Of a stretch of DNA of 64,000 nt, positions 1 to 64,000 are shown piece by piece. The translations under genes were made by a program, and so were the position numbers. Positions within the stretch are counted from its first letter, which is position 1, and each line of letters begins with the position of its first letter. Location: the NCBI GenBank assembly GCA_002698785.1, contig PAAG01000059.1, positions 558,001 through 622,000 of the forward strand. Direction: 5' to 3'. Below the pieces are notes generated by a model, which was not told the DNA's origin, ran no database searches, and saw nothing but the letters and a program-made list of their open reading frames with translations. Source of the stretch: Verrucomicrobiales bacterium (GTDB lineage Bacteria; Verrucomicrobiota; Verrucomicrobiia; Verrucomicrobiales; DEV007).

Positions 1-900
1 TAGAATAAACCGATACCGCCCAGTTGCTGCAGCAGCTGTCACATTACCACCAGCCACACGGTCTCTCAATTTTACGTCTGCTTCTCGCTTGTTATATTTG
101 AGTTTCAGGTAGCAGTAGTCGACCTGAGAACCATCATTCTGGAGAGCAGGATAGAAAACGACACCTCTTCGCTTTGCTTTGAGCGACGCAGTGTCTTTCG
201 GACTCCTTCCTTTTCCATATCGATTCTCCCCCTTGCCGGTTGTTATCCCACTTATCCGGGAAACGACTGCATCAATCCTTGAACCGGGCTCGCTGGAAGT
301 AAGACGTCCTTGTATCTGTAGACCTGCAATGGTGGAAGAAATCACCAGCATTTCACCCGAAGCATCGGCAGCGGCAAAAAACCGGATAAAATCCTCGTCT
401 TCCGTTCCCGGCAAAACCGTTGCAGCGCTCCCTGGATTCGGCAAATCCTTCGTTTGCCCAGCCACAATCACTTCGTCGGACGGCTCGCCCGTTCCGTCGC
501 GATCCGAATAAACCACTACCTCATACACTTGCCCGGGCAGCAGTCCGGTCACGGTGAGAAACAAAAGCGCATCCGTATCTACTCCGGTCCAGGACTCGTC
601 TTGTACTCCGTTCCCATTTATCGCAGTTTCCCGGCTGTCGATCTCCGCTCCCGATAAACTGCCCGAAATAGTCACGCTGGTATCTGCGCCAACACTATCT
701 ACGAGAGCGAGGGGCTCCTCCGAATCGAAATCCATGACTCCATAGCGATTCCACACTCCGCTTCCAAGAAATCCATCCCCGTCTCCACCCTTTCCGGTAG
801 GCGTCGTGTCGGTAAAGTTTACACTTACCAAACCCGCCAAGGCTGGAGAGACCAGTATGCTCGATACGGCGAGCAAGGTAATAGCGAAAGAGCGTTTCAT
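1..900 (-). CDS. Secreted hypothetical protein, C-terminus beyond window edge
   Basis: A frame opens with ATG at 900 (minus strand) and runs without a stop to position 1, giving about 300 residues of a longer protein. It starts with a clear signal peptide (MKRSFAITLLAVSSILVSPA, cleavage near ALA). The mature N-terminus (VNFTDT, then a Gly/Asp-rich stretch and GSGVWNRYG) resembles the beta-sandwich N-termini of exported PVC-group proteins. A central part reads like a secreted all-beta domain (GLLPGQVYEVVVYSDRDG). After residue 215 comes a Lys/Arg-rich linker and another beta-rich segment that is cut off. It lies 75 bp downstream of the beta-lactamase-family gene in the same direction and is probably the tail of that operon. 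I recognise no family; export is well supported, function unknown. Confidence 0.75.
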   Translation of the reverse strand, partial: MKRSFAITLLAVSSILVSPALAGLVSVNFTDTTPTGKGGDGDGFLGSGVWNRYGVMDFDSEEPLALVDSVGADTSVTISGSLSGAEIDSRETAINGNGVQDESWTGVDTDALLFLTVTGLLPGQVYEVVVYSDRDGTGEPSDEVIVAGQTKDLPNPGSAATVLPGTEDEDFIRFFAAADASGEMLVISSTIAGLQIQGRLTSSEPGSRIDAVVSRISGITTGKGENRYGKGRSPKDTASLKAKRRGVVFYPALQNDGSQVDYCYLKLKYNKREADVKLRDRVAGGNVTAAAATGRYRFIL

Positions 901-975
901 CACAGGAGTAGGGAAAGGCTCGGAGGGTATCCCCTTTGCTGCATACCGTCAAGAGACCGTGCAGGTCGATTGTAC

Positions 976-2154
976 CTACTTCTTTGCCCCGGCGTATTTC
1001 TTCATCGCTGCCGTGCGAAATGCATTCTGCGCTTCCTTCCCATTTCCAGGAAACGCTGCATGTTGCACGAGCCAGATCGTGATGATTCCTTTATCAACAT
1101 GAGCGGTCGTATTAGTTCCGTAGGCGCCCGCATGTCCGAACGAGTTCTCTGTCACTTTGAATCCGAGGCCATACTCATTCTTCACTTCGTCGGGCGTCTG
1201 CTTTCGGGTGAGTTCCTCTATCGCATTTTCGGAGAGGTAACGCTTTCCTTTCCATTCGCCCGCATTCAGAAGCATGCGATAAAAGAGCGAAACGTCCTTG
1301 GCTGTTGAGAAAAGCCCTCCTGCCGGCATCGGGAAACGTTTCACCCGATCACTCAGTGGATAATGAAGCTGCACGATCTCCGTCGGCTCTAGCCCTTTCA
1401 TCTCCGGCCCTGCTTTGTACGAAGTTGCGATTCTTTTCACTTGTTCCTCAGTCGGCCAGAATGTCGTATCGACCATTCCGAGAGGACCGAACAATCGCTC
1501 CTGCAAGAAGTCCTCATACGATATTCCGGAAACCACTTCGAGAATTCTTGCCGCCGTATTGATCCCCGCGTTGCTATAGCGATATCCGGTCGAAGGTTCA
1601 TACTCCAAGGGAGTCATAGCATAGCTGCGAACGCGCGCTTCCAACGCATACAAATCCAAGGTCGGCTTTTCCATCGCGGAACTGAAAGGCAAACCACTGG
1701 TGTGAGACAAAACCTCTCGAACGGTAATGGGATGAGACGGCTTTGTCAGGACAGTTTGATCGTCTGTCTTCACAGAAACCAGCATCTGATCGGCAAACTC
1801 CGGAAGGTACTTCTCAACCGAGTCATCAAGACTCACTTTGCCTTCGTCGACTAACATCATGAAGGCAGCAGCTGTGATCGGCTTGGATTGTGAAGCGATC
1901 CAGAACATGGAATCCTCCGTCATCTCTTTTCCGCTCTCGATGTTCGCCCACCCCACCGTCTCTGTTGTGAGAATTTCGTTTTTGTCAGCGACCATCATCA
2001 CGGCTCCAGCAAGCTCAGACCGATCAACGTAAGCTTGGACACTATCGGAAAGCCCAACTCCATCTCTCGCGTGGAGTGAAGTAAGGCATAAGAAAGAGAG
2101 ATACAGGGGGAGCAATCGCATCATAGGTCCGTAGACTGAAGCGCGGAATGCCAT
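976..2154 (-). CDS. Serine hydrolase, beta-lactamase class C / penicillin-binding family
   Basis: This is an exported serine hydrolase of the PF00144 family, which includes AmpC, DD-peptidases and esterases. The catalytic triad of motifs is visible: SQSK at residues 88-91 (SxxK), YSN at 193-195 (YxN) and HAG at 341-343 in place of KTG, as is common for the esterase-like members. An internal start at Met11/Met12 (2124 or 2121) would give a cleaner signal peptide (MMRLLPLYLSFLCLTSLHA), so the first ten residues may not be translated. The upstream sulfatase gene ends one base before the ATG at 2154, indicating co-transcription. In this neighbourhood of sugar-processing enzymes a role as an esterase or peptidase is more likely than antibiotic resistance, but the substrate cannot be read from the sequence. 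Confidence 0.9.
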   Translation of the reverse strand: MAFRASVYGPMMRLLPLYLSFLCLTSLHARDGVGLSDSVQAYVDRSELAGAVMMVADKNEILTTETVGWANIESGKEMTEDSMFWIASQSKPITAAAFMMLVDEGKVSLDDSVEKYLPEFADQMLVSVKTDDQTVLTKPSHPITVREVLSHTSGLPFSSAMEKPTLDLYALEARVRSYAMTPLEYEPSTGYRYSNAGINTAARILEVVSGISYEDFLQERLFGPLGMVDTTFWPTEEQVKRIATSYKAGPEMKGLEPTEIVQLHYPLSDRVKRFPMPAGGLFSTAKDVSLFYRMLLNAGEWKGKRYLSENAIEELTRKQTPDEVKNEYGLGFKVTENSFGHAGAYGTNTTAHVDKGIITIWLVQHAAFPGNGKEAQNAFRTAAMKKYAGAKK

Positions 2155-2155
2155 T

Positions 2156-3571
2156 TCACTTCAAGAGAGAATTGAGCTCATCCCGCAACCGATTCACGGT
2201 ATCTGGATGATCACCCGCGATATTGTTTCTCTCCTTAGGATCAGTTTCCAAGTCGTAGAGTTGGGGGCCGTCTCCCTTCGCTCCGCTACGCCCATCACCT
2301 GGTCCCTCAATGAACTTCCACTTTCCATTCCGTATTGCGTGTAGCCCACCAGACGAACAAAGAGCAATACTTTCCCGCACCGGAGTCTCCTGCTCGCCCT
2401 TGAGAACAGGGAGAAAGTTGAGACTGTCCCGAATCTCGTCCTCCGGAAGATCTAATTCAGAAAGGGATGCCACAGTAGCGAGCATGTCGTTCAAACCAAT
2501 CAAATGATCACTCATTGCCCCTGCTTCAACAACGCCGGGCCACCTTATGAGAAGCGGAGTTCTCACACCTCCTTCTCGAATCGTCCATTTCGTGCCTGCA
2601 TAAGGAGCATTCGGTCGGTGCTTTGCCTCACCCGATTCCGGGAATTGCGATCCGTTGTCGCTCGCAAAGATCACAATGGTATTCTCAGCCTGTCCATTCT
2701 CCTCAAGGGCCGAAAGCAGTTTCCCAATGTAATGATCCAGTTCGTGAACATAATCGCCGTAGTCTCCGGCCTTCGTCTTTCCACGAAACGACTCTTCCAC
2801 CGCTAGAGGAATGTGCGGAACGTAGGGTGCGAAGTAGAGGAAAAACGGAGTATCACTCTCTTTCTGTCGGTTCAGAAAATCTATTGCCTTTTCCGTGTCG
2901 TGCGGGAGCGACTCTTCAAGAGGGATCACCGGATATTCTCCTATCCCCTTCGCCTGCGGAGGCTCATACAGGTCGTGGCCTACCACAGCAGCCAATCGAT
3001 CCCCGTCGTATATCAGTTGCTCACTCGCACAGATAAACCCAAACCACTCATCGAACCCTCGATCCAAAGGTCCACCGGAAATCGGCGCGGACAGATCCAG
3101 GTTCGCGCCTGTCCCGGGTGATTTAAATTTCCCTTTTCCTTTTGGCGGCTTGCCATCTGTAGTCACGTAGTCAGCACCCAGGTGCCACTTCCCGTAACCA
3201 CCCGTATGATAGCCGGCTTCCTGGAGAACGCCGGGGAGCGTGGTTACCCCTTCTTCGATCATCGGTTTATCCCAATTCGCCAGCACTCCTCGCTTTTTCC
3301 AACTGCGCCAGGGATACCGCCCTGTCATAAGCGCATATCGCGTCGGAGAACAAACCGAGATCGGACAGTAGGCATCAGTGAAACGCATTCCTTCTGAGGC
3401 CAGTTCGTCCAAATTTGGCGTCGGCACCTTTGAATCAGATTGATAGCAACCCAAATCACCAATCCCGAGGTCATCAGCCAGAATAAATACTATGTTAGGC
3501 TTCTCACCGCTCAATCCATTCGAGACAAACAGGAAGCAAAGACAGAAGACTATGTTGACGACACGTTTCAT
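2156..3571 (-). CDS. Type I sulfatase (alkaline phosphatase superfamily)
   Basis: An exported type I sulfatase hydrolysing sulfate esters, probably on sulfated polysaccharide fragments. The Met start at 3571 overlaps the preceding stop codon by four bases (ATGA) and gives the signal peptide MKRVVNIVFCLCFLFVSNG; an in-frame upstream start at 3592 would lie inside the previous gene and is less likely. The active-site motif CSPTR is at residues 74-78: Cys74 would be converted to formylglycine. The metal-binding ADD is at 32-34 and a second ligand motif SDNGS occurs in the middle. The length of 471 residues is normal for the family. It sits in an operon with two FAD oxidoreductases. A sulfatase of this type needs an FGE or anSME maturase; no convincing one is in the window. 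Confidence 0.95.
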   Translation of the reverse strand: MKRVVNIVFCLCFLFVSNGLSGEKPNIVFILADDLGIGDLGCYQSDSKVPTPNLDELASEGMRFTDAYCPISVCSPTRYALMTGRYPWRSWKKRGVLANWDKPMIEEGVTTLPGVLQEAGYHTGGYGKWHLGADYVTTDGKPPKGKGKFKSPGTGANLDLSAPISGGPLDRGFDEWFGFICASEQLIYDGDRLAAVVGHDLYEPPQAKGIGEYPVIPLEESLPHDTEKAIDFLNRQKESDTPFFLYFAPYVPHIPLAVEESFRGKTKAGDYGDYVHELDHYIGKLLSALEENGQAENTIVIFASDNGSQFPESGEAKHRPNAPYAGTKWTIREGGVRTPLLIRWPGVVEAGAMSDHLIGLNDMLATVASLSELDLPEDEIRDSLNFLPVLKGEQETPVRESIALCSSGGLHAIRNGKWKFIEGPGDGRSGAKGDGPQLYDLETDPKERNNIAGDHPDTVNRLRDELNSLLK

Positions 3572-5460
3572 TTTTTCAATTGAGCCAGCCAATCCGAATT
3601 CTTCTTTTTGTAGGTCTGAAAGGAACTGTATTCTTTCTCATTCAATACGCCGTCACCATTCTCATCGATCTTTTTGAAAAGCCATTCCCATCCCTGTTTT
3701 CCAGCATCCCACTCCTCTTTGCTCACGGAGCCATTTTTATCCATGTCGCACTCGGAAAGAAGCCTGCCAAAATTGAGGCCGCTTTTTGCAGATGATTCAT
3801 CGACCTCAGGATCCCAGTTTAACTTTTGTCCCACCGACTGCAAAGAGGTCAGGTAATCGTCCATTTTGATATCCTGGACGGCACACTCTTCGGAAATGGC
3901 ATGGCTGGCGGCGATCCCAGCGGACTCTCCACAAATCATGAAAACCGGCTCCATCCTCGCCGAGGCATAACCTAGGTGGGATGCCGAAAAACACACTGGA
4001 ACGATCAGGTTCGTGCACTCTTCTTTTTTCGGAGTGATCGCACGATAGGGAATGGGATATGGCACATTGGTCGGCCCCTTTCCTCCGCCGATGAACATCT
4101 TGCCCTCGATTCCAACATATATCTGACCGTCTTTCTTGATCCAAATCCGGCGCGCTGGATAGGTATCGATGCCGTACTGTGCCAGTCCGACTGGGTCATC
4201 AATTTCTGTCCGATTATACACATCGTGCGCTGTGATGGTGTATCGCCCCTCAAGACGGCGAGAAACGCGAATGTATAACTGATTTGGCCATCCACCGGTG
4301 TCTGGATGAACTCGCCCGTCGAGGCCAATTTGCTCTACTTCTTTGCGATACCATTCAGGCACTCGCGAGTCATTGCTCATGAAAGAATGCAATCCACGCA
4401 GGTAATCTTGATGCTCCTTCCAGACCTCTGCTTTTTCCTCATAATCCCCAGCCGCGTATTTCTGGCTGATCCCAAGTGGCGACATGGAAAAAAGCGTGTC
4501 CCTCTGGTAGTTCCATTCTCCGGAGTTTTTCCATCCAGGGAAAATGCCCACCAGGTTCTTGCGAAGTTCGTCTTTATTCTCAATCGAAGAAGTGAGATGT
4601 TCTACGTAGCGCCCCACAAGTTCGAACTCTGCGGGATCATACTCATTTGGCGGCGTCAACGGCACACGATATTCAGGATCTTTCGTCGTGTAGTATCGGT
4701 AGTTGTAGGCTTGTGTGTATCCGTCAGCGGCGCCGATCGGCTTGCCGTGATCATTTTCAACCCAGTCAAGCAAACCACTCTCGGGATTTCCCGGTTCAAC
4801 AAAAGGATCAATTGGCGCCAACTCCATGGGTTCGCGTACCCCTGCCAGTTCCTCACCGTATTCTGATTCCGCTTCGCGACCAACTCGGAAGGAGACGCCA
4901 GCTTTCGCCATCAGATCACCTTCGTAGCTGGCATCGATAAAAACTCGGGCTGAAACCACCAAATCTCCGACTTCCGTGGGTGCTGCAGGAGGACATCCCA
5001 GTTCATCAAAGGGGGCCAAGTCAAAGGTGGCTGCCTGAATCTTTCCATCCGATTTTTCTGTTTCAGATACCCGGTGCTCGAACACAACTTCAATCCCGTG
5101 TTCATCCAGAAGTTTCTGGAAGTCCTCGCGAATCGTCAGTGGATTCAGGGCTCTCGAATCAGAATTACTCAGGAGTTTCCCATCACCTCCCAGAGTGGCG
5201 ATCAACTTCCGAGTCATCCCACCGGTGGATGCATAATTGGGGCAATCCTGCAGCGGCTTCAACCCAGCACCTAACATTCCTCCTACCCATCGACTGGGTT
5301 CCACAATAACAACAGATCTTCCTTTTTTCTTCGCGGCTATGGCAGCGAGAATTCCGGAAGGCGTCGCGCAATACACACAAACGTCTTTTTTGATTTCCTC
5401 AGCTCTCGCACCGAGAAACGACAGTGCTACGAAAGCAACGGTAACAATACATTTTTTCAT
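3568..5460 (-). CDS. Secreted FAD-dependent oxidoreductase with two C-terminal EF-hands
   Basis: A 630-residue exported flavoprotein of the PF12831 type. It has a signal peptide (MKKCIVTVAFVALSFLGARA) followed by a dinucleotide-binding segment (VYCATPSGILAAIAA) in which the first Gly of the usual VYGGTPAG is Cys. The remainder follows the family pattern, including RRLEGRYTIT and an IPYR motif near residue 470. The C-terminus adds two complete 12-residue EF-hand loops, starting DMDKNGSVSKEE at 572 and DENGDGVLNEKE at 599, so calcium binding is likely. It overlaps by four bases both the FAD oxidoreductase upstream and the sulfatase downstream. The family is usually annotated as xanthan-lyase-associated or sugar-oxidising; the real substrate is unknown. 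Confidence 0.92.
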   Translation of the reverse strand: MKKCIVTVAFVALSFLGARAEEIKKDVCVYCATPSGILAAIAAKKKGRSVVIVEPSRWVGGMLGAGLKPLQDCPNYASTGGMTRKLIATLGGDGKLLSNSDSRALNPLTIREDFQKLLDEHGIEVVFEHRVSETEKSDGKIQAATFDLAPFDELGCPPAAPTEVGDLVVSARVFIDASYEGDLMAKAGVSFRVGREAESEYGEELAGVREPMELAPIDPFVEPGNPESGLLDWVENDHGKPIGAADGYTQAYNYRYYTTKDPEYRVPLTPPNEYDPAEFELVGRYVEHLTSSIENKDELRKNLVGIFPGWKNSGEWNYQRDTLFSMSPLGISQKYAAGDYEEKAEVWKEHQDYLRGLHSFMSNDSRVPEWYRKEVEQIGLDGRVHPDTGGWPNQLYIRVSRRLEGRYTITAHDVYNRTEIDDPVGLAQYGIDTYPARRIWIKKDGQIYVGIEGKMFIGGGKGPTNVPYPIPYRAITPKKEECTNLIVPVCFSASHLGYASARMEPVFMICGESAGIAASHAISEECAVQDIKMDDYLTSLQSVGQKLNWDPEVDESSAKSGLNFGRLLSECDMDKNGSVSKEEWDAGKQGWEWLFKKIDENGDGVLNEKEYSSFQTYKKKNSDWLAQLKK

Positions 5461-7040
5461 GAATAAGGGTCTACCTGGATATTAAGTTTTTTGGGAAGTG
5501 GATCAGGATCGAGATTGGCCACATCGGTCGATGACTCTTTGGCAACCGCCGCTGCGAGCCCGGCAATCTGCCCTGTTGTCATCCAGAGGGGCTCCATTCG
5601 CAAAACCGACATGGCAATGTGGGTGCTTGATAGAGCGACTGGAACAAGAAGATTATTTATCGTTTTCGGCAACATCGCGCCGTAGGGAACCTGTCCAGGT
5701 TGAGCTGGTCCGTTGGCTTTCTTGGGATACCACAACACTCCCTCCATCCAGCCATCAACGGCATATCGCCTGTCATGGCATGGATGCACATCGAAGGAAT
5801 GCTCCCCGATTGCGATTGAGTGCTCGACTTTGGGTGTGCGTCCAGTCTTCTCATCGATGATGAAGTTATGCTGAGTTACCATCGACCGTCCTTCGATACG
5901 CCGCCCCTGCCTGACGTAGATCTGCCAGGGCCAGTGACCGTTATCCGGAAACTCGTCTTTGTGCAGACCAGCAGTCTTCCAAAGTGCTCGGACTTTCTCT
6001 GGAACACGAGGTTCATTCTGCAGAAACCAGACATAACTCGCCGCGTGGTCGAGATGAAACTTCTCCAATCGCTCCCGATGGAAACGATCTGCTTCAGGCC
6101 ACGCCCAACTGACTCCTGGGCAATTCAAACTGGTCTGCCGATCGATGGAACCATTCAGTTGGTATTTCCGGCGAACGAGCTTCGATCCCAGCGACCGACT
6201 CTTCACTCGGCCTGACTCAAAATCCTGCAGCATCGGCAACAAGTCCTGAAGATGTTGCTCGTAGTTTTCCGGTTTCTCAAAAGGGATTCGTTTCTCCGGA
6301 TCATCGGTAAAAATGCATCGGGCGCAGAAGGCCTGAATCGCGGGAGACGGTTCTCCGGTGTCTGGAGTCACAATCTGCACTCCCTTCTTCCAATCCATGT
6401 AATGAATCCCTGCGAGAGACTCTCCGAATTCTTCTTTACCTTCTCTACTGACGCGATACGGAACATTAGCCGCGGCAGCTAGATCCCCCTCGTAGGTTCC
6501 ATCGATAAAAGTGGTCGCACGAAATGTTTCTTCTTTTCCATCGGAAAGCTCCACGGTAACAGAAGCAATCCTGCTTTCCCGAGTCACTGCAGAAATCAGA
6601 TGCGCTCCTCGTAGAAATGTGAGCCGCTCGGCTTCTACCTCCAGCATTCGATCAAAAACTTTCTCTGCAACAGACGGTTCATAGAACCACCCCTCCCGCG
6701 TGAGCGGCCAGTCTGGTGAATTCTCGCCCAGTTCCCTGACATACTCCTCACGAACACCCTTGATGAATTCCAGAACAAGCCCACCAAACAAATGCTGCCT
6801 CACTGCATCCGTCGTGCAGAGCCCACTGGCAGTCATCCCACCCGCGTGCATCTTCGGGCAGGCCAAGACGACTTTGCATCCCTGCCGTGCCGCCTCAATC
6901 GCGGCAGCCAGACCACCCGGTGTCGATCCGTAGACAAAAACATCACAATCCTGTGTCGCACCTTTCTCCTGTGCCTGAACCATTTGCGATGCCGCCCACA
7001 CGCCAGCGGTCGCCTGCATGAAGCGCCTTCTATCCATCAT
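5457..7040 (-). CDS. FAD-dependent oxidoreductase (PF12831 family), Tat-like leader
   Basis: A 527-residue flavoprotein homologous in architecture to its neighbour at 3568-5460 but without EF-hands. The N-terminus MMDRRRFMQATAGVWAASQM has the basic cluster and hydrophobic stretch of a Tat leader, consistent with export of a folded, FAD-loaded protein. The FAD-binding motif is VYGSTPGGLAAAIEAARQG (around residues 36-54), followed by GGMTASGL and FIDGTYEGDLAAAA. The shared IPFEKPENY, RRIEGRSMV and VPYGAMLPK segments mark the PF12831 family. Its stop codon overlaps the start of the next oxidoreductase by four bases, and 74 bp separate it from the PIG-L-like gene upstream. The substrate is unknown; sugar or polyol oxidation is an inference from context. 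Confidence 0.92.
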   Translation of the reverse strand: MMDRRRFMQATAGVWAASQMVQAQEKGATQDCDVFVYGSTPGGLAAAIEAARQGCKVVLACPKMHAGGMTASGLCTTDAVRQHLFGGLVLEFIKGVREEYVRELGENSPDWPLTREGWFYEPSVAEKVFDRMLEVEAERLTFLRGAHLISAVTRESRIASVTVELSDGKEETFRATTFIDGTYEGDLAAAANVPYRVSREGKEEFGESLAGIHYMDWKKGVQIVTPDTGEPSPAIQAFCARCIFTDDPEKRIPFEKPENYEQHLQDLLPMLQDFESGRVKSRSLGSKLVRRKYQLNGSIDRQTSLNCPGVSWAWPEADRFHRERLEKFHLDHAASYVWFLQNEPRVPEKVRALWKTAGLHKDEFPDNGHWPWQIYVRQGRRIEGRSMVTQHNFIIDEKTGRTPKVEHSIAIGEHSFDVHPCHDRRYAVDGWMEGVLWYPKKANGPAQPGQVPYGAMLPKTINNLLVPVALSSTHIAMSVLRMEPLWMTTGQIAGLAAAVAKESSTDVANLDPDPLPKKLNIQVDPYS

Positions 7041-7114
7041 CCCCCGAGGCTAGCGAAGCGCGGGCAAATGGTAAACCCAGCAATTTTCACGGAATTCCGT
7101 GTGTCTAAAAACTT

Positions 7115-7903
7115 CTATTCCCCCATTGAAGCCAACCCATTCACAATTGGAACGAAGTGCTCTCGAAAAGTAATCACTTCCGTGTATTTCCCTGCAGCGA
7201 CCTGCTTGGCACCCCTTTCGTCGTAGAACAGACGAAGCCCTCTGGGCGGGACGGTGTAATCGCGATCACTCGGGATGGCTCTGTACCATTCCCTGGAAAT
7301 ATCGACAAAAGCTGGAGCCACCTCTTTAACAAAAGGGTCTCTCTCCCTCGCGAGATCACCAATTTTGCTCTTCCTTTTCGCCTCTTCATCCGTGAGAACG
7401 AAGGGAGTTCCCGATCCATCAGTGAACTCTCCATACTTCACAGGCTCATCACTTCCTACGCCCTGACTGGATAAAGGAAACTCAAAATTCTCGATCTGAC
7501 AGCCATCTTTCACTCTTCGTCGAACAGCTGCATCGAGCATCAAGCGCCCAAGGTCATGGTGAAAGTTATACACCTCAAACGCATCGCCATACACTTGATC
7601 GGGCCTCACCTCTTTCAACCAGCCTTCGATCTTACCTGCCCACTCCAGGTGATGCGAAAAGTTACCAGACAGTGCATTCTGGTAGGACTCTTCTTCGTCG
7701 AATCCACAAAAGGTAATCTTGTCATCGAGATGCAATGTTGAACCGATCTCTCGAATCAAATCTGTCTGCACCGCCCCGGCGCCAGCATCAATTTTTGTCA
7801 ATACTAGGATATGCGGACGCCAGCGGATCAGCATACCCAAAACCGTCAGCAAATGTGCTGGATGCCCCACCACAAATCCTTTCCTCGACGAATGAACACT
7901 CAT
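7115..7903 (-). CDS. PIG-L/LmbE-like protein with degenerate metal site (tentative)
   Basis: A 262-residue protein that I place tentatively in the PIG-L (LmbE) N-acetylglucosamine deacetylase fold. The N-terminus aligns by eye with that family: FVVGHPAH takes the place of the AHPDDE zinc motif, ILVLT follows at the usual spacing, FCGFDEE matches the region after the R-x-E-A helix, and YNFHHDLGRLML resembles the second zinc-binding HPDH. The first motif lacks both Asp residues, so zinc chemistry may be lost or altered. There is no signal peptide. The gene overlaps the GT4 glycosyltransferase by four bases (ATGA), which suggests a shared role in making a glycan or glycoconjugate. If the assignment is wrong it is a protein of unknown function. 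Confidence 0.5.
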   Translation of the reverse strand: MSVHSSRKGFVVGHPAHLLTVLGMLIRWRPHILVLTKIDAGAGAVQTDLIREIGSTLHLDDKITFCGFDEEESYQNALSGNFSHHLEWAGKIEGWLKEVRPDQVYGDAFEVYNFHHDLGRLMLDAAVRRRVKDGCQIENFEFPLSSQGVGSDEPVKYGEFTDGSGTPFVLTDEEAKRKSKIGDLARERDPFVKEVAPAFVDISREWYRAIPSDRDYTVPPRGLRLFYDERGAKQVAAGKYTEVITFREHFVPIVNGLASMGE

Positions 7904-9159
7904 TTTGCCACTCCGCTTCCATTCCCCAGATCCTCGAGGATCTTTCTCGCCTTGTTGAGCTCTCTCTCCATTTGCTCGTACTCACGCCCGAGTTCAGCCC
8001 AGCCTTTGTGAGCCGCTTCCGCTGATTCTTTCCATTTATTCACTTCTTCGTCCAATTCGCTACCGAGTTTGGCCCAACCTTCGTGAGCAGCCTCCGAGGA
8101 CGCCTTCCACTGGGCCACCTCTTCCTCCAGGCGACTGGCACGTGAAAGCCAAGAATATCGGAATTGATTGGTGAGATACTTCGATACCTCTAACATTTCC
8201 TCTTCTGAACTGGGAACGGGATCAGCTTCCGCCATTCTGATCACATCATGATAGACTCGAGACAGATCGTTCACCATTGCGGGAAGTGAGGCCTCTTCAC
8301 GAGTACATTGACTGACTCTCGCGGCGTCGACTGGATCATACTTCTCGACCTCAGCAACAAGAGCTTCGACCGAAAGAGGGTCCGGACAGGCTTCAAAGCC
8401 AAAGTTCAAAGGACGCAACCTATTCCAATTCTCCGTTGTAACCATGGGCCCAGCTTGGGCCGGATCTGTGAGCACGACCGCACAGCCTGTAGCCATCGCC
8501 TCCAGAGCACATCGCGCCTTTCCAAAGACAATATCATACTCACGTAACACCTCCTCTGGATTGATTCGATTCCCCGCAGCATTCCCTCCGACATCCAGTC
8601 GAATCCCGAAATGCTCGCATGTTTCCCGCACAACCGGCAAATACGTCTCCTCTGAAGCATAATGGCTGAGTAATAGTGCACGCGCAGGCTTCTCGGGAAG
8701 TGATCTACGAACAGGAAATTTCCGAACATCGACCGAGTTGTGGATCATTTCGATCCGATCCTCTCCGACACCATCTGCGACCAATCTTTTCCGACACGCT
8801 TCATCCACAGCGACGTATCGCTTGATTCGAGCCATCAAGGGAGCCTTGTCATGCCAGGAACTACGGTCATGGCACACGTAGATGGCAGGCACCTCAGGAA
8901 ACCGTAAAATAGCGCTCACAGTCTCCACGTGATGATGCCCATGAATGATGTCTGGCTGGAACGGGACATCCGCCAGATCGCTCACGACACAAATACCCTC
9001 TGACTGCATTTTCTCGGCGTAGTCACCCAGGATGGGCGAATAAAGGGCGACCTCATGCCCCTCGGCCATCAACTCAACTGCGACGTCCCGGGCATATTTT
9101 TCCGTCCCACTCTGGGCGGACAGGCACAGGTTCGTAATGAGAATGCGAATGGGAGGCAT
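7900..9159 (-). CDS. Glycosyltransferase family 4 with C-terminal tandem-repeat coiled coil
   Basis: A cytoplasmic GT-B fold glycosyltransferase of the GT4 type. The N-terminal Rossmann half begins IRILITNLCLSAQSGTEKYA, with IIHGHHH near residue 75; the sugar-nucleotide half contains GKARCALEAMATGCAVVL, the usual acidic GT4 signature region. After residue 340 the protein leaves the GT fold and carries two copies of a 25-residue repeat (346-370 and 371-395) built on the pattern EEVxxWKxSxEAAHxGWAxL, followed by a charged helical end. This should form a coiled coil, perhaps for oligomerisation or docking of a partner. It is the first gene of the minus-strand series and overlaps the PIG-L-like gene. 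Donor and acceptor are unknown. Confidence 0.88.
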   Translation of the reverse strand: MPPIRILITNLCLSAQSGTEKYARDVAVELMAEGHEVALYSPILGDYAEKMQSEGICVVSDLADVPFQPDIIHGHHHVETVSAILRFPEVPAIYVCHDRSSWHDKAPLMARIKRYVAVDEACRKRLVADGVGEDRIEMIHNSVDVRKFPVRRSLPEKPARALLLSHYASEETYLPVVRETCEHFGIRLDVGGNAAGNRINPEEVLREYDIVFGKARCALEAMATGCAVVLTDPAQAGPMVTTENWNRLRPLNFGFEACPDPLSVEALVAEVEKYDPVDAARVSQCTREEASLPAMVNDLSRVYHDVIRMAEADPVPSSEEEMLEVSKYLTNQFRYSWLSRASRLEEEVAQWKASSEAAHEGWAKLGSELDEEVNKWKESAEAAHKGWAELGREYEQMERELNKARKILEDLGNGSGVAK

Positions 9160-9202
9160 TAAAAACGGGGAAGTATCAAGAAGGGATTGATGCCCTCTTC
9201 AG

Positions 9203-9234
9203 TTGAAATGATGATCGATAAGCGGTGATTTCAA
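9203..9234. repeat. Inverted repeat in divergent intergenic region
   Basis: Seven-base arms TTGAAAT (9203-9209) and ATTTCAA (9228-9234) are separated by 18 bases in the 168-bp gap between the divergently transcribed GT4 and SGNH genes. The position suits an operator or a leader hairpin for either gene; nothing else supports a specific regulator. Confidence 0.3.
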
Positions 9235-9327
9235 TTCTGACAAGGAGATTGGATTCCTAATGCCTCAGACGGATTTCCGTTCAAACGAATGCTTTCCCTT
9301 TTTCCCTTACCATGAAATTCTCGCATC

Positions 9328-10860
9328 ATGCCCCCCCGGAACATTTTTGCCCTGATCTTATCTTTCGTGACGATCTCTGCACTCAGCGCAGAAGAAAATA
9401 AATCGGATCCGTTGCAGGGAAGAGTTCTCTTCCTCGGTGACTCCATTACTCACGCAGGACACTTCGTTACCCATATTGAAGCATTCTCGCGAGCAGGAGG
9501 AGACACTACTTCTGAATTCATCAATCTCGGTTTACCCAGCGAAACCTGCACAGGCCTGTCAGAACCAGACCATCCATTCCCACGCCCGAACGTTCATGAC
9601 AGAATCGAACGAGCCCTGGAAGTCATAAAGCCAGACATCGTGTTTGCCTGCTACGGCATGAACGACGGAATTTACTACCCATTCGACGTTGAGCGGTTCA
9701 CAGCCTATCAAGACGGTATCAACGCTATCATTGAGAAGGTGGACAAATCGGGAGCGCGATTGATCCTGATGACACCGCCACCGTTTGACCCCGAGCCATT
9801 GCGTGCCGAAGGAAAGGTCAAACCTGCCGGCGAGCAAACGTATGCATGGTTCGAAATCTACGAGAACTACGATACCGAGGTTCTCGCGAAATACTCCGAG
9901 TGGGTCATGAAACAGAGCGATCGCCCCGAAGTCGAAAAGGTAATCGACCTCCGGTCTCCCGTTCTCTCCTACGTGGAGCACAAGCGTGAGAGCGAACCAG
10001 ATTTCACCCTTTCTCCTGACGGCGTTCATCTTAACGAAGAAGGCCATGCAATACTCTCGACGGCGATACTCGATGCCTTTGGCATGGATCCCATCGAACT
10101 CGACCCTGGCAATGATGCAGATATACAAGGCACCGAGAGACGTCAGCAAATTCTCCATCCCGCATGGGTAAGTCACATCGGCCATACTCGGCCGGGTGTT
10201 CGCCCAGGACTGCCGATTGAAACAGCCCAAATCGCCGCTGATCTGACAGCCACTGAAAATCCCGTTTCGCTATTCAACGGTCTCGATTTACAAGGCTGGA
10301 AAGGTGACGACTCCATCTGGTCCGTTAAGAATGGAGTGATCGTTGGCCGGAACGAATACGAAGTTTCCTCCAGCACCTACCTTTTCACAAAAAAGACATA
10401 CCGAAATTTTCGCCTCATCTTCGATGTGAAGCAGACAGTCTCTCCTCGCCATTCAAAAATGCACTCCGCCATCGCAGCACTTGGGGAGCAGATCAAAGAC
10501 GAAGGCGGAAACAAATTTGGCTTCAAAGGCCCGCTGTTGATGTTCTGCCACGACTGGGGAATCTGGGATGCCAATCGTCGCAACCGTATCGAACCCGCAC
10601 AACAAAAAGGCGCGTTAAGGATCGAGGCCGAGAACGTGGGTAGATGGAACCGGTGCGAAATTCTGGTCGTAGAAAATAGGATTCGTTTTGTCGCAAACGG
10701 CGAACTCGTGTTCGATTTTACCGACGAACCAGAAATGCTGCAGGCATCGCCGATCGGACTACAAATCCACAAGAACAAGCAGCCACAGGAATTTCATTTC
10801 ACAGGTCTGATTCTTTGTGAAGAACCGCAGAACGAGCTGATCACTCTCAAAACCGACTAA
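9328..10860 (+). CDS. SGNH hydrolase fused to DUF1080 (3-keto-disaccharide hydrolase) domain
   Basis: An exported two-domain enzyme of 510 residues. After a signal peptide (MPPRNIFALILSFVTISALS) the GDSL/SGNH esterase domain opens with FLGDSITHAG, which carries the nucleophilic Ser; the FACYGMNDG block supplies the Asn, and PDGVHLNEEGH around residue 230 the catalytic Asp-His pair. From about residue 310 a concanavalin-like DUF1080 domain begins with FNGLDLQGWKGDDSIWSVKNG. DUF1080 members hydrolyse 3-keto glycosides or bind sugars, so the fusion may couple deacylation to glycoside cleavage. Its TAA stop shares bases with the TAG stop of the converging DUF1552 gene. Monocistronic by position, divergent from the GT4 operon. 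Confidence 0.92.
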   Translation: MPPRNIFALILSFVTISALSAEENKSDPLQGRVLFLGDSITHAGHFVTHIEAFSRAGGDTTSEFINLGLPSETCTGLSEPDHPFPRPNVHDRIERALEVIKPDIVFACYGMNDGIYYPFDVERFTAYQDGINAIIEKVDKSGARLILMTPPPFDPEPLRAEGKVKPAGEQTYAWFEIYENYDTEVLAKYSEWVMKQSDRPEVEKVIDLRSPVLSYVEHKRESEPDFTLSPDGVHLNEEGHAILSTAILDAFGMDPIELDPGNDADIQGTERRQQILHPAWVSHIGHTRPGVRPGLPIETAQIAADLTATENPVSLFNGLDLQGWKGDDSIWSVKNGVIVGRNEYEVSSSTYLFTKKTYRNFRLIFDVKQTVSPRHSKMHSAIAALGEQIKDEGGNKFGFKGPLLMFCHDWGIWDANRRNRIEPAQQKGALRIEAENVGRWNRCEILVVENRIRFVANGELVFDFTDEPEMLQASPIGLQIHKNKQPQEFHFTGLILCEEPQNELITLKTD

Positions 10861-12083
10861 CCAAAAATCGTCTTCGTGCTTGAGCCAAACGATTCCTGCT
10901 CTACTCCCATCCACTGCAGCATATTCACAAACAGGTTACAGAGGGGTTCGTTGTCATTTCTATCAAATGCACGATGCCCCTGGTGGCGATAGTCCCCGCC
11001 CGCAAAGAGAACGGGAAGGTTATCTGTAAAGTGGGCACTCGCATTCCCAAGGTTACTCCCCATGAGAACCTGAGTGTGATCGAGCAGGGAACCTTCGCTT
11101 TCCTGAATCGAATCGAGCCCCTCCACAAACTCGACCCAAGCATCCATTGTTCCACGGTCGATAACCTCAAGCTGTCGAATCATGTCAGGGTTTTTACCAT
11201 GGTGGGAAAGTCCATGATACCCCATTGTGACGCCAGGCAACGGTGGCACCAGACTGTGATTCGCACTGCTGAATGCGATGACGCGGGTGGAGTCAGTCTG
11301 CAAAGCCAGCTTCATCACCGTAAAGTGAGCTCGCAACCAAGTCACGATATCTCCAGAAATTACGTCCTTAGGCTGCGCCTCCTCCACAATGGGCTTTGGC
11401 CTTCCCAACCAATCCTCCGTCTTAACAAGCCTCTTCTCCGCCTCCCTCACAGCGGTGTAAAATTCGTCCAACTTCTCCTTGTCCCGAACACTCACCTTTC
11501 GCCCCAAGTCCCGAGTATCGGATAGAACCGAATCCAAGATACTGTGCCCATCCTGCAGGTGTTGCCTTTGCCTAGACAATTCTTTCTCGGTCCCCGCCAG
11601 AAAGAGATTTGCAAATGAGCGCGCCGGTGAATTCTCCGTTGGAATGGGGACGCCATTTTGTGAATACGAAAGACTTTTATCCCCCAGCGTCAGCGCAGCA
11701 AATCGAGTCTGGTCTCCCACCTTCTTCGCAATTACCTGATCCAGCGAAACGGTGTTCTTAAATCCTCTCGAAGCTGGATGAGGAGCCGCCGTTAAAAAAG
11801 ACTTTTCGGCAGAGTGCCCACCATCGACACCGGGATGACTCATGCCAGAGAAAACCGTGAACTTACTTCTCAGATGAGCTGCCGGCTCCAGATAGGGGCT
11901 CAACTTGTAATCACTTCCAACATCCTTCGGAAAGAAATTGGGACCGTGGAAACCAAGAGGAATATTTATGGCCACCGTCCGTCGAATCGGCGACGACGAC
12001 GCCCCAAACGATTCAAGAACAGGAAGGCTCAAACTGACTCCAACACCTCTTAAAAAGGCCCTTCGTGATAATGTTCTAATCAT
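10857..12083 (-). CDS. DUF1552 protein, exported partner of DUF1592 cytochrome-like protein
   Basis: A 408-residue DUF1552 protein with a Tat-like leader (LSRRAFLRGVGVSLSLPVLESFG). The family hallmarks follow: NIPLGFHGPNFFP near residue 40, FTVFSGMSHPGVDGGHS, and TMGYHGLSHHGKNP in the C-terminal third. DUF1552 belongs with the alkaline-phosphatase/sulfatase-like DUF1501 group and in PVC bacteria is nearly always paired with a DUF1592-type protein. Here the start codon overlaps the stop of that gene by four bases, so the two are coupled. The function is undetermined; a periplasmic role with the haem-binding partner is inferred from pairing. Confidence 0.93.
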   Translation of the reverse strand: MIRTLSRRAFLRGVGVSLSLPVLESFGASSSPIRRTVAINIPLGFHGPNFFPKDVGSDYKLSPYLEPAAHLRSKFTVFSGMSHPGVDGGHSAEKSFLTAAPHPASRGFKNTVSLDQVIAKKVGDQTRFAALTLGDKSLSYSQNGVPIPTENSPARSFANLFLAGTEKELSRQRQHLQDGHSILDSVLSDTRDLGRKVSVRDKEKLDEFYTAVREAEKRLVKTEDWLGRPKPIVEEAQPKDVISGDIVTWLRAHFTVMKLALQTDSTRVIAFSSANHSLVPPLPGVTMGYHGLSHHGKNPDMIRQLEVIDRGTMDAWVEFVEGLDSIQESEGSLLDHTQVLMGSNLGNASAHFTDNLPVLFAGGDYRHQGHRAFDRNDNEPLCNLFVNMLQWMGVEQESFGSSTKTIFG

Positions 12084-14395
12084 GGCTGAGTGAATAGTGG
12101 GCTTGCTATTAATTCCTGTATCAACGTTCGAAAGCCGTTTCCTTGCTCTTTCGTTTTCGCAACGATCTCCTCAACCGCCGCACGATCCGAAAAACCCAGT
12201 TCGCGGCCCAGCGCATAAGTCGCGAGCCTTTCAACCAGACATCTGGCAAACTCGCTTTCACTCGAGAGCATCAATTCCTTAAACTCAACAATTGAGTCGA
12301 ACTCTTCCCCACTCGATAGCTTTCCATTGCACTCCACCGGCTTCGCTTTCACCACCGATCCCCATCCCTTTTCTGGATTGCTGACTTTGAACTGCAGGTA
12401 GTTTTCCCGAAACGCTCCTACTGGGTCGAATGACTCCAAGGCAAAGCCGGGTGGATCAATGTGTTTGTGACATCCCGCGCAACTCTCCTCATTGCTGTGC
12501 AGTGCCAACTGTTCTCGAATCGTCGTAGCATTACGTATATCTGGCTCGATTCCCGAAATATTCGGCGGAGGCGGCGGAACATGTTTCCCTAGCATATTCT
12601 CAAGCACCCAGATCCCTCGCACTACCGGAGAGGTATTTGTGCCATTGGCGGTCACTTTCAGAATAGATGCCTGTGTCAGGACACCTCCACGAACATTCTC
12701 GTTCAGTAATGGAACTCGACGCATCTTTAGCCCTTTCACCCCTTCGATTCCGTAGTGCTCAGCAAGGCGACCATTTACCATCACGAAATCGGAATCGATA
12801 AAATTACGAATATCGAGATCGCCTTTCAGTAACTCTGAGAAAAAGGCGCGACTCTCACGAAGCATACTCTCCTGCAAAACCTCATCGTAGTCAGGATACA
12901 GACGCCGATCCGGAGCAGTCTCATTGATCTCCCTCAGCTTGAGCCACTGTCCCGTAAAGTTCTCGACAAACCTTTCATGCTTAGGGTCTCCTAACATTCG
13001 CTCCACTTGAGCTCTCAGAACTTCATTCCGGAAAAGTTCCCCAGACGCGGCAGCCTGCTGAAGTTGCTCATCCGGCAAGGAACTCCAGAGAAAATAGGAG
13101 AGTCGACTCGCCAATTCAAAAGGCGAGAGTTCCGTCCCATCATTCGATTCCAGAAAAAGAAAATTCGGAGAGCAAAGCACAGAGAGCAATGCCGGCTCAA
13201 GACTCTCAAGAAAGGACTTTCCCTCGCTCATCCCAGCATCAAAGATCGCTAGCTTTCCCTCTAACTCCTCGGAAGAAACGGTTCTCCTCCATGCTCCCTT
13301 CATCAACCGACCAACGATTCGCTTAGCATCTTCTCGACCGCCTTGTTTCAAATCAACACTTCCCAGCAACCGTTCATGACTACGTGGCGGCCACTGTTCA
13401 TATATCGGCCCTTCGATCTCCACCGGACCAAAACCCACCCCCGGATTCTCCCCGGATGCAGGCTCTTTTAGGTAAAAGGGCAGACCGTGGGCGAAAAACT
13501 GAATCGCAAATCCTTCCGGTAAATTCGCTTCAATCGTCACTGTCTTCTGTTCTGAGGTAGCCTCATAAAACCCAAGAGGAAGATAGGTCGCCCCTGTCCG
13601 CGCAAAATCGGAAGCCGTTACGGAAAAAACGATGGAGTCTTCGGTATGAATAGTCGAAACAGGAAAACGAAAACGATATTTTCCTCGTACTGGAGTTCGG
13701 TGTTTCCGTGTCGAGATTTTGCTATAGCTAGTCTTGTTTCTCAGAAAGAGGAATACTTTGTCGTCGACGAGGGCATACTGGTTTCCGAGGTATGGCTTTA
13801 CTTCTTCGCGCGAATCGACCGTGACCGCCTCCGTCACCGGCCTATCCTCAGAAAAGATAGCTACCGACAGAACCTCCCGACATGCCTCGATGTAAGACTC
13901 AAACAACTCAGCAGAGACAGAGAGCGCCTGACCGTTCGTATCGAATCCACCAGCAGTCTGATCTTCGGGAAGATACGAGAGGAGATCCATCTCAATCCCC
14001 AACAGGTCGTTCAATGAATTCTCAAACTCATGCCGATTGAGTCTTCGTTGCACCACCTCACGAAGCTCACTGTCTGCTTCGTAAAGCGGAGGGTGCAGCA
14101 ACTCTTGAAATGACTCAAGCTCTACTTCATCCGGCCGAGGCTTATCTTCAGGGGGCATCTCTCCACCCATCACCCGATCGTAAATCTGGGTCCATCGCGA
14201 CACCTCGTCGATGCCTTCAATCCCGCCCTCCAAAGAAAGCAGATCAAGACCACCCTTCGAAACGACATCATCATGGCATTCCACACAGTGCGCGTCGAAG
14301 AAGCCCCAGAGTTCTTCTGGCACCTGAGAGGCATGCATGGAGAAGAACGGACTGAGAAAACAGAAATGAAGGAGGAGGAAGACAAATTTCTTCAC
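12080..14395 (-). CDS. DUF1592 planctomycete-type cytochrome-like protein
   Basis: A large exported protein with the DUF1587/DUF1592/DUF1588/DUF1585 domain order. A GTG start at 14395 gives a typical signal peptide (VKKFVFLLLHFCFLSPFFSM), and I prefer it to the upstream in-frame TTG at 14446, although neither has a well-spaced ribosome site. The N-terminal PSCyt-like region contains CVECH, a c-type haem attachment motif, and a second CAGCHKHIDPPGFALE motif marks DUF1588 in the C-terminal third. RRLNRHEFENSLNDLLG and LASRLSYFLWSSLPDE are family signatures. It is co-transcribed with the DUF1552 gene and divergent from the GT2 gene. The likely role is periplasmic electron transfer or oxidation, substrate unknown. 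Confidence 0.93.
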   Translation of the reverse strand: MKKFVFLLLHFCFLSPFFSMHASQVPEELWGFFDAHCVECHDDVVSKGGLDLLSLEGGIEGIDEVSRWTQIYDRVMGGEMPPEDKPRPDEVELESFQELLHPPLYEADSELREVVQRRLNRHEFENSLNDLLGIEMDLLSYLPEDQTAGGFDTNGQALSVSAELFESYIEACREVLSVAIFSEDRPVTEAVTVDSREEVKPYLGNQYALVDDKVFLFLRNKTSYSKISTRKHRTPVRGKYRFRFPVSTIHTEDSIVFSVTASDFARTGATYLPLGFYEATSEQKTVTIEANLPEGFAIQFFAHGLPFYLKEPASGENPGVGFGPVEIEGPIYEQWPPRSHERLLGSVDLKQGGREDAKRIVGRLMKGAWRRTVSSEELEGKLAIFDAGMSEGKSFLESLEPALLSVLCSPNFLFLESNDGTELSPFELASRLSYFLWSSLPDEQLQQAAASGELFRNEVLRAQVERMLGDPKHERFVENFTGQWLKLREINETAPDRRLYPDYDEVLQESMLRESRAFFSELLKGDLDIRNFIDSDFVMVNGRLAEHYGIEGVKGLKMRRVPLLNENVRGGVLTQASILKVTANGTNTSPVVRGIWVLENMLGKHVPPPPPNISGIEPDIRNATTIREQLALHSNEESCAGCHKHIDPPGFALESFDPVGAFRENYLQFKVSNPEKGWGSVVKAKPVECNGKLSSGEEFDSIVEFKELMLSSESEFARCLVERLATYALGRELGFSDRAAVEEIVAKTKEQGNGFRTLIQELIASPLFTQP

Positions 14396-14594
14396 TCCGC
14401 CAAGATCGCAAAACTCACGTCGGGCAGTCAATTCTCGACCTTTCAAAAATCAGCCGTTCTCGAATAGCCCAAATGAGCGGCAAAAGAAACAACCCGAACA
14501 ACCACTTCCTTTACTAACAACGTTTTACGATTCAGTTGAAATACACTCCTCGTCAGCTAGTAGTGATCGACTCTTCTTAACAGAACCGTTTTCA

Positions 14595-15587
14595 TTGAGG
14601 GAATCACAATCAGATGCGAAACGCGGGATAGAAACACCTTCCCTCGCCATCGTCGTACCTCTCTACAATGAGGCAGAAGTCTTCGGCAATCTCAGAGGGA
14701 GCCTGAAAGATCTCGCCACGAGCCTCCAAATACCCACTTCTTTCTACCTCATCGATGATGGAAGCACCGATGAGACTCCAACACTCCTGCACAACTGGGC
14801 GAAAGAAGATGAACGAGTCCGAGTAATTCATCTTTCGCGTAACTTCGGCCACCAGATCGCGCTCACCGCTGGACTTGACCACGTTGACCCTTCCACCGAC
14901 TTCACTGTCGTAATGGACGGTGACCTTCAGGACCCGCCAGAAGTCGTAGAGGCATTGGTAGAGAAAGCACTCGAAGGATTTGAGATCGTTTACGCACGCA
15001 GACGCGAACGACAGGGAGAAGGAGTTTTCAAGAGATCAACTGCTCATATCTTTTATCGGATGATGAGCAGCATTTCCCGAGTCAACATACCAGAGAACGT
15101 GGGGGACTTCAGGCTGATCGGAAAACAAGCACTCCTCGCTTTCCAGAGCATGCCTGAAAAACATCGTTTCGTACGCGGAATGTTCGCGTGGATGGGGTTT
15201 CCTCAGGCTGAAGTCGAGTTCGACAGGTCGAGCCGTGCAGGCGGGGAGACAAAGTATTCCATCACAAAGATGCTCTCCCTTGCGTGGAACGCGACAACCT
15301 CGTTCTCGGCATTACCTTTACGCCTGGCTCTCTTACCTGGAGTAGGCGCAACAGTCTTCGGTATTTTCTACTCACTGTATTCGTTGATCCAGCATATCAG
15401 AGGAGAAACTGTCCCCGGTTGGACAACCATTGTCATTCTTCTTTCGCTCTTTAATGGGAGCCTACTCCTTGCCATTTGGGTAATCGGAGAATACATCGCC
15501 AAAATATTCGAAGAGTCGAAGTCGCGACCACTCTATTTCGTGGCCGACAAAGTAAATTTCGAAGAAAAAGATCGAAAGGCAAAATGA
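14595..15587 (+). CDS. GT2 polyprenyl-phosphate glycosyltransferase (GtrB/DPM1-like)
   Basis: A membrane-anchored family 2 glycosyltransferase that typically loads a sugar onto undecaprenyl phosphate. LAIVVPLYNEAE opens the GT-A domain, LIDDGSTDET follows, and VVMDGDLQDPPE contains the DxD metal site. Two transmembrane helices near residues 235-300 (beginning LALLPGVGATVFGIF and VILLSLFNGSLLLAI) match GtrB-type proteins. No ATG is available in frame ahead of the conserved core; TTG at 14595 is the earliest usable start, and its ribosome site is weak. The stop overlaps the ATG of the next gene (ATGA at 15584-15587), tying it to the GT39-like enzyme that would use the polyprenyl-linked sugar. 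Confidence 0.92.
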   Translation: MRESQSDAKRGIETPSLAIVVPLYNEAEVFGNLRGSLKDLATSLQIPTSFYLIDDGSTDETPTLLHNWAKEDERVRVIHLSRNFGHQIALTAGLDHVDPSTDFTVVMDGDLQDPPEVVEALVEKALEGFEIVYARRRERQGEGVFKRSTAHIFYRMMSSISRVNIPENVGDFRLIGKQALLAFQSMPEKHRFVRGMFAWMGFPQAEVEFDRSSRAGGETKYSITKMLSLAWNATTSFSALPLRLALLPGVGATVFGIFYSLYSLIQHIRGETVPGWTTIVILLSLFNGSLLLAIWVIGEYIAKIFEESKSRPLYFVADKVNFEEKDRKAK

Positions 15588-17662
15588 ATCAGGGCAAGGG
15601 CATCATCTTCATTGCAATCGTTATCATCCCTCTCTTATTCGGAGGTTTCGTCCTGACATCCTCATTCGATCACGGACGGTGGTCACGAGATGCTGAATAC
15701 GACGACATCGGATATTTCCTGAGGGCCTACTACCGCGCCGAGGCAATTCGCGCTGAGGGGATTGTGGGTGGATTGAAATCGTACTGGGAGGACCCTTCAC
15801 ATTCTCCTTACGCGAATCTTGTCGCTACGGCAGGATTTCTTGTATTCGGCTACCACAATTGGGCTCCTCTGATCGCAAATTTCGTTCTTCTCATTGGCGT
15901 CGCTGCAATAGCTTTTTTCCACTTTCCCTGGCGACATCGATGGCAGGGGCTTCTTGCCGTTCTTGGGATCCTGCTCACTCCGACGATGTACAAAGCGGTC
16001 GAGCAGTTTCGCCCCGACTTTGCTTTCGGATGGGTCCTGGCACTATCGTCCTCCCTTATATACCGCAGCCTCGCAGAGTCCTCCCGGCGACTCTGGCTCG
16101 CCACGGCATTCGCCACCGCGGGGGCTTTTCTTGTAAAGACGTCAACTCTCCCACTGACTATCGTGGTGATAGGAGCATCCACCTTCTTCGGACTATTGAG
16201 AGGAGGTTGGAACCCTCGAAAGCCGCTACGGACTTTACCCAAATTTGGCGTGCCCTTGATCAAAATCTTCGGACTCGCACTCCTAGTAATGCTCCCGCAC
16301 TACATCAGGAGCGCCGTAAATATCTTTCGATACATTCAGTTGGTTGTCTTCGATCCTGAGGAATCAGCTATCTGGAGCATCGATCTGGATTTGGTCGATC
16401 GAATCGGTGCTTATCTTTGGGGACCTTGGGCGTGGAGAATAGCACTTCCGCATCTTTGGCTTGCCCTCGGGTGTATTGCAGTCGGGACAATTTTGGCTTT
16501 CCTCGCTAAAAACCGGACCCAGCAAGGCCGTATGATTCACTGGTGCCTCATGATTCTCATCTCCTACGCGGTGGTTACAATCAATGGTGAGAAGACTGCG
16601 TTTCTCGGCTTGCCTTTCTTCATCATGTCTCTGGCCGCTGCTCTGGAATCAGCAGCATTCCTCACCCAACACACTTTCAAACAACAAGGCGCAGTCATTG
16701 TAAAAAACGGAGCTTTAGTGACCTTCCTCGCTTCTTGCCTGCTCTTATTCACTCCGACCAAGAACGCATTTCATTGGCACGAAAGATCCGAGCCACACTC
16801 GATGATCCGAAGCGAAGCCAATCGCGAACTCATCCTTTCAACAGGAGCACTCGAAGCTAAAAAGAAATTTTGGCGGCCTCCTCGTGTCTATTTTGCGGCA
16901 AACGAGACAATGGAAGCACGCCAGATCGAGTGGATATCTCTCTTAGAGAACCTACCGGTCGATTCGTTTTGCAATACGAGATTAAAAACTCTGGAAGACC
17001 AAATCCCCCTCATTAATGCCGCTGACTACACAGTCGCCGCACCCGCGTCCTCCCTGATGCGAGAACCCCGTTTTCCTACAGACTTCACGCATGATGAAGT
17101 GATGGAATACCTTCGATCCTCCGATCAGTTCCAGGAAGCGGCGAGTTTCGAACCTCTCCCCGGTGTTGTGTATTATCTCTTCGAGAACACGTGGGCAAAC
17201 TACCCGGCCGCAACCATGGAACCTGGCCCCGGTTTCAGCCCGATGGAAACCGATGGAGAAGAATTCTGGTTTTGGACAGATAAATCCGCGACCATGTGGG
17301 TTACCAACCCATACGATGAACCCATTACAGTCGGTTGGAGAGCAAAAATAACCCTCGGAGATCTTGACGCTCGCCTCACTATCTCGACTGACAAAAACCC
17401 GGAAAAGTCTACCGAATATCGACATATCACGGGCGAGCAGTTCATCGAGCCGACTGTCGCACTACAGTTGGAAGAGAAAGAAACCGTGGGTATACAATTG
17501 ACATACCATGGCACCCCGCTACGCAGCCCAGTCGAAAGCCGTGATTTGTGTGTGAGAGTCCACAATTGCTGGCTTGGATACGAGAGCTACTTCTCCCCGG
17601 ATTCGCTCGACTTGAGTCTATCGCAAATTGCTCACGAGCTAGGCAAAACACGAAACCGCTGA
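15584..17662 (+). CDS. GT39-like integral membrane glycosyltransferase with C-terminal exported domain
   Basis: A 692-residue polytopic membrane protein starting at the ATG that overlaps the GT2 stop. The first helix (GIIFIAIVIIPLLFGGFVL) is followed by an extracytoplasmic loop with DAEYDDIGYFLRAYYRAEAI, whose acidic pair matches the catalytic Asp of GT-C/GT39 transferases. About nine further hydrophobic helices extend to residue 400. The last 250 residues are hydrophilic and beta-rich (SATMWVTNPYDEPITVGW), an exported domain of unknown role. Together with the GT2 enzyme it likely transfers a polyprenyl-phosphate sugar to a protein or envelope glycan outside the membrane. The acceptor is unknown; the FN3 protein encoded next is one candidate by position only. 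Confidence 0.8.
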   Translation: MNQGKGIIFIAIVIIPLLFGGFVLTSSFDHGRWSRDAEYDDIGYFLRAYYRAEAIRAEGIVGGLKSYWEDPSHSPYANLVATAGFLVFGYHNWAPLIANFVLLIGVAAIAFFHFPWRHRWQGLLAVLGILLTPTMYKAVEQFRPDFAFGWVLALSSSLIYRSLAESSRRLWLATAFATAGAFLVKTSTLPLTIVVIGASTFFGLLRGGWNPRKPLRTLPKFGVPLIKIFGLALLVMLPHYIRSAVNIFRYIQLVVFDPEESAIWSIDLDLVDRIGAYLWGPWAWRIALPHLWLALGCIAVGTILAFLAKNRTQQGRMIHWCLMILISYAVVTINGEKTAFLGLPFFIMSLAAALESAAFLTQHTFKQQGAVIVKNGALVTFLASCLLLFTPTKNAFHWHERSEPHSMIRSEANRELILSTGALEAKKKFWRPPRVYFAANETMEARQIEWISLLENLPVDSFCNTRLKTLEDQIPLINAADYTVAAPASSLMREPRFPTDFTHDEVMEYLRSSDQFQEAASFEPLPGVVYYLFENTWANYPAATMEPGPGFSPMETDGEEFWFWTDKSATMWVTNPYDEPITVGWRAKITLGDLDARLTISTDKNPEKSTEYRHITGEQFIEPTVALQLEEKETVGIQLTYHGTPLRSPVESRDLCVRVHNCWLGYESYFSPDSLDLSLSQIAHELGKTRNR

Positions 17663-17782
17663 CAACATCGGTTGTTTCGATACTTAAATAAGTCAGTAGT
17701 TTCACAAAAAATCCTTAGAAAACACTTCCCTTACAACCCTTCCTCTCGTAAATACATTGTAAACATGGAGAGGATACGTAAA

Positions 17783-19345
17783 ATGGCACTGCCGCCCGGA
17801 CTGAGAGCGCTGAGATCAACTCTCTCTATCCTCGCATGTTCTACTCTTCCGTTTCCATCTTCCCTTCTAGCGGCGGATGCACCCTTTCCTATCACACCTG
17901 ACGATCCGTCATATATTACTGATTATTACAATGTTGATTGGAATGCCCCACCCCACGCTACCGGGAGTGAAACAGCTACAGGAGGGACCACTGCTCCTTC
18001 TCGTGTCATTCTTGGATCTCCAACCGTAGAATCCAGCCTGGGCGTACTCTCCGAGACCCCACTGGTGTTCGATACAGCATCGAGCCTCCTTATCACCGAG
18101 GAAATCGAGTTCGTCCTGAACCAAGGGGAACGTGTATACTCCATCAGTCTCGACACCCTTGTTACAGGGCACGGCTTGATGCCTATAGAAGATCCAGAAC
18201 CGGGCGAAGAACCCGACGGGGGCGAATATGGAGATTTTTCGATTCACTTCGGTGAACTCTCAGCATTCAGACTATCTTTTGACCAAACGGGAGACCTACT
18301 CTTTTACCACGGAGGAAGCGTCGAAGCGATTACCTCCTATTCGACCGGTCAGGTAGTAAACCTTCGCATTCAGATAGATCTGGATACGGGGACATTCTAC
18401 TTCTCGATCGGCGGAGCCCCTTTTGTCCCAGTGGAATCTCCCTCCTTCACTGACACTGATCTTACAACTCTTCGAATTCGTCTGGACGATGCTACGCGGA
18501 TGGACGGAGTATCCGCCATCGACAACGTGATGATTTCGGGATTCACCAACCCCGTAAATCCACCTACTTTCTCCATCGATCCGCCTTCGGCAGTCAGCTT
18601 GGACGAAAGTGTGTTCGGTCAGATCGAAATCAATTGGAATCCCGTTCCAGAGGCCGACTACTACGAAATCAGTTGGCGAAAACTCGGCGACACAGAGTTC
18701 TCTTTCCTGGAAGAGGTCAACAGCACAACCTTCCTTCACCAGAATCTCTCTTATGGACGAATTTACGGCTATCAAATAGAGGCCTTCGCAGAAGTGGATG
18801 GAGTTCTCTACCGTTCAGGCCCTTCGTCCAACGCGATCGGTTTTGCTGGCAACGTCACGGCTGACCTTGCTTTGGGAGCCAGTTCTACCAGATACAAAGG
18901 ACAAGGAATCAACAACGGAACTGCCAATGGTCAGCGCCATGCGTTCCTCACCCCAAGACGAGGAAATGGTGCTTTTTACTTTGGTGCATTCAATTCGGGA
19001 TCTGCCACCGGCAAATTAATTGTGCAGGCCTCTCGCGTCGGGCGCTTCGTCCGAGCGACATTTCAAGAGACAGATTCCGGAGCAAATGTGACAGCAGGCC
19101 TTCTTCGAGGTGATTTGCAGACGGATGCTCTGACTCCTGATGAGGCACAGCACTATCGTTGTCTCATCTCAATTCGCTATCCAAAACGAAAGCGAAAAAA
19201 GCGGAAGAAAGTCTACCGGCAGGAAATCACTTTGGCCTCTCACAGTTACTACAGCCTCATCCGGCAAGATGTCGCACAAGCCGCTGCCTTTTCCGTAATC
19301 CCAAAAAAGAAGAAGAAGAAAAAGAGACGTAAGCGAAGACGATAG
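17783..19345 (+). CDS. Secreted FN3-domain protein with poly-Lys/Arg C-terminus
   Basis: An exported protein of about 520 residues. I favour ATG at 17783 because AGAGG lies nine bases upstream and a signal peptide follows (STLSILACSTLPFPSSLLAA); ATG at 17765 is the alternative. The N-terminal third is a beta-rich, LamG-like region (VNLRIQIDLDTGTFYFSIGG). A fibronectin type III domain follows around residues 280-355 (EADYYEISWRKLGD ... YGYQIEAFAEVDG). The C-terminus is strikingly basic: an internal KRKRKKRKK and a terminal run of seven Lys followed by RRKRRR. Such a tail could bind acidic polysaccharide or the cell surface. It follows two membrane glycosyltransferase genes by 120 bp, with room for its own promoter. 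Function unknown. Confidence 0.82.
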   Translation: MALPPGLRALRSTLSILACSTLPFPSSLLAADAPFPITPDDPSYITDYYNVDWNAPPHATGSETATGGTTAPSRVILGSPTVESSLGVLSETPLVFDTASSLLITEEIEFVLNQGERVYSISLDTLVTGHGLMPIEDPEPGEEPDGGEYGDFSIHFGELSAFRLSFDQTGDLLFYHGGSVEAITSYSTGQVVNLRIQIDLDTGTFYFSIGGAPFVPVESPSFTDTDLTTLRIRLDDATRMDGVSAIDNVMISGFTNPVNPPTFSIDPPSAVSLDESVFGQIEINWNPVPEADYYEISWRKLGDTEFSFLEEVNSTTFLHQNLSYGRIYGYQIEAFAEVDGVLYRSGPSSNAIGFAGNVTADLALGASSTRYKGQGINNGTANGQRHAFLTPRRGNGAFYFGAFNSGSATGKLIVQASRVGRFVRATFQETDSGANVTAGLLRGDLQTDALTPDEAQHYRCLISIRYPKRKRKKRKKVYRQEITLASHSYYSLIRQDVAQAAAFSVIPKKKKKKKRRKRRR

Positions 19346-19359
19346 AGCAGCCCCGTTTC

Positions 19360-19953
19360 CTATCGAACCAACTCAATCTGCTTCAGAAACTTCTTCGTAG
19401 CCTTTGAAACCGATTCCACTTTCACCACATAATATCCGGTCACTCCGTTCACGGTAAAAGTAAGGGTATTGGTCGAGTCCATCGGACCATCAGCACCACC
19501 CCCGGAATATTCTCGAAAATACTGAACGTCTCTCTTGTCGTTGCCTGCTGGCGTAGGAATCTTCACCGTCACATCCTTGAAAGTCTGTGGCCGCTCCACC
19601 GTTCCCAACTCTCCATTTACCATCGTGTCAACACTTTCGGCAGGGGCATTCGTAAGAACAGGTAGAGGTATCGCATACCCGTAGACATCGACTCGTTCAA
19701 ACGATTCGCTCGGATGCGTATACATGAGTCGGTAAGAACCGTCTTCCGCCACAAATACCTTCGGTTGACCCCATTTCTTCTCAAGATCCGGGCAGGCAAG
19801 CAATGGTATCTTGATCCCATCATATCCTTCTGCCTCATCGAACTTCGCGTAGTAACTGGTAATGATGTCCTTCCACTGCTGCACAGGAGAAGCTTCTTGC
19901 GCAAGAACAGAAAAGCCAACAAAGAGGAACGAAATAAAGGTCAAAACTCTCAT
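19360..19953 (-). CDS. Small secreted hypothetical protein
   Basis: A 197-residue protein starting at ATG 19953, chosen because it yields a signal peptide (MRVLTFISFLFVGFSVLAQ) and lies after the stop of the upstream DUF1501 gene; a longer in-frame start at 20007 would overlap that gene. The mature protein is beta-rich with a C-terminal TLTFTVNGVTGYYVVKVESV. I recognise no family. It is the last gene of the sigma/FecR/PSD1/DUF1501 series, 37 bp downstream of DUF1501, so it may be co-expressed. It ends 14 bp from the converging FN3 gene. Confidence 0.75.
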   Translation of the reverse strand: MRVLTFISFLFVGFSVLAQEASPVQQWKDIITSYYAKFDEAEGYDGIKIPLLACPDLEKKWGQPKVFVAEDGSYRLMYTHPSESFERVDVYGYAIPLPVLTNAPAESVDTMVNGELGTVERPQTFKDVTVKIPTPAGNDKRDVQYFREYSGGGADGPMDSTNTLTFTVNGVTGYYVVKVESVSKATKKFLKQIELVR

Positions 19954-19990
19954 CGTGAGAACTTTGGCGGAGAAATACGAAAGAGCAAGC

Positions 19991-21478
19991 TCACACCAGA
20001 AGCTCACGAATCACATGCCCTTCGACATTCGTGAGGCGCCGCTCAAGCCCATTGTGGAAATAGCTGAGGCGCTCGTGATCCAGACCTAACAGGTGAAGAA
20101 TCGTCGCGTTAAAATCATACAACGGATGGATATCCTGCACTGCCTTCCGACCCAATTCATCGGTGACTCCATGGCTGACTCCAGGTTTCACCCCTGCACC
20201 CGTCAGCCAGCAGGTGAATCCATCGGGATTATGATCCCTACCCTGCGCACCTTTCTGGAACATCGGCATCCGACCAAATTCTGTGCAGAATACGACCAGC
20301 GTATCTTCCAACATTCCCCGCTGCTTCAGGTCTCGGATTAGCGCCGCCGTGGACTGGTCCAGGATCTCTGCATGAACGTCATACTGTTCCTTCAGCTTCT
20401 GGTGCCCATCCCAATTCAGCTTACCGCCACTCGCGTAGGCACCATTAAATAGCTGCACAAACCGAACCCCTTTTTCAATCAGGCGTCGCGCCAGAATACA
20501 GTTTTTCGCATAATCAGCCTTGATCTGGTTCTTCGTATCGTCTGCCCCATACATCTTCACAATATGTTCAGGCTCGCTCGACAAATCTCCGATCTCCGGA
20601 ACACTCAATTGCATCCTCGCCGCCAGTTCGTAGCTCGCAATACGGGCGGCCAGCTTCCCGTCCGCCGGATTTCGTTCGAGATGCCGGGCATTCATTCTCT
20701 GGAGGAAAGATCTAGCCGCTCTGTCCTGCGGACCTGAGATTGCATCTGGCCGCTTCAAATGACGGATCGGCTGGCTGGCACTGAAAGTCGTTCCCTGGAA
20801 CTCCGCAGGTAGAAATCCCGGCCCCCAGTTGTTGACGCTTGCCTGGGGGACTCCTCGCGGATCGAGAATCGAAACAAAAGCCGGGAGATCGCTGTTCTCG
20901 CTTCCTAACGCATAACTCAACCAGGCTCCCATACTTGGAAAGCCGTCCTGCACAAATCCTGTCGACAAAAAGTTCTCCGCCGGACCGTGCGTGTTCGTCT
21001 CACTGGTCAGGGAATGAACGAACGCAAGGTCATCAGTTAACTCCGCAAGATGCGGGATCATATCCGAAACCCATTTCCCTGTCTGCCCTCGTTGTTGAAA
21101 GGCATACTGGGGGCGAGCGAGATTCCCCGCAGGACCCTGAAATGTCACAGCAGGACCTCCCTTCAGCGGCTTTCCATCCTGCTTGATCAGTTCCGGCTTG
21201 TAGTCCCACGTCTCCAATTGGCTCACCGCTCCTGCACAGAAGATCACGAGAACATTCTTCGCCTTTGCCGGGTAATGAGGTCGCCTCGGCGCATACGGAT
21301 TGGAAGGATCGATAACGGGGCGAATCGGCCCTTTTCCGGATGCTCCCAACAATCCATCCCCTGCTAACAAATCTGCCAATGCGATAGAACCCAGCGCCGT
21401 TCCGCTCTGCGAAAGGAAACCGCGTCGATTCAACAATCGCCTTCCCTCACCTGACAAATGTTCCGCTCCGTGACTCAT
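19991..21478 (-). CDS. DUF1501 protein, first copy
   Basis: A 495-residue DUF1501 protein with a Tat-like leader ([20 protein letters not shown]). Family signatures are [20 protein letters not shown] near residue 75, [20 protein letters not shown] near 160, [12 protein letters not shown] near 335, and [14 protein letters not shown] with the [10 protein letters not shown] block in the C-terminal third. DUF1501 is structurally related to the alkaline phosphatase/sulfatase superfamily, but catalysis is unproven. Its ATG overlaps the TGA of the PSD1-type gene, the usual coupled arrangement in PVC genomes. It belongs to the operon headed by the ECF sigma factor. Confidence 0.94.
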
Positions 21479-24258
21479 GGCATATACAAAAATTCACTGG
21501 TGTTGTAGAGAGCCCGGCACAGAGTGACGAGTCCGTGCTCCCTCACGATATCGACCGCCTCAACACTCTCTTCCGATTCCGGATTCCGGGAAAAAAGTAA
21601 CCGCCAAGCCAAGTCTACCTGTCCCTCAACATCACCCCCCACCTCCGACTCGATTCGCTTCGCCAGAGCCACCGATTCATCCAGCGTGAACTGACTGTTA
21701 AAGAGATTCAGCGCCTGCAAAGGCGTCGTCGAACGGCTCCGCCGTGGAGCGCTCTGGCCAGCGTCCGGACAATCAAATGCTCCAAAAACAGCCTCCCGCT
21801 CCATTCGTATCTTATGCGCATAGATCATGCGGCGTAGCCCTTTCGTATCGAATTTCTCGATTGGAGGGAATCCACTCAACCCTCCTCGTTTTTCAAACAG
21901 ATCAAATCCAGGACCTCCCGCCTCGAAATTCAATCGCCCACTGACCAGAAGCATTGAATCGCGAATCGCTTCCGCCTCTATCCTCCGGGAGGGAAAGCGC
22001 CATAACAATTGCACATCAGCATCCACCTCCTGCGCATCCTTCCGCACCAGGCTGGATTGGCGATATGTCGAGGAAAGAACGATCAATCGGTGCATGTGCT
22101 TCACCGACCAACCACTGCGAACAAACTCCGTCGCCAGCCAATCCAGCAATGCCGGATGAGTCGGTGGCACACCACTGTTTCCAAAATCGTTCGGAGTATC
22201 CACAAGTCCTCTGCCAAAATGCCAGAGCCAGATTCGATTCACCATCACACGCGCAGTCAGAGGATGCTCGGGACGAGAGAGCCATTGCGCCAGAACCTTT
22301 CTTCGATCTCGATCTGATGCACCAGTATCGAGAGAAAAATCTTTCACCTCAAGAAAGGCTGGCACTGCAGGTGGCACCTCTTCTTGGGGCTGTTCAGGGT
22401 CACCCCGCCGCAACCATCGAGTCGAATCGGGCTCTCGAAACTTTCCAGCAAAAACCATCCTTCCCCCGTCCGGGTAGCTTTTCAGCTGCTCTACGAGATC
22501 ATTTTTCCTCTTCAGCGATCTTCTCGCCTCTGCCCGTATCGCTTCAGGCAAATTCTCGGCATTTGTGAGAATCTCAGTGCTCTTGTCATTGGGGTCGTGC
22601 TTCGCTCTGTCGGATTCATCTGCTACCGGCACCCAATCCCCGTTCTCATCTCGCACTTCAATCTTGTAACTCAACGCCAAACGATCACGAAATTTCCCTT
22701 CCCGATCTCGCCCCCAGACCACGCTTTCTATAGTGCGCTTGTCAGGAAAAGAAACTTCAACCCATCCAGCGCCCGTTTCATTCGACATCCAACTGCGCGA
22801 GTTCCCATATCGACCATCGTTGATGAATGCCTCCTGGTGTCGGTTCGCCGACTCCTTGCTTCCTGAAAAAGTCGTCTTCGCGCCCTGACTGTGTAGCGCC
22901 ACATTCACACCATCCGTTGTGAAGATTTCCAGCTCATCAATGCATGGCTCAAGCTTGTTTGTGCTCAAAATCGTAAACCTTACCGCATCCGTCCCAATAG
23001 GAGAAAAGCGATCCACATTCACCGACGCTCGAACACTCGGTCTTTCAGCCCCTGCCCCAACCGATGGAACCATACCGATCAGTGTTGCCTTCAGCGGGGC
23101 CAGTTGCTCCCGCAAAACTTTCGCCTCCTTTTCCGCTTCTTCGTCGACAACCAACCGTTCACCGTAGTCTACTCCTGCAAAAAATGCCTGTAGCGAGTAG
23201 TAGTCCTGCGCGGACATCGGATCGAACTTGTGATCGTGGCACTTGGCACAACCCACGCTGAGCCCCAGGAACGCCTCTCCAACATTCGTCACCGTCTCTC
23301 CCAATTCATCCTGGCGTGCCAATCGCTTCGACGCATCGTCTTTTCCGATTTGTCCCGGAAGCAATGCCGCCGCAGTCACTAAAAAACCGGTAGCCGCATC
23401 CCGATCCACCGTATCTCCGGCCAATTGCTCAAAAATGAATCGGTCGTAAGGCAGGTCATCATTGAAAGCCTCAATGACATAATCTCGGTATGGCCATGCG
23501 TTCGGACGCGGCGTGTTCACTTCAAACCCATGAGTATCCGCATAGCGAACCACATCCAACCAGTGCTGAGCCCACCTCTCTCCATACCGAGGCGATGTAA
23601 GCAACTCATCCACCACTTCCGCATAGGCATTCCCCGAATCGTTCGTGAGAAAATCCTGAACCTTCTCCGGCGAAGGAGGCAACCCGATCAGGTCAAAATA
23701 CACTCGCCTCAACCAATCGATTCGACTTGCTTCTGTCGAAGGTGTCAGTCCCTCCTCTTTCACTCGATGGAGTATGAAACGGTCGATTTCATTTCTCGCC
23801 CAGCCGGGAGTAGAAACGTCTGGAGGATCGAATCGTTTCATCGGTTTGAATGACCAATGATCCCGTGGATCGTCCAATTCCACCGCATCTACCCCATCTG
23901 GCCAGACAGCTCCTTTATCAATCCATTCAGAGAGAATAGAAATCTCTTCCGCCGATAAAGCCTCACCCTTCGGTGGCATCTGCATGTCTTCCACTTCACC
24001 ACGGACAAAACGAATCAGGTTTGAATCCGCTGCCTTACCGGGGGCAATATTGGGGCGGTGATATTCGCCACCTTTCAACGCTGCCGACTTCACATCTAAC
24101 CGTAACCCCGACTTCTGTTTCTCCGCCCCATGGCAGTCATAGCAGTGCTCTTTGAAAATTGGACGCACATCACGCACAAAGTCGACCTCCTCACCGATCG
24201 CATCGCCTGCGAAAACCATGGCACAGAGACAAATCAACCTCTTTAAAAAAAGCTCCAT
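21475..24258 (-). CDS. PSD1/DUF1549-DUF1553 cytochrome-like protein, first copy, with discoidin-like insert
   Basis: A 927-residue exported protein. After the signal peptide comes a PSCyt1-type haem domain with [20 protein letters not shown]1549 occupies roughly residues 145-350 ([37 protein letters not shown]) and holds a second haem motif, [11 protein letters not shown]. Residues about 410-540 are an inserted beta-sandwich resembling an F5/8 type C domain ([20 protein letters not shown]), which probably binds carbohydrate. DUF1553 follows ([20 protein letters not shown]) to the end. It starts three bases after the FecR/LamG stop and overlaps DUF1501, so it is part of the sigma-controlled operon. 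A periplasmic redox role on a polysaccharide-derived substrate is inferred. Confidence 0.94.
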
Positions 24259-24261
24259 GTG

Positions 24262-25728
24262 TTAACGATAGGGATTTCCTGATTCATAAAGACCCTGCAC
24301 TTCCTCATCTTGCAGGACGCGCCCCAGAATCACCAACTGATCAATTCTCCCGCTGAGCTTCCGGTCGTTCCGATCCCAGTTCCCGATTTGTGCCGGCCCC
24401 AGTCTCGCGGGATGTGCCACCTTCAACTTCGTCTCCTTGTCGAACGCACCGTTGAAGAAGAACCGCACCACCTTCATTTCAGCATCGTAGGTAACGGCCA
24501 GATGCACCCAACGCCCTCTTTCAGGAAGCACCGGAGTTCGTGAGTCCGGATAGCCATGCTTCTCCTCCGCCCCCGGATCCAGCGTGTTGCTGTTCAGGGC
24601 CAATCGCATGGTCGCGTTCTGGTTGATCATCCAATGCACCTGCCCCGGATTATCTCGACTCCATCCATCCGTATGCAGAAGGGACTGGTAGGGTGCCCCC
24701 AGTCGATCGAGCCGCACCCATGCAGACAGCGTCAGTTGCGAAAAGGAACGATCACCACCGACATCGAGTGACATATGGTCTCCAACATTTACAAACTCGG
24801 GAGCGACCGAACCGGGCCACCGCCCCTGCACTACGCGATACACTCCCGGGTGGCGTGTTGTTTCAAAATCAATGAAGGCGACCAAAGCAGGGTCGGATCG
24901 CAAAAGATCGTCCGCCTTTGCTGCTCTCATTCTCTGTCCCGCTGCGATCCCTGCAGAAAGCTCACTTACTTCATCCGAATGAATGAACGCCGCCGAGCGA
25001 AGCTCTCGTTCCTGCCTCAGATCTTCATTCAAGGCAAGCGCTTCACCACCTTTCAAACTCTGCCTCTCACCGTCGTTCGACGACTGCGCAATCACCTCAC
25101 CTTCAAAAACGTGAATCTCTGAATCCCCCTCTCTCGGCACATCGACACCGAACTTCGTACCCAGATCCACCGCTTCCCCATCGGGAGTGATCACGGTAAA
25201 CCCTTTTGCCGCCGGAGGAACATCCGCAGCTAATCGTCCGCTCATCAGGTAAAGCTTTTGCTCGGACTCCCATCTGAACTCCGCAGGCGCTTCTATCACA
25301 ACCTTCGCTCCACGGGCCGTTCGCAGCTCCAAAGTTCCCGCTGCCAATACAACTTCGTCATTGAAAAGGACATCTCCCTTAGCAAAGGCCTCGACCCCGA
25401 TACCGTTCTCAACCGTAGCGAAAGGCACATCATTCTTAGCACTAACAAGAAACACAAAGAATAACGCCAACACCGCAACAGCAGCTGCACCGAAAGCAAT
25501 CAGTGCTCGAATACCAGTAGTACAACGACTCGGAAATGACTCAATTTTCTCCCCTTCATCCAACCCCCACCCGGCAGCAATCGAGCTAAGTGCCGAGTCT
25601 AGATTCAGCACATCAACCAACTCATCCCGCGCCGCAGGCACCTGTTCCAAGTGTGCGTTAAGCTCGTCCATTTCCGAATCCGAAATAGTCCCCGCCACAT
25701 ACCGATCAATCAGATTTTCCACATTCAA
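24262..25728 (-). CDS. FecR-domain membrane protein with C-terminal LamG domain (putative anti-sigma factor)
   Basis: A 488-residue protein starting at TTG 25728, which overlaps the sigma-factor stop (TTGA) and has AGGGGG seven bases upstream; a GTG six bases further in is the alternative. The N-terminal 80 residues are cytoplasmic and include [20 protein letters not shown], a typical short anti-sigma segment. One membrane helix follows ([21 protein letters not shown]). The FecR domain spans about 125-230 ([25 protein letters not shown]). From about residue 305 a LamG/concanavalin domain begins with [17 protein letters not shown]. Anti-sigma function is inferred from the gene order and the domain layout: a membrane sensor that could bind a glycan outside and hold the sigma factor inside. 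Confidence 0.9.
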
Positions 25729-26258
25729 GAGGCCACCCCCTTTTCCAGGTTTCTCCGAATGCAATCCAGCAACGACCGACGGATACGATACAGCCACTGG
25801 TAGAAACCACTCTCCGTTCTCCCCGACTCCTGCGCGATACTCCGTATTTGGGCGTTGGGTTGATAAGCCCGCATCAGCAAGTCTCGTTGATCGGGAGCCA
25901 CTTTCTCGATACACACTTCCAGTGCTTCCCGCTGCCGTGAAAGATGCGCCTCGCGTTCCATCGATTCGTCAGCCAGTAGATCCACGACCTTCTCATTCAA
26001 CACGATCCGATCCCTGCCCTTGTCCCTCAGCCAGGCCAGCACCTCGTAGCGTGACACACCAAATGCCCACGCGCGAAAATCGCCGCCTTCCTGGAACGAT
26101 TCGAATTTCTCCCACAATACGATCGACACTTCCTGCATGATATCGTCAGCGTCCGCTCGACTGGGAACAAGGCGACGAATGAACGCACGGATCGACGGCT
26201 CGCTCGAAGAAAAGAGCCGTAAAAAGGATCGGTGCAGGTCTGGTTCAGACGAACTCAT
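25725..26258 (-). CDS. ECF-type RNA polymerase sigma factor
   Basis: A 177-residue sigma-70 family protein with only regions 2 and 4. Region 2 includes [21 protein letters not shown] and [20 protein letters not shown] (residues 36-80); region 4 is the helix-turn-helix [24 protein letters not shown] near the C-terminus. This form, with the YQWLYRIRR end, resembles the sigma factors of PVC bacteria placed ahead of FecR/LamG proteins. A possible ribosome site GGGAG lies about ten bases before the ATG. It heads the operon with FecR/LamG, PSD1 and DUF1501 and probably directs its expression; whether it autoregulates or acts elsewhere cannot be told from the window. Confidence 0.94.
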
Positions 26259-26302
26259 AAAAGGCGTTCTCCCGTTATCTCCATAACTGACCGAGATTTA
26301 AC

Positions 26303-26315
26303 GGAAAAAATTTCC
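26303..26315. repeat. Short inverted repeat in divergent promoter region
   Basis: GGAAA and TTTCC arms flank three A bases in the 151-bp gap between the sigma-factor gene (minus) and the lipoprotein gene (plus). This is a possible operator; the A/T-rich make-up makes chance occurrence plausible. Confidence 0.25.
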
Positions 26316-26397
26316 TTTTTCGCGGATTTCTCAAACTCCGATCTTACTCACTCGATGACGGCAATTACAGACTCGACTTCTGATCTCCATTTCTGAG

Positions 26398-26406
26398 AAA
26401 GAGGAA
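26398..26406 (+). promoter_or_regulatory. Ribosome binding site of propeller lipoprotein
   Basis: AAAGAGGAAG lies directly before the ATG at 26410, with AGAGG spaced about six bases from it. It is one of the few clear Shine-Dalgarno sequences in the window and fixes this start. Confidence 0.6.
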
Positions 26407-26409
26407 GTT

Positions 26410-27462
26410 ATGCAAAACCCCACTTGTGCCCAATTGTTCACCCTACTGACAGCGGGAGCTTTCATATCACTCATTATCTCCTGTAGCGAGAAACCCGAGG
26501 AATCGGAACCAACTCCGGTGCCGGAGCCAGAGCAGAAAATCTCCGAATGGCAGCCCGTTCCGAACTGGATGTCCCTTCCGGAAGGGATGGAACACATGGG
26601 AGCATCCCACGGAGACGTAGCCGTAAGCGAAGCGGGTGAAATCTACGTCAGCCTGACTGGTGGACTACGTGCCGGTGTCCAGGTCTACAGCAATGAAGGC
26701 AAATACCTCAGAAACGTAGAAAACGCTCCCAACGATTTTCACGGTTTTGTGATTCACAAAGACACGGACGGAGTCGAATACATCTACGGACCACGCCTGA
26801 GCGGAGGAGAAATCGTAAAGTTAACGCTCGAGGGAAAAACAGTGATGACTATTCCCGGCGACTCGATCCCGAAAGAACACTGGGAGGTTCACCCGAAAAC
26901 AAAGAAAGCAGGACTTCGCCTCACCGCCTGCGACATCGCTCCTAACGGAGACATATTCGTGACCGACGGTTACTCCTCCGACCTCATTCATCACTTCAGC
27001 TCCAAGGGAGAATACATTACCACATTCGGCGGAAAAGACGCCCCCTACAACTTCCAAACCCTGCACAAAATCGCAGTCGACACACGATTTGATCCTCCCC
27101 GCATTGTTGGCGTCAGTCGCACAGACGGACGAGTCGTTCACATGTCACTGGAAGGTGAACTTCTCGGCAACGTCGCCACCGACCTCCTCAAACCTGCAGC
27201 GCTCGTCACCTACGGTGATCTCCTGGCGGTGGGAGAAATCCTCGGACGTGTCACTCTGTTAGACAAAGAAGGAAATATCGTAGCCCAACTCGGAGCCAAC
27301 GATCATGAGGATGAAGTCGGCACCAACAAAACCGAACCGACCAAGTGGCGAGCAGGAGTCGTCAATGCGCCTCACGGGGTTGCGTTCAATTCCAACGGAG
27401 ACCTTTTCGTCACCGAATACAGCCTCTTCGGACGCATCCTCCGCTACAACGCAGCGAAATAA
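26410..27462 (+). CDS. Lipoprotein with NHL-type beta-propeller
   Basis: A 350-residue lipoprotein. The leader ends in LIISC with Cys25 as the lipidated residue, followed by an acidic, Pro/Glu-rich linker. The remainder is a six-bladed propeller with NHL-like repeats: GDVAVSEAGEIYVSLTGG, LTACDIAPNGDIFVTDGYSS, and GVAFNSNGDLFVTEYSLF. It resembles secreted NHL/SMP-30-like proteins and peptidyl-amidating-lyase-like propellers, but no catalytic residues can be assigned with confidence. AGAGGAAG six bases before the ATG is a strong ribosome site. It diverges from the sigma-factor gene and ends three bases from the converging nuclease-esterase gene. Confidence 0.88.
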   Translation: MQNPTCAQLFTLLTAGAFISLIISCSEKPEESEPTPVPEPEQKISEWQPVPNWMSLPEGMEHMGASHGDVAVSEAGEIYVSLTGGLRAGVQVYSNEGKYLRNVENAPNDFHGFVIHKDTDGVEYIYGPRLSGGEIVKLTLEGKTVMTIPGDSIPKEHWEVHPKTKKAGLRLTACDIAPNGDIFVTDGYSSDLIHHFSSKGEYITTFGGKDAPYNFQTLHKIAVDTRFDPPRIVGVSRTDGRVVHMSLEGELLGNVATDLLKPAALVTYGDLLAVGEILGRVTLLDKEGNIVAQLGANDHEDEVGTNKTEPTKWRAGVVNAPHGVAFNSNGDLFVTEYSLFGRILRYNAAK

Positions 27463-27465
27463 CCG

Positions 27466-29256
27466 TCACTTCAAAACCCTATCAAGGAACTCCAGGACAA
27501 GCCTCTTTTCTTCAACATTCAGATTCCAACCGTGCCCGGCGTTTTCTTCGACATGAAGGTAAACGTCCAATCCGGCATCGTGATACAGCTTCTCCAGGTT
27601 TTCGGACTGGTCCAGAAATACCGTTTTATCCTTCGCTCCATGTAGCATCAGCAAAGGTGGATCATCTTTGCTGACATACGTCGCCGGGCTCGCGAAACGT
27701 GCCTTCTCCAAATTCTCCTTCACGGGGCCTCCGATTAATCGGTAGGCACTGCCACTTGGATCGTCCGTTTTCTTCGGCTGATTCTGAGAGCGCTTCACAA
27801 AGTCACTCGCGCCATAATAAGCGATTATGCCCTGCACTCGCGAAGACTCTTCCATATTCCCGGCGACATCCCCTTCCAGCTCTTTCACATCACCACTGGT
27901 TCCCATGAGTTGACTGAGATGCCCACCCGCAGAAGTTCCTGCCACAACCACCTTTTCTGCGTCGTATCCATACTTCTCAGCATTCGCACGCAACCATCGT
28001 AAAGCCCCCTTGCAATCCTCGATCTGCGCAGGAAAAACTCGTTCCTGACTCATTCGATATTCAACGCTCGCCACAGCATACCCATGTGCCGCCAGCCATC
28101 CCAGACGACAACGCCTTCGATCCCCGCCCTGCCAGCCACCTCCATGAATAAACATCACAAGAGGTGGATTCTCCAAGCCCTTCGGCAGGTAGATATCCAT
28201 GAGCAGGCCCACCCCATCTGGCTGGGCAAAAAGAATATCGTTCTTCCGCTCGATCTCATATTCGCCTCCTTCTTCCCCCACCACTTCGACCGATGCCGAA
28301 AGAGCGAGCACGAACGCCGTATACAGAACATCAGCCGTCAGCTTGGCGTTCTCAGTTGCCACCTGACTCATGAATTGATCCGTCGCCTTGCTCGACCCTT
28401 TGTCTTTCCAGTCATCATTCAGGTGCGCTTGAACGAATCCCTCCTGGTCAGTGTAGACCTTCTTCGCAAACTCTCGATTTTTAAAAAGACGGTCCGCAAA
28501 AACACGGGACGCAGGATCCGGCGAAGACGCGAGCAGCTCCGGTTCATATCCAGAAATCGAGACATCCATTCCCTGACCTCCAACCGACCAGAACAACGAA
28601 GAACCTGCCGGGTTCCCATTCCGACTTCCCGCCTCAGCCTGGAGTCCCTGCTCGGAAATAAGATCCTCAAAAGCTTCCCTTTCTCTCGTGTAACCATCCC
28701 AGACATGAAACGGTGAAACCCTGTCCTGTATTGCGTGGGCAAATGCTCCAAAATACTCCGCTGCCAAGAGATCGTCCTTTTTCAGGAACGCTTCGGAGAT
28801 CTTCTTGAAATACCAGCGGGATCCTTTTCGGGCAAACTCCCGATTCAACTCCTCCTGTGGAAAAGTGAAATAGTGATAGGTCTTTGGCCTTGGTCCTTCC
28901 CACTCCATTCGATCAGGTCCTGCGTAGGTGATCGGAGGCATCGCCTTTCCCCGTAGTTCAGCGTAAACAAACTGCTTGGAACGCATCCGCTCCTCGATCT
29001 CTTCCTCTGACCGGGCCGGTCCGTCCACCCAGTCAGGGTGCATATTGAATCGATTGCAGACATACCAGGCAAGTGAGGCTTCCCTTCCCAGGTAGTCATT
29101 GGTGTGCTTGGCCTCCCACCTCTGCTTTAACGCAGCGGGCATCACCTCCAAAGCCGCCTCAGTGATAATTCGATGCCCAACTCCCCAGGCATGCACGGAC
29201 GGAGCACTCGACAGCAAAACCGAAGAGAGAATGGAGAAAAAGAAAACCCGACTCAT
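27466..29256 (-). CDS. S1/P1 nuclease / phospholipase C-like domain fused to alpha/beta-hydrolase esterase
   Basis: A bifunctional exported protein of 596 residues from ATG 29256; a longer start at 29298 exists but adds residues ahead of the signal peptide. Cleavage after VHA would expose Trp24 as the N-terminus of WGVGHRIITEAAL, as in zinc-dependent phospholipase C and S1/P1 nucleases where the terminal Trp ligates zinc. AHAIQDRVSPFHV repeats the family spacing H-x3-D-x5-H. From about residue 330 a second domain follows: HGGGW oxyanion motif, GTSAGGH nucleophile elbow, HGAKDKTV with Asp, and ENAGHGW with His, as in BD-FAE/acetyl-esterase proteins. The combination suggests release of both phosphoester and acyl groups in the periplasm, which is an inference. 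Confidence 0.88.
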   Translation of the reverse strand: MSRVFFFSILSSVLLSSAPSVHAWGVGHRIITEAALEVMPAALKQRWEAKHTNDYLGREASLAWYVCNRFNMHPDWVDGPARSEEEIEERMRSKQFVYAELRGKAMPPITYAGPDRMEWEGPRPKTYHYFTFPQEELNREFARKGSRWYFKKISEAFLKKDDLLAAEYFGAFAHAIQDRVSPFHVWDGYTREREAFEDLISEQGLQAEAGSRNGNPAGSSLFWSVGGQGMDVSISGYEPELLASSPDPASRVFADRLFKNREFAKKVYTDQEGFVQAHLNDDWKDKGSSKATDQFMSQVATENAKLTADVLYTAFVLALSASVEVVGEEGGEYEIERKNDILFAQPDGVGLLMDIYLPKGLENPPLVMFIHGGGWQGGDRRRCRLGWLAAHGYAVASVEYRMSQERVFPAQIEDCKGALRWLRANAEKYGYDAEKVVVAGTSAGGHLSQLMGTSGDVKELEGDVAGNMEESSRVQGIIAYYGASDFVKRSQNQPKKTDDPSGSAYRLIGGPVKENLEKARFASPATYVSKDDPPLLMLHGAKDKTVFLDQSENLEKLYHDAGLDVYLHVEENAGHGWNLNVEEKRLVLEFLDRVLK

Positions 29257-29334
29257 AAGAGCCGAGTGTTTCAACAGGAACCCCAGTTGGGCAAGCACGC
29301 ATTCATCGGAATACGTACTTTGAAGAAAATTAAT

Positions 29335-30360
29335 CTACAGTTGCCACACCGAGGCGCCCCAGCTCAATCCACCGCCCTGCGCAACAAACACCACCTTGTC
29401 TCCCGGTTTCACCCGGCCAGTAGCGATACACTCATGCAGGCAGATTCCGCAGCTCGCCGCTCCGGTATTCCCGTATTTGTCGATATTGATGAGAATCTTG
29501 TCCTCGTTGAAACCGAGTCGCTTCCACGAACTCTGTAACATCCGAATGTTCGACTGATGGGGAATCACCATCGAGATATCGTCAGAAGTCATCCCCACAG
29601 CATCGAGAGCATTCTCGACTGAATCCGCCAAGATCTGAACGGCAAACTTGTAAACACTCGCACCATTCATCTGCAAAGTGCCCAGCTTTCCGTTGTAACG
29701 CTCTTCCTCTCCTGGAGGGATTTGACCTTGCTCTTCCGGCAAGTACAACGCGCGCCCTCTCTCCGCATCCGAATGCAGTCTCTGATACAAAATACCCTTC
29801 GAGCTGTCATCACTCGCTTTCAAAATCGCACACGCCGCCCCATCACCAAATAGAACACAGGTTCGTCGATCCTCCCAGTTCACCACACGACTGAGAGCCT
29901 CCGCGCCCACCACCGCAATGGTCCTGTAAGAACCAGACCGGATCATCGACTCTCCGACTCCAAGGGCCGCTAAAAATCCGCTACAGGCCACATTCAGGTC
30001 GAATGCACCACAGGGAATCGCCCCCACCTGCTCCACAACCCGGCACGCCAGGGCAGGACAGAGAAAATCCGGGCGCGTGCTCGCGCAAATGAGCAAATCC
30101 AAGTCGCCCGGCTCCAGCCCAGCAGCCGCGAGGGCAGATTTCACAGCATCACCGGCAATTCCCTCTATCGTCTGATCATCTCCCAGCAGATACCGAGACC
30201 GAATTCCCGTCCGCTGAACGATCCACTCATCGCTTGTATCGACAAATTTGGCCAAATCATCGTTCGTGACACGGCGGGATGGCAGAGCCATACCGGAACC
30301 CACAATTTCCACACCGATTCCAGTGCGCGCAGGAGTCTTAGTTTCACCAGGAGAAGTCAT
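29335..30360 (-). CDS. fabH: Beta-ketoacyl-ACP synthase III
   Basis: FabH condenses acyl-CoA with malonyl-ACP to start fatty acid synthesis. The Cys-His-Asn triad is visible: Cys126 in NVACSGFLAAL, His in IPHQSNIRML, and Asn in KYGNTGAASCG. DEWIVQRTGIRSRY is a further family signature. I use the ATG at 30360, which leaves a normal-length lead into EIVGSGMALP and a 95-bp divergent gap; an in-frame ATG at 30405 would add 15 residues. No other fatty-acid gene is adjacent, so it may be the housekeeping enzyme in an isolated position or a specialised KAS III. The ACP-containing gene at 39115 is about 9 kb away. Confidence 0.93.
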   Translation of the reverse strand: MTSPGETKTPARTGIGVEIVGSGMALPSRRVTNDDLAKFVDTSDEWIVQRTGIRSRYLLGDDQTIEGIAGDAVKSALAAAGLEPGDLDLLICASTRPDFLCPALACRVVEQVGAIPCGAFDLNVACSGFLAALGVGESMIRSGSYRTIAVVGAEALSRVVNWEDRRTCVLFGDGAACAILKASDDSSKGILYQRLHSDAERGRALYLPEEQGQIPPGEEERYNGKLGTLQMNGASVYKFAVQILADSVENALDAVGMTSDDISMVIPHQSNIRMLQSSWKRLGFNEDKILINIDKYGNTGAASCGICLHECIATGRVKPGDKVVFVAQGGGLSWGASVWQL

Positions 30361-30455
30361 ACATCGTTCGGATTTGCGAACCAATTCCTGCTCTATCCTG
30401 CCCATCGGTTCAAGTGTAATATGTGACGCCTATTGGCTACCTTCCATTTCCCTCG

Positions 30456-30815
30456 ATGAACGATATCGTCCAAATCCGCGAAACCCTTCTCTCATTTGCC
30501 GAGACGACCGAAGAAACACCGTTCGGACCGGAAGTCGCAGTCTATAAAGTGGCGGGAAAAATGTTCGCCACGCTGGTCCCCGAAGAATTCCCCGTCCCCA
30601 TGAACCTGAAATGCGATCCCGATCGCGCTGTCGTTCTCCGAGACGAGCACGAAGCCATTACGCCGGGGTATCACATGAACAAAAAGCACTGGAACACCCT
30701 AATCCTGGACGGTTCCATTCCCCAGCCCCTCGTTTTAGAACTGATCGAGCACTCGTATTACTGCGTAGTCAGGGGACACAACAAAGCCACTCGGGAAAGA
30801 CTTCTCAAGGGGTAA
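30456..30815 (+). CDS. MmcQ/YjbR family protein
   Basis: A 119-residue cytoplasmic protein with the CyaY-like fold of the MmcQ/YjbR family. Visible family features are an N-terminal ETTEETPFGPEVAVYKVAGK, then NLKCDPDRAVVLRDEHEAI, a conserved PGYHMNKKHWNTLIL and an ending LIEHSYYCVVRG. The ATG at 30456 is chosen since a GTG at 30423 would lead with residues not found in the family. Members bind DNA or are of unknown role. It diverges from fabH and precedes the SASA esterase by 23 bp. Confidence 0.9.
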   Translation: MNDIVQIRETLLSFAETTEETPFGPEVAVYKVAGKMFATLVPEEFPVPMNLKCDPDRAVVLRDEHEAITPGYHMNKKHWNTLILDGSIPQPLVLELIEHSYYCVVRGHNKATRERLLKG

Positions 30816-30838
30816 GGAAAGTGCAATTCTACATCAAA

Positions 30839-31594
30839 ATGAAAATCCCCCTATTTCTCCTTTCGAGCCTCCTCATTGTTTCCTCGGTATCTGCTTCCGA
30901 TACTCCCTTAAAAGTCTTCGTATTCTCAGGCCAGAGCAACATGGTAGGCATGCGCTCGGTCGGAGAAGAACTGCCCGCAGAAATGCAGAAACCGAATCCA
31001 AAGGCCCTTTTCTGGACCGGCACAGAATGGAAACCCATTGCCCCCGGCGTCAGCGAACCCAAAGGCTTCGGACCAGAAATCTCCTTTGCCTCGCACTACA
31101 CCCAAACCACCGGAGAGACCATCGGTATCATCAAACATAGCGTAGGCGGAACTCCGATCGAACGATGGCAACCCAAAGAGGGAAAAAACCTCTACACCGT
31201 CCTCGAAGAAAAAGTCAAAGCTGCAGCCAAAAGTCGACCCATTGAGGTTGTCGGAATGCTCTGGATGCAGGGCGAACGCGACTCGAAAGACGAAGAAAAA
31301 GCTCCCCTTTACGAAGCTCGCCTCCGAATGCTGGTCGAAGGCTCTCGCGAGGTTTTCGAGTCACCTCAGATGATTTTCATCGCAGGAAGAGTGAATCCGC
31401 CAAAAGATCGATACCTCTACGTCGAAGAAGTCCGCAAGGCACAATCCACTCTCGATATCGATGGCTACACTTTCATCGATTGCGACGACCTCGAACTCGG
31501 TCCAGACAAACTCCATTTCAACACCAAAGGAGTCGAGAAAATGGGAGAAAAGTTTGCGACAGCGATGGTAGAACAGCTCGAAAAACAGAAGTGA
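30839..31594 (+). CDS. Secreted SASA-type carbohydrate esterase (sialate O-acetylesterase family)
   Basis: A 251-residue exported SGNH-fold esterase. The signal peptide MKIPLFLLSSLLIVSSVSA is followed at once by VFVFSGQSNMVGM with the catalytic Ser, then SVGGTPIERW, WMQGERDS (block III), and the C-terminal DKLHFNTKG with the catalytic His. This pattern fits PF03629 and carbohydrate esterase family 6, which remove O-acetyl groups from xylan or sialic acids. The start at 30839 follows the signal peptide; longer readings overlap the MmcQ/YjbR gene. It converges on the MCE gene with one base between them. Substrate is unknown. Confidence 0.9.
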   Translation: MKIPLFLLSSLLIVSSVSASDTPLKVFVFSGQSNMVGMRSVGEELPAEMQKPNPKALFWTGTEWKPIAPGVSEPKGFGPEISFASHYTQTTGETIGIIKHSVGGTPIERWQPKEGKNLYTVLEEKVKAAAKSRPIEVVGMLWMQGERDSKDEEKAPLYEARLRMLVEGSREVFESPQMIFIAGRVNPPKDRYLYVEEVRKAQSTLDIDGYTFIDCDDLELGPDKLHFNTKGVEKMGEKFATAMVEQLEKQK

Positions 31595-31595
31595 G

Positions 31596-32765
31596 TCACT
31601 CGCTTTTCTTGTCATTCTTCTGGAACAGTCTTTTAAACAACCCTTTCTCCTCTTTCTCTGTCGAGGGAGCCTTGCGCGAGGTTCGCTTCTCTGAAGCGTG
31701 AGCCGCTGGCTTATCGTCCTCCAAAGGATCTTCAACATACTTCCGAACCAGCCAGTGCTTTTGCAAACCCTCGGTGAGGACTTCGATTTCACGAAGAGTC
31801 TCATTCAACTGGTGAGCCGCCTTATCGATATCGTCGATTGTATTGTTAGTCTTCGATACCGTCGTCGGGAAATTCTGAGCTGCTCGGTTGAATGGCTGAA
31901 CACCACCCTCTCTGAGATTGGTGATTCCTTCGTTCAGATTATCGATCGCTCCCTCAAGGTTTTGCGAGGTTCGATTTAAAGTCACCGCAAACTCATTGAA
32001 CTCCTTCCTCATCTGGGAATCCGAAGAAATCATATCCCCGAGCGCTCCGTCGCCACTCTCGGCACGAGCGATCACCTTATTCAGATCCGCAATCCCTTCT
32101 TCCAGCGAGAGCATAGAACGAAGAAACACCTCCTCCTCATCCGAAAGCTTCTCTATAAATTCCGTCGCGCTGTCTGCCGTCTTCTTATAGCTCTGGATTG
32201 CAGGGACGATTTCAGTTTCGATCCGCTTCACGATTTCGAATACTTCCTCCTTCGCATCCGCCTGTTTCTCGAACTGCAGGATTCGAGGCGCCCCATCACC
32301 GAGATTTCCAAATCGCTTCGTCCCACGGCTGATATCGAAATAGGCGGACCCGAGCCCCCCGAGATCGAACTTCAACACCGCCTTCGAATCTGGCCCGATG
32401 AACTTCGCAAAATCCCCCTTCACTCCGAGAACAGCAACAATCCGAATGTCATTCGGATCCACTTCTTCGAAGGCCTCAATCGGTTTCAGCTCATCTCCCG
32501 TACTCAGGATGATCGACCGAACATGCCCGACTTGACTGCCTATCACCCGCACGTCTGATCCGGGACGAATTCCCATCGTCCCTCCCGATCCATCTTCTTC
32601 ACCAATACCCCCGGGCATCTCCACTCGATAAATGGTAGTCGGCTCAAACCAGTTCTGAGACTTCGCTGCCAGAACGATCAGGATCACAAAAATCCCCGCA
32701 GTAGCGAAAAGGAACGCTCCTACGATTCGATTGATGTGTCTGAATTTAAATGGCCTCGCGTCCAT
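31596..32765 (-). CDS. MCE/MlaD-family lipid transport substrate-binding protein
   Basis: A 389-residue membrane-anchored periplasmic protein of the MCE family. One N-terminal helix (IVGAFLFATAGIFVILIVLAA, about residues 13-33) is followed by the MCE domain with GIRPGSDVRVIGSQVGHVRSI, the usual core. A long alpha-helical, coiled-coil region rich in NxT and leucine repeats runs from about 170 to 330 and may form the tunnel or needle found in other MCE proteins. The C-terminus is basic and charged. It is the third gene of a set with an MlaE permease and an MlaF-like ATPase, which move phospholipids between membranes. The order permease, ATPase, MCE matches Mla operons. Confidence 0.92.
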   Translation of the reverse strand: MDARPFKFRHINRIVGAFLFATAGIFVILIVLAAKSQNWFEPTTIYRVEMPGGIGEEDGSGGTMGIRPGSDVRVIGSQVGHVRSIILSTGDELKPIEAFEEVDPNDIRIVAVLGVKGDFAKFIGPDSKAVLKFDLGGLGSAYFDISRGTKRFGNLGDGAPRILQFEKQADAKEEVFEIVKRIETEIVPAIQSYKKTADSATEFIEKLSDEEEVFLRSMLSLEEGIADLNKVIARAESGDGALGDMISSDSQMRKEFNEFAVTLNRTSQNLEGAIDNLNEGITNLREGGVQPFNRAAQNFPTTVSKTNNTIDDIDKAAHQLNETLREIEVLTEGLQKHWLVRKYVEDPLEDDKPAAHASEKRTSRKAPSTEKEEKGLFKRLFQKNDKKSE

Positions 32766-32814
32766 GGTTCCCCTTGGGAATGAGCAGGATCAATACCTCA
32801 ATCTCTCACCCAGT

Positions 32815-33477
32815 CTACCAATCCTCCCATAAAATATCCGGTTTCAATCCCAACCTTTCGAAAGGTGGGGTCGTTCGTGAGATCCAGAGAATCGCGGTCC
32901 CATTTTCCCGAATTTTCCTCAACTCGCGTATAAAACTCTCAATCGATTCCTCAGGTGCAAACTCCAGAGGGTTTTCAAGAAGCATTACATTCACTCGAGT
33001 AGGCAACATTGCCCTTACCCATTGCGCGCGAACCAAGTCCTCCGGACGTGCCTTGATCGGACGGACTTTCGGCAAGCCTTTCTCCAAACCAAACTTCTTC
33101 GCCAAATCATCGGCATGAGACATGATCTCCGAGTATCGCCTGTTCGCCTCGAAAGCCGGGCAGAGATAAACATTTTCATCTATATCCAGATTCGAGATCC
33201 ATTGCCCAGTCAAGCGAGTGATCGGATCAAAAATCCCGCTGATCGTCATCCGCGTGTCCTCGAGTTCAGTTACCGACATGGAGTCCCAGTTGTTCCCACG
33301 GACCCGAATTTCTCCACTTTTCAGAGGATCGATCCCCAATAGTTGAAAGGAGATTGGGGGTCGACGGAGAAAGCCCATCTCACCCCGTCCAAGCGCCATA
33401 TTTACCGCCCCACCTGGGTAGGAAAGGTCAAACACACAATCGACCAGTTCGAACAATGGTTTTCCGCCTTTTGCCAT
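32815..33477 (-). CDS. MlaF-like ABC protein with degenerate nucleotide-binding motifs
   Basis: A 220-residue protein in the position of MlaF. The frame is intact and the ABC fold is recognisable: LFELVDCVFDLSYPGG, SGEIRVRGNNWDSMSVTELE and a C-terminal TAILWISRTTPPFERLG. Every catalytic motif is altered, however. Where the Walker A GxxGxGKS/T belongs, the sequence reads GFLRRPPISF with no Gly-Lys-Ser. The Q-loop reads TISGIFDP, the LSGG signature is replaced by KARPEDLVRAQ, Walker B ends VMLLENP instead of DEP, and the H-loop His is Arg (SRTTP). ATP binding and hydrolysis are therefore unlikely. It is coupled to MlaE by a one-base overlap (TGATG). It may be a pseudo-ATPase subunit. Confidence 0.8.
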   Translation of the reverse strand: MAKGGKPLFELVDCVFDLSYPGGAVNMALGRGEMGFLRRPPISFQLLGIDPLKSGEIRVRGNNWDSMSVTELEDTRMTISGIFDPITRLTGQWISNLDIDENVYLCPAFEANRRYSEIMSHADDLAKKFGLEKGLPKVRPIKARPEDLVRAQWVRAMLPTRVNVMLLENPLEFAPEESIESFIRELRKIRENGTAILWISRTTPPFERLGLKPDILWEDW

Positions 33478-34268
33478 CAGAGATAAGTCAAAACTGCCAA
33501 TATGGCGGAAACAATGAGAGTCACGGCCACCGATCGTAACATCGCCCGTGTTACCGCCTGCGGCACAGCCGTCGTGTGCTCCGCCACCCGGAGCCCTTCA
33601 TAGCAGCAGATTCCACCAATCAGGTACCCGGGAATGAAACTGCGCCCAATCAAATTCACATAGTCAGCAAGAGAGATCGCCTGAAAAATCGAAGTAAAAA
33701 ACGGTCCAGGAGCGATCCGCCCCACAAACAGAAGAGCGATCCCCGAAGCAGTGAATGCAGCAGCCACAAACACCACCGCCAACCCCGTAGCCGAAAGAGC
33801 CAGACCGATGGATCGAGGCATAATGAGAAACTTGATCAGGCTGATTCCCTGGGACTCAACGAGATCGATCTCACCAGAGACTTTCATATTCGCCAGTTCT
33901 GTGGTGATCGCCGAAGCACTGGCAGAAATAATGATCACACAGGCGAAAAACGGGGCAGCCTCTCGGATGATCGCCACACTCAGCGCAGGCCCAAGATACT
34001 CACTCCGCCCCGTAAACTCGAGCCATTGAAAAGAGTTGATCGTCAGGATGATTCCCATAATACCCCCGGCGAAGAGAGTAAACGGAACCGCCTCCACTCC
34101 ACCAAAGAGAATCTGCCGAACAAATCGCGAGCGCACCGGCCGAACCCACGAAGAGGGCCGCACCGCGAAAGCCACACATTCCGTGGAGATAGCAGCAAGG
34201 TAGAAAGTCCCTTGAAAAAGGTATCTTCCCATTCTTCCAACAGCCCCTGCCACATGACCCAACGTCAT
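33477..34268 (-). CDS. MlaE-family ABC transporter permease
   Basis: A 263-residue inner membrane permease of the MlaE family. Five or so hydrophobic helices include FTLFAGGIMGIILTINSFQWL and GLALSATGLAVVFVAAAFTAS. The conserved EAAPFFACVIIISASASAITTELANMK block, with the coupling helix that meets the ATPase, is intact, as is DLVESQGISLIKFLIMPRSI. It opens the lipid transport operon with the MlaF-like protein and the MCE protein. An intact permease with a degenerate ATPase next to it implies that energy comes from an ATPase encoded elsewhere or that transport is passive. Confidence 0.92.
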   Translation of the reverse strand: MTLGHVAGAVGRMGRYLFQGTFYLAAISTECVAFAVRPSSWVRPVRSRFVRQILFGGVEAVPFTLFAGGIMGIILTINSFQWLEFTGRSEYLGPALSVAIIREAAPFFACVIIISASASAITTELANMKVSGEIDLVESQGISLIKFLIMPRSIGLALSATGLAVVFVAAAFTASGIALLFVGRIAPGPFFTSIFQAISLADYVNLIGRSFIPGYLIGGICCYEGLRVAEHTTAVPQAVTRAMLRSVAVTLIVSAILAVLTYL

Positions 34269-34318
34269 GCGTCTAGCCTAGGAACGAATCGGCCTGCGGC
34301 AATCGAAAAGACGACCTC

Positions 34319-36388
34319 TTATTCAACAGGCAACAACTGCACCGCATCGACAGACACATAGGAATCCGTCCCATCGTTCCGAATGGTTACTACAGCAGGT
34401 GCACCGGCAGAAAATTCCCAGGTCCCAAGAGTCGTGAACAATTTGTCATGCTCCGGGACTTTCCGCTGATCGAGAACGATCTCCGCCTCGCCCCCTGAAT
34501 ATCCGACCGTTATCGGAGCGGCAGACGCCCGGTTGGAAGAAGCCGCATAGGCCATGCGAACCTCATATTTTCCGTCCTTCGGCACCTCTATGCGAAAAGT
34601 TGCCGACTTCTCGCCCTTACCTCCATTTGCATCATGCGCTGCGGCTCCTTCGATAGGATTTCCGTATGAGCTGTGAGACCAGCTTCCGACATACTCTGCC
34701 TCCCTGTCGTCAACAGCAATGCCAGGAAGCTTGTCCACAGTGATCAAATCTTTCAGTCCTTTCAGCTCCAGAATTGCGTTCTGCTCCAACAGCTTCGCCC
34801 GGAGATTGCTCACGTCGACGTCGTGATAATTCGGCGTCTCACTTTTCAACGCCATCGCAGCAGCAATCCCGGAGGCATGACCCATCGTCATATAGACCGG
34901 TTCCATTCGAATTGAGCAATACGCGATGTGCGAAGCCGAAAGACAAACAGGCACCAGCAGATTCTCACATTCCTCCTTCTTTGGCAGCAGACTGCGATAC
35001 GGAATCTGATAGGGGCGTGTCGGGCTGTCTTGAAATGAACCTTCATCCGTCACCAGGCCATCCTCCGTCACCACTCGCTGTACAATGTGACAGTCCAGAA
35101 TAAACGATCCCATTCCTACCGAATCCGGCTTCGTGATATCCGTCCAAGTGTCCTGCTGACGCATCACGTAATCACCCACCATCCGGCGAGCCTCCCGAAC
35201 GTACAACGCATAGGACCAGTGATCATTATCGACAAACTCATCCTTACAAAGTCCCCATTCATTCACCTCATCACGGAGTTCTTGAGGAACTTTCTCATCG
35301 TGGCCGAGATACCAGAGGAATCCCTTCACATAGTCATCGTGATCCTGCCAGATCGCATCCCGCGTGGCATAATCACCATCGGGATAATCCACATTTCCTC
35401 CCGCGTAATCAGTTGAGAAAAGCCCCTGTGCGTTCAGGTCATGTTTTTCCTCTGCGATCTGCCCTAGGTGCACAAGACGTCCGAACCGAACCTTGGGATA
35501 GCTATCGATCAAACGCTGAAGCAGCACATATTGCTCCGGATCGTAATTCTCCGGTTTCGGAAAAGGAACCCGTATATCTTCACGCTGGGTCACACAGAGC
35601 CGAAAGTTATATGCTTGTGTCAGGCCGTCAGGATCCCCGGGCTTAGCATTCGGGTCCGGCTTCACCACCCCTGCGATCGGATTCCCGTCATCATCCAACG
35701 CAGAAATCTCAGCAGGAGTCCCATGAATAAAGTGAGGCCCCTCACCACCAACGCACGAACAGGCGTTGCCCATCGTATCCGCATCGTGAGGTCGAACCGG
35801 CATCTGTGTATAGCCGGCCTTTTCTTCGCCGTATGTGTCTCGGCTCTCTCGTCCAACGATATAGCTCACTCCCGAGCGTGCCATCAAGTCACCCTCATAA
35901 GTCGCATCGACAAACACCTTCCCACTAACGCTTCTTCCGCCTTCCAGCGTGATCGAAACAATTCGGTTTCCATCCTTTTCCACGCTCTCAAGTCGAGTCT
36001 CGGTAATCAACTCAAGACGGCTACCCAGTTCCTCCAGCATTTTCTCAAACGCCTCCATATTCTCCTTCGGCGTCGCATACCACATCGGCGTTCCTTCTCC
36101 TCCAATTTCCTTTGCCAACTCGAAATACTCGCGAGCAATTCCCCCAATCGTTTCTTCCCTGCCCTTGTCCGTCCTTGCCAGACCGCCTGTCACAACACCA
36201 CCAATCCACTTCGTAGGCTCCACCACGAGTATCTTTGCTTCCGGATTTTCTCGTCCCGCAGCGATTGCAGAGACCAGACCAGCAGGCGATCCCCCGTAAA
36301 TAACAAGATCATATTCATCCGCCTTCAGAAGAAGGGGGAACAGGCAGAGGATTCCTGCAGCAATGCAGGACAAAAATCGGGAGTTCAT
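34319..36388 (-). CDS. Secreted FAD-dependent oxidoreductase with golvesin/xanthan-lyase-like C-terminal domain
   Basis: A 689-residue exported flavoprotein, third member of the PF12831 type in the window. Signal peptide MNSRFLSCIAAGILCLFPLLLKA is followed by YDLVIYGGSPAGLVSAIAAGR, the FAD-binding motif, and WIGGVVTGGLARTD. FVDATYEGDLMARSGVSYIVGRES and EARRMVGDYVMRQ are shared with the copies at 3568-7040. Residues about 560-689 form a separate beta-sandwich (YVGSWSHSSYG ... YEVRMAYAASSNRAS ... VSVDAVQLLPVE) of the golvesin/xanthan-lyase CBD type, likely a carbohydrate-binding domain. It stands 50 bp downstream of nothing in its own direction except the enolase-superfamily gene 95 bp upstream. 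Confidence 0.92.
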   Translation of the reverse strand: MNSRFLSCIAAGILCLFPLLLKADEYDLVIYGGSPAGLVSAIAAGRENPEAKILVVEPTKWIGGVVTGGLARTDKGREETIGGIAREYFELAKEIGGEGTPMWYATPKENMEAFEKMLEELGSRLELITETRLESVEKDGNRIVSITLEGGRSVSGKVFVDATYEGDLMARSGVSYIVGRESRDTYGEEKAGYTQMPVRPHDADTMGNACSCVGGEGPHFIHGTPAEISALDDDGNPIAGVVKPDPNAKPGDPDGLTQAYNFRLCVTQREDIRVPFPKPENYDPEQYVLLQRLIDSYPKVRFGRLVHLGQIAEEKHDLNAQGLFSTDYAGGNVDYPDGDYATRDAIWQDHDDYVKGFLWYLGHDEKVPQELRDEVNEWGLCKDEFVDNDHWSYALYVREARRMVGDYVMRQQDTWTDITKPDSVGMGSFILDCHIVQRVVTEDGLVTDEGSFQDSPTRPYQIPYRSLLPKKEECENLLVPVCLSASHIAYCSIRMEPVYMTMGHASGIAAAMALKSETPNYHDVDVSNLRAKLLEQNAILELKGLKDLITVDKLPGIAVDDREAEYVGSWSHSSYGNPIEGAAAHDANGGKGEKSATFRIEVPKDGKYEVRMAYAASSNRASAAPITVGYSGGEAEIVLDQRKVPEHDKLFTTLGTWEFSAGAPAVVTIRNDGTDSYVSVDAVQLLPVE

Positions 36389-36483
36389 TCAAACATAGTG
36401 AAAGAGAACCCGGTATCAGACAACCGCTCACTCTCGCGGAAAGCCGTGTCGAAAAACCCTGTCTAAACTCACGCCCCGTCGTA

Positions 36484-37935
36484 TCACGACTTCGCTTTCC
36501 ACTCTTCCAAAGTGGAAAATAGATCAGCATCGAGCAGGAACTCGGTTCCAAACGGTGCCTCGATCACACTCTTAATGTGGAGTTCTCCCTCGTTGATCCG
36601 CAGCACAGGAAAACTGTGTTCATCGCGACGATACAGCCCGGGATGACATTCAATCACCTGATCCTGCACCGATTGAGGCCACGCGCTTAAGCCCAGAAAA
36701 TAGTGATGCCCATTTCGTTCGACGTGTTCGATCCCCAGCGTCGCCATCACCGCAAGATCCTGCAGCAACGCCACCGGTCCGACATTCACCAGGTCTTCTC
36801 CGCTCAGGATAAATTTCCGATACGGCTCTGCTCGCCTCAATTTTTCGATCCGCATCGCATTGAGAATTCCCTTCACCACCCCTTTGCAGTTCTTGTGGCT
36901 CGTACCCGAATACCCGAGAGAAAACGCCCTCGGGAAACTACCGATCTCCGCATCAGACTCATCAATAATGATAGGAGGAGCAGACTCCCATCCCTCCAGA
37001 GTCACCCTCACTGATTCATCCAACGCCTGATCTCGATGAAGCGGCTGTTCGACAAAAATCAAATGATCAAACAAAGGACGAACCCGCTCATCCCCCCGCA
37101 ATTCATCCCAGCATTCGCGGAAAGATCCCACGTCCCGAAACTGTTCATTTCCGTCGAGCGTGATTCGATACTCACCTCCTGTCTCCGCATCCAGCACGGA
37201 GCGAATATTAGCCAGTCTTTCTCGATCCATTTCAAGATCCCCGCACAGTTTGATCTTAAAATAGCTTAACCCATACTGCCGAATCGAAGCCTCCAGAGAA
37301 TGCGGCAACCCATCATTCAAAGGCTCCGCGATATCTGCATCAGTCAGCGGGTCTCCCAGCCCGACCGTGTGCCGTACCTGTATCTTTGTTAGAGCCTTCT
37401 CCGGGAGCAAGCTCACGGGTTCCACATCGCCCAGACTTTCGTCCAGTTCGCCCACTCGGATTCCAAGAAGATTGTCTCGAACCACCTGGGAAAATGGAAT
37501 CCCCACACCCCGGCAGAACCCATCCAAAATCGCTCGCTCTACCAAACTGCTTCCCAGCCCCGCCAGCAAAGGAGGCTCACCAGTATCGCGCCCCCACTGT
37601 TTCTGCCTCTCTTGAATCCCCAACCACAAATCGAAAAAACTCGGAGCCTGAAGCCCTGATACCTCACTCGCGGCATACTCGATCGCTTTCAGCATCCACG
37701 GCAGGTCCTCCTCAAACGTTGTATCCAGATTTTTCGTAAACCACTTGGGAGGCAAACCTTCACTCGCGATGCCCACAGACTCTTTGCCGCCCACCACCAT
37801 CTTCACCCTGACAATCAAGTGTGGCAGGTGAGTCATGCTCGCGATTCCATATTTAAAGGGAAAACGCGTCTCCATCGGGAGAACGTGAAAATCGAATGCT
37901 TCGATTTCGATAGATGTCTTGTCAGGATTCACCAT
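36484..37935 (-). CDS. Enolase-superfamily (mandelate racemase/muconate lactonizing-like) enzyme
   Basis: A 483-residue cytoplasmic enzyme of the enolase superfamily. The C-terminal barrel carries FKIKLCGDLEMD (KxK base region), ITLDGNEQF (first metal Asp), FVEQPLHRDQAL (Glu ligand), IIIDESDAEI (third acidic ligand) and SHKNCKGVVKG with a candidate second Lys. These are the positions for Mg-assisted proton abstraction next to a carboxylate, as in sugar-acid dehydratases and racemases. It is longer than typical family members because of an extended N-terminal half. It lies six bases after the MetE-like gene, so the two are probably co-translated. The substrate may be an acid sugar, but this is inferred from context only. 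Confidence 0.85.
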   Translation of the reverse strand: MVNPDKTSIEIEAFDFHVLPMETRFPFKYGIASMTHLPHLIVRVKMVVGGKESVGIASEGLPPKWFTKNLDTTFEEDLPWMLKAIEYAASEVSGLQAPSFFDLWLGIQERQKQWGRDTGEPPLLAGLGSSLVERAILDGFCRGVGIPFSQVVRDNLLGIRVGELDESLGDVEPVSLLPEKALTKIQVRHTVGLGDPLTDADIAEPLNDGLPHSLEASIRQYGLSYFKIKLCGDLEMDRERLANIRSVLDAETGGEYRITLDGNEQFRDVGSFRECWDELRGDERVRPLFDHLIFVEQPLHRDQALDESVRVTLEGWESAPPIIIDESDAEIGSFPRAFSLGYSGTSHKNCKGVVKGILNAMRIEKLRRAEPYRKFILSGEDLVNVGPVALLQDLAVMATLGIEHVERNGHHYFLGLSAWPQSVQDQVIECHPGLYRRDEHSFPVLRINEGELHIKSVIEAPFGTEFLLDADLFSTLEEWKAKS

Positions 37936-37941
37936 GTTCGC

Positions 37942-38970
37942 CTAATCAATTCCAAGGTATCGATTTCGTCCAGCCACAAGAGCGTCCAATTTGCGGTCCG
38001 CTACAGACCTCTTCAACATCCAGAAGCCGCAATCGGGATGAACAAATTTCACCCGCCCCTCCCCGGTTTTCTTTTCCACCTTCTCAATCGCAGCCGCTAT
38101 CTCATCGGCCGTTTCGATGTGGTTTACCTTGATGTCCACCACTCCGATCCCCAAAGCGATCCGATCGTCAATCTCCGCCAGAGCTTCAATATCGCTGTCC
38201 GGCCGATGAGCCAGCTCCAGCACCAGATGCCCGGCATTCAGGGAATTCAAAAAACTCAGCAGCGCCTCCCAGCTCCCTTTCTGGATCGTCTGACCTCCGT
38301 AATTTCCAAAACAAAAATGCACTGCCGTCTCCCCCTCGACTGCATCCAGCACGCGATTGATCGCCTTGGCGGCTAAAGGACCATCAGCAGGATTCCCAGG
38401 AATATTCGCCTCATCCACCTGAACACAGGCGCAAGGCAGCCCCTTCACCTGATCGGCCAGCACATCTGCTACCGCCATCGTCAAAGCCTCGAAATCTCCG
38501 TAGTGATTATCCAGTAGCGTCCTCGCCAGCATGTAAGGACTCGTCACGGTAAACTTGAAGGCACCGCCGGCCACACGAGCGGCCCGCAAGCAGTCATCCA
38601 GCAAATTCAATCGCCCTTCTCCGAGCGGTCCCTCGACAATCCCCGCCGGTTTCGCACGCCATCCCATTTCATCCTTCGAGCGAAAAGCCTCACCATCAGA
38701 GCGCCCGACCTTCGTGCTCACGCCCCCCATCGATCCCACGAAATAATCGATCATCCCATTCGTATCGGGATGATTCACATCAAACCGATACAACTCCCCA
38801 TCCGTCGGCAGATCGATTCCCGCCTGCCGTTGTGTATCAAAAATTACCCGAGTCGCATCCACTACCGATTGCTCACTAGGCAGTGCAACCAACCAGTCCG
38901 GCACGGGATACGACCCCACGGTCGTCGTGAGGATAGACGGAGAATCGGGAACTTTCACAAGCGGTTTCAT
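37942..38970 (-). CDS. Cobalamin-independent methionine synthase-like (MetE C-terminal family) protein
   Basis: A 342-residue single-barrel protein of the MetE/UROD fold. The start at 38970 (MKPLVKVPDSPS) brings the conserved TTVGSYPVPDWL close to the N-terminus, as is usual; an ATG at 39018 is possible. Family signatures include DLPTDGELYRFDV, VQVDEANIPGN, VHFCFGNYGG (His and Cys zinc ligands) and HPDCGFWMLKRSVADRKLD (third Cys ligand). It lacks the N-terminal half of full MetE, as do bacterial short homologues whose methyl acceptor or donor is unknown. It precedes the enolase-superfamily gene and diverges from the ACP-FGE-like gene. True methionine synthesis is not implied. Confidence 0.85.
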   Translation of the reverse strand: MKPLVKVPDSPSILTTTVGSYPVPDWLVALPSEQSVVDATRVIFDTQRQAGIDLPTDGELYRFDVNHPDTNGMIDYFVGSMGGVSTKVGRSDGEAFRSKDEMGWRAKPAGIVEGPLGEGRLNLLDDCLRAARVAGGAFKFTVTSPYMLARTLLDNHYGDFEALTMAVADVLADQVKGLPCACVQVDEANIPGNPADGPLAAKAINRVLDAVEGETAVHFCFGNYGGQTIQKGSWEALLSFLNSLNAGHLVLELAHRPDSDIEALAEIDDRIALGIGVVDIKVNHIETADEIAAAIEKVEKKTGEGRVKFVHPDCGFWMLKRSVADRKLDALVAGRNRYLGID

Positions 38971-39114
38971 TTCCAGACCCACGAGTCTTCCCGGATTTTC
39001 CCATCGTGTCACGAGCAAAAAGGGAACGTATATATGACACTATCTATTGGACGTTAGTAACCGGTTCTTCAAACAAATGGGTAGCATGGGACGTTTCACC
39101 ATCAAAGAAAACCG

Positions 39115-40311
39115 ATGGACGTCACAACTCGCAGACCTACCCGACTCGAACTTCTTGACCGCCTTCTGCTGATTGTAGCAGAACACTCCGGTCACCAGAT
39201 CGATTCGCTGACTCCTTCAAGCAGATTGGTCAGGGATCTCGGAATCGATAGTCTGGATATGATCGAGTTGATGAAGTCCGTTGAAGAAACATTTCGAATC
39301 TCACTTCCCTCGGCTGACGAGGTCAATGACCCGGTATATACGAGCATTTTCACCAAAGCCGACTTCAATATCTCCGACTTTGCCGATTTGGTTTTTATGC
39401 AATGGGATACAGAACCTCCAATTGGACCGAGGAAATGGTGGACTCAAAAATCTCCACCTGCTTCCACCTCACATGCACCCTTTTCACAGCTAGACGGAAA
39501 GCATGAACCAAAAGACAATTCACAGCTGTATACACCTTTGGGAAGAAACGATTGTGGCTTCGAGTCATCCCGCCGAAACACCGATGGAATGAACTGTATT
39601 CTTATTCCCGGCGAAGACGTCACTTTCCGTGATGGAACCAAAGCCGTTGAGGACTTTTTCATTGATTCTGAACCAGTATCCACCACCGCCTACGCAAGGT
39701 TCCTGAACTCGATTTCCTCAATAGCTGCGGAGACGGAAAGCTTATGGTTCGCTCTGCCAGAATGGGATAAACGAGGCATCCACCTGCCGATAGAAAGAAA
39801 CGAAGATGGAGAATGGAAGCCCCGAAAAGGTGTCGAAACCTGGCCCATGATGTTGGTTTCCTGGTACGGAGCAAATGCTTACACTCTCTGGGCCAACGGA
39901 GAGGATTGGAAATCTTTTCACGAAGAATCGCCCTTTCTCCCAGATGCTCGTGAGTTTGAATATGCCGCTCGCGGAAAAGAATATTCCCCTTTTCCAAACG
40001 GAACCGCTTCCCCAACTCCACAAGAGGCAAACCTCTCACGACTTGAATTTGGCCGTCAATACGAACTGACGGAACTACCCATCACAGCAGTAAACACCCT
40101 TCAGGGATTATCCCCTTTCGGCCTCCGTCACATGGTCGGAAACGTCTGGCATTGGTGCCGCAACTGGCATGACGAAAACAATCAGGTGCGTGCTGAAAAG
40201 GGAGGAAGCTGGGTCGGCCCCGTTCAGCTTGGTCGTTGCGACTTCACCCGTGGAAGAATCCCGGCAGCGAAAGGCAGGTGCCTTGGGTTCAGGTGCGCTC
40301 GGCCGCAATAA
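39115..40311 (+). CDS. Acyl carrier protein domain fused to FGE/SUMF1-like domain
   Basis: A 398-residue cytoplasmic two-domain protein. Residues 1-100 are an acyl carrier protein: DLGIDSLDMIELM contains Ser46, the expected phosphopantetheine site. A linker rich in Pro and Ser (100-150) leads to an FGE-sulfatase (PF03781) domain: PVSTTAYARFLNS, LPDAREFEYAARG, MVGNVWHWCRNW, then EKGGSW and a final GFRCARPQ. The C-terminal Cys residues lie at 375, 389 and 394. In formylglycine-generating enzymes the pair of catalytic Cys follows GGSY at short spacing; here the first Cys position is occupied by Gly, so true FGE activity is doubtful. It could act on an ACP-bound substrate. No signal peptide, so it is not an exported sulfatase maturase. 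Confidence 0.85.
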   Translation: MDVTTRRPTRLELLDRLLLIVAEHSGHQIDSLTPSSRLVRDLGIDSLDMIELMKSVEETFRISLPSADEVNDPVYTSIFTKADFNISDFADLVFMQWDTEPPIGPRKWWTQKSPPASTSHAPFSQLDGKHEPKDNSQLYTPLGRNDCGFESSRRNTDGMNCILIPGEDVTFRDGTKAVEDFFIDSEPVSTTAYARFLNSISSIAAETESLWFALPEWDKRGIHLPIERNEDGEWKPRKGVETWPMMLVSWYGANAYTLWANGEDWKSFHEESPFLPDAREFEYAARGKEYSPFPNGTASPTPQEANLSRLEFGRQYELTELPITAVNTLQGLSPFGLRHMVGNVWHWCRNWHDENNQVRAEKGGSWVGPVQLGRCDFTRGRIPAAKGRCLGFRCARPQ

Positions 40312-40317
40312 GAACAC

Positions 40318-43300
40318 CTACTCAAACAAAACCTTCCCGATTTCCTTCAACTGCTCCGGCGCGATCTTCTGCACCTCACGGTCGTAGGTAATCAACCCAT
40401 TGATCTCCCCTTCCACATCAGTGGTCTGTGTATAAATACCCGCAGCTATCCCCTGTTTCTTCAACTCTGCCAGCATCTCGACCGAAGTCTTGTATCGCTC
40501 CAACCACTCCTCCTTATCCTTCGGCAGTCCACCATACCCCCAGTTCCGCGACTTCGGGTCCCACACATGATTCTCCACGGGGAACCCATGCCCGCCGAAC
40601 TCTCCCATCACCTTCACAAATCCGTGAAAACGACCACCTTCTCCCAACTCAAACGGAAACCCGGGATGCGGATACCGGTGCTCATCCACAATGTGCCCGG
40701 ATGGAAAAAAGTTCCCTCCACTCGCGATGTTGATCTGACGACTAGGATCGTATTCCATCACCCACTCCCCGACCGACTCAGAACTATGCTGTCCCCAACG
40801 TTCATTAAAAGGCACCCACTGAACGATACACGGATGATTGTATAGCGTATCGATCATCAGCTTGTGCTCGGCCAGATACTGCTCATGAGCCCAATCCGGC
40901 CACACACCCTTCTCGGGGTTCGGCTGCAGCCTCGTCCACTTGGGGTCGTCAACAGGGTCACGATGGCTCACTTGGTCCTGCCACATCATCATCCCCATCT
41001 TATCGCAATGATAGTAGTAAAGCCTCGGCTCAACCTTGATGTGCTTTCGAATCGTGTTGAACCCCGCGTCCTGAAGAAATTTGATATCCGAAACCATCGC
41101 CTCCTCCGAAGGCGGCGTCAGCAAACCATCCGGCCACCAACCTTGGTCCAAAGTTCCCCAGTGGAAAATCGTTTTCCCATTTAACAAAAATCGCAAGTGC
41201 CCATCCGCATCTTTCTCCACCGTCGTCTCACGAAAACCGAAGTAGGATTGAATCCAGTCATCAGCGAGACGAACCCGGACATCGTAAAGTGTAGGTGAAT
41301 CCGGAAACCACAGTTTTGGTTCCGGAATTTCGATCTTCAAAGCCTCGGCATGACTCCCCGATGCCGCCGCCACCTTCTCACCGTCCAGAAAAACCTCAGC
41401 TTCGGTCGCCAACGAACGTGTGATCGCCATCGACATATCAAACTTAATCTCGATCGAGACCTTTCCGTCATTTGAAGACGTCGTTTTTATACTCGTGATC
41501 CAATAAGAATCAGGAACCTCCTCCATCCATACTGTCTGCCAGATTCCCGATACCGGCGTATACCAGATCCCCTTCGGATTCAGTTTCTGCTTACCATGTA
41601 GCTGATACGTCCCCCTCTTATCCGTAGAATCTGTCACCCTGACAAGAATCTCATTCTCTCCGCCCTTTACCGCCTTCGTCATGTCGAAAGAAAACGGCAG
41701 ATTTCCTCCCGTGTTCTTTCCAACTTCCTCACCGTTCACCCATACAGTCGACTGGTAGTCCACCGCCTCAAAATTCAGGAGGTATCGTTTTCCGTCCTTC
41801 TTCTCGATGGAAACCGTTCGCTTATACCAAAGAGCATCCTCCGGCCCGAATCGTCTCTCCACTCCGGAAAGCGGAGCCTCAATCGCGAACGGCACCAAAA
41901 TCTCGCCATCCCATTTCTTGGGCGCCGCCTTGGCGTTCTTCGGCGTCACGGCATAATCCCAATGCCCATTCAGATTCGTCCAGTTATCGCGCTTCAACTG
42001 CGGACGCGGATAGCTCTGCCACACATTCTCCGCCGTCACGTCCCTGCCCCATTTCGTCCGCATCGCCACCTTCGGAATCACGACCTGGATATTGTAGTCC
42101 ACGACCTTTCCCGAAAACTTATTCGGCACACTCCACTTACCGACTGGATCAACACCGTCCTGACCGATAAACAACCCAATCCCAGGCTGACTCGTCATCA
42201 AACCCGGCGACTTGCGACTCGCCACCTCTTTTCCATTCACTGAAATCGACATCGTCTCGTCATTCAATGTCGCCACCACCGTCACCTTCCCCCTCACAGG
42301 ATCCTTCGCGGCCACTTCTGTAATTTTTCCCTCATCCCGAATCGTGAAGACAGGCTTACCACCCCGAAAGTGCAGCGCATACCCGAACCGCACCCCTCCG
42401 TGCGCGAGCACGACACCGTTTTTCTTCGGTCCCTGTACGGTAGCCGTAATCGTAAAAGCACGTCCCGTCACCTGAGGCGGATCCGCTACCGGCATCACCT
42501 CCCCTACTTTCCCTGCACTCTTAGGACTCAGTTCACCGCGCGGATACACCTTTACTCTCTCGGCCCACGTCTCCCACTTCTGCGCCAGCTCATCTACCTT
42601 CTCAGGATTCGACTTGGCCAGATCATTCGTCTCCGTCCGATCCTTCGACATGTCATAGAGCTCCCACTTCGACTCATCCGTTCCGCCAATCATCGAAACT
42701 GACTTCCCTACCAGCTTCCAGTCTCCATCCCTCACGAAAGCATTGGTCTCGTGCTCGATAAAAATCGGTTCTTCCCGTCCGAGCGTTTCCGCCCCAAAAG
42801 CCGGACGCATCGACACCCCATCCAGCGCAGGAATCTTGTTCCCATGCATTTCCTCAGGATACTTCGCACCCGCCACATCCAGTATTGTCGGCATCAGATC
42901 GATCAACTGCCCAGGGTCACCATACCAGTCTTTCCTCGCCTCGATCTTCGCCGGCCAGTGCATGAAAAATGGAGTCGCCGTTCCGCCCTCGTGAGCGAAA
43001 TGCTTATAGTAGCGAAAAGGCGTGCTACTCGCGTTCGCCCAGGCTTCCCCGTAGCTGTTGGAGTCTTCCAGGTTTCGCTTCTCCACATCAAAAAACTCAC
43101 CACGCCCTAACATTCCACCTTCCTGACAAGCTCCATTGTCAGACAGAAACATAATGAGTGTATCCTCGTAGATCCCCGACTCTTTCAAATATCCCACCAG
43201 CTTCCCGATGTTCTGATCCACCCGATCGATCATCGCAGCATAGATCGCCATCTTCAGATCCATTTCGTCGCGCTTCTTCTCATCGAGCGATTCCCAGTCC

Positions 43301-44148
43301 GGAATCCCATCCGTCCGAGCAGACAACTCCCATGCCTCATCGATCAGTCCCAGCTCGACCTGCTTCTTGTATCGCTTCTCCCGTAGAGCATCCCATCCGT
43401 CTTTGAACTTCCCACGATACTTCGCGATATCGTCCTCGAATGCCTGAAGCGGCCAGTGCGGCGCTGTGTAGGCGAGATAAAGAAAAAACGGATCTTCTTT
43501 CGATTTCTCCTCCAGATGCTCTCCCATAAAACGGATCGCGTAGTCTGTAAAAGCATCCGTCGTGTAGTATTCCTCGTCCGTCGTACTCACCGGAGGATCC
43601 ACCGCATCATTTCCAAGCGTGATCCCCCGATCACCGTGAGGATGAAAAAACCGAGTCGCCCCGCTGATGCTTCCATAGAATTTATCGAAGCCACGCTGGA
43701 GCGGCCATCGATCCTGATCGTTATACCCGAGATGCCACTTCCCTGACATCAGCGTCGCGTATCCAGCTGGCTTCAGTGCCTCCGCAATCGTCACACACTC
43801 TTTGTTGATGTATCCCTGATAAGCAGGCGGCTCATCTTTTCCACGGTCGCTCCCTGGAGGCTGCGTCATCCAGCCAATCCCCGTCTGATGCGGATGCAGC
43901 CCCGTCATCAGGGTCGCACGAGTCGGGCAGCAACGCCCCGAATTGTAGAATTGGGAAAATCGAACACCTCCGTGAGCCAGCGCATCGATGTTCGGGGTAT
44001 CGATTTCGCTACCGTGATACCCCAGATCCGAAAACCCCATGTCATCCACCATGATCAGGATGATGTGAGGTCGCTCCTGCGCAGAAAGCGAGTTCACGAA
44101 AGAAAAAGAGGCCACAACAAGGGCCAGGAAAAGCAATCGAGTCATCAT
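40318..44148 (-). CDS. Sulfatase fused to LamG-like and glycoside hydrolase family 2 domains
   Basis: A 1,276-residue exported fusion. From ATG 44148 the signal peptide is MMTRLLFLALVVASFSFVNS; an upstream ATG at 44208 lacks such a leader at its end. Residues about 25-540 are a type I sulfatase with IMVDDMGFSDLGYHG and the CCPTR motif, Cys73 being the formylglycine precursor. About 570-700 is a concanavalin/LamG-like domain. The rest is glycoside hydrolase family 2: NWTNLNGHWDYAV, STVWVNGEEVGKNTGG, YTPVSGIWQTVWME, then WVPFNERWGQH (catalytic acid/base Glu near 1,115) and KVMGEFGGHG (candidate nucleophile near 1,185). One polypeptide would thus remove sulfate and cleave a beta-glycoside. It converges on the ACP-FGE-like gene, six bases apart. 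Confidence 0.93.
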   Translation of the reverse strand: MMTRLLFLALVVASFSFVNSLSAQERPHIILIMVDDMGFSDLGYHGSEIDTPNIDALAHGGVRFSQFYNSGRCCPTRATLMTGLHPHQTGIGWMTQPPGSDRGKDEPPAYQGYINKECVTIAEALKPAGYATLMSGKWHLGYNDQDRWPLQRGFDKFYGSISGATRFFHPHGDRGITLGNDAVDPPVSTTDEEYYTTDAFTDYAIRFMGEHLEEKSKEDPFFLYLAYTAPHWPLQAFEDDIAKYRGKFKDGWDALREKRYKKQVELGLIDEAWELSARTDGIPDWESLDEKKRDEMDLKMAIYAAMIDRVDQNIGKLVGYLKESGIYEDTLIMFLSDNGACQEGGMLGRGEFFDVEKRNLEDSNSYGEAWANASSTPFRYYKHFAHEGGTATPFFMHWPAKIEARKDWYGDPGQLIDLMPTILDVAGAKYPEEMHGNKIPALDGVSMRPAFGAETLGREEPIFIEHETNAFVRDGDWKLVGKSVSMIGGTDESKWELYDMSKDRTETNDLAKSNPEKVDELAQKWETWAERVKVYPRGELSPKSAGKVGEVMPVADPPQVTGRAFTITATVQGPKKNGVVLAHGGVRFGYALHFRGGKPVFTIRDEGKITEVAAKDPVRGKVTVVATLNDETMSISVNGKEVASRKSPGLMTSQPGIGLFIGQDGVDPVGKWSVPNKFSGKVVDYNIQVVIPKVAMRTKWGRDVTAENVWQSYPRPQLKRDNWTNLNGHWDYAVTPKNAKAAPKKWDGEILVPFAIEAPLSGVERRFGPEDALWYKRTVSIEKKDGKRYLLNFEAVDYQSTVWVNGEEVGKNTGGNLPFSFDMTKAVKGGENEILVRVTDSTDKRGTYQLHGKQKLNPKGIWYTPVSGIWQTVWMEEVPDSYWITSIKTTSSNDGKVSIEIKFDMSMAITRSLATEAEVFLDGEKVAAASGSHAEALKIEIPEPKLWFPDSPTLYDVRVRLADDWIQSYFGFRETTVEKDADGHLRFLLNGKTIFHWGTLDQGWWPDGLLTPPSEEAMVSDIKFLQDAGFNTIRKHIKVEPRLYYYHCDKMGMMMWQDQVSHRDPVDDPKWTRLQPNPEKGVWPDWAHEQYLAEHKLMIDTLYNHPCIVQWVPFNERWGQHSSESVGEWVMEYDPSRQINIASGGNFFPSGHIVDEHRYPHPGFPFELGEGGRFHGFVKVMGEFGGHGFPVENHVWDPKSRNWGYGGLPKDKEEWLERYKTSVEMLAELKKQGIAAGIYTQTTDVEGEINGLITYDREVQKIAPEQLKEIGKVLFE

Positions 44149-44264
44149 AGGTGGGGATTTCTTATCTACAAAACTGTAGATAATGAACAACCCCGTTGCC
44201 TTTGACAACGACGGCTTCTTGAGAATTCGGGCGCGATTCTGGAAAAATCAGACAGCCCCGGAGT

Positions 44265-44711
44265 TCATGCACCCTGCTCGATCGCAGCTACGGCATACTC
44301 TCGAATCCGCTCGATCATCCCCATCAAACCATTCCTTCTCGTCGGGCTCAAATGGGACTCCAGATCCAGCCGCTTCAATTCGGGCTGAGCATCCAGCTTC
44401 AGAATCTCTTCCGGAGACTTCCCTTGGTAAAGACTCAACACCGTCGCGATGATACCGCTGACCAGCACAGAATCACTCTTTCCACGAAATCGCAGAGCTT
44501 CAGGATTCTCTTCATCACGGAACGGAACAATCCACACCATCGACTGACAGCCCCAGACCCGGTAGTCATCTGTCTGCTCGCCATCACCCAGGGGGGCAAG
44601 GCGTTTGCTCAAATCGATGAGAAACTGATACTTCGCATCCATGTCCGGCAAATAGGACATGGTCTCCACGATATCCTCAAATTCTGGAAGATTCTGTGTT
44701 TCGACGCTCAT
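44265..44711 (-). CDS. sufE: SufE-family sulfur acceptor protein
   Basis: A 148-residue cytoplasmic protein from ATG 44711. SufE accepts persulfide sulfur from the cysteine desulfurase SufS for Fe-S cluster assembly. The active-site Cys lies in DYRVWGCQSMVWIV, and the domain continues with the conserved GKSDSVLVSGIIATVLSLYQGKSPEEIL and the closing HLSPTRRNGLMGMIERIR. An open frame extends upstream to 44834 but lacks family features. No sufS or other suf gene is in the window. It lies 116 bp upstream of the sulfatase-GH2 gene in the same direction, and diverges from the PpiC gene. Confidence 0.93.
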   Translation of the reverse strand: MSVETQNLPEFEDIVETMSYLPDMDAKYQFLIDLSKRLAPLGDGEQTDDYRVWGCQSMVWIVPFRDEENPEALRFRGKSDSVLVSGIIATVLSLYQGKSPEEILKLDAQPELKRLDLESHLSPTRRNGLMGMIERIREYAVAAIEQGA

Positions 44712-44935
44712 GAGATAAAGAAGGGTGCCCCAGCGTGGCACCCACATGATATAACGTAACGCAGACCACAACAGATTCAATGCCCTCCGAGATTCCCGGG
44801 CGTCTACACCCAAGTTTCTGCGCATTCTTCGCACCTTTCACTCTAAAATCCCCTTTTTACGCGACGGGAATCCCCTTGAGGAACCCGCGTTTTCCAGCGA
44901 TCTTTCCCACTCGATCCCCCAACTCTACCCTCACG

Positions 44936-45979
44936 ATGAAGCCACATTACTTTCTACTCCCGGCTGTCCTCCTCTTCACCTCCAACCTCTCGGCAAAAGA
45001 AGAGCCTACGGAAAAGGCGACACAAGAGTTTGCCGAAGACACCGTGATTCTCACCGTCGACGATACCCCCATCACAGTTCACGACGTTCGCGAGGTCTTC
45101 ACAGGACGATACGGTAGGCAGTTCGAGCGCATGCAACCTGCCGAGCGGAAGCTTGTCGAACCGCAGGTCCAGCAATTGATCATCACCGATCTCATCTCTC
45201 GCATTCTTCTCGTCAACGCGGCCACAGAAGCGGGATTCGATGTCACCGAAGAAGAAATCACTGCGAACCTCGATAAACTTCAGGAGTTCGCGAAAAAGCA
45301 GGAGTTGCTCTCAGACGATGCCTCATTTGAAGATTTCGTCGCCGAATCTGGCGTCAGCGTGGAACGCCTCCGAGCTCAGATCGCAGATGAGATGAAAATC
45401 CAGAAGCTCCTCGATCAAGAACTCTCCGCCATTCCTGAACCCACCGAAGAAGATCTGAGAAAAATCTACGACGAAAATCCCGAGAAATTCAAACAGGACC
45501 AATCCGTCGAAGCTTCCCACATCCTGATCTCTACTCACGATTCCGAAGAGGCCGAAGACCTGAAGAAAAAGAAAGCTCTGGCAGAAAAGATCTACAAGCA
45601 ATTGGAAGAGAGCGACGGAGAAGACTTTCAAGACTTGGTAAAGGAGCATTCCGATTGCCCCAGCAAAGCACAAGGCGGTAGCCTTGGTGAAGTTCCCAAA
45701 GGCAAGATGCCTCCGGAATTTGAGACCGTGGCTTTCAGCCAGAAAACCGGCACAATTGGAGCTCCGATCAAAACCCAGTTCGGATATCACATCATCCGAA
45801 CCGACGCCAAGCACGACCCCAGGAATCTGAAGTTCGAAGAGGTCAAAGATGTCATTGCTGTCTGGTTGAAAGATCAGGAGAAAGAGAAGCACAGAAGCGC
45901 CTATCTCAAAAAACTTCAAAACGACGCAAAAATCGTCCGCATGGTCGAAAAGCCCGCCGCAGAGGAGCAGTCTCAGTAA
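44936..45979 (+). CDS. SurA/PpiC-type peptidyl-prolyl isomerase
   Basis: A 347-residue periplasmic chaperone. The start at 44936 gives signal peptide MKPHYFLLPAVLLFTSNLSA; a longer frame upstream lacks it. A SurA-like N-terminal helical domain (about 30-170) includes PAERKLVEPQVQQLIITDLI and VTEEEITANLDKL. The parvulin domain (about 190-300) carries EASHILIST, HSDCPSKAQGGSLGEVPKGKMPPEFE and FGYHIIRTD, with the usual active-site positions. A charged C-terminus follows. It probably helps fold outer membrane or exported proteins, which fits the many secreted enzymes here. A gap of 224 bp to the divergent sufE gene holds its promoter, which I could not define; I see nothing else in that gap. Confidence 0.93.
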   Translation: MKPHYFLLPAVLLFTSNLSAKEEPTEKATQEFAEDTVILTVDDTPITVHDVREVFTGRYGRQFERMQPAERKLVEPQVQQLIITDLISRILLVNAATEAGFDVTEEEITANLDKLQEFAKKQELLSDDASFEDFVAESGVSVERLRAQIADEMKIQKLLDQELSAIPEPTEEDLRKIYDENPEKFKQDQSVEASHILISTHDSEEAEDLKKKKALAEKIYKQLEESDGEDFQDLVKEHSDCPSKAQGGSLGEVPKGKMPPEFETVAFSQKTGTIGAPIKTQFGYHIIRTDAKHDPRNLKFEEVKDVIAVWLKDQEKEKHRSAYLKKLQNDAKIVRMVEKPAAEEQSQ

Positions 45980-46061
45980 TCACCGCCAACGTCTTCCCCT
46001 CTGGCGTAAAAAAGAGGACTTTCCTGCTGCCAAGCCACGGTGCGGTCAGTACTCTCGCCGC

Positions 46062-48458
46062 ATGCATCGGCTTCGTTTCTCCACTGTCCTGGCGGTATCC
46101 CTTTCCCTGACCGCTACACTATTCTCCCAGGACGGAGAAACCGCATCACCAGCGCCCCCGGTCCCCCAACTCGAAGCCTACGAGAGTTGGAAAATGGCCA
46201 AGCGCGAAGAACAGGGCTCCCTAACTCCAGCCACCACCATCTGGGCACCCGAAGGCTTTTCCGTCGAGCTCATCAAAGCCGCCACCGAAAAAGAAGACTC
46301 CTGGGTCGGCATGGCATTCGACGACTCCGGCCACCTCTTTCTCGGGATGGAGCAGAAAGGCATCCTGCGCCTCACCTTCGACGAAGCAGGAAAAGTCACC
46401 GAGAGCAAAGTCGTCGAAGATTCACTCGAAGAGTGCCGAGGTCTCCTCTGGGCCTACGATTCGCTATATGCGAACGCCAACAACTCCAAAGGCCTCTACC
46501 GCCTCCGAGACACAACCGGCGACGGCAACTTCGACGAGAAGAAACTCCTCCTCGCTACCGAAGGCGGCGTCGGCCACGGACGCAACCACCTTCGCCTCGG
46601 CCCCGACGGCTTCATCTACATCGTTCACGGAAACAACCCTCTCCTTTCCGAAGAAGACGAATCCCCTAAATCACCTCATCGAAACTACGGCGAAGACCAG
46701 CTCATCAAAAACCCCATCGACGAGATCTACAACCAGCTCCCCGTTCCCGCTGGTCACATCATTCGCACAGATAAAGATGGCTCGTTCTTCGAGCGTCTCT
46801 GCGGAGGTCTCCGCAACACTCTCGACATCGACTTCAATCAGGACGGTGAAATGTTTGCCTACGACGCCGACAGCGAGTGGGACTCCGGACTCGCCTGGTA
46901 CAAACCCACACGCGTTCTTCACATCACCAGCGGATCCGAATTTGGCTGGCGTCGCGGCACCGGGAAATGGCCCGCATACTATCCCGACTCCCTTCCCGCC
47001 GCTTGCAATATCGGCCTCGGTTCCCCTACCGGCGTCGGCTTCGCTTACGATTCAAACTTCCCTGATCGATGGAAAAATTCCTTCCTCATCGCCGACTGGT
47101 CCTACGGAAGACTCCTCGCCGTCCATCTCACACCAGACGGCGCCAGCTACACCGGCGAGCAGGAAACCTTCCTTTCCGGCCGCCCCCTCAACCTCACCGA
47201 CTTCGTCTTTCACAAAGGCGACCTCTGGTTCATCACCGGAGGCCGACGCACCCAGTCCGCCGTCTACCGTGTCCGGTGGACAGGCGAAGCAGAGCCACCC
47301 GAAAACCCGTTCCAGCCAACTCGCGCCGAAATCCAGGATGGCCGGGCTCTCCGCGCCCTACGCCACCAACTCGAAGAATTTCATGTCCGAAAAGATCCCA
47401 TCGGCACCGACCTTGCCCTGCAGAACATCACCCACCCTGACAGGCACATACGATTCGCCGCAAGAATCGCACTCGAGAACCAACCCATCGAAGAATGGAA
47501 AGGCGAAACACTCGAAGAGAAATATCCCGACGCCCTCCTTGCACTCGCGCGCCTCGCTCCGTCCGAAGACCAGCCTCCTCTCGTCAAAGCGATCCTCTCC
47601 GAACTTCCAACCGAGTCAGAAAGCGACTCCCTCACCCTACTTCGTGCCTTACAGCTCAGTTTCATTCGCCAGGGAGAACCCTCCCCCGAACTCAAATCCC
47701 AATGCATCGAAACACTCCGCCCACTCTTCCCCACCGGCACCCAGAACATCGACCACGAACTCTGCGAGCTTCTCGTCTACCTGCAAGCACCCGACCTCAT
47801 TGACCCTATCCTGACACTCATCAAAAACTCCGATGACACCCGCGACTGGACCCACTACCTCGTTTTCGTTCGCTACCTGGAAAACGGCTGGACCGACGAG
47901 CTCCGAAAACGCTACCTCGAAGGTCTCGCCAAAGCCGAAAGCTTCCCCGCCGGTCGCTGGTATATCCGCACCCTCCAGGCCCTCCGAACCGAAGCTGTCG
48001 ATTCCCTCAGCGAAGAACAGAAAACGAAATTCGCCGACCTCCTTGCACCCACAACTCCCGAAGTTCCCGCGCCCCCTATAACCGTCGATCCCGCCAACTA
48101 CGTGCAGGACTGGAAACTTGAAGACTTCTCCGAGGAAATGAAAAGCGACCTGTCAGGACACTCCACCGAGTCTGGCCAGAAAGCCTATCACAAAGCCGGA
48201 TGCGCCGCCTGCCATCGCATACAGACCGATCCTTCCACCGCCAACGCAGTCCTCGGCCCCGACCTCACCGGCTTATCCGCAAGATTCGACACCCGAGCCA
48301 TCCTCGAATCCATCATCCATCCCTCCCGCGTCATTGGCGACAAATACATCAATCCCGCTGGCCCCAACATATCCCTCATGCCCCCCGGCCTCATCAACGG
48401 CCTAGAAAAACAGGAAATCCTCGACCTCCTCGCCTATCTCACCAAGAGCGGAGAATAA
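46062..48458 (+). CDS. PVC-type haem-binding membrane-bound dehydrogenase-like protein
   Basis: A 798-residue exported protein. After signal peptide MHRLRFSTVLAVSLSLTATL the N-terminal half is a quinoprotein-type propeller of the PVC-specific dehydrogenase family (FSVELIKAATEKEDSWVGMAFDD style opening, GLRNTLDIDFNQDGEMFAYDADSEWD, WRRGTGKWPAYYPDS). A helical repeat middle region follows. The C-terminus is a class I cytochrome c domain with the CAACH haem attachment motif and SLMPPGLI, where Met is the likely axial ligand. Such proteins are predicted to oxidise sugars and pass electrons to haem. It stands alone in direction after the PpiC gene, 82 bp downstream. Confidence 0.9.
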   Translation: MHRLRFSTVLAVSLSLTATLFSQDGETASPAPPVPQLEAYESWKMAKREEQGSLTPATTIWAPEGFSVELIKAATEKEDSWVGMAFDDSGHLFLGMEQKGILRLTFDEAGKVTESKVVEDSLEECRGLLWAYDSLYANANNSKGLYRLRDTTGDGNFDEKKLLLATEGGVGHGRNHLRLGPDGFIYIVHGNNPLLSEEDESPKSPHRNYGEDQLIKNPIDEIYNQLPVPAGHIIRTDKDGSFFERLCGGLRNTLDIDFNQDGEMFAYDADSEWDSGLAWYKPTRVLHITSGSEFGWRRGTGKWPAYYPDSLPAACNIGLGSPTGVGFAYDSNFPDRWKNSFLIADWSYGRLLAVHLTPDGASYTGEQETFLSGRPLNLTDFVFHKGDLWFITGGRRTQSAVYRVRWTGEAEPPENPFQPTRAEIQDGRALRALRHQLEEFHVRKDPIGTDLALQNITHPDRHIRFAARIALENQPIEEWKGETLEEKYPDALLALARLAPSEDQPPLVKAILSELPTESESDSLTLLRALQLSFIRQGEPSPELKSQCIETLRPLFPTGTQNIDHELCELLVYLQAPDLIDPILTLIKNSDDTRDWTHYLVFVRYLENGWTDELRKRYLEGLAKAESFPAGRWYIRTLQALRTEAVDSLSEEQKTKFADLLAPTTPEVPAPPITVDPANYVQDWKLEDFSEEMKSDLSGHSTESGQKAYHKAGCAACHRIQTDPSTANAVLGPDLTGLSARFDTRAILESIIHPSRVIGDKYINPAGPNISLMPPGLINGLEKQEILDLLAYLTKSGE

Positions 48459-48477
48459 ACTTGTTACACCACGAGAG

Positions 48478-48545
48478 AGGTAGGGGCGTGCCCACGCCGC
48501 CACGCCGGTTATCCGGTTACCGGGCTCGCGCGCCCTTCGCTAAGC
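48478..48545. repeat. GC-rich palindromic intergenic element
   Basis: Between the converging ends of the PVC-haem gene (48458) and the small minus-strand gene (48572) lies a stretch with nested inverted repeats: GGCGTG/CACGCC with a two-base gap, CCGGT/ACCGG with a nine-base gap, and GGGC/GCCC near 48530. The form recalls REP-like dispersed palindromes and could also terminate transcription from both sides. I cannot see other copies in this window. Confidence 0.45.
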
Positions 48546-48571
48546 CCATCAGCCCTCCATAACTTCCCAAC

Positions 48572-48760
48572 TCAAATCTCCTTCACCACCTCTGCCCCTT
48601 TGATCAACCGGCAGAACTCCTTTTTCGAAACCGAATGGTGTTCCCCCTTATCAGGATCAAACGCGTCCAGCTCCTTATAATCCACCTGTAAACGCTCAAG
48701 CTTCACAATACGAAAATATCGTTCCCCTTGTTTCCAAAGCTGGTTCTGCTGCAATTTCAT
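48572..48760 (-). CDS. Small conserved-looking hypothetical protein (62 aa)
   Basis: A 62-residue cytoplasmic protein, MKLQQNQLWKQGERYFRIV at its start and a Lys/Glu-rich end. A modest ribosome site (AGGGTGG) lies about six bases before the ATG. Amino acid use is balanced and unlike the shadow frames around it, which supports a real gene. LWKQGERYFRIVKLERLQVDYK resembles small beta-rich proteins with an SH3-like fold found in PVC genomes; I assign no function. Confidence 0.6.
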   Translation of the reverse strand: MKLQQNQLWKQGERYFRIVKLERLQVDYKELDAFDPDKGEHHSVSKKEFCRLIKGAEVVKEI

Positions 48761-48810
48761 TTATCGCCACCCTACTCCGCCAACACAAAAATACAAAACC
48801 TGTACTTCGA

Positions 48811-48862
48811 CACTGCGCCCTTACCACTTTGTGCCTTTGTGCCATATCCCTCAGTGCCTTCC
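48811..48862. repeat. Periodic intergenic repeat, TTTGTGCC type
   Basis: The gap between the small gene and the ceramidase-like gene carries a 10-11 base periodic motif (CACTTTGTGCC, TTTGTGCCATA, CTCAGTGCCTT). It looks like the dispersed intergenic elements made of near-repeats of TTTGTGCC that occur in many bacterial genomes. It is non-coding and its role is unknown. Confidence 0.45.
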
Positions 48863-48871
48863 TTCGAACTA

Positions 48872-50305
48872 CTATTCTCCCTCCCAAACCTCCCCCACCA
48901 ACTCCGTCAACCTTCCCACCAACCTCTCCTCAATACTCTCATCCCAGTGCGCCGGATGCACCGTCGACCGCACGTAGCGCATCGCACCACCACCTTCATA
49001 CCCGCCTTCGAGCAACACCCGCTTACTCGGGATATACGTCATCACATCGTTCGAATACCCCGCCACCCAGACCGGAGCCCCTTTTGTCATCTCGCCAAAC
49101 TCCTTCTTCAATCGGAGCGAATAATCGATCACCACTTCCCCGCCGATCGTCGCGAACAACAGGTCATTACCCAGGTTCACCGCCTGCACCGGCACCGGAT
49201 AGCTCTCAGGAAATTTCCCGTCCCGCTCCAGCACATCGAGTAGAAACTGTGCATGCCGCGCATCATATTTGTCCTTCGAGTTCGCTTTCTCCTCGAGCTC
49301 TTCCTTAGTCGGTGCCTCTTGATACGGAATCTCCGGCCACGCTATCGCACCCTGAATCGGACCGGCAACCGGTATCGCCTCCGTCTCCAGCGCCGCCTCA
49401 ACCGCAGTCGCCATACTCCTTCCATGCCTCTCGACATAAGGCCTCAACCTCCTCGGATACGGATTCTGATCGCCCGAGCACCCATTCAAAAACATCGCCA
49501 CCGTCCCCGGATGTTCCTCTTCCAAGTAATGCTGTGCATATCCCGGCCAATCGCCATGAAACAACATTTCCGACAACACTGTCGCATGACAGGCATACCC
49601 GAAAAGCACCGCCTTCAACGCATCTCCCTCAGTGGCCCTGATTTGCAGCACCGGCACCTCATGATCCACCGGCGCATCTGGATTCGGAAAATTCTTCCAC
49701 TCACCCGGCCCCTTTGGCGTTCTCCGGTTCATAGCAAAACCACACCGCGAATGAGACCACGAAACATCAACTGGCTCCAGCGCTCTCATTGCCCCCATCA
49801 GCAACTCACAAACTTTACTCACCACGAAATTCCGATAATCCACCGTCTGCCGAACACGCTCCCTATGCTGCTCCTCCGGAATGTTCGAATACGAAGGCGC
49901 CAGCCCCCTATCTCCTGAAGGCGGTCGATACACCCGTATCATAGGACCGCTATGCGTGTGCGAAGCATTGATCACCAGGGCACCCGGAGAAACATTACAC
50001 TTCTCACTAGCAAACGCCTCAATCGAATCTCGATACTCCCTCGGCACCCCAATCAGATCCATCGTCACAAAAGCCAAGCGCGTCCCTTCTTCATCCTCCA
50101 GCATCAGCACCTTCACAAAGATCGGCTGCAGAACACCTTCCGCCGGCCCCTTTCTCGCCGAATACCCAGCCATCCAAAGCATCTCGCTCGGCGTGATGTC
50201 AGCTTTCAAAACAGCGCCTTTCCAGGTATACGGCTCCTCATCAGCAAAAACCGCTACCGAAAAGACAAACAAAAACACCGAGAGCGAAAACGAACGGAAG
50301 GCCAT
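48872..50305 (-). CDS. Neutral/alkaline ceramidase N-terminal domain protein
   Basis: A 477-residue exported protein with signal peptide MAFRSFSLSVFLFVFSVAVF. The neutral/alkaline non-lysosomal ceramidase N-terminal domain (PF04734) is recognised by VLKADITPSEMLWMAGYSARK, LAFVTMDLIGVPREY, INASHTHSGPMIRVY and FGYACHATVL with metal-binding His residues, and FLNGCSGDQNPYPRR, whose Gly-Ser-Gly-like GCSGD region corresponds to the ceramidase active-site Ser. PVC bacteria hold many such proteins that are not proven ceramidases; amide or ester hydrolysis of an envelope or environmental lipid or sugar is the fairest prediction. It lies 76 bp downstream of the alpha/beta hydrolase in the same direction. 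Confidence 0.9.
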   Translation of the reverse strand: MAFRSFSLSVFLFVFSVAVFADEEPYTWKGAVLKADITPSEMLWMAGYSARKGPAEGVLQPIFVKVLMLEDEEGTRLAFVTMDLIGVPREYRDSIEAFASEKCNVSPGALVINASHTHSGPMIRVYRPPSGDRGLAPSYSNIPEEQHRERVRQTVDYRNFVVSKVCELLMGAMRALEPVDVSWSHSRCGFAMNRRTPKGPGEWKNFPNPDAPVDHEVPVLQIRATEGDALKAVLFGYACHATVLSEMLFHGDWPGYAQHYLEEEHPGTVAMFLNGCSGDQNPYPRRLRPYVERHGRSMATAVEAALETEAIPVAGPIQGAIAWPEIPYQEAPTKEELEEKANSKDKYDARHAQFLLDVLERDGKFPESYPVPVQAVNLGNDLLFATIGGEVVIDYSLRLKKEFGEMTKGAPVWVAGYSNDVMTYIPSKRVLLEGGYEGGGAMRYVRSTVHPAHWDESIEERLVGRLTELVGEVWEGE

Positions 50306-50381
50306 GGATTCAGATTACCCAGCTCAAACCGCGCCGTCTCTCCCGCATTCACGCACACGCCAACACCAATAGAGGGCAACC

Positions 50382-52433
50382 TCAAACACCGATCTCGCGA
50401 TACACATCCGGCATATCCCAGTCGCGCAACACTCCATAGATCATGTGACTCAGCGGCCACTCATAGTGCTCCTCCGTAGCGACGGAGTGCCAACTCTCTA
50501 GTCGGTCTTTCAAAGTCACTTTCTTCACCCTGTCGTCAAGCACAGCAGCCAGTGCTGCAGGAACAGTTCCCCACCCCTTGCTCGCCAGGTGCACATCGTT
50601 CCATCCATACTTCGCAAGAAAATCGAGCACTCGCAGAATGTCGTGAGTCTTCCCACCCAGGTATGGTTTCGCCATCATATTCGCGTAGGCCGCATAGAAA
50701 TAGTCCGCACCATAGTAGCCATGCGGATCGTTACCCGCCGTTCCCGGAAGGGAATCTCCCACACCACGCACATCACAGGCAAAAACCGGAACGGATTCTC
50801 CCTCCGCCGCCATGATTTCTTTCACCAGAGGCTCCTCCCGCAATTCCACATCTGACGATTTCTCCCCGATCCAAAGTATCACACGCCCCTTCCCCTCTGC
50901 TACCGGCGGCCGGGAATACAACCGCTCTTCACCTAACATAGTACAAACCGCCTGAATCCCTGGCTCTGTCTCCACCACATAATTGATCCAGTTCGGCTTC
51001 GGATATTTCCGGCTGCCACCATACGCTCTCACGATTCGGACACGAGGCGGCTCTTCCATAGACTTCGGCATCCGCAACGACTTTCTCACCGCGTCCTTCA
51101 ACGCATCCCCTTTCTTCGGCTCTGCCTCGCGCGCTTTCTTCATCCGAGCTGCTTTCGCCTTGGTGAAATGAAACACTGTCTTCGATCCCGGATCCTTAGT
51201 CACTTGGCCACTCGGAGTACACCAGAGCGTCTCATCATCTTCGATCGTCAACTCCGGCTCCGTCTGTGCATCCGACACACCTGTGATCGAATTGAAAAAG
51301 CGATACATCGCCTCCCGGTTCTCCTGGGAATACCCGTGTGTCGTCGGCCCGATATGAAGTTGAATATTCTCTTCCTTCCCTAACAAACCATACAAATGAC
51401 GCAAACGCCCGAGTGCCTCCTCAGATCCTCGCGCATCGAAATAGTCCTGTTCTTTCGCCAATATGATAACCGGCTTCGGTGCCATCGCCGCCAGGTAATC
51501 ATCATGATCCAGTCCCATCGCCAAAGAACGCGGCGGACACTGCTCATTATCCTGTGGCAGCTCATTTTCCAAATTTCGCCGCCACGTGGTCACAAAACAC
51601 GCCGGCGCCCCCATCGTCCATCGCTGTTCCACTCCCAGCAGCCAAGTCGTCAGCGTTCCACCACCCGAGTTTCCTGTCACACCCACATGCTTTGTATCGA
51701 TTTCCGGACGGGTCAGCAAGTAATCCAAAGCCCGAATCCCATCCCACGCACGCCACGAACCGAGAAACTCACCCACCAGCTCCATCTGGTTCCCCGCCAT
51801 GTTATGCTCATGAGTCGTGCCCTTGTAAATCAGTTCATTGTGATCGTCCAGATACTGAGACCGTTCGCCTTGTCCAATCGGATCATAAATCAAACAAGCC
51901 GTCCCCAATCTCGCCAGCCCCTGGGCAAATCCCTGATACGCCTCCGCATTCTTCCCGTTCCGCGAATGCCCACATGTCCCCACCACACCCGGCACCTTCG
52001 TGCCTTTCTCCACCTTCGGCAGATACAAATGCGCCGTCACTAGAAACTTAGGACGGCTCTCAAAGATCACCTTCTCGATCGTGTATCCATCTCGATCCAG
52101 CGTTCCCACTACCTTCGCATTCAAAGGCGTCTTCTTCTGCGGCATCGGAGCAAATGCCTTGGCGATTTTTCCTTGTGTTTTCTTAACAAATTCCTCCGCT
52201 TCGGCTTTTGTCGAAAGAGCCATCTTCTCCGCAACCGCCCGCTTCTCGATTGCCCGAATCTTATCGAGATAATAATTGTGCACCATCCTGGGAAACCGGT
52301 TGAACGGCTCGATTCCACTCCCCGATTCTTGCGCGAAAGCGGAAAGATCCGGCAGGCAAAATCCACCCAGTGCCAACCCTCCAGTCAACGTCATCAGGTC
52401 TCTCCGGTTCCAACTCGAAAGCTCATTCGTCAT
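50382..52433 (-). CDS. Exported alpha/beta hydrolase (acetylxylan-esterase-like), two-lobed
   Basis: A 683-residue protein starting at ATG 52433 with a Tat-like leader (WNRRDLMTLTGGLALGGF). The first half is an alpha/beta hydrolase: VVGTCGHSRNGK, YDPIGQGERSQYL, GVTGNSGGGTLTTWL with the nucleophilic Ser, LAKEQDYFDARG with Asp and IGPTTHGYS with His. This resembles the acetylxylan esterase group of PVC genomes. The second half (about 430-683) repeats a hydrolase-like core (VPVFACDVRGVGDSLPG, VHLASKGWGTVPAALAA), where the Ser elbow reads SKGWG, so it may be a non-catalytic duplication. It is followed by the ceramidase-like gene, and diverges from the second PSD1 gene over 153 bp. Confidence 0.85.
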   Translation of the reverse strand: MTNELSSWNRRDLMTLTGGLALGGFCLPDLSAFAQESGSGIEPFNRFPRMVHNYYLDKIRAIEKRAVAEKMALSTKAEAEEFVKKTQGKIAKAFAPMPQKKTPLNAKVVGTLDRDGYTIEKVIFESRPKFLVTAHLYLPKVEKGTKVPGVVGTCGHSRNGKNAEAYQGFAQGLARLGTACLIYDPIGQGERSQYLDDHNELIYKGTTHEHNMAGNQMELVGEFLGSWRAWDGIRALDYLLTRPEIDTKHVGVTGNSGGGTLTTWLLGVEQRWTMGAPACFVTTWRRNLENELPQDNEQCPPRSLAMGLDHDDYLAAMAPKPVIILAKEQDYFDARGSEEALGRLRHLYGLLGKEENIQLHIGPTTHGYSQENREAMYRFFNSITGVSDAQTEPELTIEDDETLWCTPSGQVTKDPGSKTVFHFTKAKAARMKKAREAEPKKGDALKDAVRKSLRMPKSMEEPPRVRIVRAYGGSRKYPKPNWINYVVETEPGIQAVCTMLGEERLYSRPPVAEGKGRVILWIGEKSSDVELREEPLVKEIMAAEGESVPVFACDVRGVGDSLPGTAGNDPHGYYGADYFYAAYANMMAKPYLGGKTHDILRVLDFLAKYGWNDVHLASKGWGTVPAALAAVLDDRVKKVTLKDRLESWHSVATEEHYEWPLSHMIYGVLRDWDMPDVYREIGV

Positions 52434-52586
52434 GAGGCAAAGGCTATCCATCACCCAACCGTTGTGTCAAAACCGGTGGCATACCTGAACGCGGTCTCCC
52501 GCGATCGCGCGAACCTCCTGCTATTCAACAAACCACGCAGACGCGCCGTTGGCCGCAACCGTGAATTTCGCTTACTTTCGTTGATT

Positions 52587-55139
52587 GTGAACCGCATCGG
52601 TACATTCGCCGCCACACTGCTCTTTCTCACGACGAGCACTCAGGCGACACCGGCAAACAAGAAGGCGTTTGAAAAACACTTCGGACCACTCCTGGTCGAA
52701 AGCCAGAAGAGCTGTGCCGTCTGCCATGTCCGAGAGGAAGCCCACGGAGCAGAATCCCTCGAAGACTTTCCCCACAACGACTTCGGGAAAAAGATCGGCG
52801 CCCTCGATGGCAAGATCGCCGATCGTCTCAATACCACACTTCAGTCGGGCCCATACCTCGACAACATTCTTCTCGGTCGACGCCCCACGGAAAACGGACC
52901 CAACGACGAAACACTTCTCGCGAAGAACCAAAAGCGCTACGATGCCCATCGCAATCGCTACCCGTGGAAGCCCTTCGAGAAAGTAAACCGCCCCGCACCT
53001 CCCGAGATCGCCAACACCTCATGGCCACGGAGCGAAATCGACCGTTTCGTTGCCGCCGAGCACGAACGCCTCGGACTCACTCCCCGCCCCGAAACCGATC
53101 CACAGACCTGGCTTCGCCGTGTCACAATCGACCTTACCGGCCTTGCTCCCACACCAGAAGAAATCCGCACATTCACCGCCGATCCAAACTACGAAAAGAA
53201 AGTCGACGAACTTCTCGCCAGCCCTCGCTATGGAGAACGCTGGGGTCGCCACTTCATGGACGTCTGGCGCTACGCCGACTGGACGGGATACAAAGACGAC
53301 CTTCGTGAAAGCGCACGCCACATCTGGAGCTGGCGCGATTGGATCGTCGAATCACTCAACGAAGACAAAACTTACGATCGCATGATCCTCGAGATGTTCG
53401 CCGGCGACGAACTCTGGCCTGGCAACGAAAACACCCTCCGCGCCACCGGCTACCTCGCACGCAATTTCCACCGCGATCGCAATCAGTGGATGGACGACGT
53501 CGTCTCCCACACCTCGCAGGCATTCCTCGGCATCACCATGGGTTGCTCAAAGTGCCACGATCACATGTACGATCCCTTCCCCCAGACCGATTACTACTCC
53601 ATGCGCGCCATCTTCGAGCCTTACCAGGTGCGCACCGACCGAGTCCCCGGCGAACTCGACGTCATGAAAGCCGGGCTCCCTCGCGCCTACGATGCCTCGC
53701 TCACTGCCAAGACCTACCTCTTCGACCGCGGTGACGAACGTTTCCCTAACAAAGAACAAGCGATCCCACCAGCCATTCCCGCCGCCCTCGGAGGCGATTT
53801 TACAATCAAAGAAATCCCCCTCCCCGAAGTCGCTGCAAAACCCTGGAATCGGGACTTTGTCAGGAAAGAACGAATCGACGAACGCACTGAAGCCGTCGCC
53901 ACCGCAAAGAAAGAACTCACCGACCTCCCCAAAGACGCAGACGCCGAAAAGCGAAAAGAACTCGAACTCCACCTCGCCGCAATGCAGGCCAAATGCGATG
54001 CCCTCGAAGCGGAATACGCAGTCGCCGGAGAAAAGCCCTCCTCCGATGAATGGAAAGCGGAAGCCACCTCCGTCTTCGAGGCCCAACGAAAAGCCGCCAA
54101 GCTTGAAGCCGAATGGAAATCCCTCGCGGCCCAGAACAAGATCGCCAAACTCGAGTCCGACCTCGCCGCTGCAAAAAAGGAGAAAGACTCCGGCAAAATC
54201 TCCACCATGAGCAAGGCGCTCTCCAAGGCGAAGACAGACCTCACCACAGCGAAAAAAGATCTCACCGCCGCCGAAAAGAAAATGGCCGAAAAGGTCACCA
54301 CCAAATTCGAGCCCACCGAGAAAACCTATCCTGACAAATCCACCGGACGTCGCACCGCCTTTGCGAAATGGCTGGGCAGCAAAGAGAATCCACTCACCGC
54401 CCGCGTCGCCGCCAATCACATCTGGAAGCGCCACTTTGAGCACGGCATCGTTCCCACCATGAACGAATTCGGCGCCAACGGTCGCGAGCCCAGCCACCCT
54501 GCTCTTCTTGACTGGCTTGCCGCAGAGTTCATGACGAACGACTGGAGCATCAAAGCTCTCCACAAAGAAATCGTCCTCAGCGCCACCTATCGCATGGAGA
54601 GCACACCTGAGTCCGGCAACCTCGAAAAAGATCCTGACAACATCTACCTCTGGCGTATGCCCACCCGCCGCATGGAAGGCGAGATCGTCCGCGACAACCT
54701 TCTCTGGGTAGCCGGTCGCCTCGACACGGCCATGGGCGGACCAGACATCCCCAACGACGAGGCCCAGTCCTCCACCCGCCGTTCCATCTACCTTCGCCAC
54801 GCCCACGAGAAACTCGTCGAGTTCGTTCAGATCTTCGACGGCCCCAAAGTCTCCGAGTGCTACGCCCGCGAGGAAAGCATCCAGCCTCACCAGGCCCTCG
54901 CTCTTCACAACAGCCCACTCACTGTCGCCGCCGCCGAAAAGCTCGCAGAAGACTTCTCTCATAAGGAAAACGACCAGGCCGCTATCGAGCAGGCCTTTCT
55001 CCAACTCATAGGTCGCCACCCTCGCGAAGAAGAAGCCCAACTCTGCCTCGACTTCCTCGGCGAATCGGAGACAAACCGCGACTGGCAGCGGCTCATGAAC
55101 GTCCTCCTCAACCACCACGAATTTGTCACCGTGCGATGA
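52587..55139 (+). CDS. PSD1/DUF1549-DUF1553 cytochrome-like protein, second copy, with coiled-coil insert
   Basis: An exported protein of about 850 residues. No ATG fits; GTG 52587 opens a plausible signal peptide (VNRIGTFAATLLFLTTSTQA), so I choose it over open frame further upstream, which overlaps the divergent gene. SCAVCHVREEAHG is the haem motif near residue 45. DUF1549 follows (SEIDRFVAAEHERLGLTPR, YGERWGRHFMDVWRYADW) with CSKCHDHMYDP as second motif. Between about 430 and 570 is an Ala/Lys/Glu-rich coiled coil instead of the discoidin-like insert of the first copy. DUF1553 closes (NPLTARVAANHIWKRHFEHG). The TGA overlaps the DUF1501 ATG by four bases. Confidence 0.92.
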   Translation: MNRIGTFAATLLFLTTSTQATPANKKAFEKHFGPLLVESQKSCAVCHVREEAHGAESLEDFPHNDFGKKIGALDGKIADRLNTTLQSGPYLDNILLGRRPTENGPNDETLLAKNQKRYDAHRNRYPWKPFEKVNRPAPPEIANTSWPRSEIDRFVAAEHERLGLTPRPETDPQTWLRRVTIDLTGLAPTPEEIRTFTADPNYEKKVDELLASPRYGERWGRHFMDVWRYADWTGYKDDLRESARHIWSWRDWIVESLNEDKTYDRMILEMFAGDELWPGNENTLRATGYLARNFHRDRNQWMDDVVSHTSQAFLGITMGCSKCHDHMYDPFPQTDYYSMRAIFEPYQVRTDRVPGELDVMKAGLPRAYDASLTAKTYLFDRGDERFPNKEQAIPPAIPAALGGDFTIKEIPLPEVAAKPWNRDFVRKERIDERTEAVATAKKELTDLPKDADAEKRKELELHLAAMQAKCDALEAEYAVAGEKPSSDEWKAEATSVFEAQRKAAKLEAEWKSLAAQNKIAKLESDLAAAKKEKDSGKISTMSKALSKAKTDLTTAKKDLTAAEKKMAEKVTTKFEPTEKTYPDKSTGRRTAFAKWLGSKENPLTARVAANHIWKRHFEHGIVPTMNEFGANGREPSHPALLDWLAAEFMTNDWSIKALHKEIVLSATYRMESTPESGNLEKDPDNIYLWRMPTRRMEGEIVRDNLLWVAGRLDTAMGGPDIPNDEAQSSTRRSIYLRHAHEKLVEFVQIFDGPKVSECYAREESIQPHQALALHNSPLTVAAAEKLAEDFSHKENDQAAIEQAFLQLIGRHPREEEAQLCLDFLGESETNRDWQRLMNVLLNHHEFVTVR

Positions 55140-56620
55140 ATCCTGACCTACTACGAAAATCCCGCCGCACATTCCTTGGCGATACTGGCATGGGATTCAC
55201 CGGCATGGCCCTCTCCGCCATGCTTTTCCGCGACGGAAAAGCCGCAACCAAAGAACCAGTCCGCCTCGACGCCGAGCCTCACTTTCCTGCAAAAGCAAAG
55301 TCCGTCATCTGGATTTTCAACATCGGTGGCGTCTCCCACCTTGAGAGTTTCGACCCCAAGCCGATGCTCAACAAATACGCCGGCAAGACCTTCGATGAGA
55401 CACCCTTCGCCGGAGTCGAAAACGAAGACGAGATCAAGAAAGCCCTCCTCGATCCCTCCAAGGCCAAACGCGAGATTTACAAAACCATCATGCCACTCCA
55501 GACCGGCTACAAACGGTATGGCAAGAGCGGCATCGAAGTCAGCGACTGGTTCCCCGAAATGGGTAGCATGGCCGACGACCTCACGGTCGCCCGCGGCATG
55601 TGGACCATCGACAACAACCACGGCGCTCAACTCACCTACCACACTGGTCGAAAAATCACCGAGGGCGCCTTCCCCACAATCGGCTCCTGGGTCAGCTACG
55701 GCCTCGGCACCCTCAATCAGAATCTCCCCGAGTTTGTTGTGTTAGGAAATCCGAGCGCCGATTGCTGCGGCGCAGCCTGGACCCACGGCGCAAGCTACCT
55801 CGGCCCTCAGCACGCCGGAGTTCGGATGAAGGTCGACCCTAAGAATCCACTCTCCTTCGTGAAGTCAGCTGACGACAAGCTCACCTCACAGGAACAGGCC
55901 GAAAACTTCGGACTCCTCGGAAAGCTCAATCGCCTCGCCGGCATCGACTACCCCGACGACGCCAAGCTCCAGGCCCGCATCAAGAGCTACGAGCTCGCCT
56001 TCCAGATGCAAAGTGCCGTCCCCGAGGTCATGGATCTCGAAAAAGAACACCCCGAGATCCGAAAAATGTATGGCCTTGAAGATGACAAGCGGCGCCCCTT
56101 CGGAGAGAAATGCCTCGCCGCCCGCCGTCTCGTCGAGCGCGGCGTTCGCTTCGTTCAGATCTTCCACGGCTACACCGGAAACGCCGGAGCATGGGACTCC
56201 CACACCAAGATCAAAGACAACCATTCCCGTCTCGCCAACGAAGTTGACCAACCTGTCGCAGCCCTCATTCGCGACCTCAAACTTCGCGGCTTGTTAGACG
56301 ACACACTTGTAGTCTGGGGCAGCGAATTTGGACGCACCCCCGGAGCAGAATTCCGAAAAGGAAAACTCAAAGGCGACGGCCGTGATCACCATCCCCACGG
56401 CTTCAATGTGGTTATGGCAGGAGGCGGAACCAAGAAAGGGCACATTTACGGAGCCACCGACGAACTCGGCTTCCACGCGGTCGAGAACCGCCACTACGTC
56501 ACCGACCTCCACGCCACCGTCCTCCACCTCATGGGCCTCGACCCAAGAGCCCTCGAAGTCCCAGGCCGCAAGAGGCTAGAAAAAGACTTCGGCGAAGTCA
56601 TGCACGGCGTAATTGCCTGA
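55136..56620 (+). CDS. DUF1501 protein, second copy
   Basis: A 494-residue DUF1501 protein, partner of the PSD1 copy just upstream, with which it overlaps (ATGA). A Tat-like leader (LLRKSRRTFLGDTGMGFTGMAL) is followed by VIWIFNIGGVSHLESFDPKP, NNHGAQLTYHTGRKI, GVRFVQIFHGYTG and VVWGSEFGRTPGAEF; HHPHGFNVVMAGGG ends the family core. These match the first copy block by block. Unlike that pair, no sigma factor or FecR gene accompanies this one. It is followed by a 220-bp gap before the caspase gene. Confidence 0.94.
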   Translation: MNPDLLRKSRRTFLGDTGMGFTGMALSAMLFRDGKAATKEPVRLDAEPHFPAKAKSVIWIFNIGGVSHLESFDPKPMLNKYAGKTFDETPFAGVENEDEIKKALLDPSKAKREIYKTIMPLQTGYKRYGKSGIEVSDWFPEMGSMADDLTVARGMWTIDNNHGAQLTYHTGRKITEGAFPTIGSWVSYGLGTLNQNLPEFVVLGNPSADCCGAAWTHGASYLGPQHAGVRMKVDPKNPLSFVKSADDKLTSQEQAENFGLLGKLNRLAGIDYPDDAKLQARIKSYELAFQMQSAVPEVMDLEKEHPEIRKMYGLEDDKRRPFGEKCLAARRLVERGVRFVQIFHGYTGNAGAWDSHTKIKDNHSRLANEVDQPVAALIRDLKLRGLLDDTLVVWGSEFGRTPGAEFRKGKLKGDGRDHHPHGFNVVMAGGGTKKGHIYGATDELGFHAVENRHYVTDLHATVLHLMGLDPRALEVPGRKRLEKDFGEVMHGVIA

Positions 56621-56759
56621 TCACTGACCTAAGCGGCTCGGTATCCGAGATCGCCCTACTATGGCGCGTCTCCAAGAGCGCTAGTTCTCTACTATACATT
56701 CCGCCCCACCCGAAGCTTTTTGGTGCCCCCCCTCGTGAAACTTTCGCCTCTTTCCTTGA

Positions 56760-56788
56760 TTGGCGTCAGTTCTCCCTCATTCTATATA
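56760..56788 (+). promoter_or_regulatory. Candidate sigma-70-type promoter of the WD40-caspase gene
   Basis: TTGGCG at 56760-56765 and TATATA at 56783-56788 are separated by 17 bases, about 50 bp before the ATG at 56841. The surrounding stretch (TCTATATAGTAATAG) is the most A/T-rich in the 220-bp gap. The -35 match is only partial. The rest of the gap holds a weak hairpin (CTCGG/CCGAG at 56638-56650) and nothing else I can support. Confidence 0.35.
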
Positions 56789-56840
56789 GTAATAGATAGA
56801 ACAGGCAAAATCTATCGCCTCCAACTTCTTCATCGGTCCC

Positions 56841-59786
56841 ATGAAAAAAGCGATCCCTCTCCTCTTGCTCATTGCTTCCTTCTTTCTTCCCATCCTCAAG
56901 GCTGACGAAGCACCCCAGTTAGTTATCGATCCTCACGGCCACCTGGGAGTCGTCTGGGAGCTCCTCTTCACCCCTGACGGAGAGGAACTTGTCAGCGTTT
57001 CTGCAGACAAAACGATCCGCTTCTGGGATGCCGACACCGGCACCCTTACACGAACCCTTCGTGGCGAAATGGGTGACGGTCCCCTCGGAAAACTCTACGC
57101 AGGAGCTCTCTCGCCAGATGGAAACCGCCTTGCCGTTGGCGGATTCCTACCCGGCGAAAACGGAAAAAATGACGCCAACGTCGGCGACATTCGCGTCATA
57201 GACCTTGAATCCGGAGCAATGACCGGGCGCCTCCACGGACACGGCGACGTCATCCTTGCCTTGGCCATGTCGAAAGACGGGCGCTTTCTTGCCTCGGGCT
57301 CAGCCGACGACACCATCGTGATCTGGGATCTCAACAAGATCCCGAAAGAAGCCGAGAAAGCCACCCTACTCAGCGAAGGCTCAGTCCTCAGCGGTCACAG
57401 CACAGACATCCAGTGTCTCGACTTCTCCCCCGATGGAAACACCCTCCTCTCTACCGCTAAAGACGGCAGCCTCGTCCTCTGGAAACGCTCCGGCAGTTCG
57501 TGGAAAAATAGCGGCTCACTCAAACGCGATAGCGGACTCTACGAAGTCAAATTCACCCCCGACGGCAAACAGATTGTCACTGGCGGAGAAAACGAACTAC
57601 TCCTCTGGGATGCCTCATCCCTTTCCATCGACCGCGTCCTCGATTCCGACATGGGAGCCCGGGTTGGCACACTCACCATCTCTCCCGATGGATCACAGGT
57701 AATGGCCGCTGCCTACACCGTGGAGGGAGGAAAAAAATGCATCGTCTATACAATTCCCGAGGGGAAACAGACAGCTTCTTTCACTCCTCACAACAACACC
57801 ATTCTCAGTTCCGCCTGGCACCCCACTCGCGACCTTATTGCTACCTACGGCGGCGATAATAACGACATCTATCTATGGGAACCTAAAGGCGAAGAAACGC
57901 CTCCCACCCAGCACATAGTCAGTGTCGGGAAAGCCGTCTGGGCTCTCGGCCTCGACAAAGAGCGCTCCACCCGCGCCATTTTCACGCAGACCAACCTCTT
58001 CCTCCCCGAGAATCAGGGCAAAGATCCCGAGAACCATTTCTTTGATTTCGAAAACTTCATTCTCTCCGACGCACCCGTAGACGAAGATACCTATAACGCC
58101 TTCCAGGGTGCCATCATGGAAATGGAAGGAAACGCAGTGCAAGGCGTCGCCCCCCACCGTATCGAAATCGGCTCCCTCGGTTCCATAGAAGTCGATGCTG
58201 CTAACAATGATGCCATTCGCGCCGTTTCCTTCTCGGCCGACGGTAGCCAGGTCATCGTCGGCTCCAGCTTTGCCCTCGCGTCATACGGAAAGACCGGGAG
58301 CGGTTTCAAAAAGAAAACCGACTTCATCGGTCACGAGGGAATCCTCGGTGCCGTCGCACCCTCCTCGGACGACGCTTACCTCGGATCTGGTGCCATGGAT
58401 CAGACCGTTCGCCTGTGGAATTTCGAAACAGGCGACCTCCTCGCTTCCCTCTTCACCAGCACCGACGGCGAATGGGTCTGCTGGACACCCGATGGTTACT
58501 TCGCCGCTTCCGAAGACGGGGGAAAATTCATCGGCTGGCACTTCAACCGAGGGATCGATCACATGGCCGATTATCTCTCCGGCGATCAACTCTACGATCG
58601 CTACTACCGGCCCGACGTCGTCGCACAAGCTGTGAAGCAAAAACGACGCTCCGCCGAGATCGTCAATGAACTCGGTCTCAAATTCGACCTTCAGAAAGCC
58701 GCCGAGGGAATGCCCGAAATCGAGATCCTCGACCCTGACGGCGACATGAAAGCGACCGAGCGACGCATTCCCTTCAAAGTCGCAGCTATCGACAAAGGGA
58801 ACGGAGTCGGCGACGTGAGAGTGTTTCACGAAGGCAAACGCCTCCAACCCGACGGCCCCGGCACCTACCGCGGCGGCAAACTCGAAATGCCCTTTACCGT
58901 CAGCCTCCTCTCCGGCACTAACGAAGTCAAAGCCGTTGCCGTAGATCCCGAGGGCGTAGAGTCCCCCGCCAAGACCATTCAAGTCCAGTTCGAAGGGACC
59001 AAGGCCAGCTCGCGTATGTTCGTCCTGGCTGTAGGCATCAACGAATACAAAAATCCACGCTTCAACCTCAACTACTGCCGACCCGACGTCGACGCACTCA
59101 CGGCATCCCTTGAAAACCGCTCTAACAAGCTCTTTACAGAAATCTCCCTCATTCAACTCTACGATGACGACGCCACTCGTGAGGCCATCGAAGAAAAGCT
59201 GAAAGAAATCGCCGAGGAAGCCACTCCAGAGGATGTCTTCATTTTCGCCTTCGCTGGCCACGGAGTCATGAGCGAAGGTACCGGCGGCAAAGAGCCCGAG
59301 TTCCACATCGTTCCCTACGACGTCACCCAAATGTATGGAGACGACGACCAACTCTCGGAGAAAGCCATACCCGGCAGCACACTTCGCAATCTTGCCGCAG
59401 CCATACCCGCGCGGAAACAGCTCATGGTATTAGATGCATGTCAGTCTGGCGGAATGATCGAGAGCTTCGCCGTCCGCGGCGCCGCCGAAGAACGCGCCCT
59501 CGCCCAACTCGCCCGTTCCACCGGAATGTATGTCCTCGCATCCACCCGTAGCGAACAGTTCGCCACTGAGGCCGAAGAACTCGGCCACGGCCTCTTCACC
59601 TACGCCTTCCTCGAAGGGCTCGATGGAAAAGGGGACGGAAACGGAGACGGAAAAATCACCGTCAAAGAGGTCGAAGCCTGGCTCAACGAACGCGTTCCCG
59701 AACTCAGCGAAAAACACACCGGCGGCGCACAGTATCCCAACAGCTTCGCCCGCGGTCAGGATTTCCCTCTCGGCTTGGTAGAATAA
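56841..59786 (+). CDS. WD40-repeat protein with C-terminal caspase-like (C14) peptidase and EF-hand-like segment
   Basis: A 981-residue exported protein with signal peptide MKKAIPLLLLIASFFLPILK. Residues about 35-590 form WD40 blades (VSVSADKTIRFWDADTG, LASGSADDTIVIWDLNK, LLSTAKDGSLVLWKRSG, LGSGAMDQTVRLWNFETG). After a linker and a beta-sandwich-like stretch comes a caspase/metacaspase fold: RMFVLAVGINEYKNP opens it, His807 lies in FAFAGHGVMSEG and Cys867 in MVLDACQSGG, the expected dyad. A Ca-binding-like loop GKGDGNGDGKITVKEVE follows near 930. A periplasmic or surface location makes an intracellular death role less obvious; the propeller could sense or bind a partner. Flanked by DUF1501 and a converging PIG-L gene, with no clear operon. 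Confidence 0.93.
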   Translation: MKKAIPLLLLIASFFLPILKADEAPQLVIDPHGHLGVVWELLFTPDGEELVSVSADKTIRFWDADTGTLTRTLRGEMGDGPLGKLYAGALSPDGNRLAVGGFLPGENGKNDANVGDIRVIDLESGAMTGRLHGHGDVILALAMSKDGRFLASGSADDTIVIWDLNKIPKEAEKATLLSEGSVLSGHSTDIQCLDFSPDGNTLLSTAKDGSLVLWKRSGSSWKNSGSLKRDSGLYEVKFTPDGKQIVTGGENELLLWDASSLSIDRVLDSDMGARVGTLTISPDGSQVMAAAYTVEGGKKCIVYTIPEGKQTASFTPHNNTILSSAWHPTRDLIATYGGDNNDIYLWEPKGEETPPTQHIVSVGKAVWALGLDKERSTRAIFTQTNLFLPENQGKDPENHFFDFENFILSDAPVDEDTYNAFQGAIMEMEGNAVQGVAPHRIEIGSLGSIEVDAANNDAIRAVSFSADGSQVIVGSSFALASYGKTGSGFKKKTDFIGHEGILGAVAPSSDDAYLGSGAMDQTVRLWNFETGDLLASLFTSTDGEWVCWTPDGYFAASEDGGKFIGWHFNRGIDHMADYLSGDQLYDRYYRPDVVAQAVKQKRRSAEIVNELGLKFDLQKAAEGMPEIEILDPDGDMKATERRIPFKVAAIDKGNGVGDVRVFHEGKRLQPDGPGTYRGGKLEMPFTVSLLSGTNEVKAVAVDPEGVESPAKTIQVQFEGTKASSRMFVLAVGINEYKNPRFNLNYCRPDVDALTASLENRSNKLFTEISLIQLYDDDATREAIEEKLKEIAEEATPEDVFIFAFAGHGVMSEGTGGKEPEFHIVPYDVTQMYGDDDQLSEKAIPGSTLRNLAAAIPARKQLMVLDACQSGGMIESFAVRGAAEERALAQLARSTGMYVLASTRSEQFATEAEELGHGLFTYAFLEGLDGKGDGNGDGKITVKEVEAWLNERVPELSEKHTGGAQYPNSFARGQDFPLGLVE

Positions 59787-59830
59787 CCAGAAGTGCTTTC
59801 AAATCCCCCCAATTCTCCCGCTCAAAACCC

Positions 59831-59860
59831 ATCCGCGTTTGTCCGCGTCCATCCGTGGTT
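59831..59860. repeat. Tandem 10-bp repeat, TCCGCGT type
   Basis: Three adjacent 10-base units, ATCCGCGTTT, GTCCGCGTCC and ATCCGTGGTT, lie in the 87-bp gap between the converging caspase and PIG-L genes. This is the form of a dispersed intergenic repeat seen in many bacteria, including PVC members. It is not coding. Confidence 0.55.
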
Positions 59861-59873
59861 TCTTCTTCAGAAC

Positions 59874-60788
59874 TCAGGGAGCCTCCGCAAAAAACGGAAA
59901 CAGCTTCAACAGCTGATCCTTCTTCGGCTTCGAGCCATACTCACAAAGCTCGAAAGCCTCCGCGTGCTTGATCTCTTTTCCCTTCTCCTCACCATACCAC
60001 TCGATCAGCGTCTCCCGGTGCTTGTCCGCAATCCGCGCATGTCGATTCGACCAACTGTTCATCAACCCATTCAAACGACGCTCAGGGTCACTCCCCCAAC
60101 GTTTCTGAAACGTATCGGGCCCACCCAGTGCACCACCCTCATATACTTGCGACTCCAGCGCATCGATCGCTTTTACCTTTTTCTCCAGCACATCATCGAT
60201 CGACACCGCCAGCGTCGGAGTAAACGGATACGGCTTTGTGAAATTGTCAGGAAAGAAAAAGAACGCCGGGTTCTTCGTCAGCCGCGGAGTATCCGGGCAA
60301 AAATTCGGAACCATCACCATGAACGCCGCATCCTGCACTAGCAGGCCCACATTTCGATGATCCGGATGGTAGTCATACGGCCGATGAGAAAACACCAGAT
60401 CAGCATCCCATTCCCGGATCAATCGCACAATCGTCTTCCGATTTTCCAGAGTTGGTAGCAGCTCCCCATCGTGAATATCCAGCACCTCCACTTCTGTGCC
60501 CATACGCTTTGCCGCTTCCTCCACCTCTGCCGTCCTCCGCTTCGCCAGCTCGCCCCCCGACATCTCCCAGTGCCCAATGTCTCCATTGGTGCAGGCCACC
60601 AACTTCACTTTGTGTCCCAGTTCCGTCCACTTGATCGCACATCCTCCAATCTGAAACTCAGGATCATCAGGGTGAGCGCCGAAAGCAATAATTCGAAGCG
60701 GCTTTTCCGCCTTCGGTGCCTCCTCCTGGCTCTTCGCCAGCAAAGGTATCGTCAAAAATAGAAAAACAAAACAGCGGAGCATTTTCAT
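59874..60788 (-). CDS. Exported PIG-L family deacetylase
   Basis: A 304-residue exported zinc deacetylase of the PIG-L/LmbE family from ATG 60788 (signal peptide MKMLRCFVFLFLTIPLLAKS); an ATG at 60797 is possible. GAHPDDPEFQIGG is the first zinc motif, CTNGDIGHWEMSGGELAKRR follows, and RPYDYHPDHRNVG is the second, both intact, in contrast to the gene at 7115. The family removes N-acetyl groups from GlcNAc-like sugars. Export points to glycan substrates from outside. It converges on the caspase gene, and diverges from the HAD gene. Confidence 0.94.
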   Translation of the reverse strand: MKMLRCFVFLFLTIPLLAKSQEEAPKAEKPLRIIAFGAHPDDPEFQIGGCAIKWTELGHKVKLVACTNGDIGHWEMSGGELAKRRTAEVEEAAKRMGTEVEVLDIHDGELLPTLENRKTIVRLIREWDADLVFSHRPYDYHPDHRNVGLLVQDAAFMVMVPNFCPDTPRLTKNPAFFFFPDNFTKPYPFTPTLAVSIDDVLEKKVKAIDALESQVYEGGALGGPDTFQKRWGSDPERRLNGLMNSWSNRHARIADKHRETLIEWYGEEKGKEIKHAEAFELCEYGSKPKKDQLLKLFPFFAEAP

Positions 60789-60945
60789 AGGCCACATCGT
60801 TTCCCGATCCCCCCATTCCGAAAAGTAAAATCCGCCAACTCCCTGTAACGCAATGCCGGAAACATCAACAGAGCCGCTGGAGTGAGGTCTTCAGGCCTTC
60901 CCAGAGGTTGAAGTATCCCCGCCGCCGCAATACACTCAAACTCCC

Positions 60946-61611
60946 ATGCGCGCCGTCCTCTTCGATCTCGACCAGACCCTCCTCGATCGCGACCGCTCCC
61001 TTCACGCCTTCCTCCAGTGGCAATGCACAAACACACTTAAGCCGCACCTCAAAGGCCCCACTTCCTTTATCTCTAGGTTCACAGATCTCGACGACAACGG
61101 CAAAACCTGGAAAGACAGCGTCTACACCCAACTCATCGAAGAGTTCAACATCCAGTCCCTATCACCCGGAAACCTCCTCAACGAATATACAGACACCTTC
61201 TACAAATTCACAATCCCCAGACAGGGAATCCCCAAGGCAATCGAATCCCTCGCAGGCACCTACCGACTCGGCCTCATCACAAACGGCCCCTCACCATTTC
61301 AGGAGCAAAACTTTCACAGCCTCGGATTCTCCTCCCATTTCGAATCCATCATCGTTTCAGAAGCCGTCGGCCTCCGAAAACCCGATCCCGCTATCTTTCA
61401 CCTCGCCTGCTCCGAGCTCGACGTTTCTCCCGCCGAGACGATCTACATCGGAGACAACCCCGAGTCCGACATCCGCGGTGCGCAAAACGCCGGGTTAAAA
61501 ACCATCTTCATCCCCACAGCCCAACACCCCACTTGCTCCATCGCGGACTTCACCTTAAATGAATCGAGCGAACTACCAAAAGCCATCAAAAACCTGACCT
61601 CTGATTGCTGA
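60946..61611 (+). CDS. HAD superfamily hydrolase (YjjG-like phosphatase)
   Basis: A 221-residue cytoplasmic HAD phosphatase. Motif I is LFDLDQTLLDRD (nucleophile Asp and acid/base Asp), motif II is LITNG, motif III is the Lys in GLRKPDP, and motif IV is IYIGDNPESDIRGAQNAG. The helical cap between motif I and II is of subclass I type, as in YjjG nucleotidases and phosphoglycolate phosphatase. The substrate is not set by the sequence. It is 78 bp ahead of the methyltransferase and in the same direction. Confidence 0.93.
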   Translation: MRAVLFDLDQTLLDRDRSLHAFLQWQCTNTLKPHLKGPTSFISRFTDLDDNGKTWKDSVYTQLIEEFNIQSLSPGNLLNEYTDTFYKFTIPRQGIPKAIESLAGTYRLGLITNGPSPFQEQNFHSLGFSSHFESIIVSEAVGLRKPDPAIFHLACSELDVSPAETIYIGDNPESDIRGAQNAGLKTIFIPTAQHPTCSIADFTLNESSELPKAIKNLTSDC

Positions 61612-61689
61612 ATACCGATCACTGATTACTTTAATCCTCGACTCCCCACCACTCCCGTTTCACCCTGACAAAAACGTAATACTCACCCC

Positions 61690-62712
61690 ATGGACTCCCA
61701 CACTACCCCTCCCACCCCCGAACGCATCCTCCAGACCGGCATGGGCTTCTGGGCCTCCAAGGTCCTCCTCAGCGCCGTTGAGATGGAACTCTTTACCGAG
61801 CTCGCCAAGCACCCCGAAGACCTCGACGCCATCACAGGTCGAATGGGTCTGCACCCTCGCGGAGCCCGCGATTTCCTCGACGCTCTCGTCGCCCTCGGGT
61901 TTCTCACTCGCAACGACAAGGGCATCTACACCAACGGCCTTGAAGCCGACCTCTACCTCGACAAGCGAAAACCCTCCTACGTCGGCGGCATCCTGGAGAT
62001 GGCCAACCACCGCCTTTATCCATTCTGGGGACACCTCACCACCGCCCTGCGCACCGGCGAACAGCAAAACGAAGCCAAAGCCGAAGAAGACATGTTCGCC
62101 AAGCTCTACGCCGATCCCGCCAAGCTGAAAGAATTCCTCCACGCCATGTCCGGTGTCAGCCGCGGAGCCAACGCAGCCATTGCCCGCCGCTTCTCCTGGG
62201 AAGGCTACCAGACCTACCTAGACGCAGGAACCGCCCAGGGTGACCTCGCTGCCCAGATCGCCCTCGTCAATCCTCACCTAAAGGGAATCGGATTCGACCT
62301 CCCCGAGGTCGGCCCCATATTCGAAGACTACATGGAAGAATGCGGCATCGCCGATCGCGTCTCCTTTGTGGGTGGCAGTTTCTTCGACCAGCCCCTTCCA
62401 AAAGCCGACGTCGTCCTCTACGGCCACATCCTTCACGACTGGGATCTCGAGGAGAAAAAGCACCTCCTCCGAGCCGCCTACGAAGCCCTCCCCGATGGCG
62501 GGTCCGTCATCGTCTACGACGCCATCATCGACGATGATCGACGCCAAAACGCCTTCGGTCTACTTATGAGTTTGAACATGCTAGTCGAAACCCAGGGCGG
62601 CTTCGACTACACCGGCGCCGACTGCCAGTCCTGGATGAAAGAAGCCGGCTTCCAAGAAACCAGAGTCGAGCACCTCATGGGGCCGGATTCGATGGTGATT
62701 GGGGTGAAGTAA
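61690..62712 (+). CDS. SAM-dependent O-methyltransferase (PF00891-like)
   Basis: A 340-residue cytoplasmic methyltransferase of the plant-type/hydroxyneurosporene O-methyltransferase family. The N-terminal winged-helix dimerisation domain spans about 15-85 ([36 protein letters not shown]). The Rossmann domain has the SAM motif [15 protein letters not shown] in place of the usual DVGGGx[10 protein letters not shown] as motif II, and [18 protein letters not shown], where His and Asp match the catalytic pair of the family. The acceptor is unknown. No biosynthetic cluster surrounds it. Confidence 0.92.
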
Positions 62713-62877
62713 ATTACCTATTAGACCCAGAAGTGATCGATGTATCACTGTCGCTTGTGAAGAACACATATTACCCGTCGATCTCTTAGAATTGCAACTC
62801 CAAGTATCAATGGGGCATTACACAGTTCCTTCCAGCCGGAACGAAGAGACTAAAACGTTTGGGAAATAATCCTGAAG

Positions 62878-63849
62878 CTAAGTCCAATGTTGAAGATTGA
62901 CTTTATTTGGGTAACCAATCGAAAACTCCGTACTAACGCTGTCACCTTGGAATCCCCACTCTTGATCGCCGAACTGCATCGAACATGCAGTATTCCATCG
63001 ATTAGCAATAGACCCATAAATCGAATTTCCCGCGATTTTCTCACCACCGTTTTCCGAAGCAATGCAAATGGTCACTTTCGAAAACGGATGATCCTCGTCG
63101 AAAGAGAAAAGCGGTAATGCTATTGCTGAGGCAGCCGCCCGTCTAAAATACTCATCAGGACCATCAACAGGACCAGAAATTAAGTTTTTCGTCAGCAAAA
63201 ATTTCTTTAGAGACCTAGAGCAGAGAAGAAGAAAAATAAGAATTTCCCATGCCAGGGATGATATGGAAAAAACTTTCCCCTGTGTATTGTGAAACACTAC
63301 ACTCGGACCAATGACCCCATTTTCTACACGCTCGATAAAATAACCATGTAGCTTCATCGGTATACCGCCGTGAATACATTCAATTCCGTAGAGCCGAATC
63401 CGAGATTGAGTGTGTTTAATCGCATTGGCCATCGCCGAAACAAAACGCTTGTGACGTTCGACTTCATTCAAAAGAAGCTTGTTGTCTTTGCACTTCTTCG
63501 CGTCGGAATTGGATTGATAAAAGGACCCAGCGATTAATTTGATGTCACTCACGTGCTCAGCCGCAGAATAAATTGCAAGTTCAATAGCATCGACTAGCAC
63601 TTCTCGGGAATGCTGCCCTCCCGACTTATCTTCGCTTTGGATGTACGCCACAAGAGCGAGGCAAAATCGCTCAACTTTTTGGCAAATTCTGTTAATCGAA
63701 GTGTTGTAAGTACCTAACGGAGGCCTCACATTCTGCGATCTGTAGTAGTTCTCGTCGTTGTTAACCAAGTACAAATAACGCAAACACTCAAGAGGCGACT
63801 GCGCTTTCTTCCTAAGATCTATAGAAAAAATTGGTTTCATTTCATTCAT
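62878..63849 (-). CDS. Hypothetical protein in AT-richer end of window
   Basis: A protein of about 323 residues from ATG 63849; an upstream TTG at 63918 and an ATG at 63840 are alternatives and none has a clear ribosome site. It has no signal peptide. The sequence is Lys/Ser/Ile-rich with one hydrophobic stretch (SSLAWEILIFLLLC) near residue 200. Base composition is visibly more A/T-rich than the rest of the window and codon use differs, which suggests transfer. The Cys and His are scattered without a known metal motif. I recognise no family. The bases after it to 64000 contain no gene I can support. Confidence 0.65.
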   Translation of the reverse strand: MNEMKPIFSIDLRKKAQSPLECLRYLYLVNNDENYYRSQNVRPPLGTYNTSINRICQKVERFCLALVAYIQSEDKSGGQHSREVLVDAIELAIYSAAEHVSDIKLIAGSFYQSNSDAKKCKDNKLLLNEVERHKRFVSAMANAIKHTQSRIRLYGIECIHGGIPMKLHGYFIERVENGVIGPSVVFHNTQGKVFSISSLAWEILIFLLLCSRSLKKFLLTKNLISGPVDGPDEYFRRAAASAIALPLFSFDEDHPFSKVTICIASENGGEKIAGNSIYGSIANRWNTACSMQFGDQEWGFQGDSVSTEFSIGYPNKVNLQHWT

Positions 63850-64000
63850 ATTCAAATCAGAAAAGCTTCGAAGAATTTGAATTCCAATACGCTTCTGAAA
63901 TTCTAAACCAGCTTCCAAACTCGCTAATTTCGATCAATAAAAGCACACGTTCTCGTCCAGAATCGGCTATACAATTTCTTCAAATCGATATCTACCTAAT

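Follow-up and report, generated by a model that had tools for sequence, protein, structure and literature searches.

The DNA analysed here, hereafter the window, is a whole stretch of 64,000 nucleotides from a Verrucomicrobiales bacterium (contig PAAG01000059.1, positions 558,001 to 622,000). Its reverse strand carries an operon of three genes, in the order mlaE-like permease (MlaE2), pseudo-nucleotide-binding domain (pNBD) and MCE protein, with the following features:

33477..34268, reverse strand: MlaE2, an mlaE-like permease of 263 aa and first gene of the operon (Pfam MlaE, alignment, tree)
33475..33479, reverse strand: TGATG, the stop of mlaE2 overlapping the start of the pNBD gene (sequence)
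32815..33477, reverse strand: pNBD, 220 aa with an ATG start, an MlaF-like ABC fold without nucleotide motifs
33346..33375, reverse strand: former Walker A (P-loop), GFLRRPPISF (alignment with MlaF)
33172..33201, reverse strand: WISNLDIDEN, residues 93-102, a family-invariant segment just past the Q-loop position (alignment)
33010..33054, reverse strand: former signature and the helix after it, KARPEDLVRAQWVRA (alignment with MlaF)
32968..32988, reverse strand: former Walker B, VMLLENP, with Asp replaced by Glu and the catalytic Glu by Asn (alignment with MlaF)
32866..32880, reverse strand: former H-loop, SRTTP, with His replaced by Arg (alignment with MlaF)
31596..32765, reverse strand: MCE protein of 389 aa (AlphaFold2 model, Foldseek)

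From the TGATG overlap, it is inferred that mlaE2 and the pNBD gene are likely translationally coupled. Unrelated enzymes flank the operon, namely an FAD oxidoreductase upstream and, on the other strand, a SASA esterase downstream, and a scan for promoters and terminators gave nothing above chance. Absent from the window operon are the M48-peptidase and CHASE2-cyclase neighbours found at some relatives' loci. At such loci (L097:7024-9808, L082:7506-12570, L080:3305-9210 and similar ones), these genes, together with TPR, SH3 and MBL-fold ones, trail the operon, the record titles reading Kiritimatiellae for L082 and Spartobacteria for L097. Among 47 loci longer than 8 kb, some places being counted twice, the M48 cluster was found 9 times, SH3 8 times, CHASE2 17 times and MBL 7 times. 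The TPR, SH3 and M48-peptidase surroundings seen in some relatives form an envelope-like context.

The initial annotation of this DNA, made from the sequence alone, had proposed a gene with an open frame flanked by an MlaE permease and an MCE protein; the 220-aa frame starting at ATG as well as both neighbours agree with it. MlaE2 meets membership of the Pfam MlaE family (PF02405; 2.5e-44, 151.8 bits for a cut-off of 22.5). With 20.4 bits, the MCE protein of the window remains under the Pfam MlaD cut-off of 25.1, which the one of the relative L097 passes (38.8 bits). The MCE fold after an N-terminal transmembrane helix is met by structural comparison, Foldseek matching the protein to Mce1 (2.6e-9) and also to E. 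coli MlaD. In the AlphaFold2 model (mean pLDDT 74.7), the transmembrane helix (residues 8-36) is followed by the MCE beta domain (approximately 43-167), a helical stretch (171-341) and a disordered-looking tail, the long helical region (about 170 residues) being predicted at lower confidence. Because the protein combines a transmembrane helix, an MCE domain and a long helix and resembles Mce1 and MlaD, it may plausibly form a lipid conduit leading to the outer membrane.

Regarding pNBD, the window protein has no Pfam match at E≤1, no phmmer match in the PDB at E≤10 and only weak ABC matches in NCBIfam (best 0.015). Pfam ABC_tran is found in 37 of 44 family members at E≤0.1, the window protein not being among them, and the profile of these 44 members (A3) matches LolD in the PDB at 1.4e-20. 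The AlphaFold2 model of pNBD (pLDDT 93.5, pTM 0.90) resembles ABC NBDs, including LolD (Z 21.9) and E. coli MlaF (6xgz; Z 20.1, rmsd 2.8 over 207 residues). By homology and by predicted fold, pNBD belongs to the ABC ATPase (NBD) superfamily, in line with the earlier proposal that the ABC fold had been kept. The C-terminal extension of MlaF (the handshake of ~25 aa) is missing, pNBD ending 19 residues past the H-loop column where MlaF goes on; the initial annotation had not mentioned this absence.

The initial annotation had also read GFLRRPPISF, KARPEDLVRAQ, VMLLENP and SRTTP as degenerate nucleotide motifs. A joint alignment of 72 near-full-length family members (8 of 80 being too partial were left out) with 53 distinct canonical MlaF from mlaE loci places these strings at the motif positions, and in the window pNBD none of the five motifs (Walker A, Q-loop, signature, Walker B, H-loop) survives. 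In the MlaF reference, the P-loop residues G, S, G, G, K and S, the Q, SGGM, DE and the H are each present in 53/53 proteins. In the pNBD family, the Walker A consensus GxxxxGK[S/T] is not met, the Lys being kept in 2/72 members, the Ser in 0/72 (Thr in 9) and the first Gly in 5/72, with the third P-loop Gly (25/72) among the less strictly lost positions. The P-loop region is moreover 6 residues shorter than in MlaF (6/72 members), a feature that had escaped the earlier reading. The Q-loop Gln is found in 0/72 members, with an Asp at this position in the window pNBD. Neither is the signature LSGG[Q/M] met (ARPED in the window), its Ser being retained in 17/72 members, its first and second Gly in 4/72 and 8/72 and its Met in none of the 72. 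In Walker B, Asp is left in 4/72 (Glu in 63) and the catalytic Glu in 8/72, neither of them in the window protein, and the H-loop His is found in 0/72. More than half of the members (39/72) have none of the 11 key nucleotide residues, and the maximum kept is 4, in one member.

As the 80 distinct members were selected for lacking a P-loop and for scoring above 105 bits, the absence of any P-loop among them is by construction. At the 45 loci from genome contigs, for which no P-loop filter was applied, the best-matching ORF is in every case without P-loop and without SGG signature. An intact NBD (P-loop, SGGM signature, DEP) stands in control at 53 of 54 canonical mlaE loci, the exception being a short stretch (L019), and the motif loss in the family is therefore more than chance. 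All members that were read and that score above 110 profile bits show the same loss.

In place of the nucleotide motifs, the family has acquired invariants of its own, all found in 0/53 MlaF: W64 (72/72), W93 (68/72), N96 (70/72), P136 (70/72), W153 (68/72) and W198 (71/72). Its hallmark is made of four Trp and of W-x-x-N-L-D-x-x-E-N. In NBDs, the stretch just after the Q-loop faces the coupling helix of the permease, and W93-N102 is presumed to be the docking side of pNBD facing the permease, function and docking being both inferred. These invariants could also form a site for a ligand or a partner, in which case pNBD would be a sensor or regulatory pseudo-enzyme binding another ligand or protein and gating MlaE2. 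The CHASE2-cyclase and M48-peptidase genes neighbouring the operon in some relatives are in favour of such a function; however, they are absent from the window operon, and the invariants are spread over several separate sequence segments (their positions on the model have not been mapped). We regard this sensor function as unlikely.

Queried alone, the window protein has matches in 11/95 genomes, its own genome included. One of these matches (L011/L048 in G041, 1.8e-4) was dropped as a different degenerate ABC protein; located at L048:7345-8184 and labelled here OppF-like, it has GGEASGKL as Walker A, no SGG signature and changed Walker B and H-loop. With the first profile, 11/74 genomes of the bacterium's own family reached at least 240 bits; the next among the matches listed was at 61, and other homologous ABC matches under 62 bits were left aside. 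By record titles, the taxa include Verrucomicrobia and subgroups, Kiritimatiellae, Lentisphaerae, Sedimentisphaerales, Phycisphaerales and one Akkermansia MAG, and relatives are encoded at 45 loci among 125 pattern matches in genome contigs. In the phylum sample, a profile search located pNBD in 50/387 genomes. The number was at first 53, but the lowest-scoring places (G262, G439, G454 and another one in G159; 91-94 bits) are ABC proteins whose P-loop is intact and do not count. Of these 50 genomes, 47 were read (the window plus 46 loci), G216, G369 and G399 not being included. In a second phylum, that of a Sedimentisphaerales-titled genome and taken from this title as Planctomycetota, pNBD is present in 4/246 genomes. 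The search of close relatives for the same degenerate pattern, suggested at the outset, has thus uncovered a conserved dead family of 80 distinct members, which is wider and older than could be seen from the window; its mechanism is untested.

In 69 of the 80 distinct members, mlaE, pNBD and mce follow one another in this order on the same strand. Among the 11 without the full order, 7 are at a contig end; in L169 and L170 (genus g119), mlaE2 is located elsewhere and not beside pNBD-mce; L080 has no mlaE within 2.6 kb, and in L216 mce is absent only at a strict threshold. At L099:4178-6531, approximately 0.8 kb separates mlaE2 from the pNBD gene, unlike at most other loci.

Selection was evaluated by the Nei-Gojobori method on the closest 30 of the 64 pairs that passed the identity cut. 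The dN/dS of pNBD is 0.06-0.30 in 29/30 close pairs, one value not being finite; these pairs are formed by relatives and not by the window gene, whose nearest relative found (41% identical) is too distant for a dN/dS of its own. Where computable, dN/dS amounts to 0.03-0.32 for MlaE2 (three pairs being without MlaE2) and to 0.02-0.29 for the MCE protein. The values are rough, with many dS near 1 and many pairs sharing a member. In close pairs, pNBD is a dead NBD kept under purifying selection. The dN is higher in pNBD than in MlaE2 for all 27 pairs having both, and mean identities over five genomes of the window's group are 38.9% for pNBD vs 59.8% for MlaF, 61.6% for MlaE2, 56.8% for the MCE protein and 60.6% for canonical MlaE. 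The dead NBD is held more weakly than the live one, MlaE2 being as conserved as canonical MlaE, and the low identity relative to MlaF together with the higher dN indicate that part of pNBD is weakly constrained.

This low identity, compared with that of MlaE2, is what a decaying gene or a sequencing artefact would have in its favour. Against it, the frames are open and dN/dS is far below 1, the same invariants recur across many genera and two samples at phylum level, and the permeases form one clade. Internal stops appear only once each in the search tables for G007 and G116; judged by their coordinates, they either coincide with the regular stop codon of the gene or are located three codons away from where the match ends. 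We consider decay or artefact to be practically ruled out. None of the outcomes that would have refuted the initial annotation (dN/dS near one, frequent stops in relatives, a functional P-loop) appeared, and the dN/dS values, the uniform loss, the new invariants and the single permease clade all support its suggestion that a non-ATPase role is under selection.

Searching the 246 genomes of the second phylum with the profile of the dead-type MlaE (A4) gave a graded series of matches, and among the 30 loci fetched, the NBD is dead in 4, partial in 17 and intact in 7, none being shown in 2. The 17 partial NBDs (MlaE-linked loci L236-L239, L241-L250, L252, L254 and L258) have all lost SGG; the catalytic Glu is kept in 6, the Q-loop Gln in 10, the Walker B Asp in 16 and GK[S/T] in 15 (strict P-loop in 10), and the H-loop His only in L245, L246 being uncertain. 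The only locus above 105 bits in which a P-loop is present (L217; 108.9 bits, same place as L254) was left out of the set of 80 members and counted as partial. The partial NBDs are possible ATP-binding, non-hydrolysing intermediates.

A maximum-likelihood tree was computed from 81 MlaE proteins (33, 17 and 31 with a dead, partial and intact NBD, respectively) without using the NBD. The NBD states line up in a row along this tree, and bootstrap/SH-aLRT supports are 99/95 for the dead clade, 100/98 for the dead clade with one partial group (partial-II), 95/82 for the other partial group and 100/99 for the intact one. The three NBD states require two changes on this tree, which is the minimum. 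Five rows have long branches (L102 the longest), and the root is assumed on the intact side, an assumption that is well-founded since the superfamily as a whole shares the intact motifs. Given this root, the sequences read as a stepwise loss of the ATPase, in which signature and H-loop would have gone first and the P-loop last; the order is taken from the number of relatives keeping each residue and not from a reconstruction.

An active mlaF elsewhere in the genome had been proposed as a further check, and indeed the source genome carries both systems, the canonical Mla system being on G000:C54. A match to the MlaF profile of at least 314 bits is present in 59/60 carrier genomes. MlaE2 might thus draw on the cell's canonical MlaF as its ATPase in trans, pNBD being a placeholder or a regulator competing for the docking site. 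In mycobacteria, one ATPase, MceG, serves several Mce permeases, and MlaE2 retains the segment TTELANMKVSGEIDLVESQGISLIKFLIMPR in the alignment with canonical MlaE, which by recall and alignment we take to be the coupling-helix region. However, co-occurrence means little and was set aside as evidence, because MlaE is present anyway in 221/240 genomes of the phylum sample, and the identity of MlaE2 to five canonical MlaE is only 18-24%. Moreover, G189 encodes pNBD, the MCE protein and one MlaE of the dead type; a canonical MlaE and an MlaF-level match were looked for in this genome and none was found, the best match to the MlaF profile (184.8 bits) being at the level of many other ABC proteins. 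This single draft genome (110 contigs, estimated 100% complete) hints that the pNBD system can stand alone. The loci L169, L170 and L263 belong to G189 and G202 (genus g119). Two other genomes with an odd mlaE, G250 (L264/L268) and G290 (L265/L267), were rejected, the MlaE match being split into two overlapping pieces, apparently by a broken gene or an assembly error. On balance, we judge powering of MlaE2 by MlaF in trans improbable.

The same distribution provides a candidate partner for a heterodimer, the alternative put forward in the initial annotation, in which pNBD and an active NBD would sit together on MlaE2, one of the two sites being degenerate as in TmrAB or CFTR. ABC heterodimers with one degenerate subunit are common. 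However, pNBD having neither P-loop nor signature, pairing with a normal MlaF gives no complete composite ATP site, and SGG is already gone in every partial NBD. The heterodimer is consequently disfavoured, to the point of being a very weak candidate, without being excluded given the MlaF-level match in nearly all carriers.

Our preferred reading, which we hold with no more than even confidence, is that of a three-gene MCE/Mla-type lipid transporter made of MlaE2, a dead NBD and a long MCE protein, with the NBD as a structural pseudo-ATPase; there is no direct evidence of transport, docking or ATP-independence. pNBD would dock on MlaE2 through its W-x-x-N-L-D-x-x-E-N face, would be required for the MlaE2 dimer to assemble with the MCE ring or to remain stable with it and, once docked, could hold the MlaE2-MCE complex in one conformation. 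The complex would then conduct lipids between the inner and the outer membrane independently of nucleotides, its flux set by gradients or partners, and may run in parallel with the cell's ATP-driven Mla system. As energy source, we infer passive flux as first choice, followed by a second ATPase in trans, which is possible since nearly all carriers have an MlaF-level match. ATP-independent lipid transfer from MlaD to MlaC is described as possible in the part available of a review (PMC10212509). Against a motorless system, the known Mla pathway needs ATP hydrolysis, since complementation is lost in E. coli when the Walker motifs of MlaF are mutated, and the C-terminal extension absent from pNBD is required there (PMC7367683, in the portion consulted). 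More tentatively, we propose an ABC-type lineage that may have given up ATP altogether, its permease having dead NBDs only and acting as a passive lipid bridge scaffolded by them. Living intermediates would then record which parts were lost first (signature and H-loop), next (catalytic Glu) and last (P-loop).

The ATPase is the defining component of ABC transporters, and here it reads as lost in steps while the protein is still selected beside its permease. A stepwise-dead NBD would suggest that an MlaE/MCE lipid conduit can be useful without an ATPase of its own, which would bear on the debate on the direction and energy of Mla transport and offer a natural split of the structural role of an NBD from its catalytic role. 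It is also a warning that sequence-based surveys of MlaF can miss the NBD in such operons. In a literature search limited to open-licence papers, with one listing viewed in part, we recognised no description of a dead MlaF.

Among known systems, the ABC NBDs of LolD/MacB/FtsE type are the closest to pNBD by profile and by fold, and they retain the nucleotide motifs (LSGG for LolD in the alignment), of which pNBD keeps none. E. coli PqiAB and LetAB (YebST) are MCE proteins without an ABC ATPase, whose membrane partners are not MlaE and which have no NBD-fold subunit; in our preferred reading, the pNBD system shares with them an MCE protein working without an ABC ATPase, whereas MlaE2 and an NBD-fold subunit are found only in the pNBD system. 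The mycobacterial Mce1 and Mce4 systems associate a permease with MCE proteins bearing a long helical tube and use an active MceG in trans, with no dead NBD in the operon. The pNBD system resembles them by its permease and by its MCE protein with a long helix, for which Mce1 is a Foldseek match, and differs by the dead NBD encoded in its own operon. Finally, the minimal MlaEFD of Veillonella type, a three-gene system described as ancestral (PMC10665443), is similar in its mlaE, NBD and long MCE genes without MlaA, MlaB or MlaC, in its MlaE and MCE folds and in its overlapping genes. As far as the accessible part of this survey indicates, MlaF was sought by synteny and by an MlaF profile and its annotation was called uncertain, and we infer that pNBD could therefore have been missed there. 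Judged from the same part of the survey, the operon of the window differs from MlaEFD in that its NBD is dead and has no C-terminal extension (PMC10665443).
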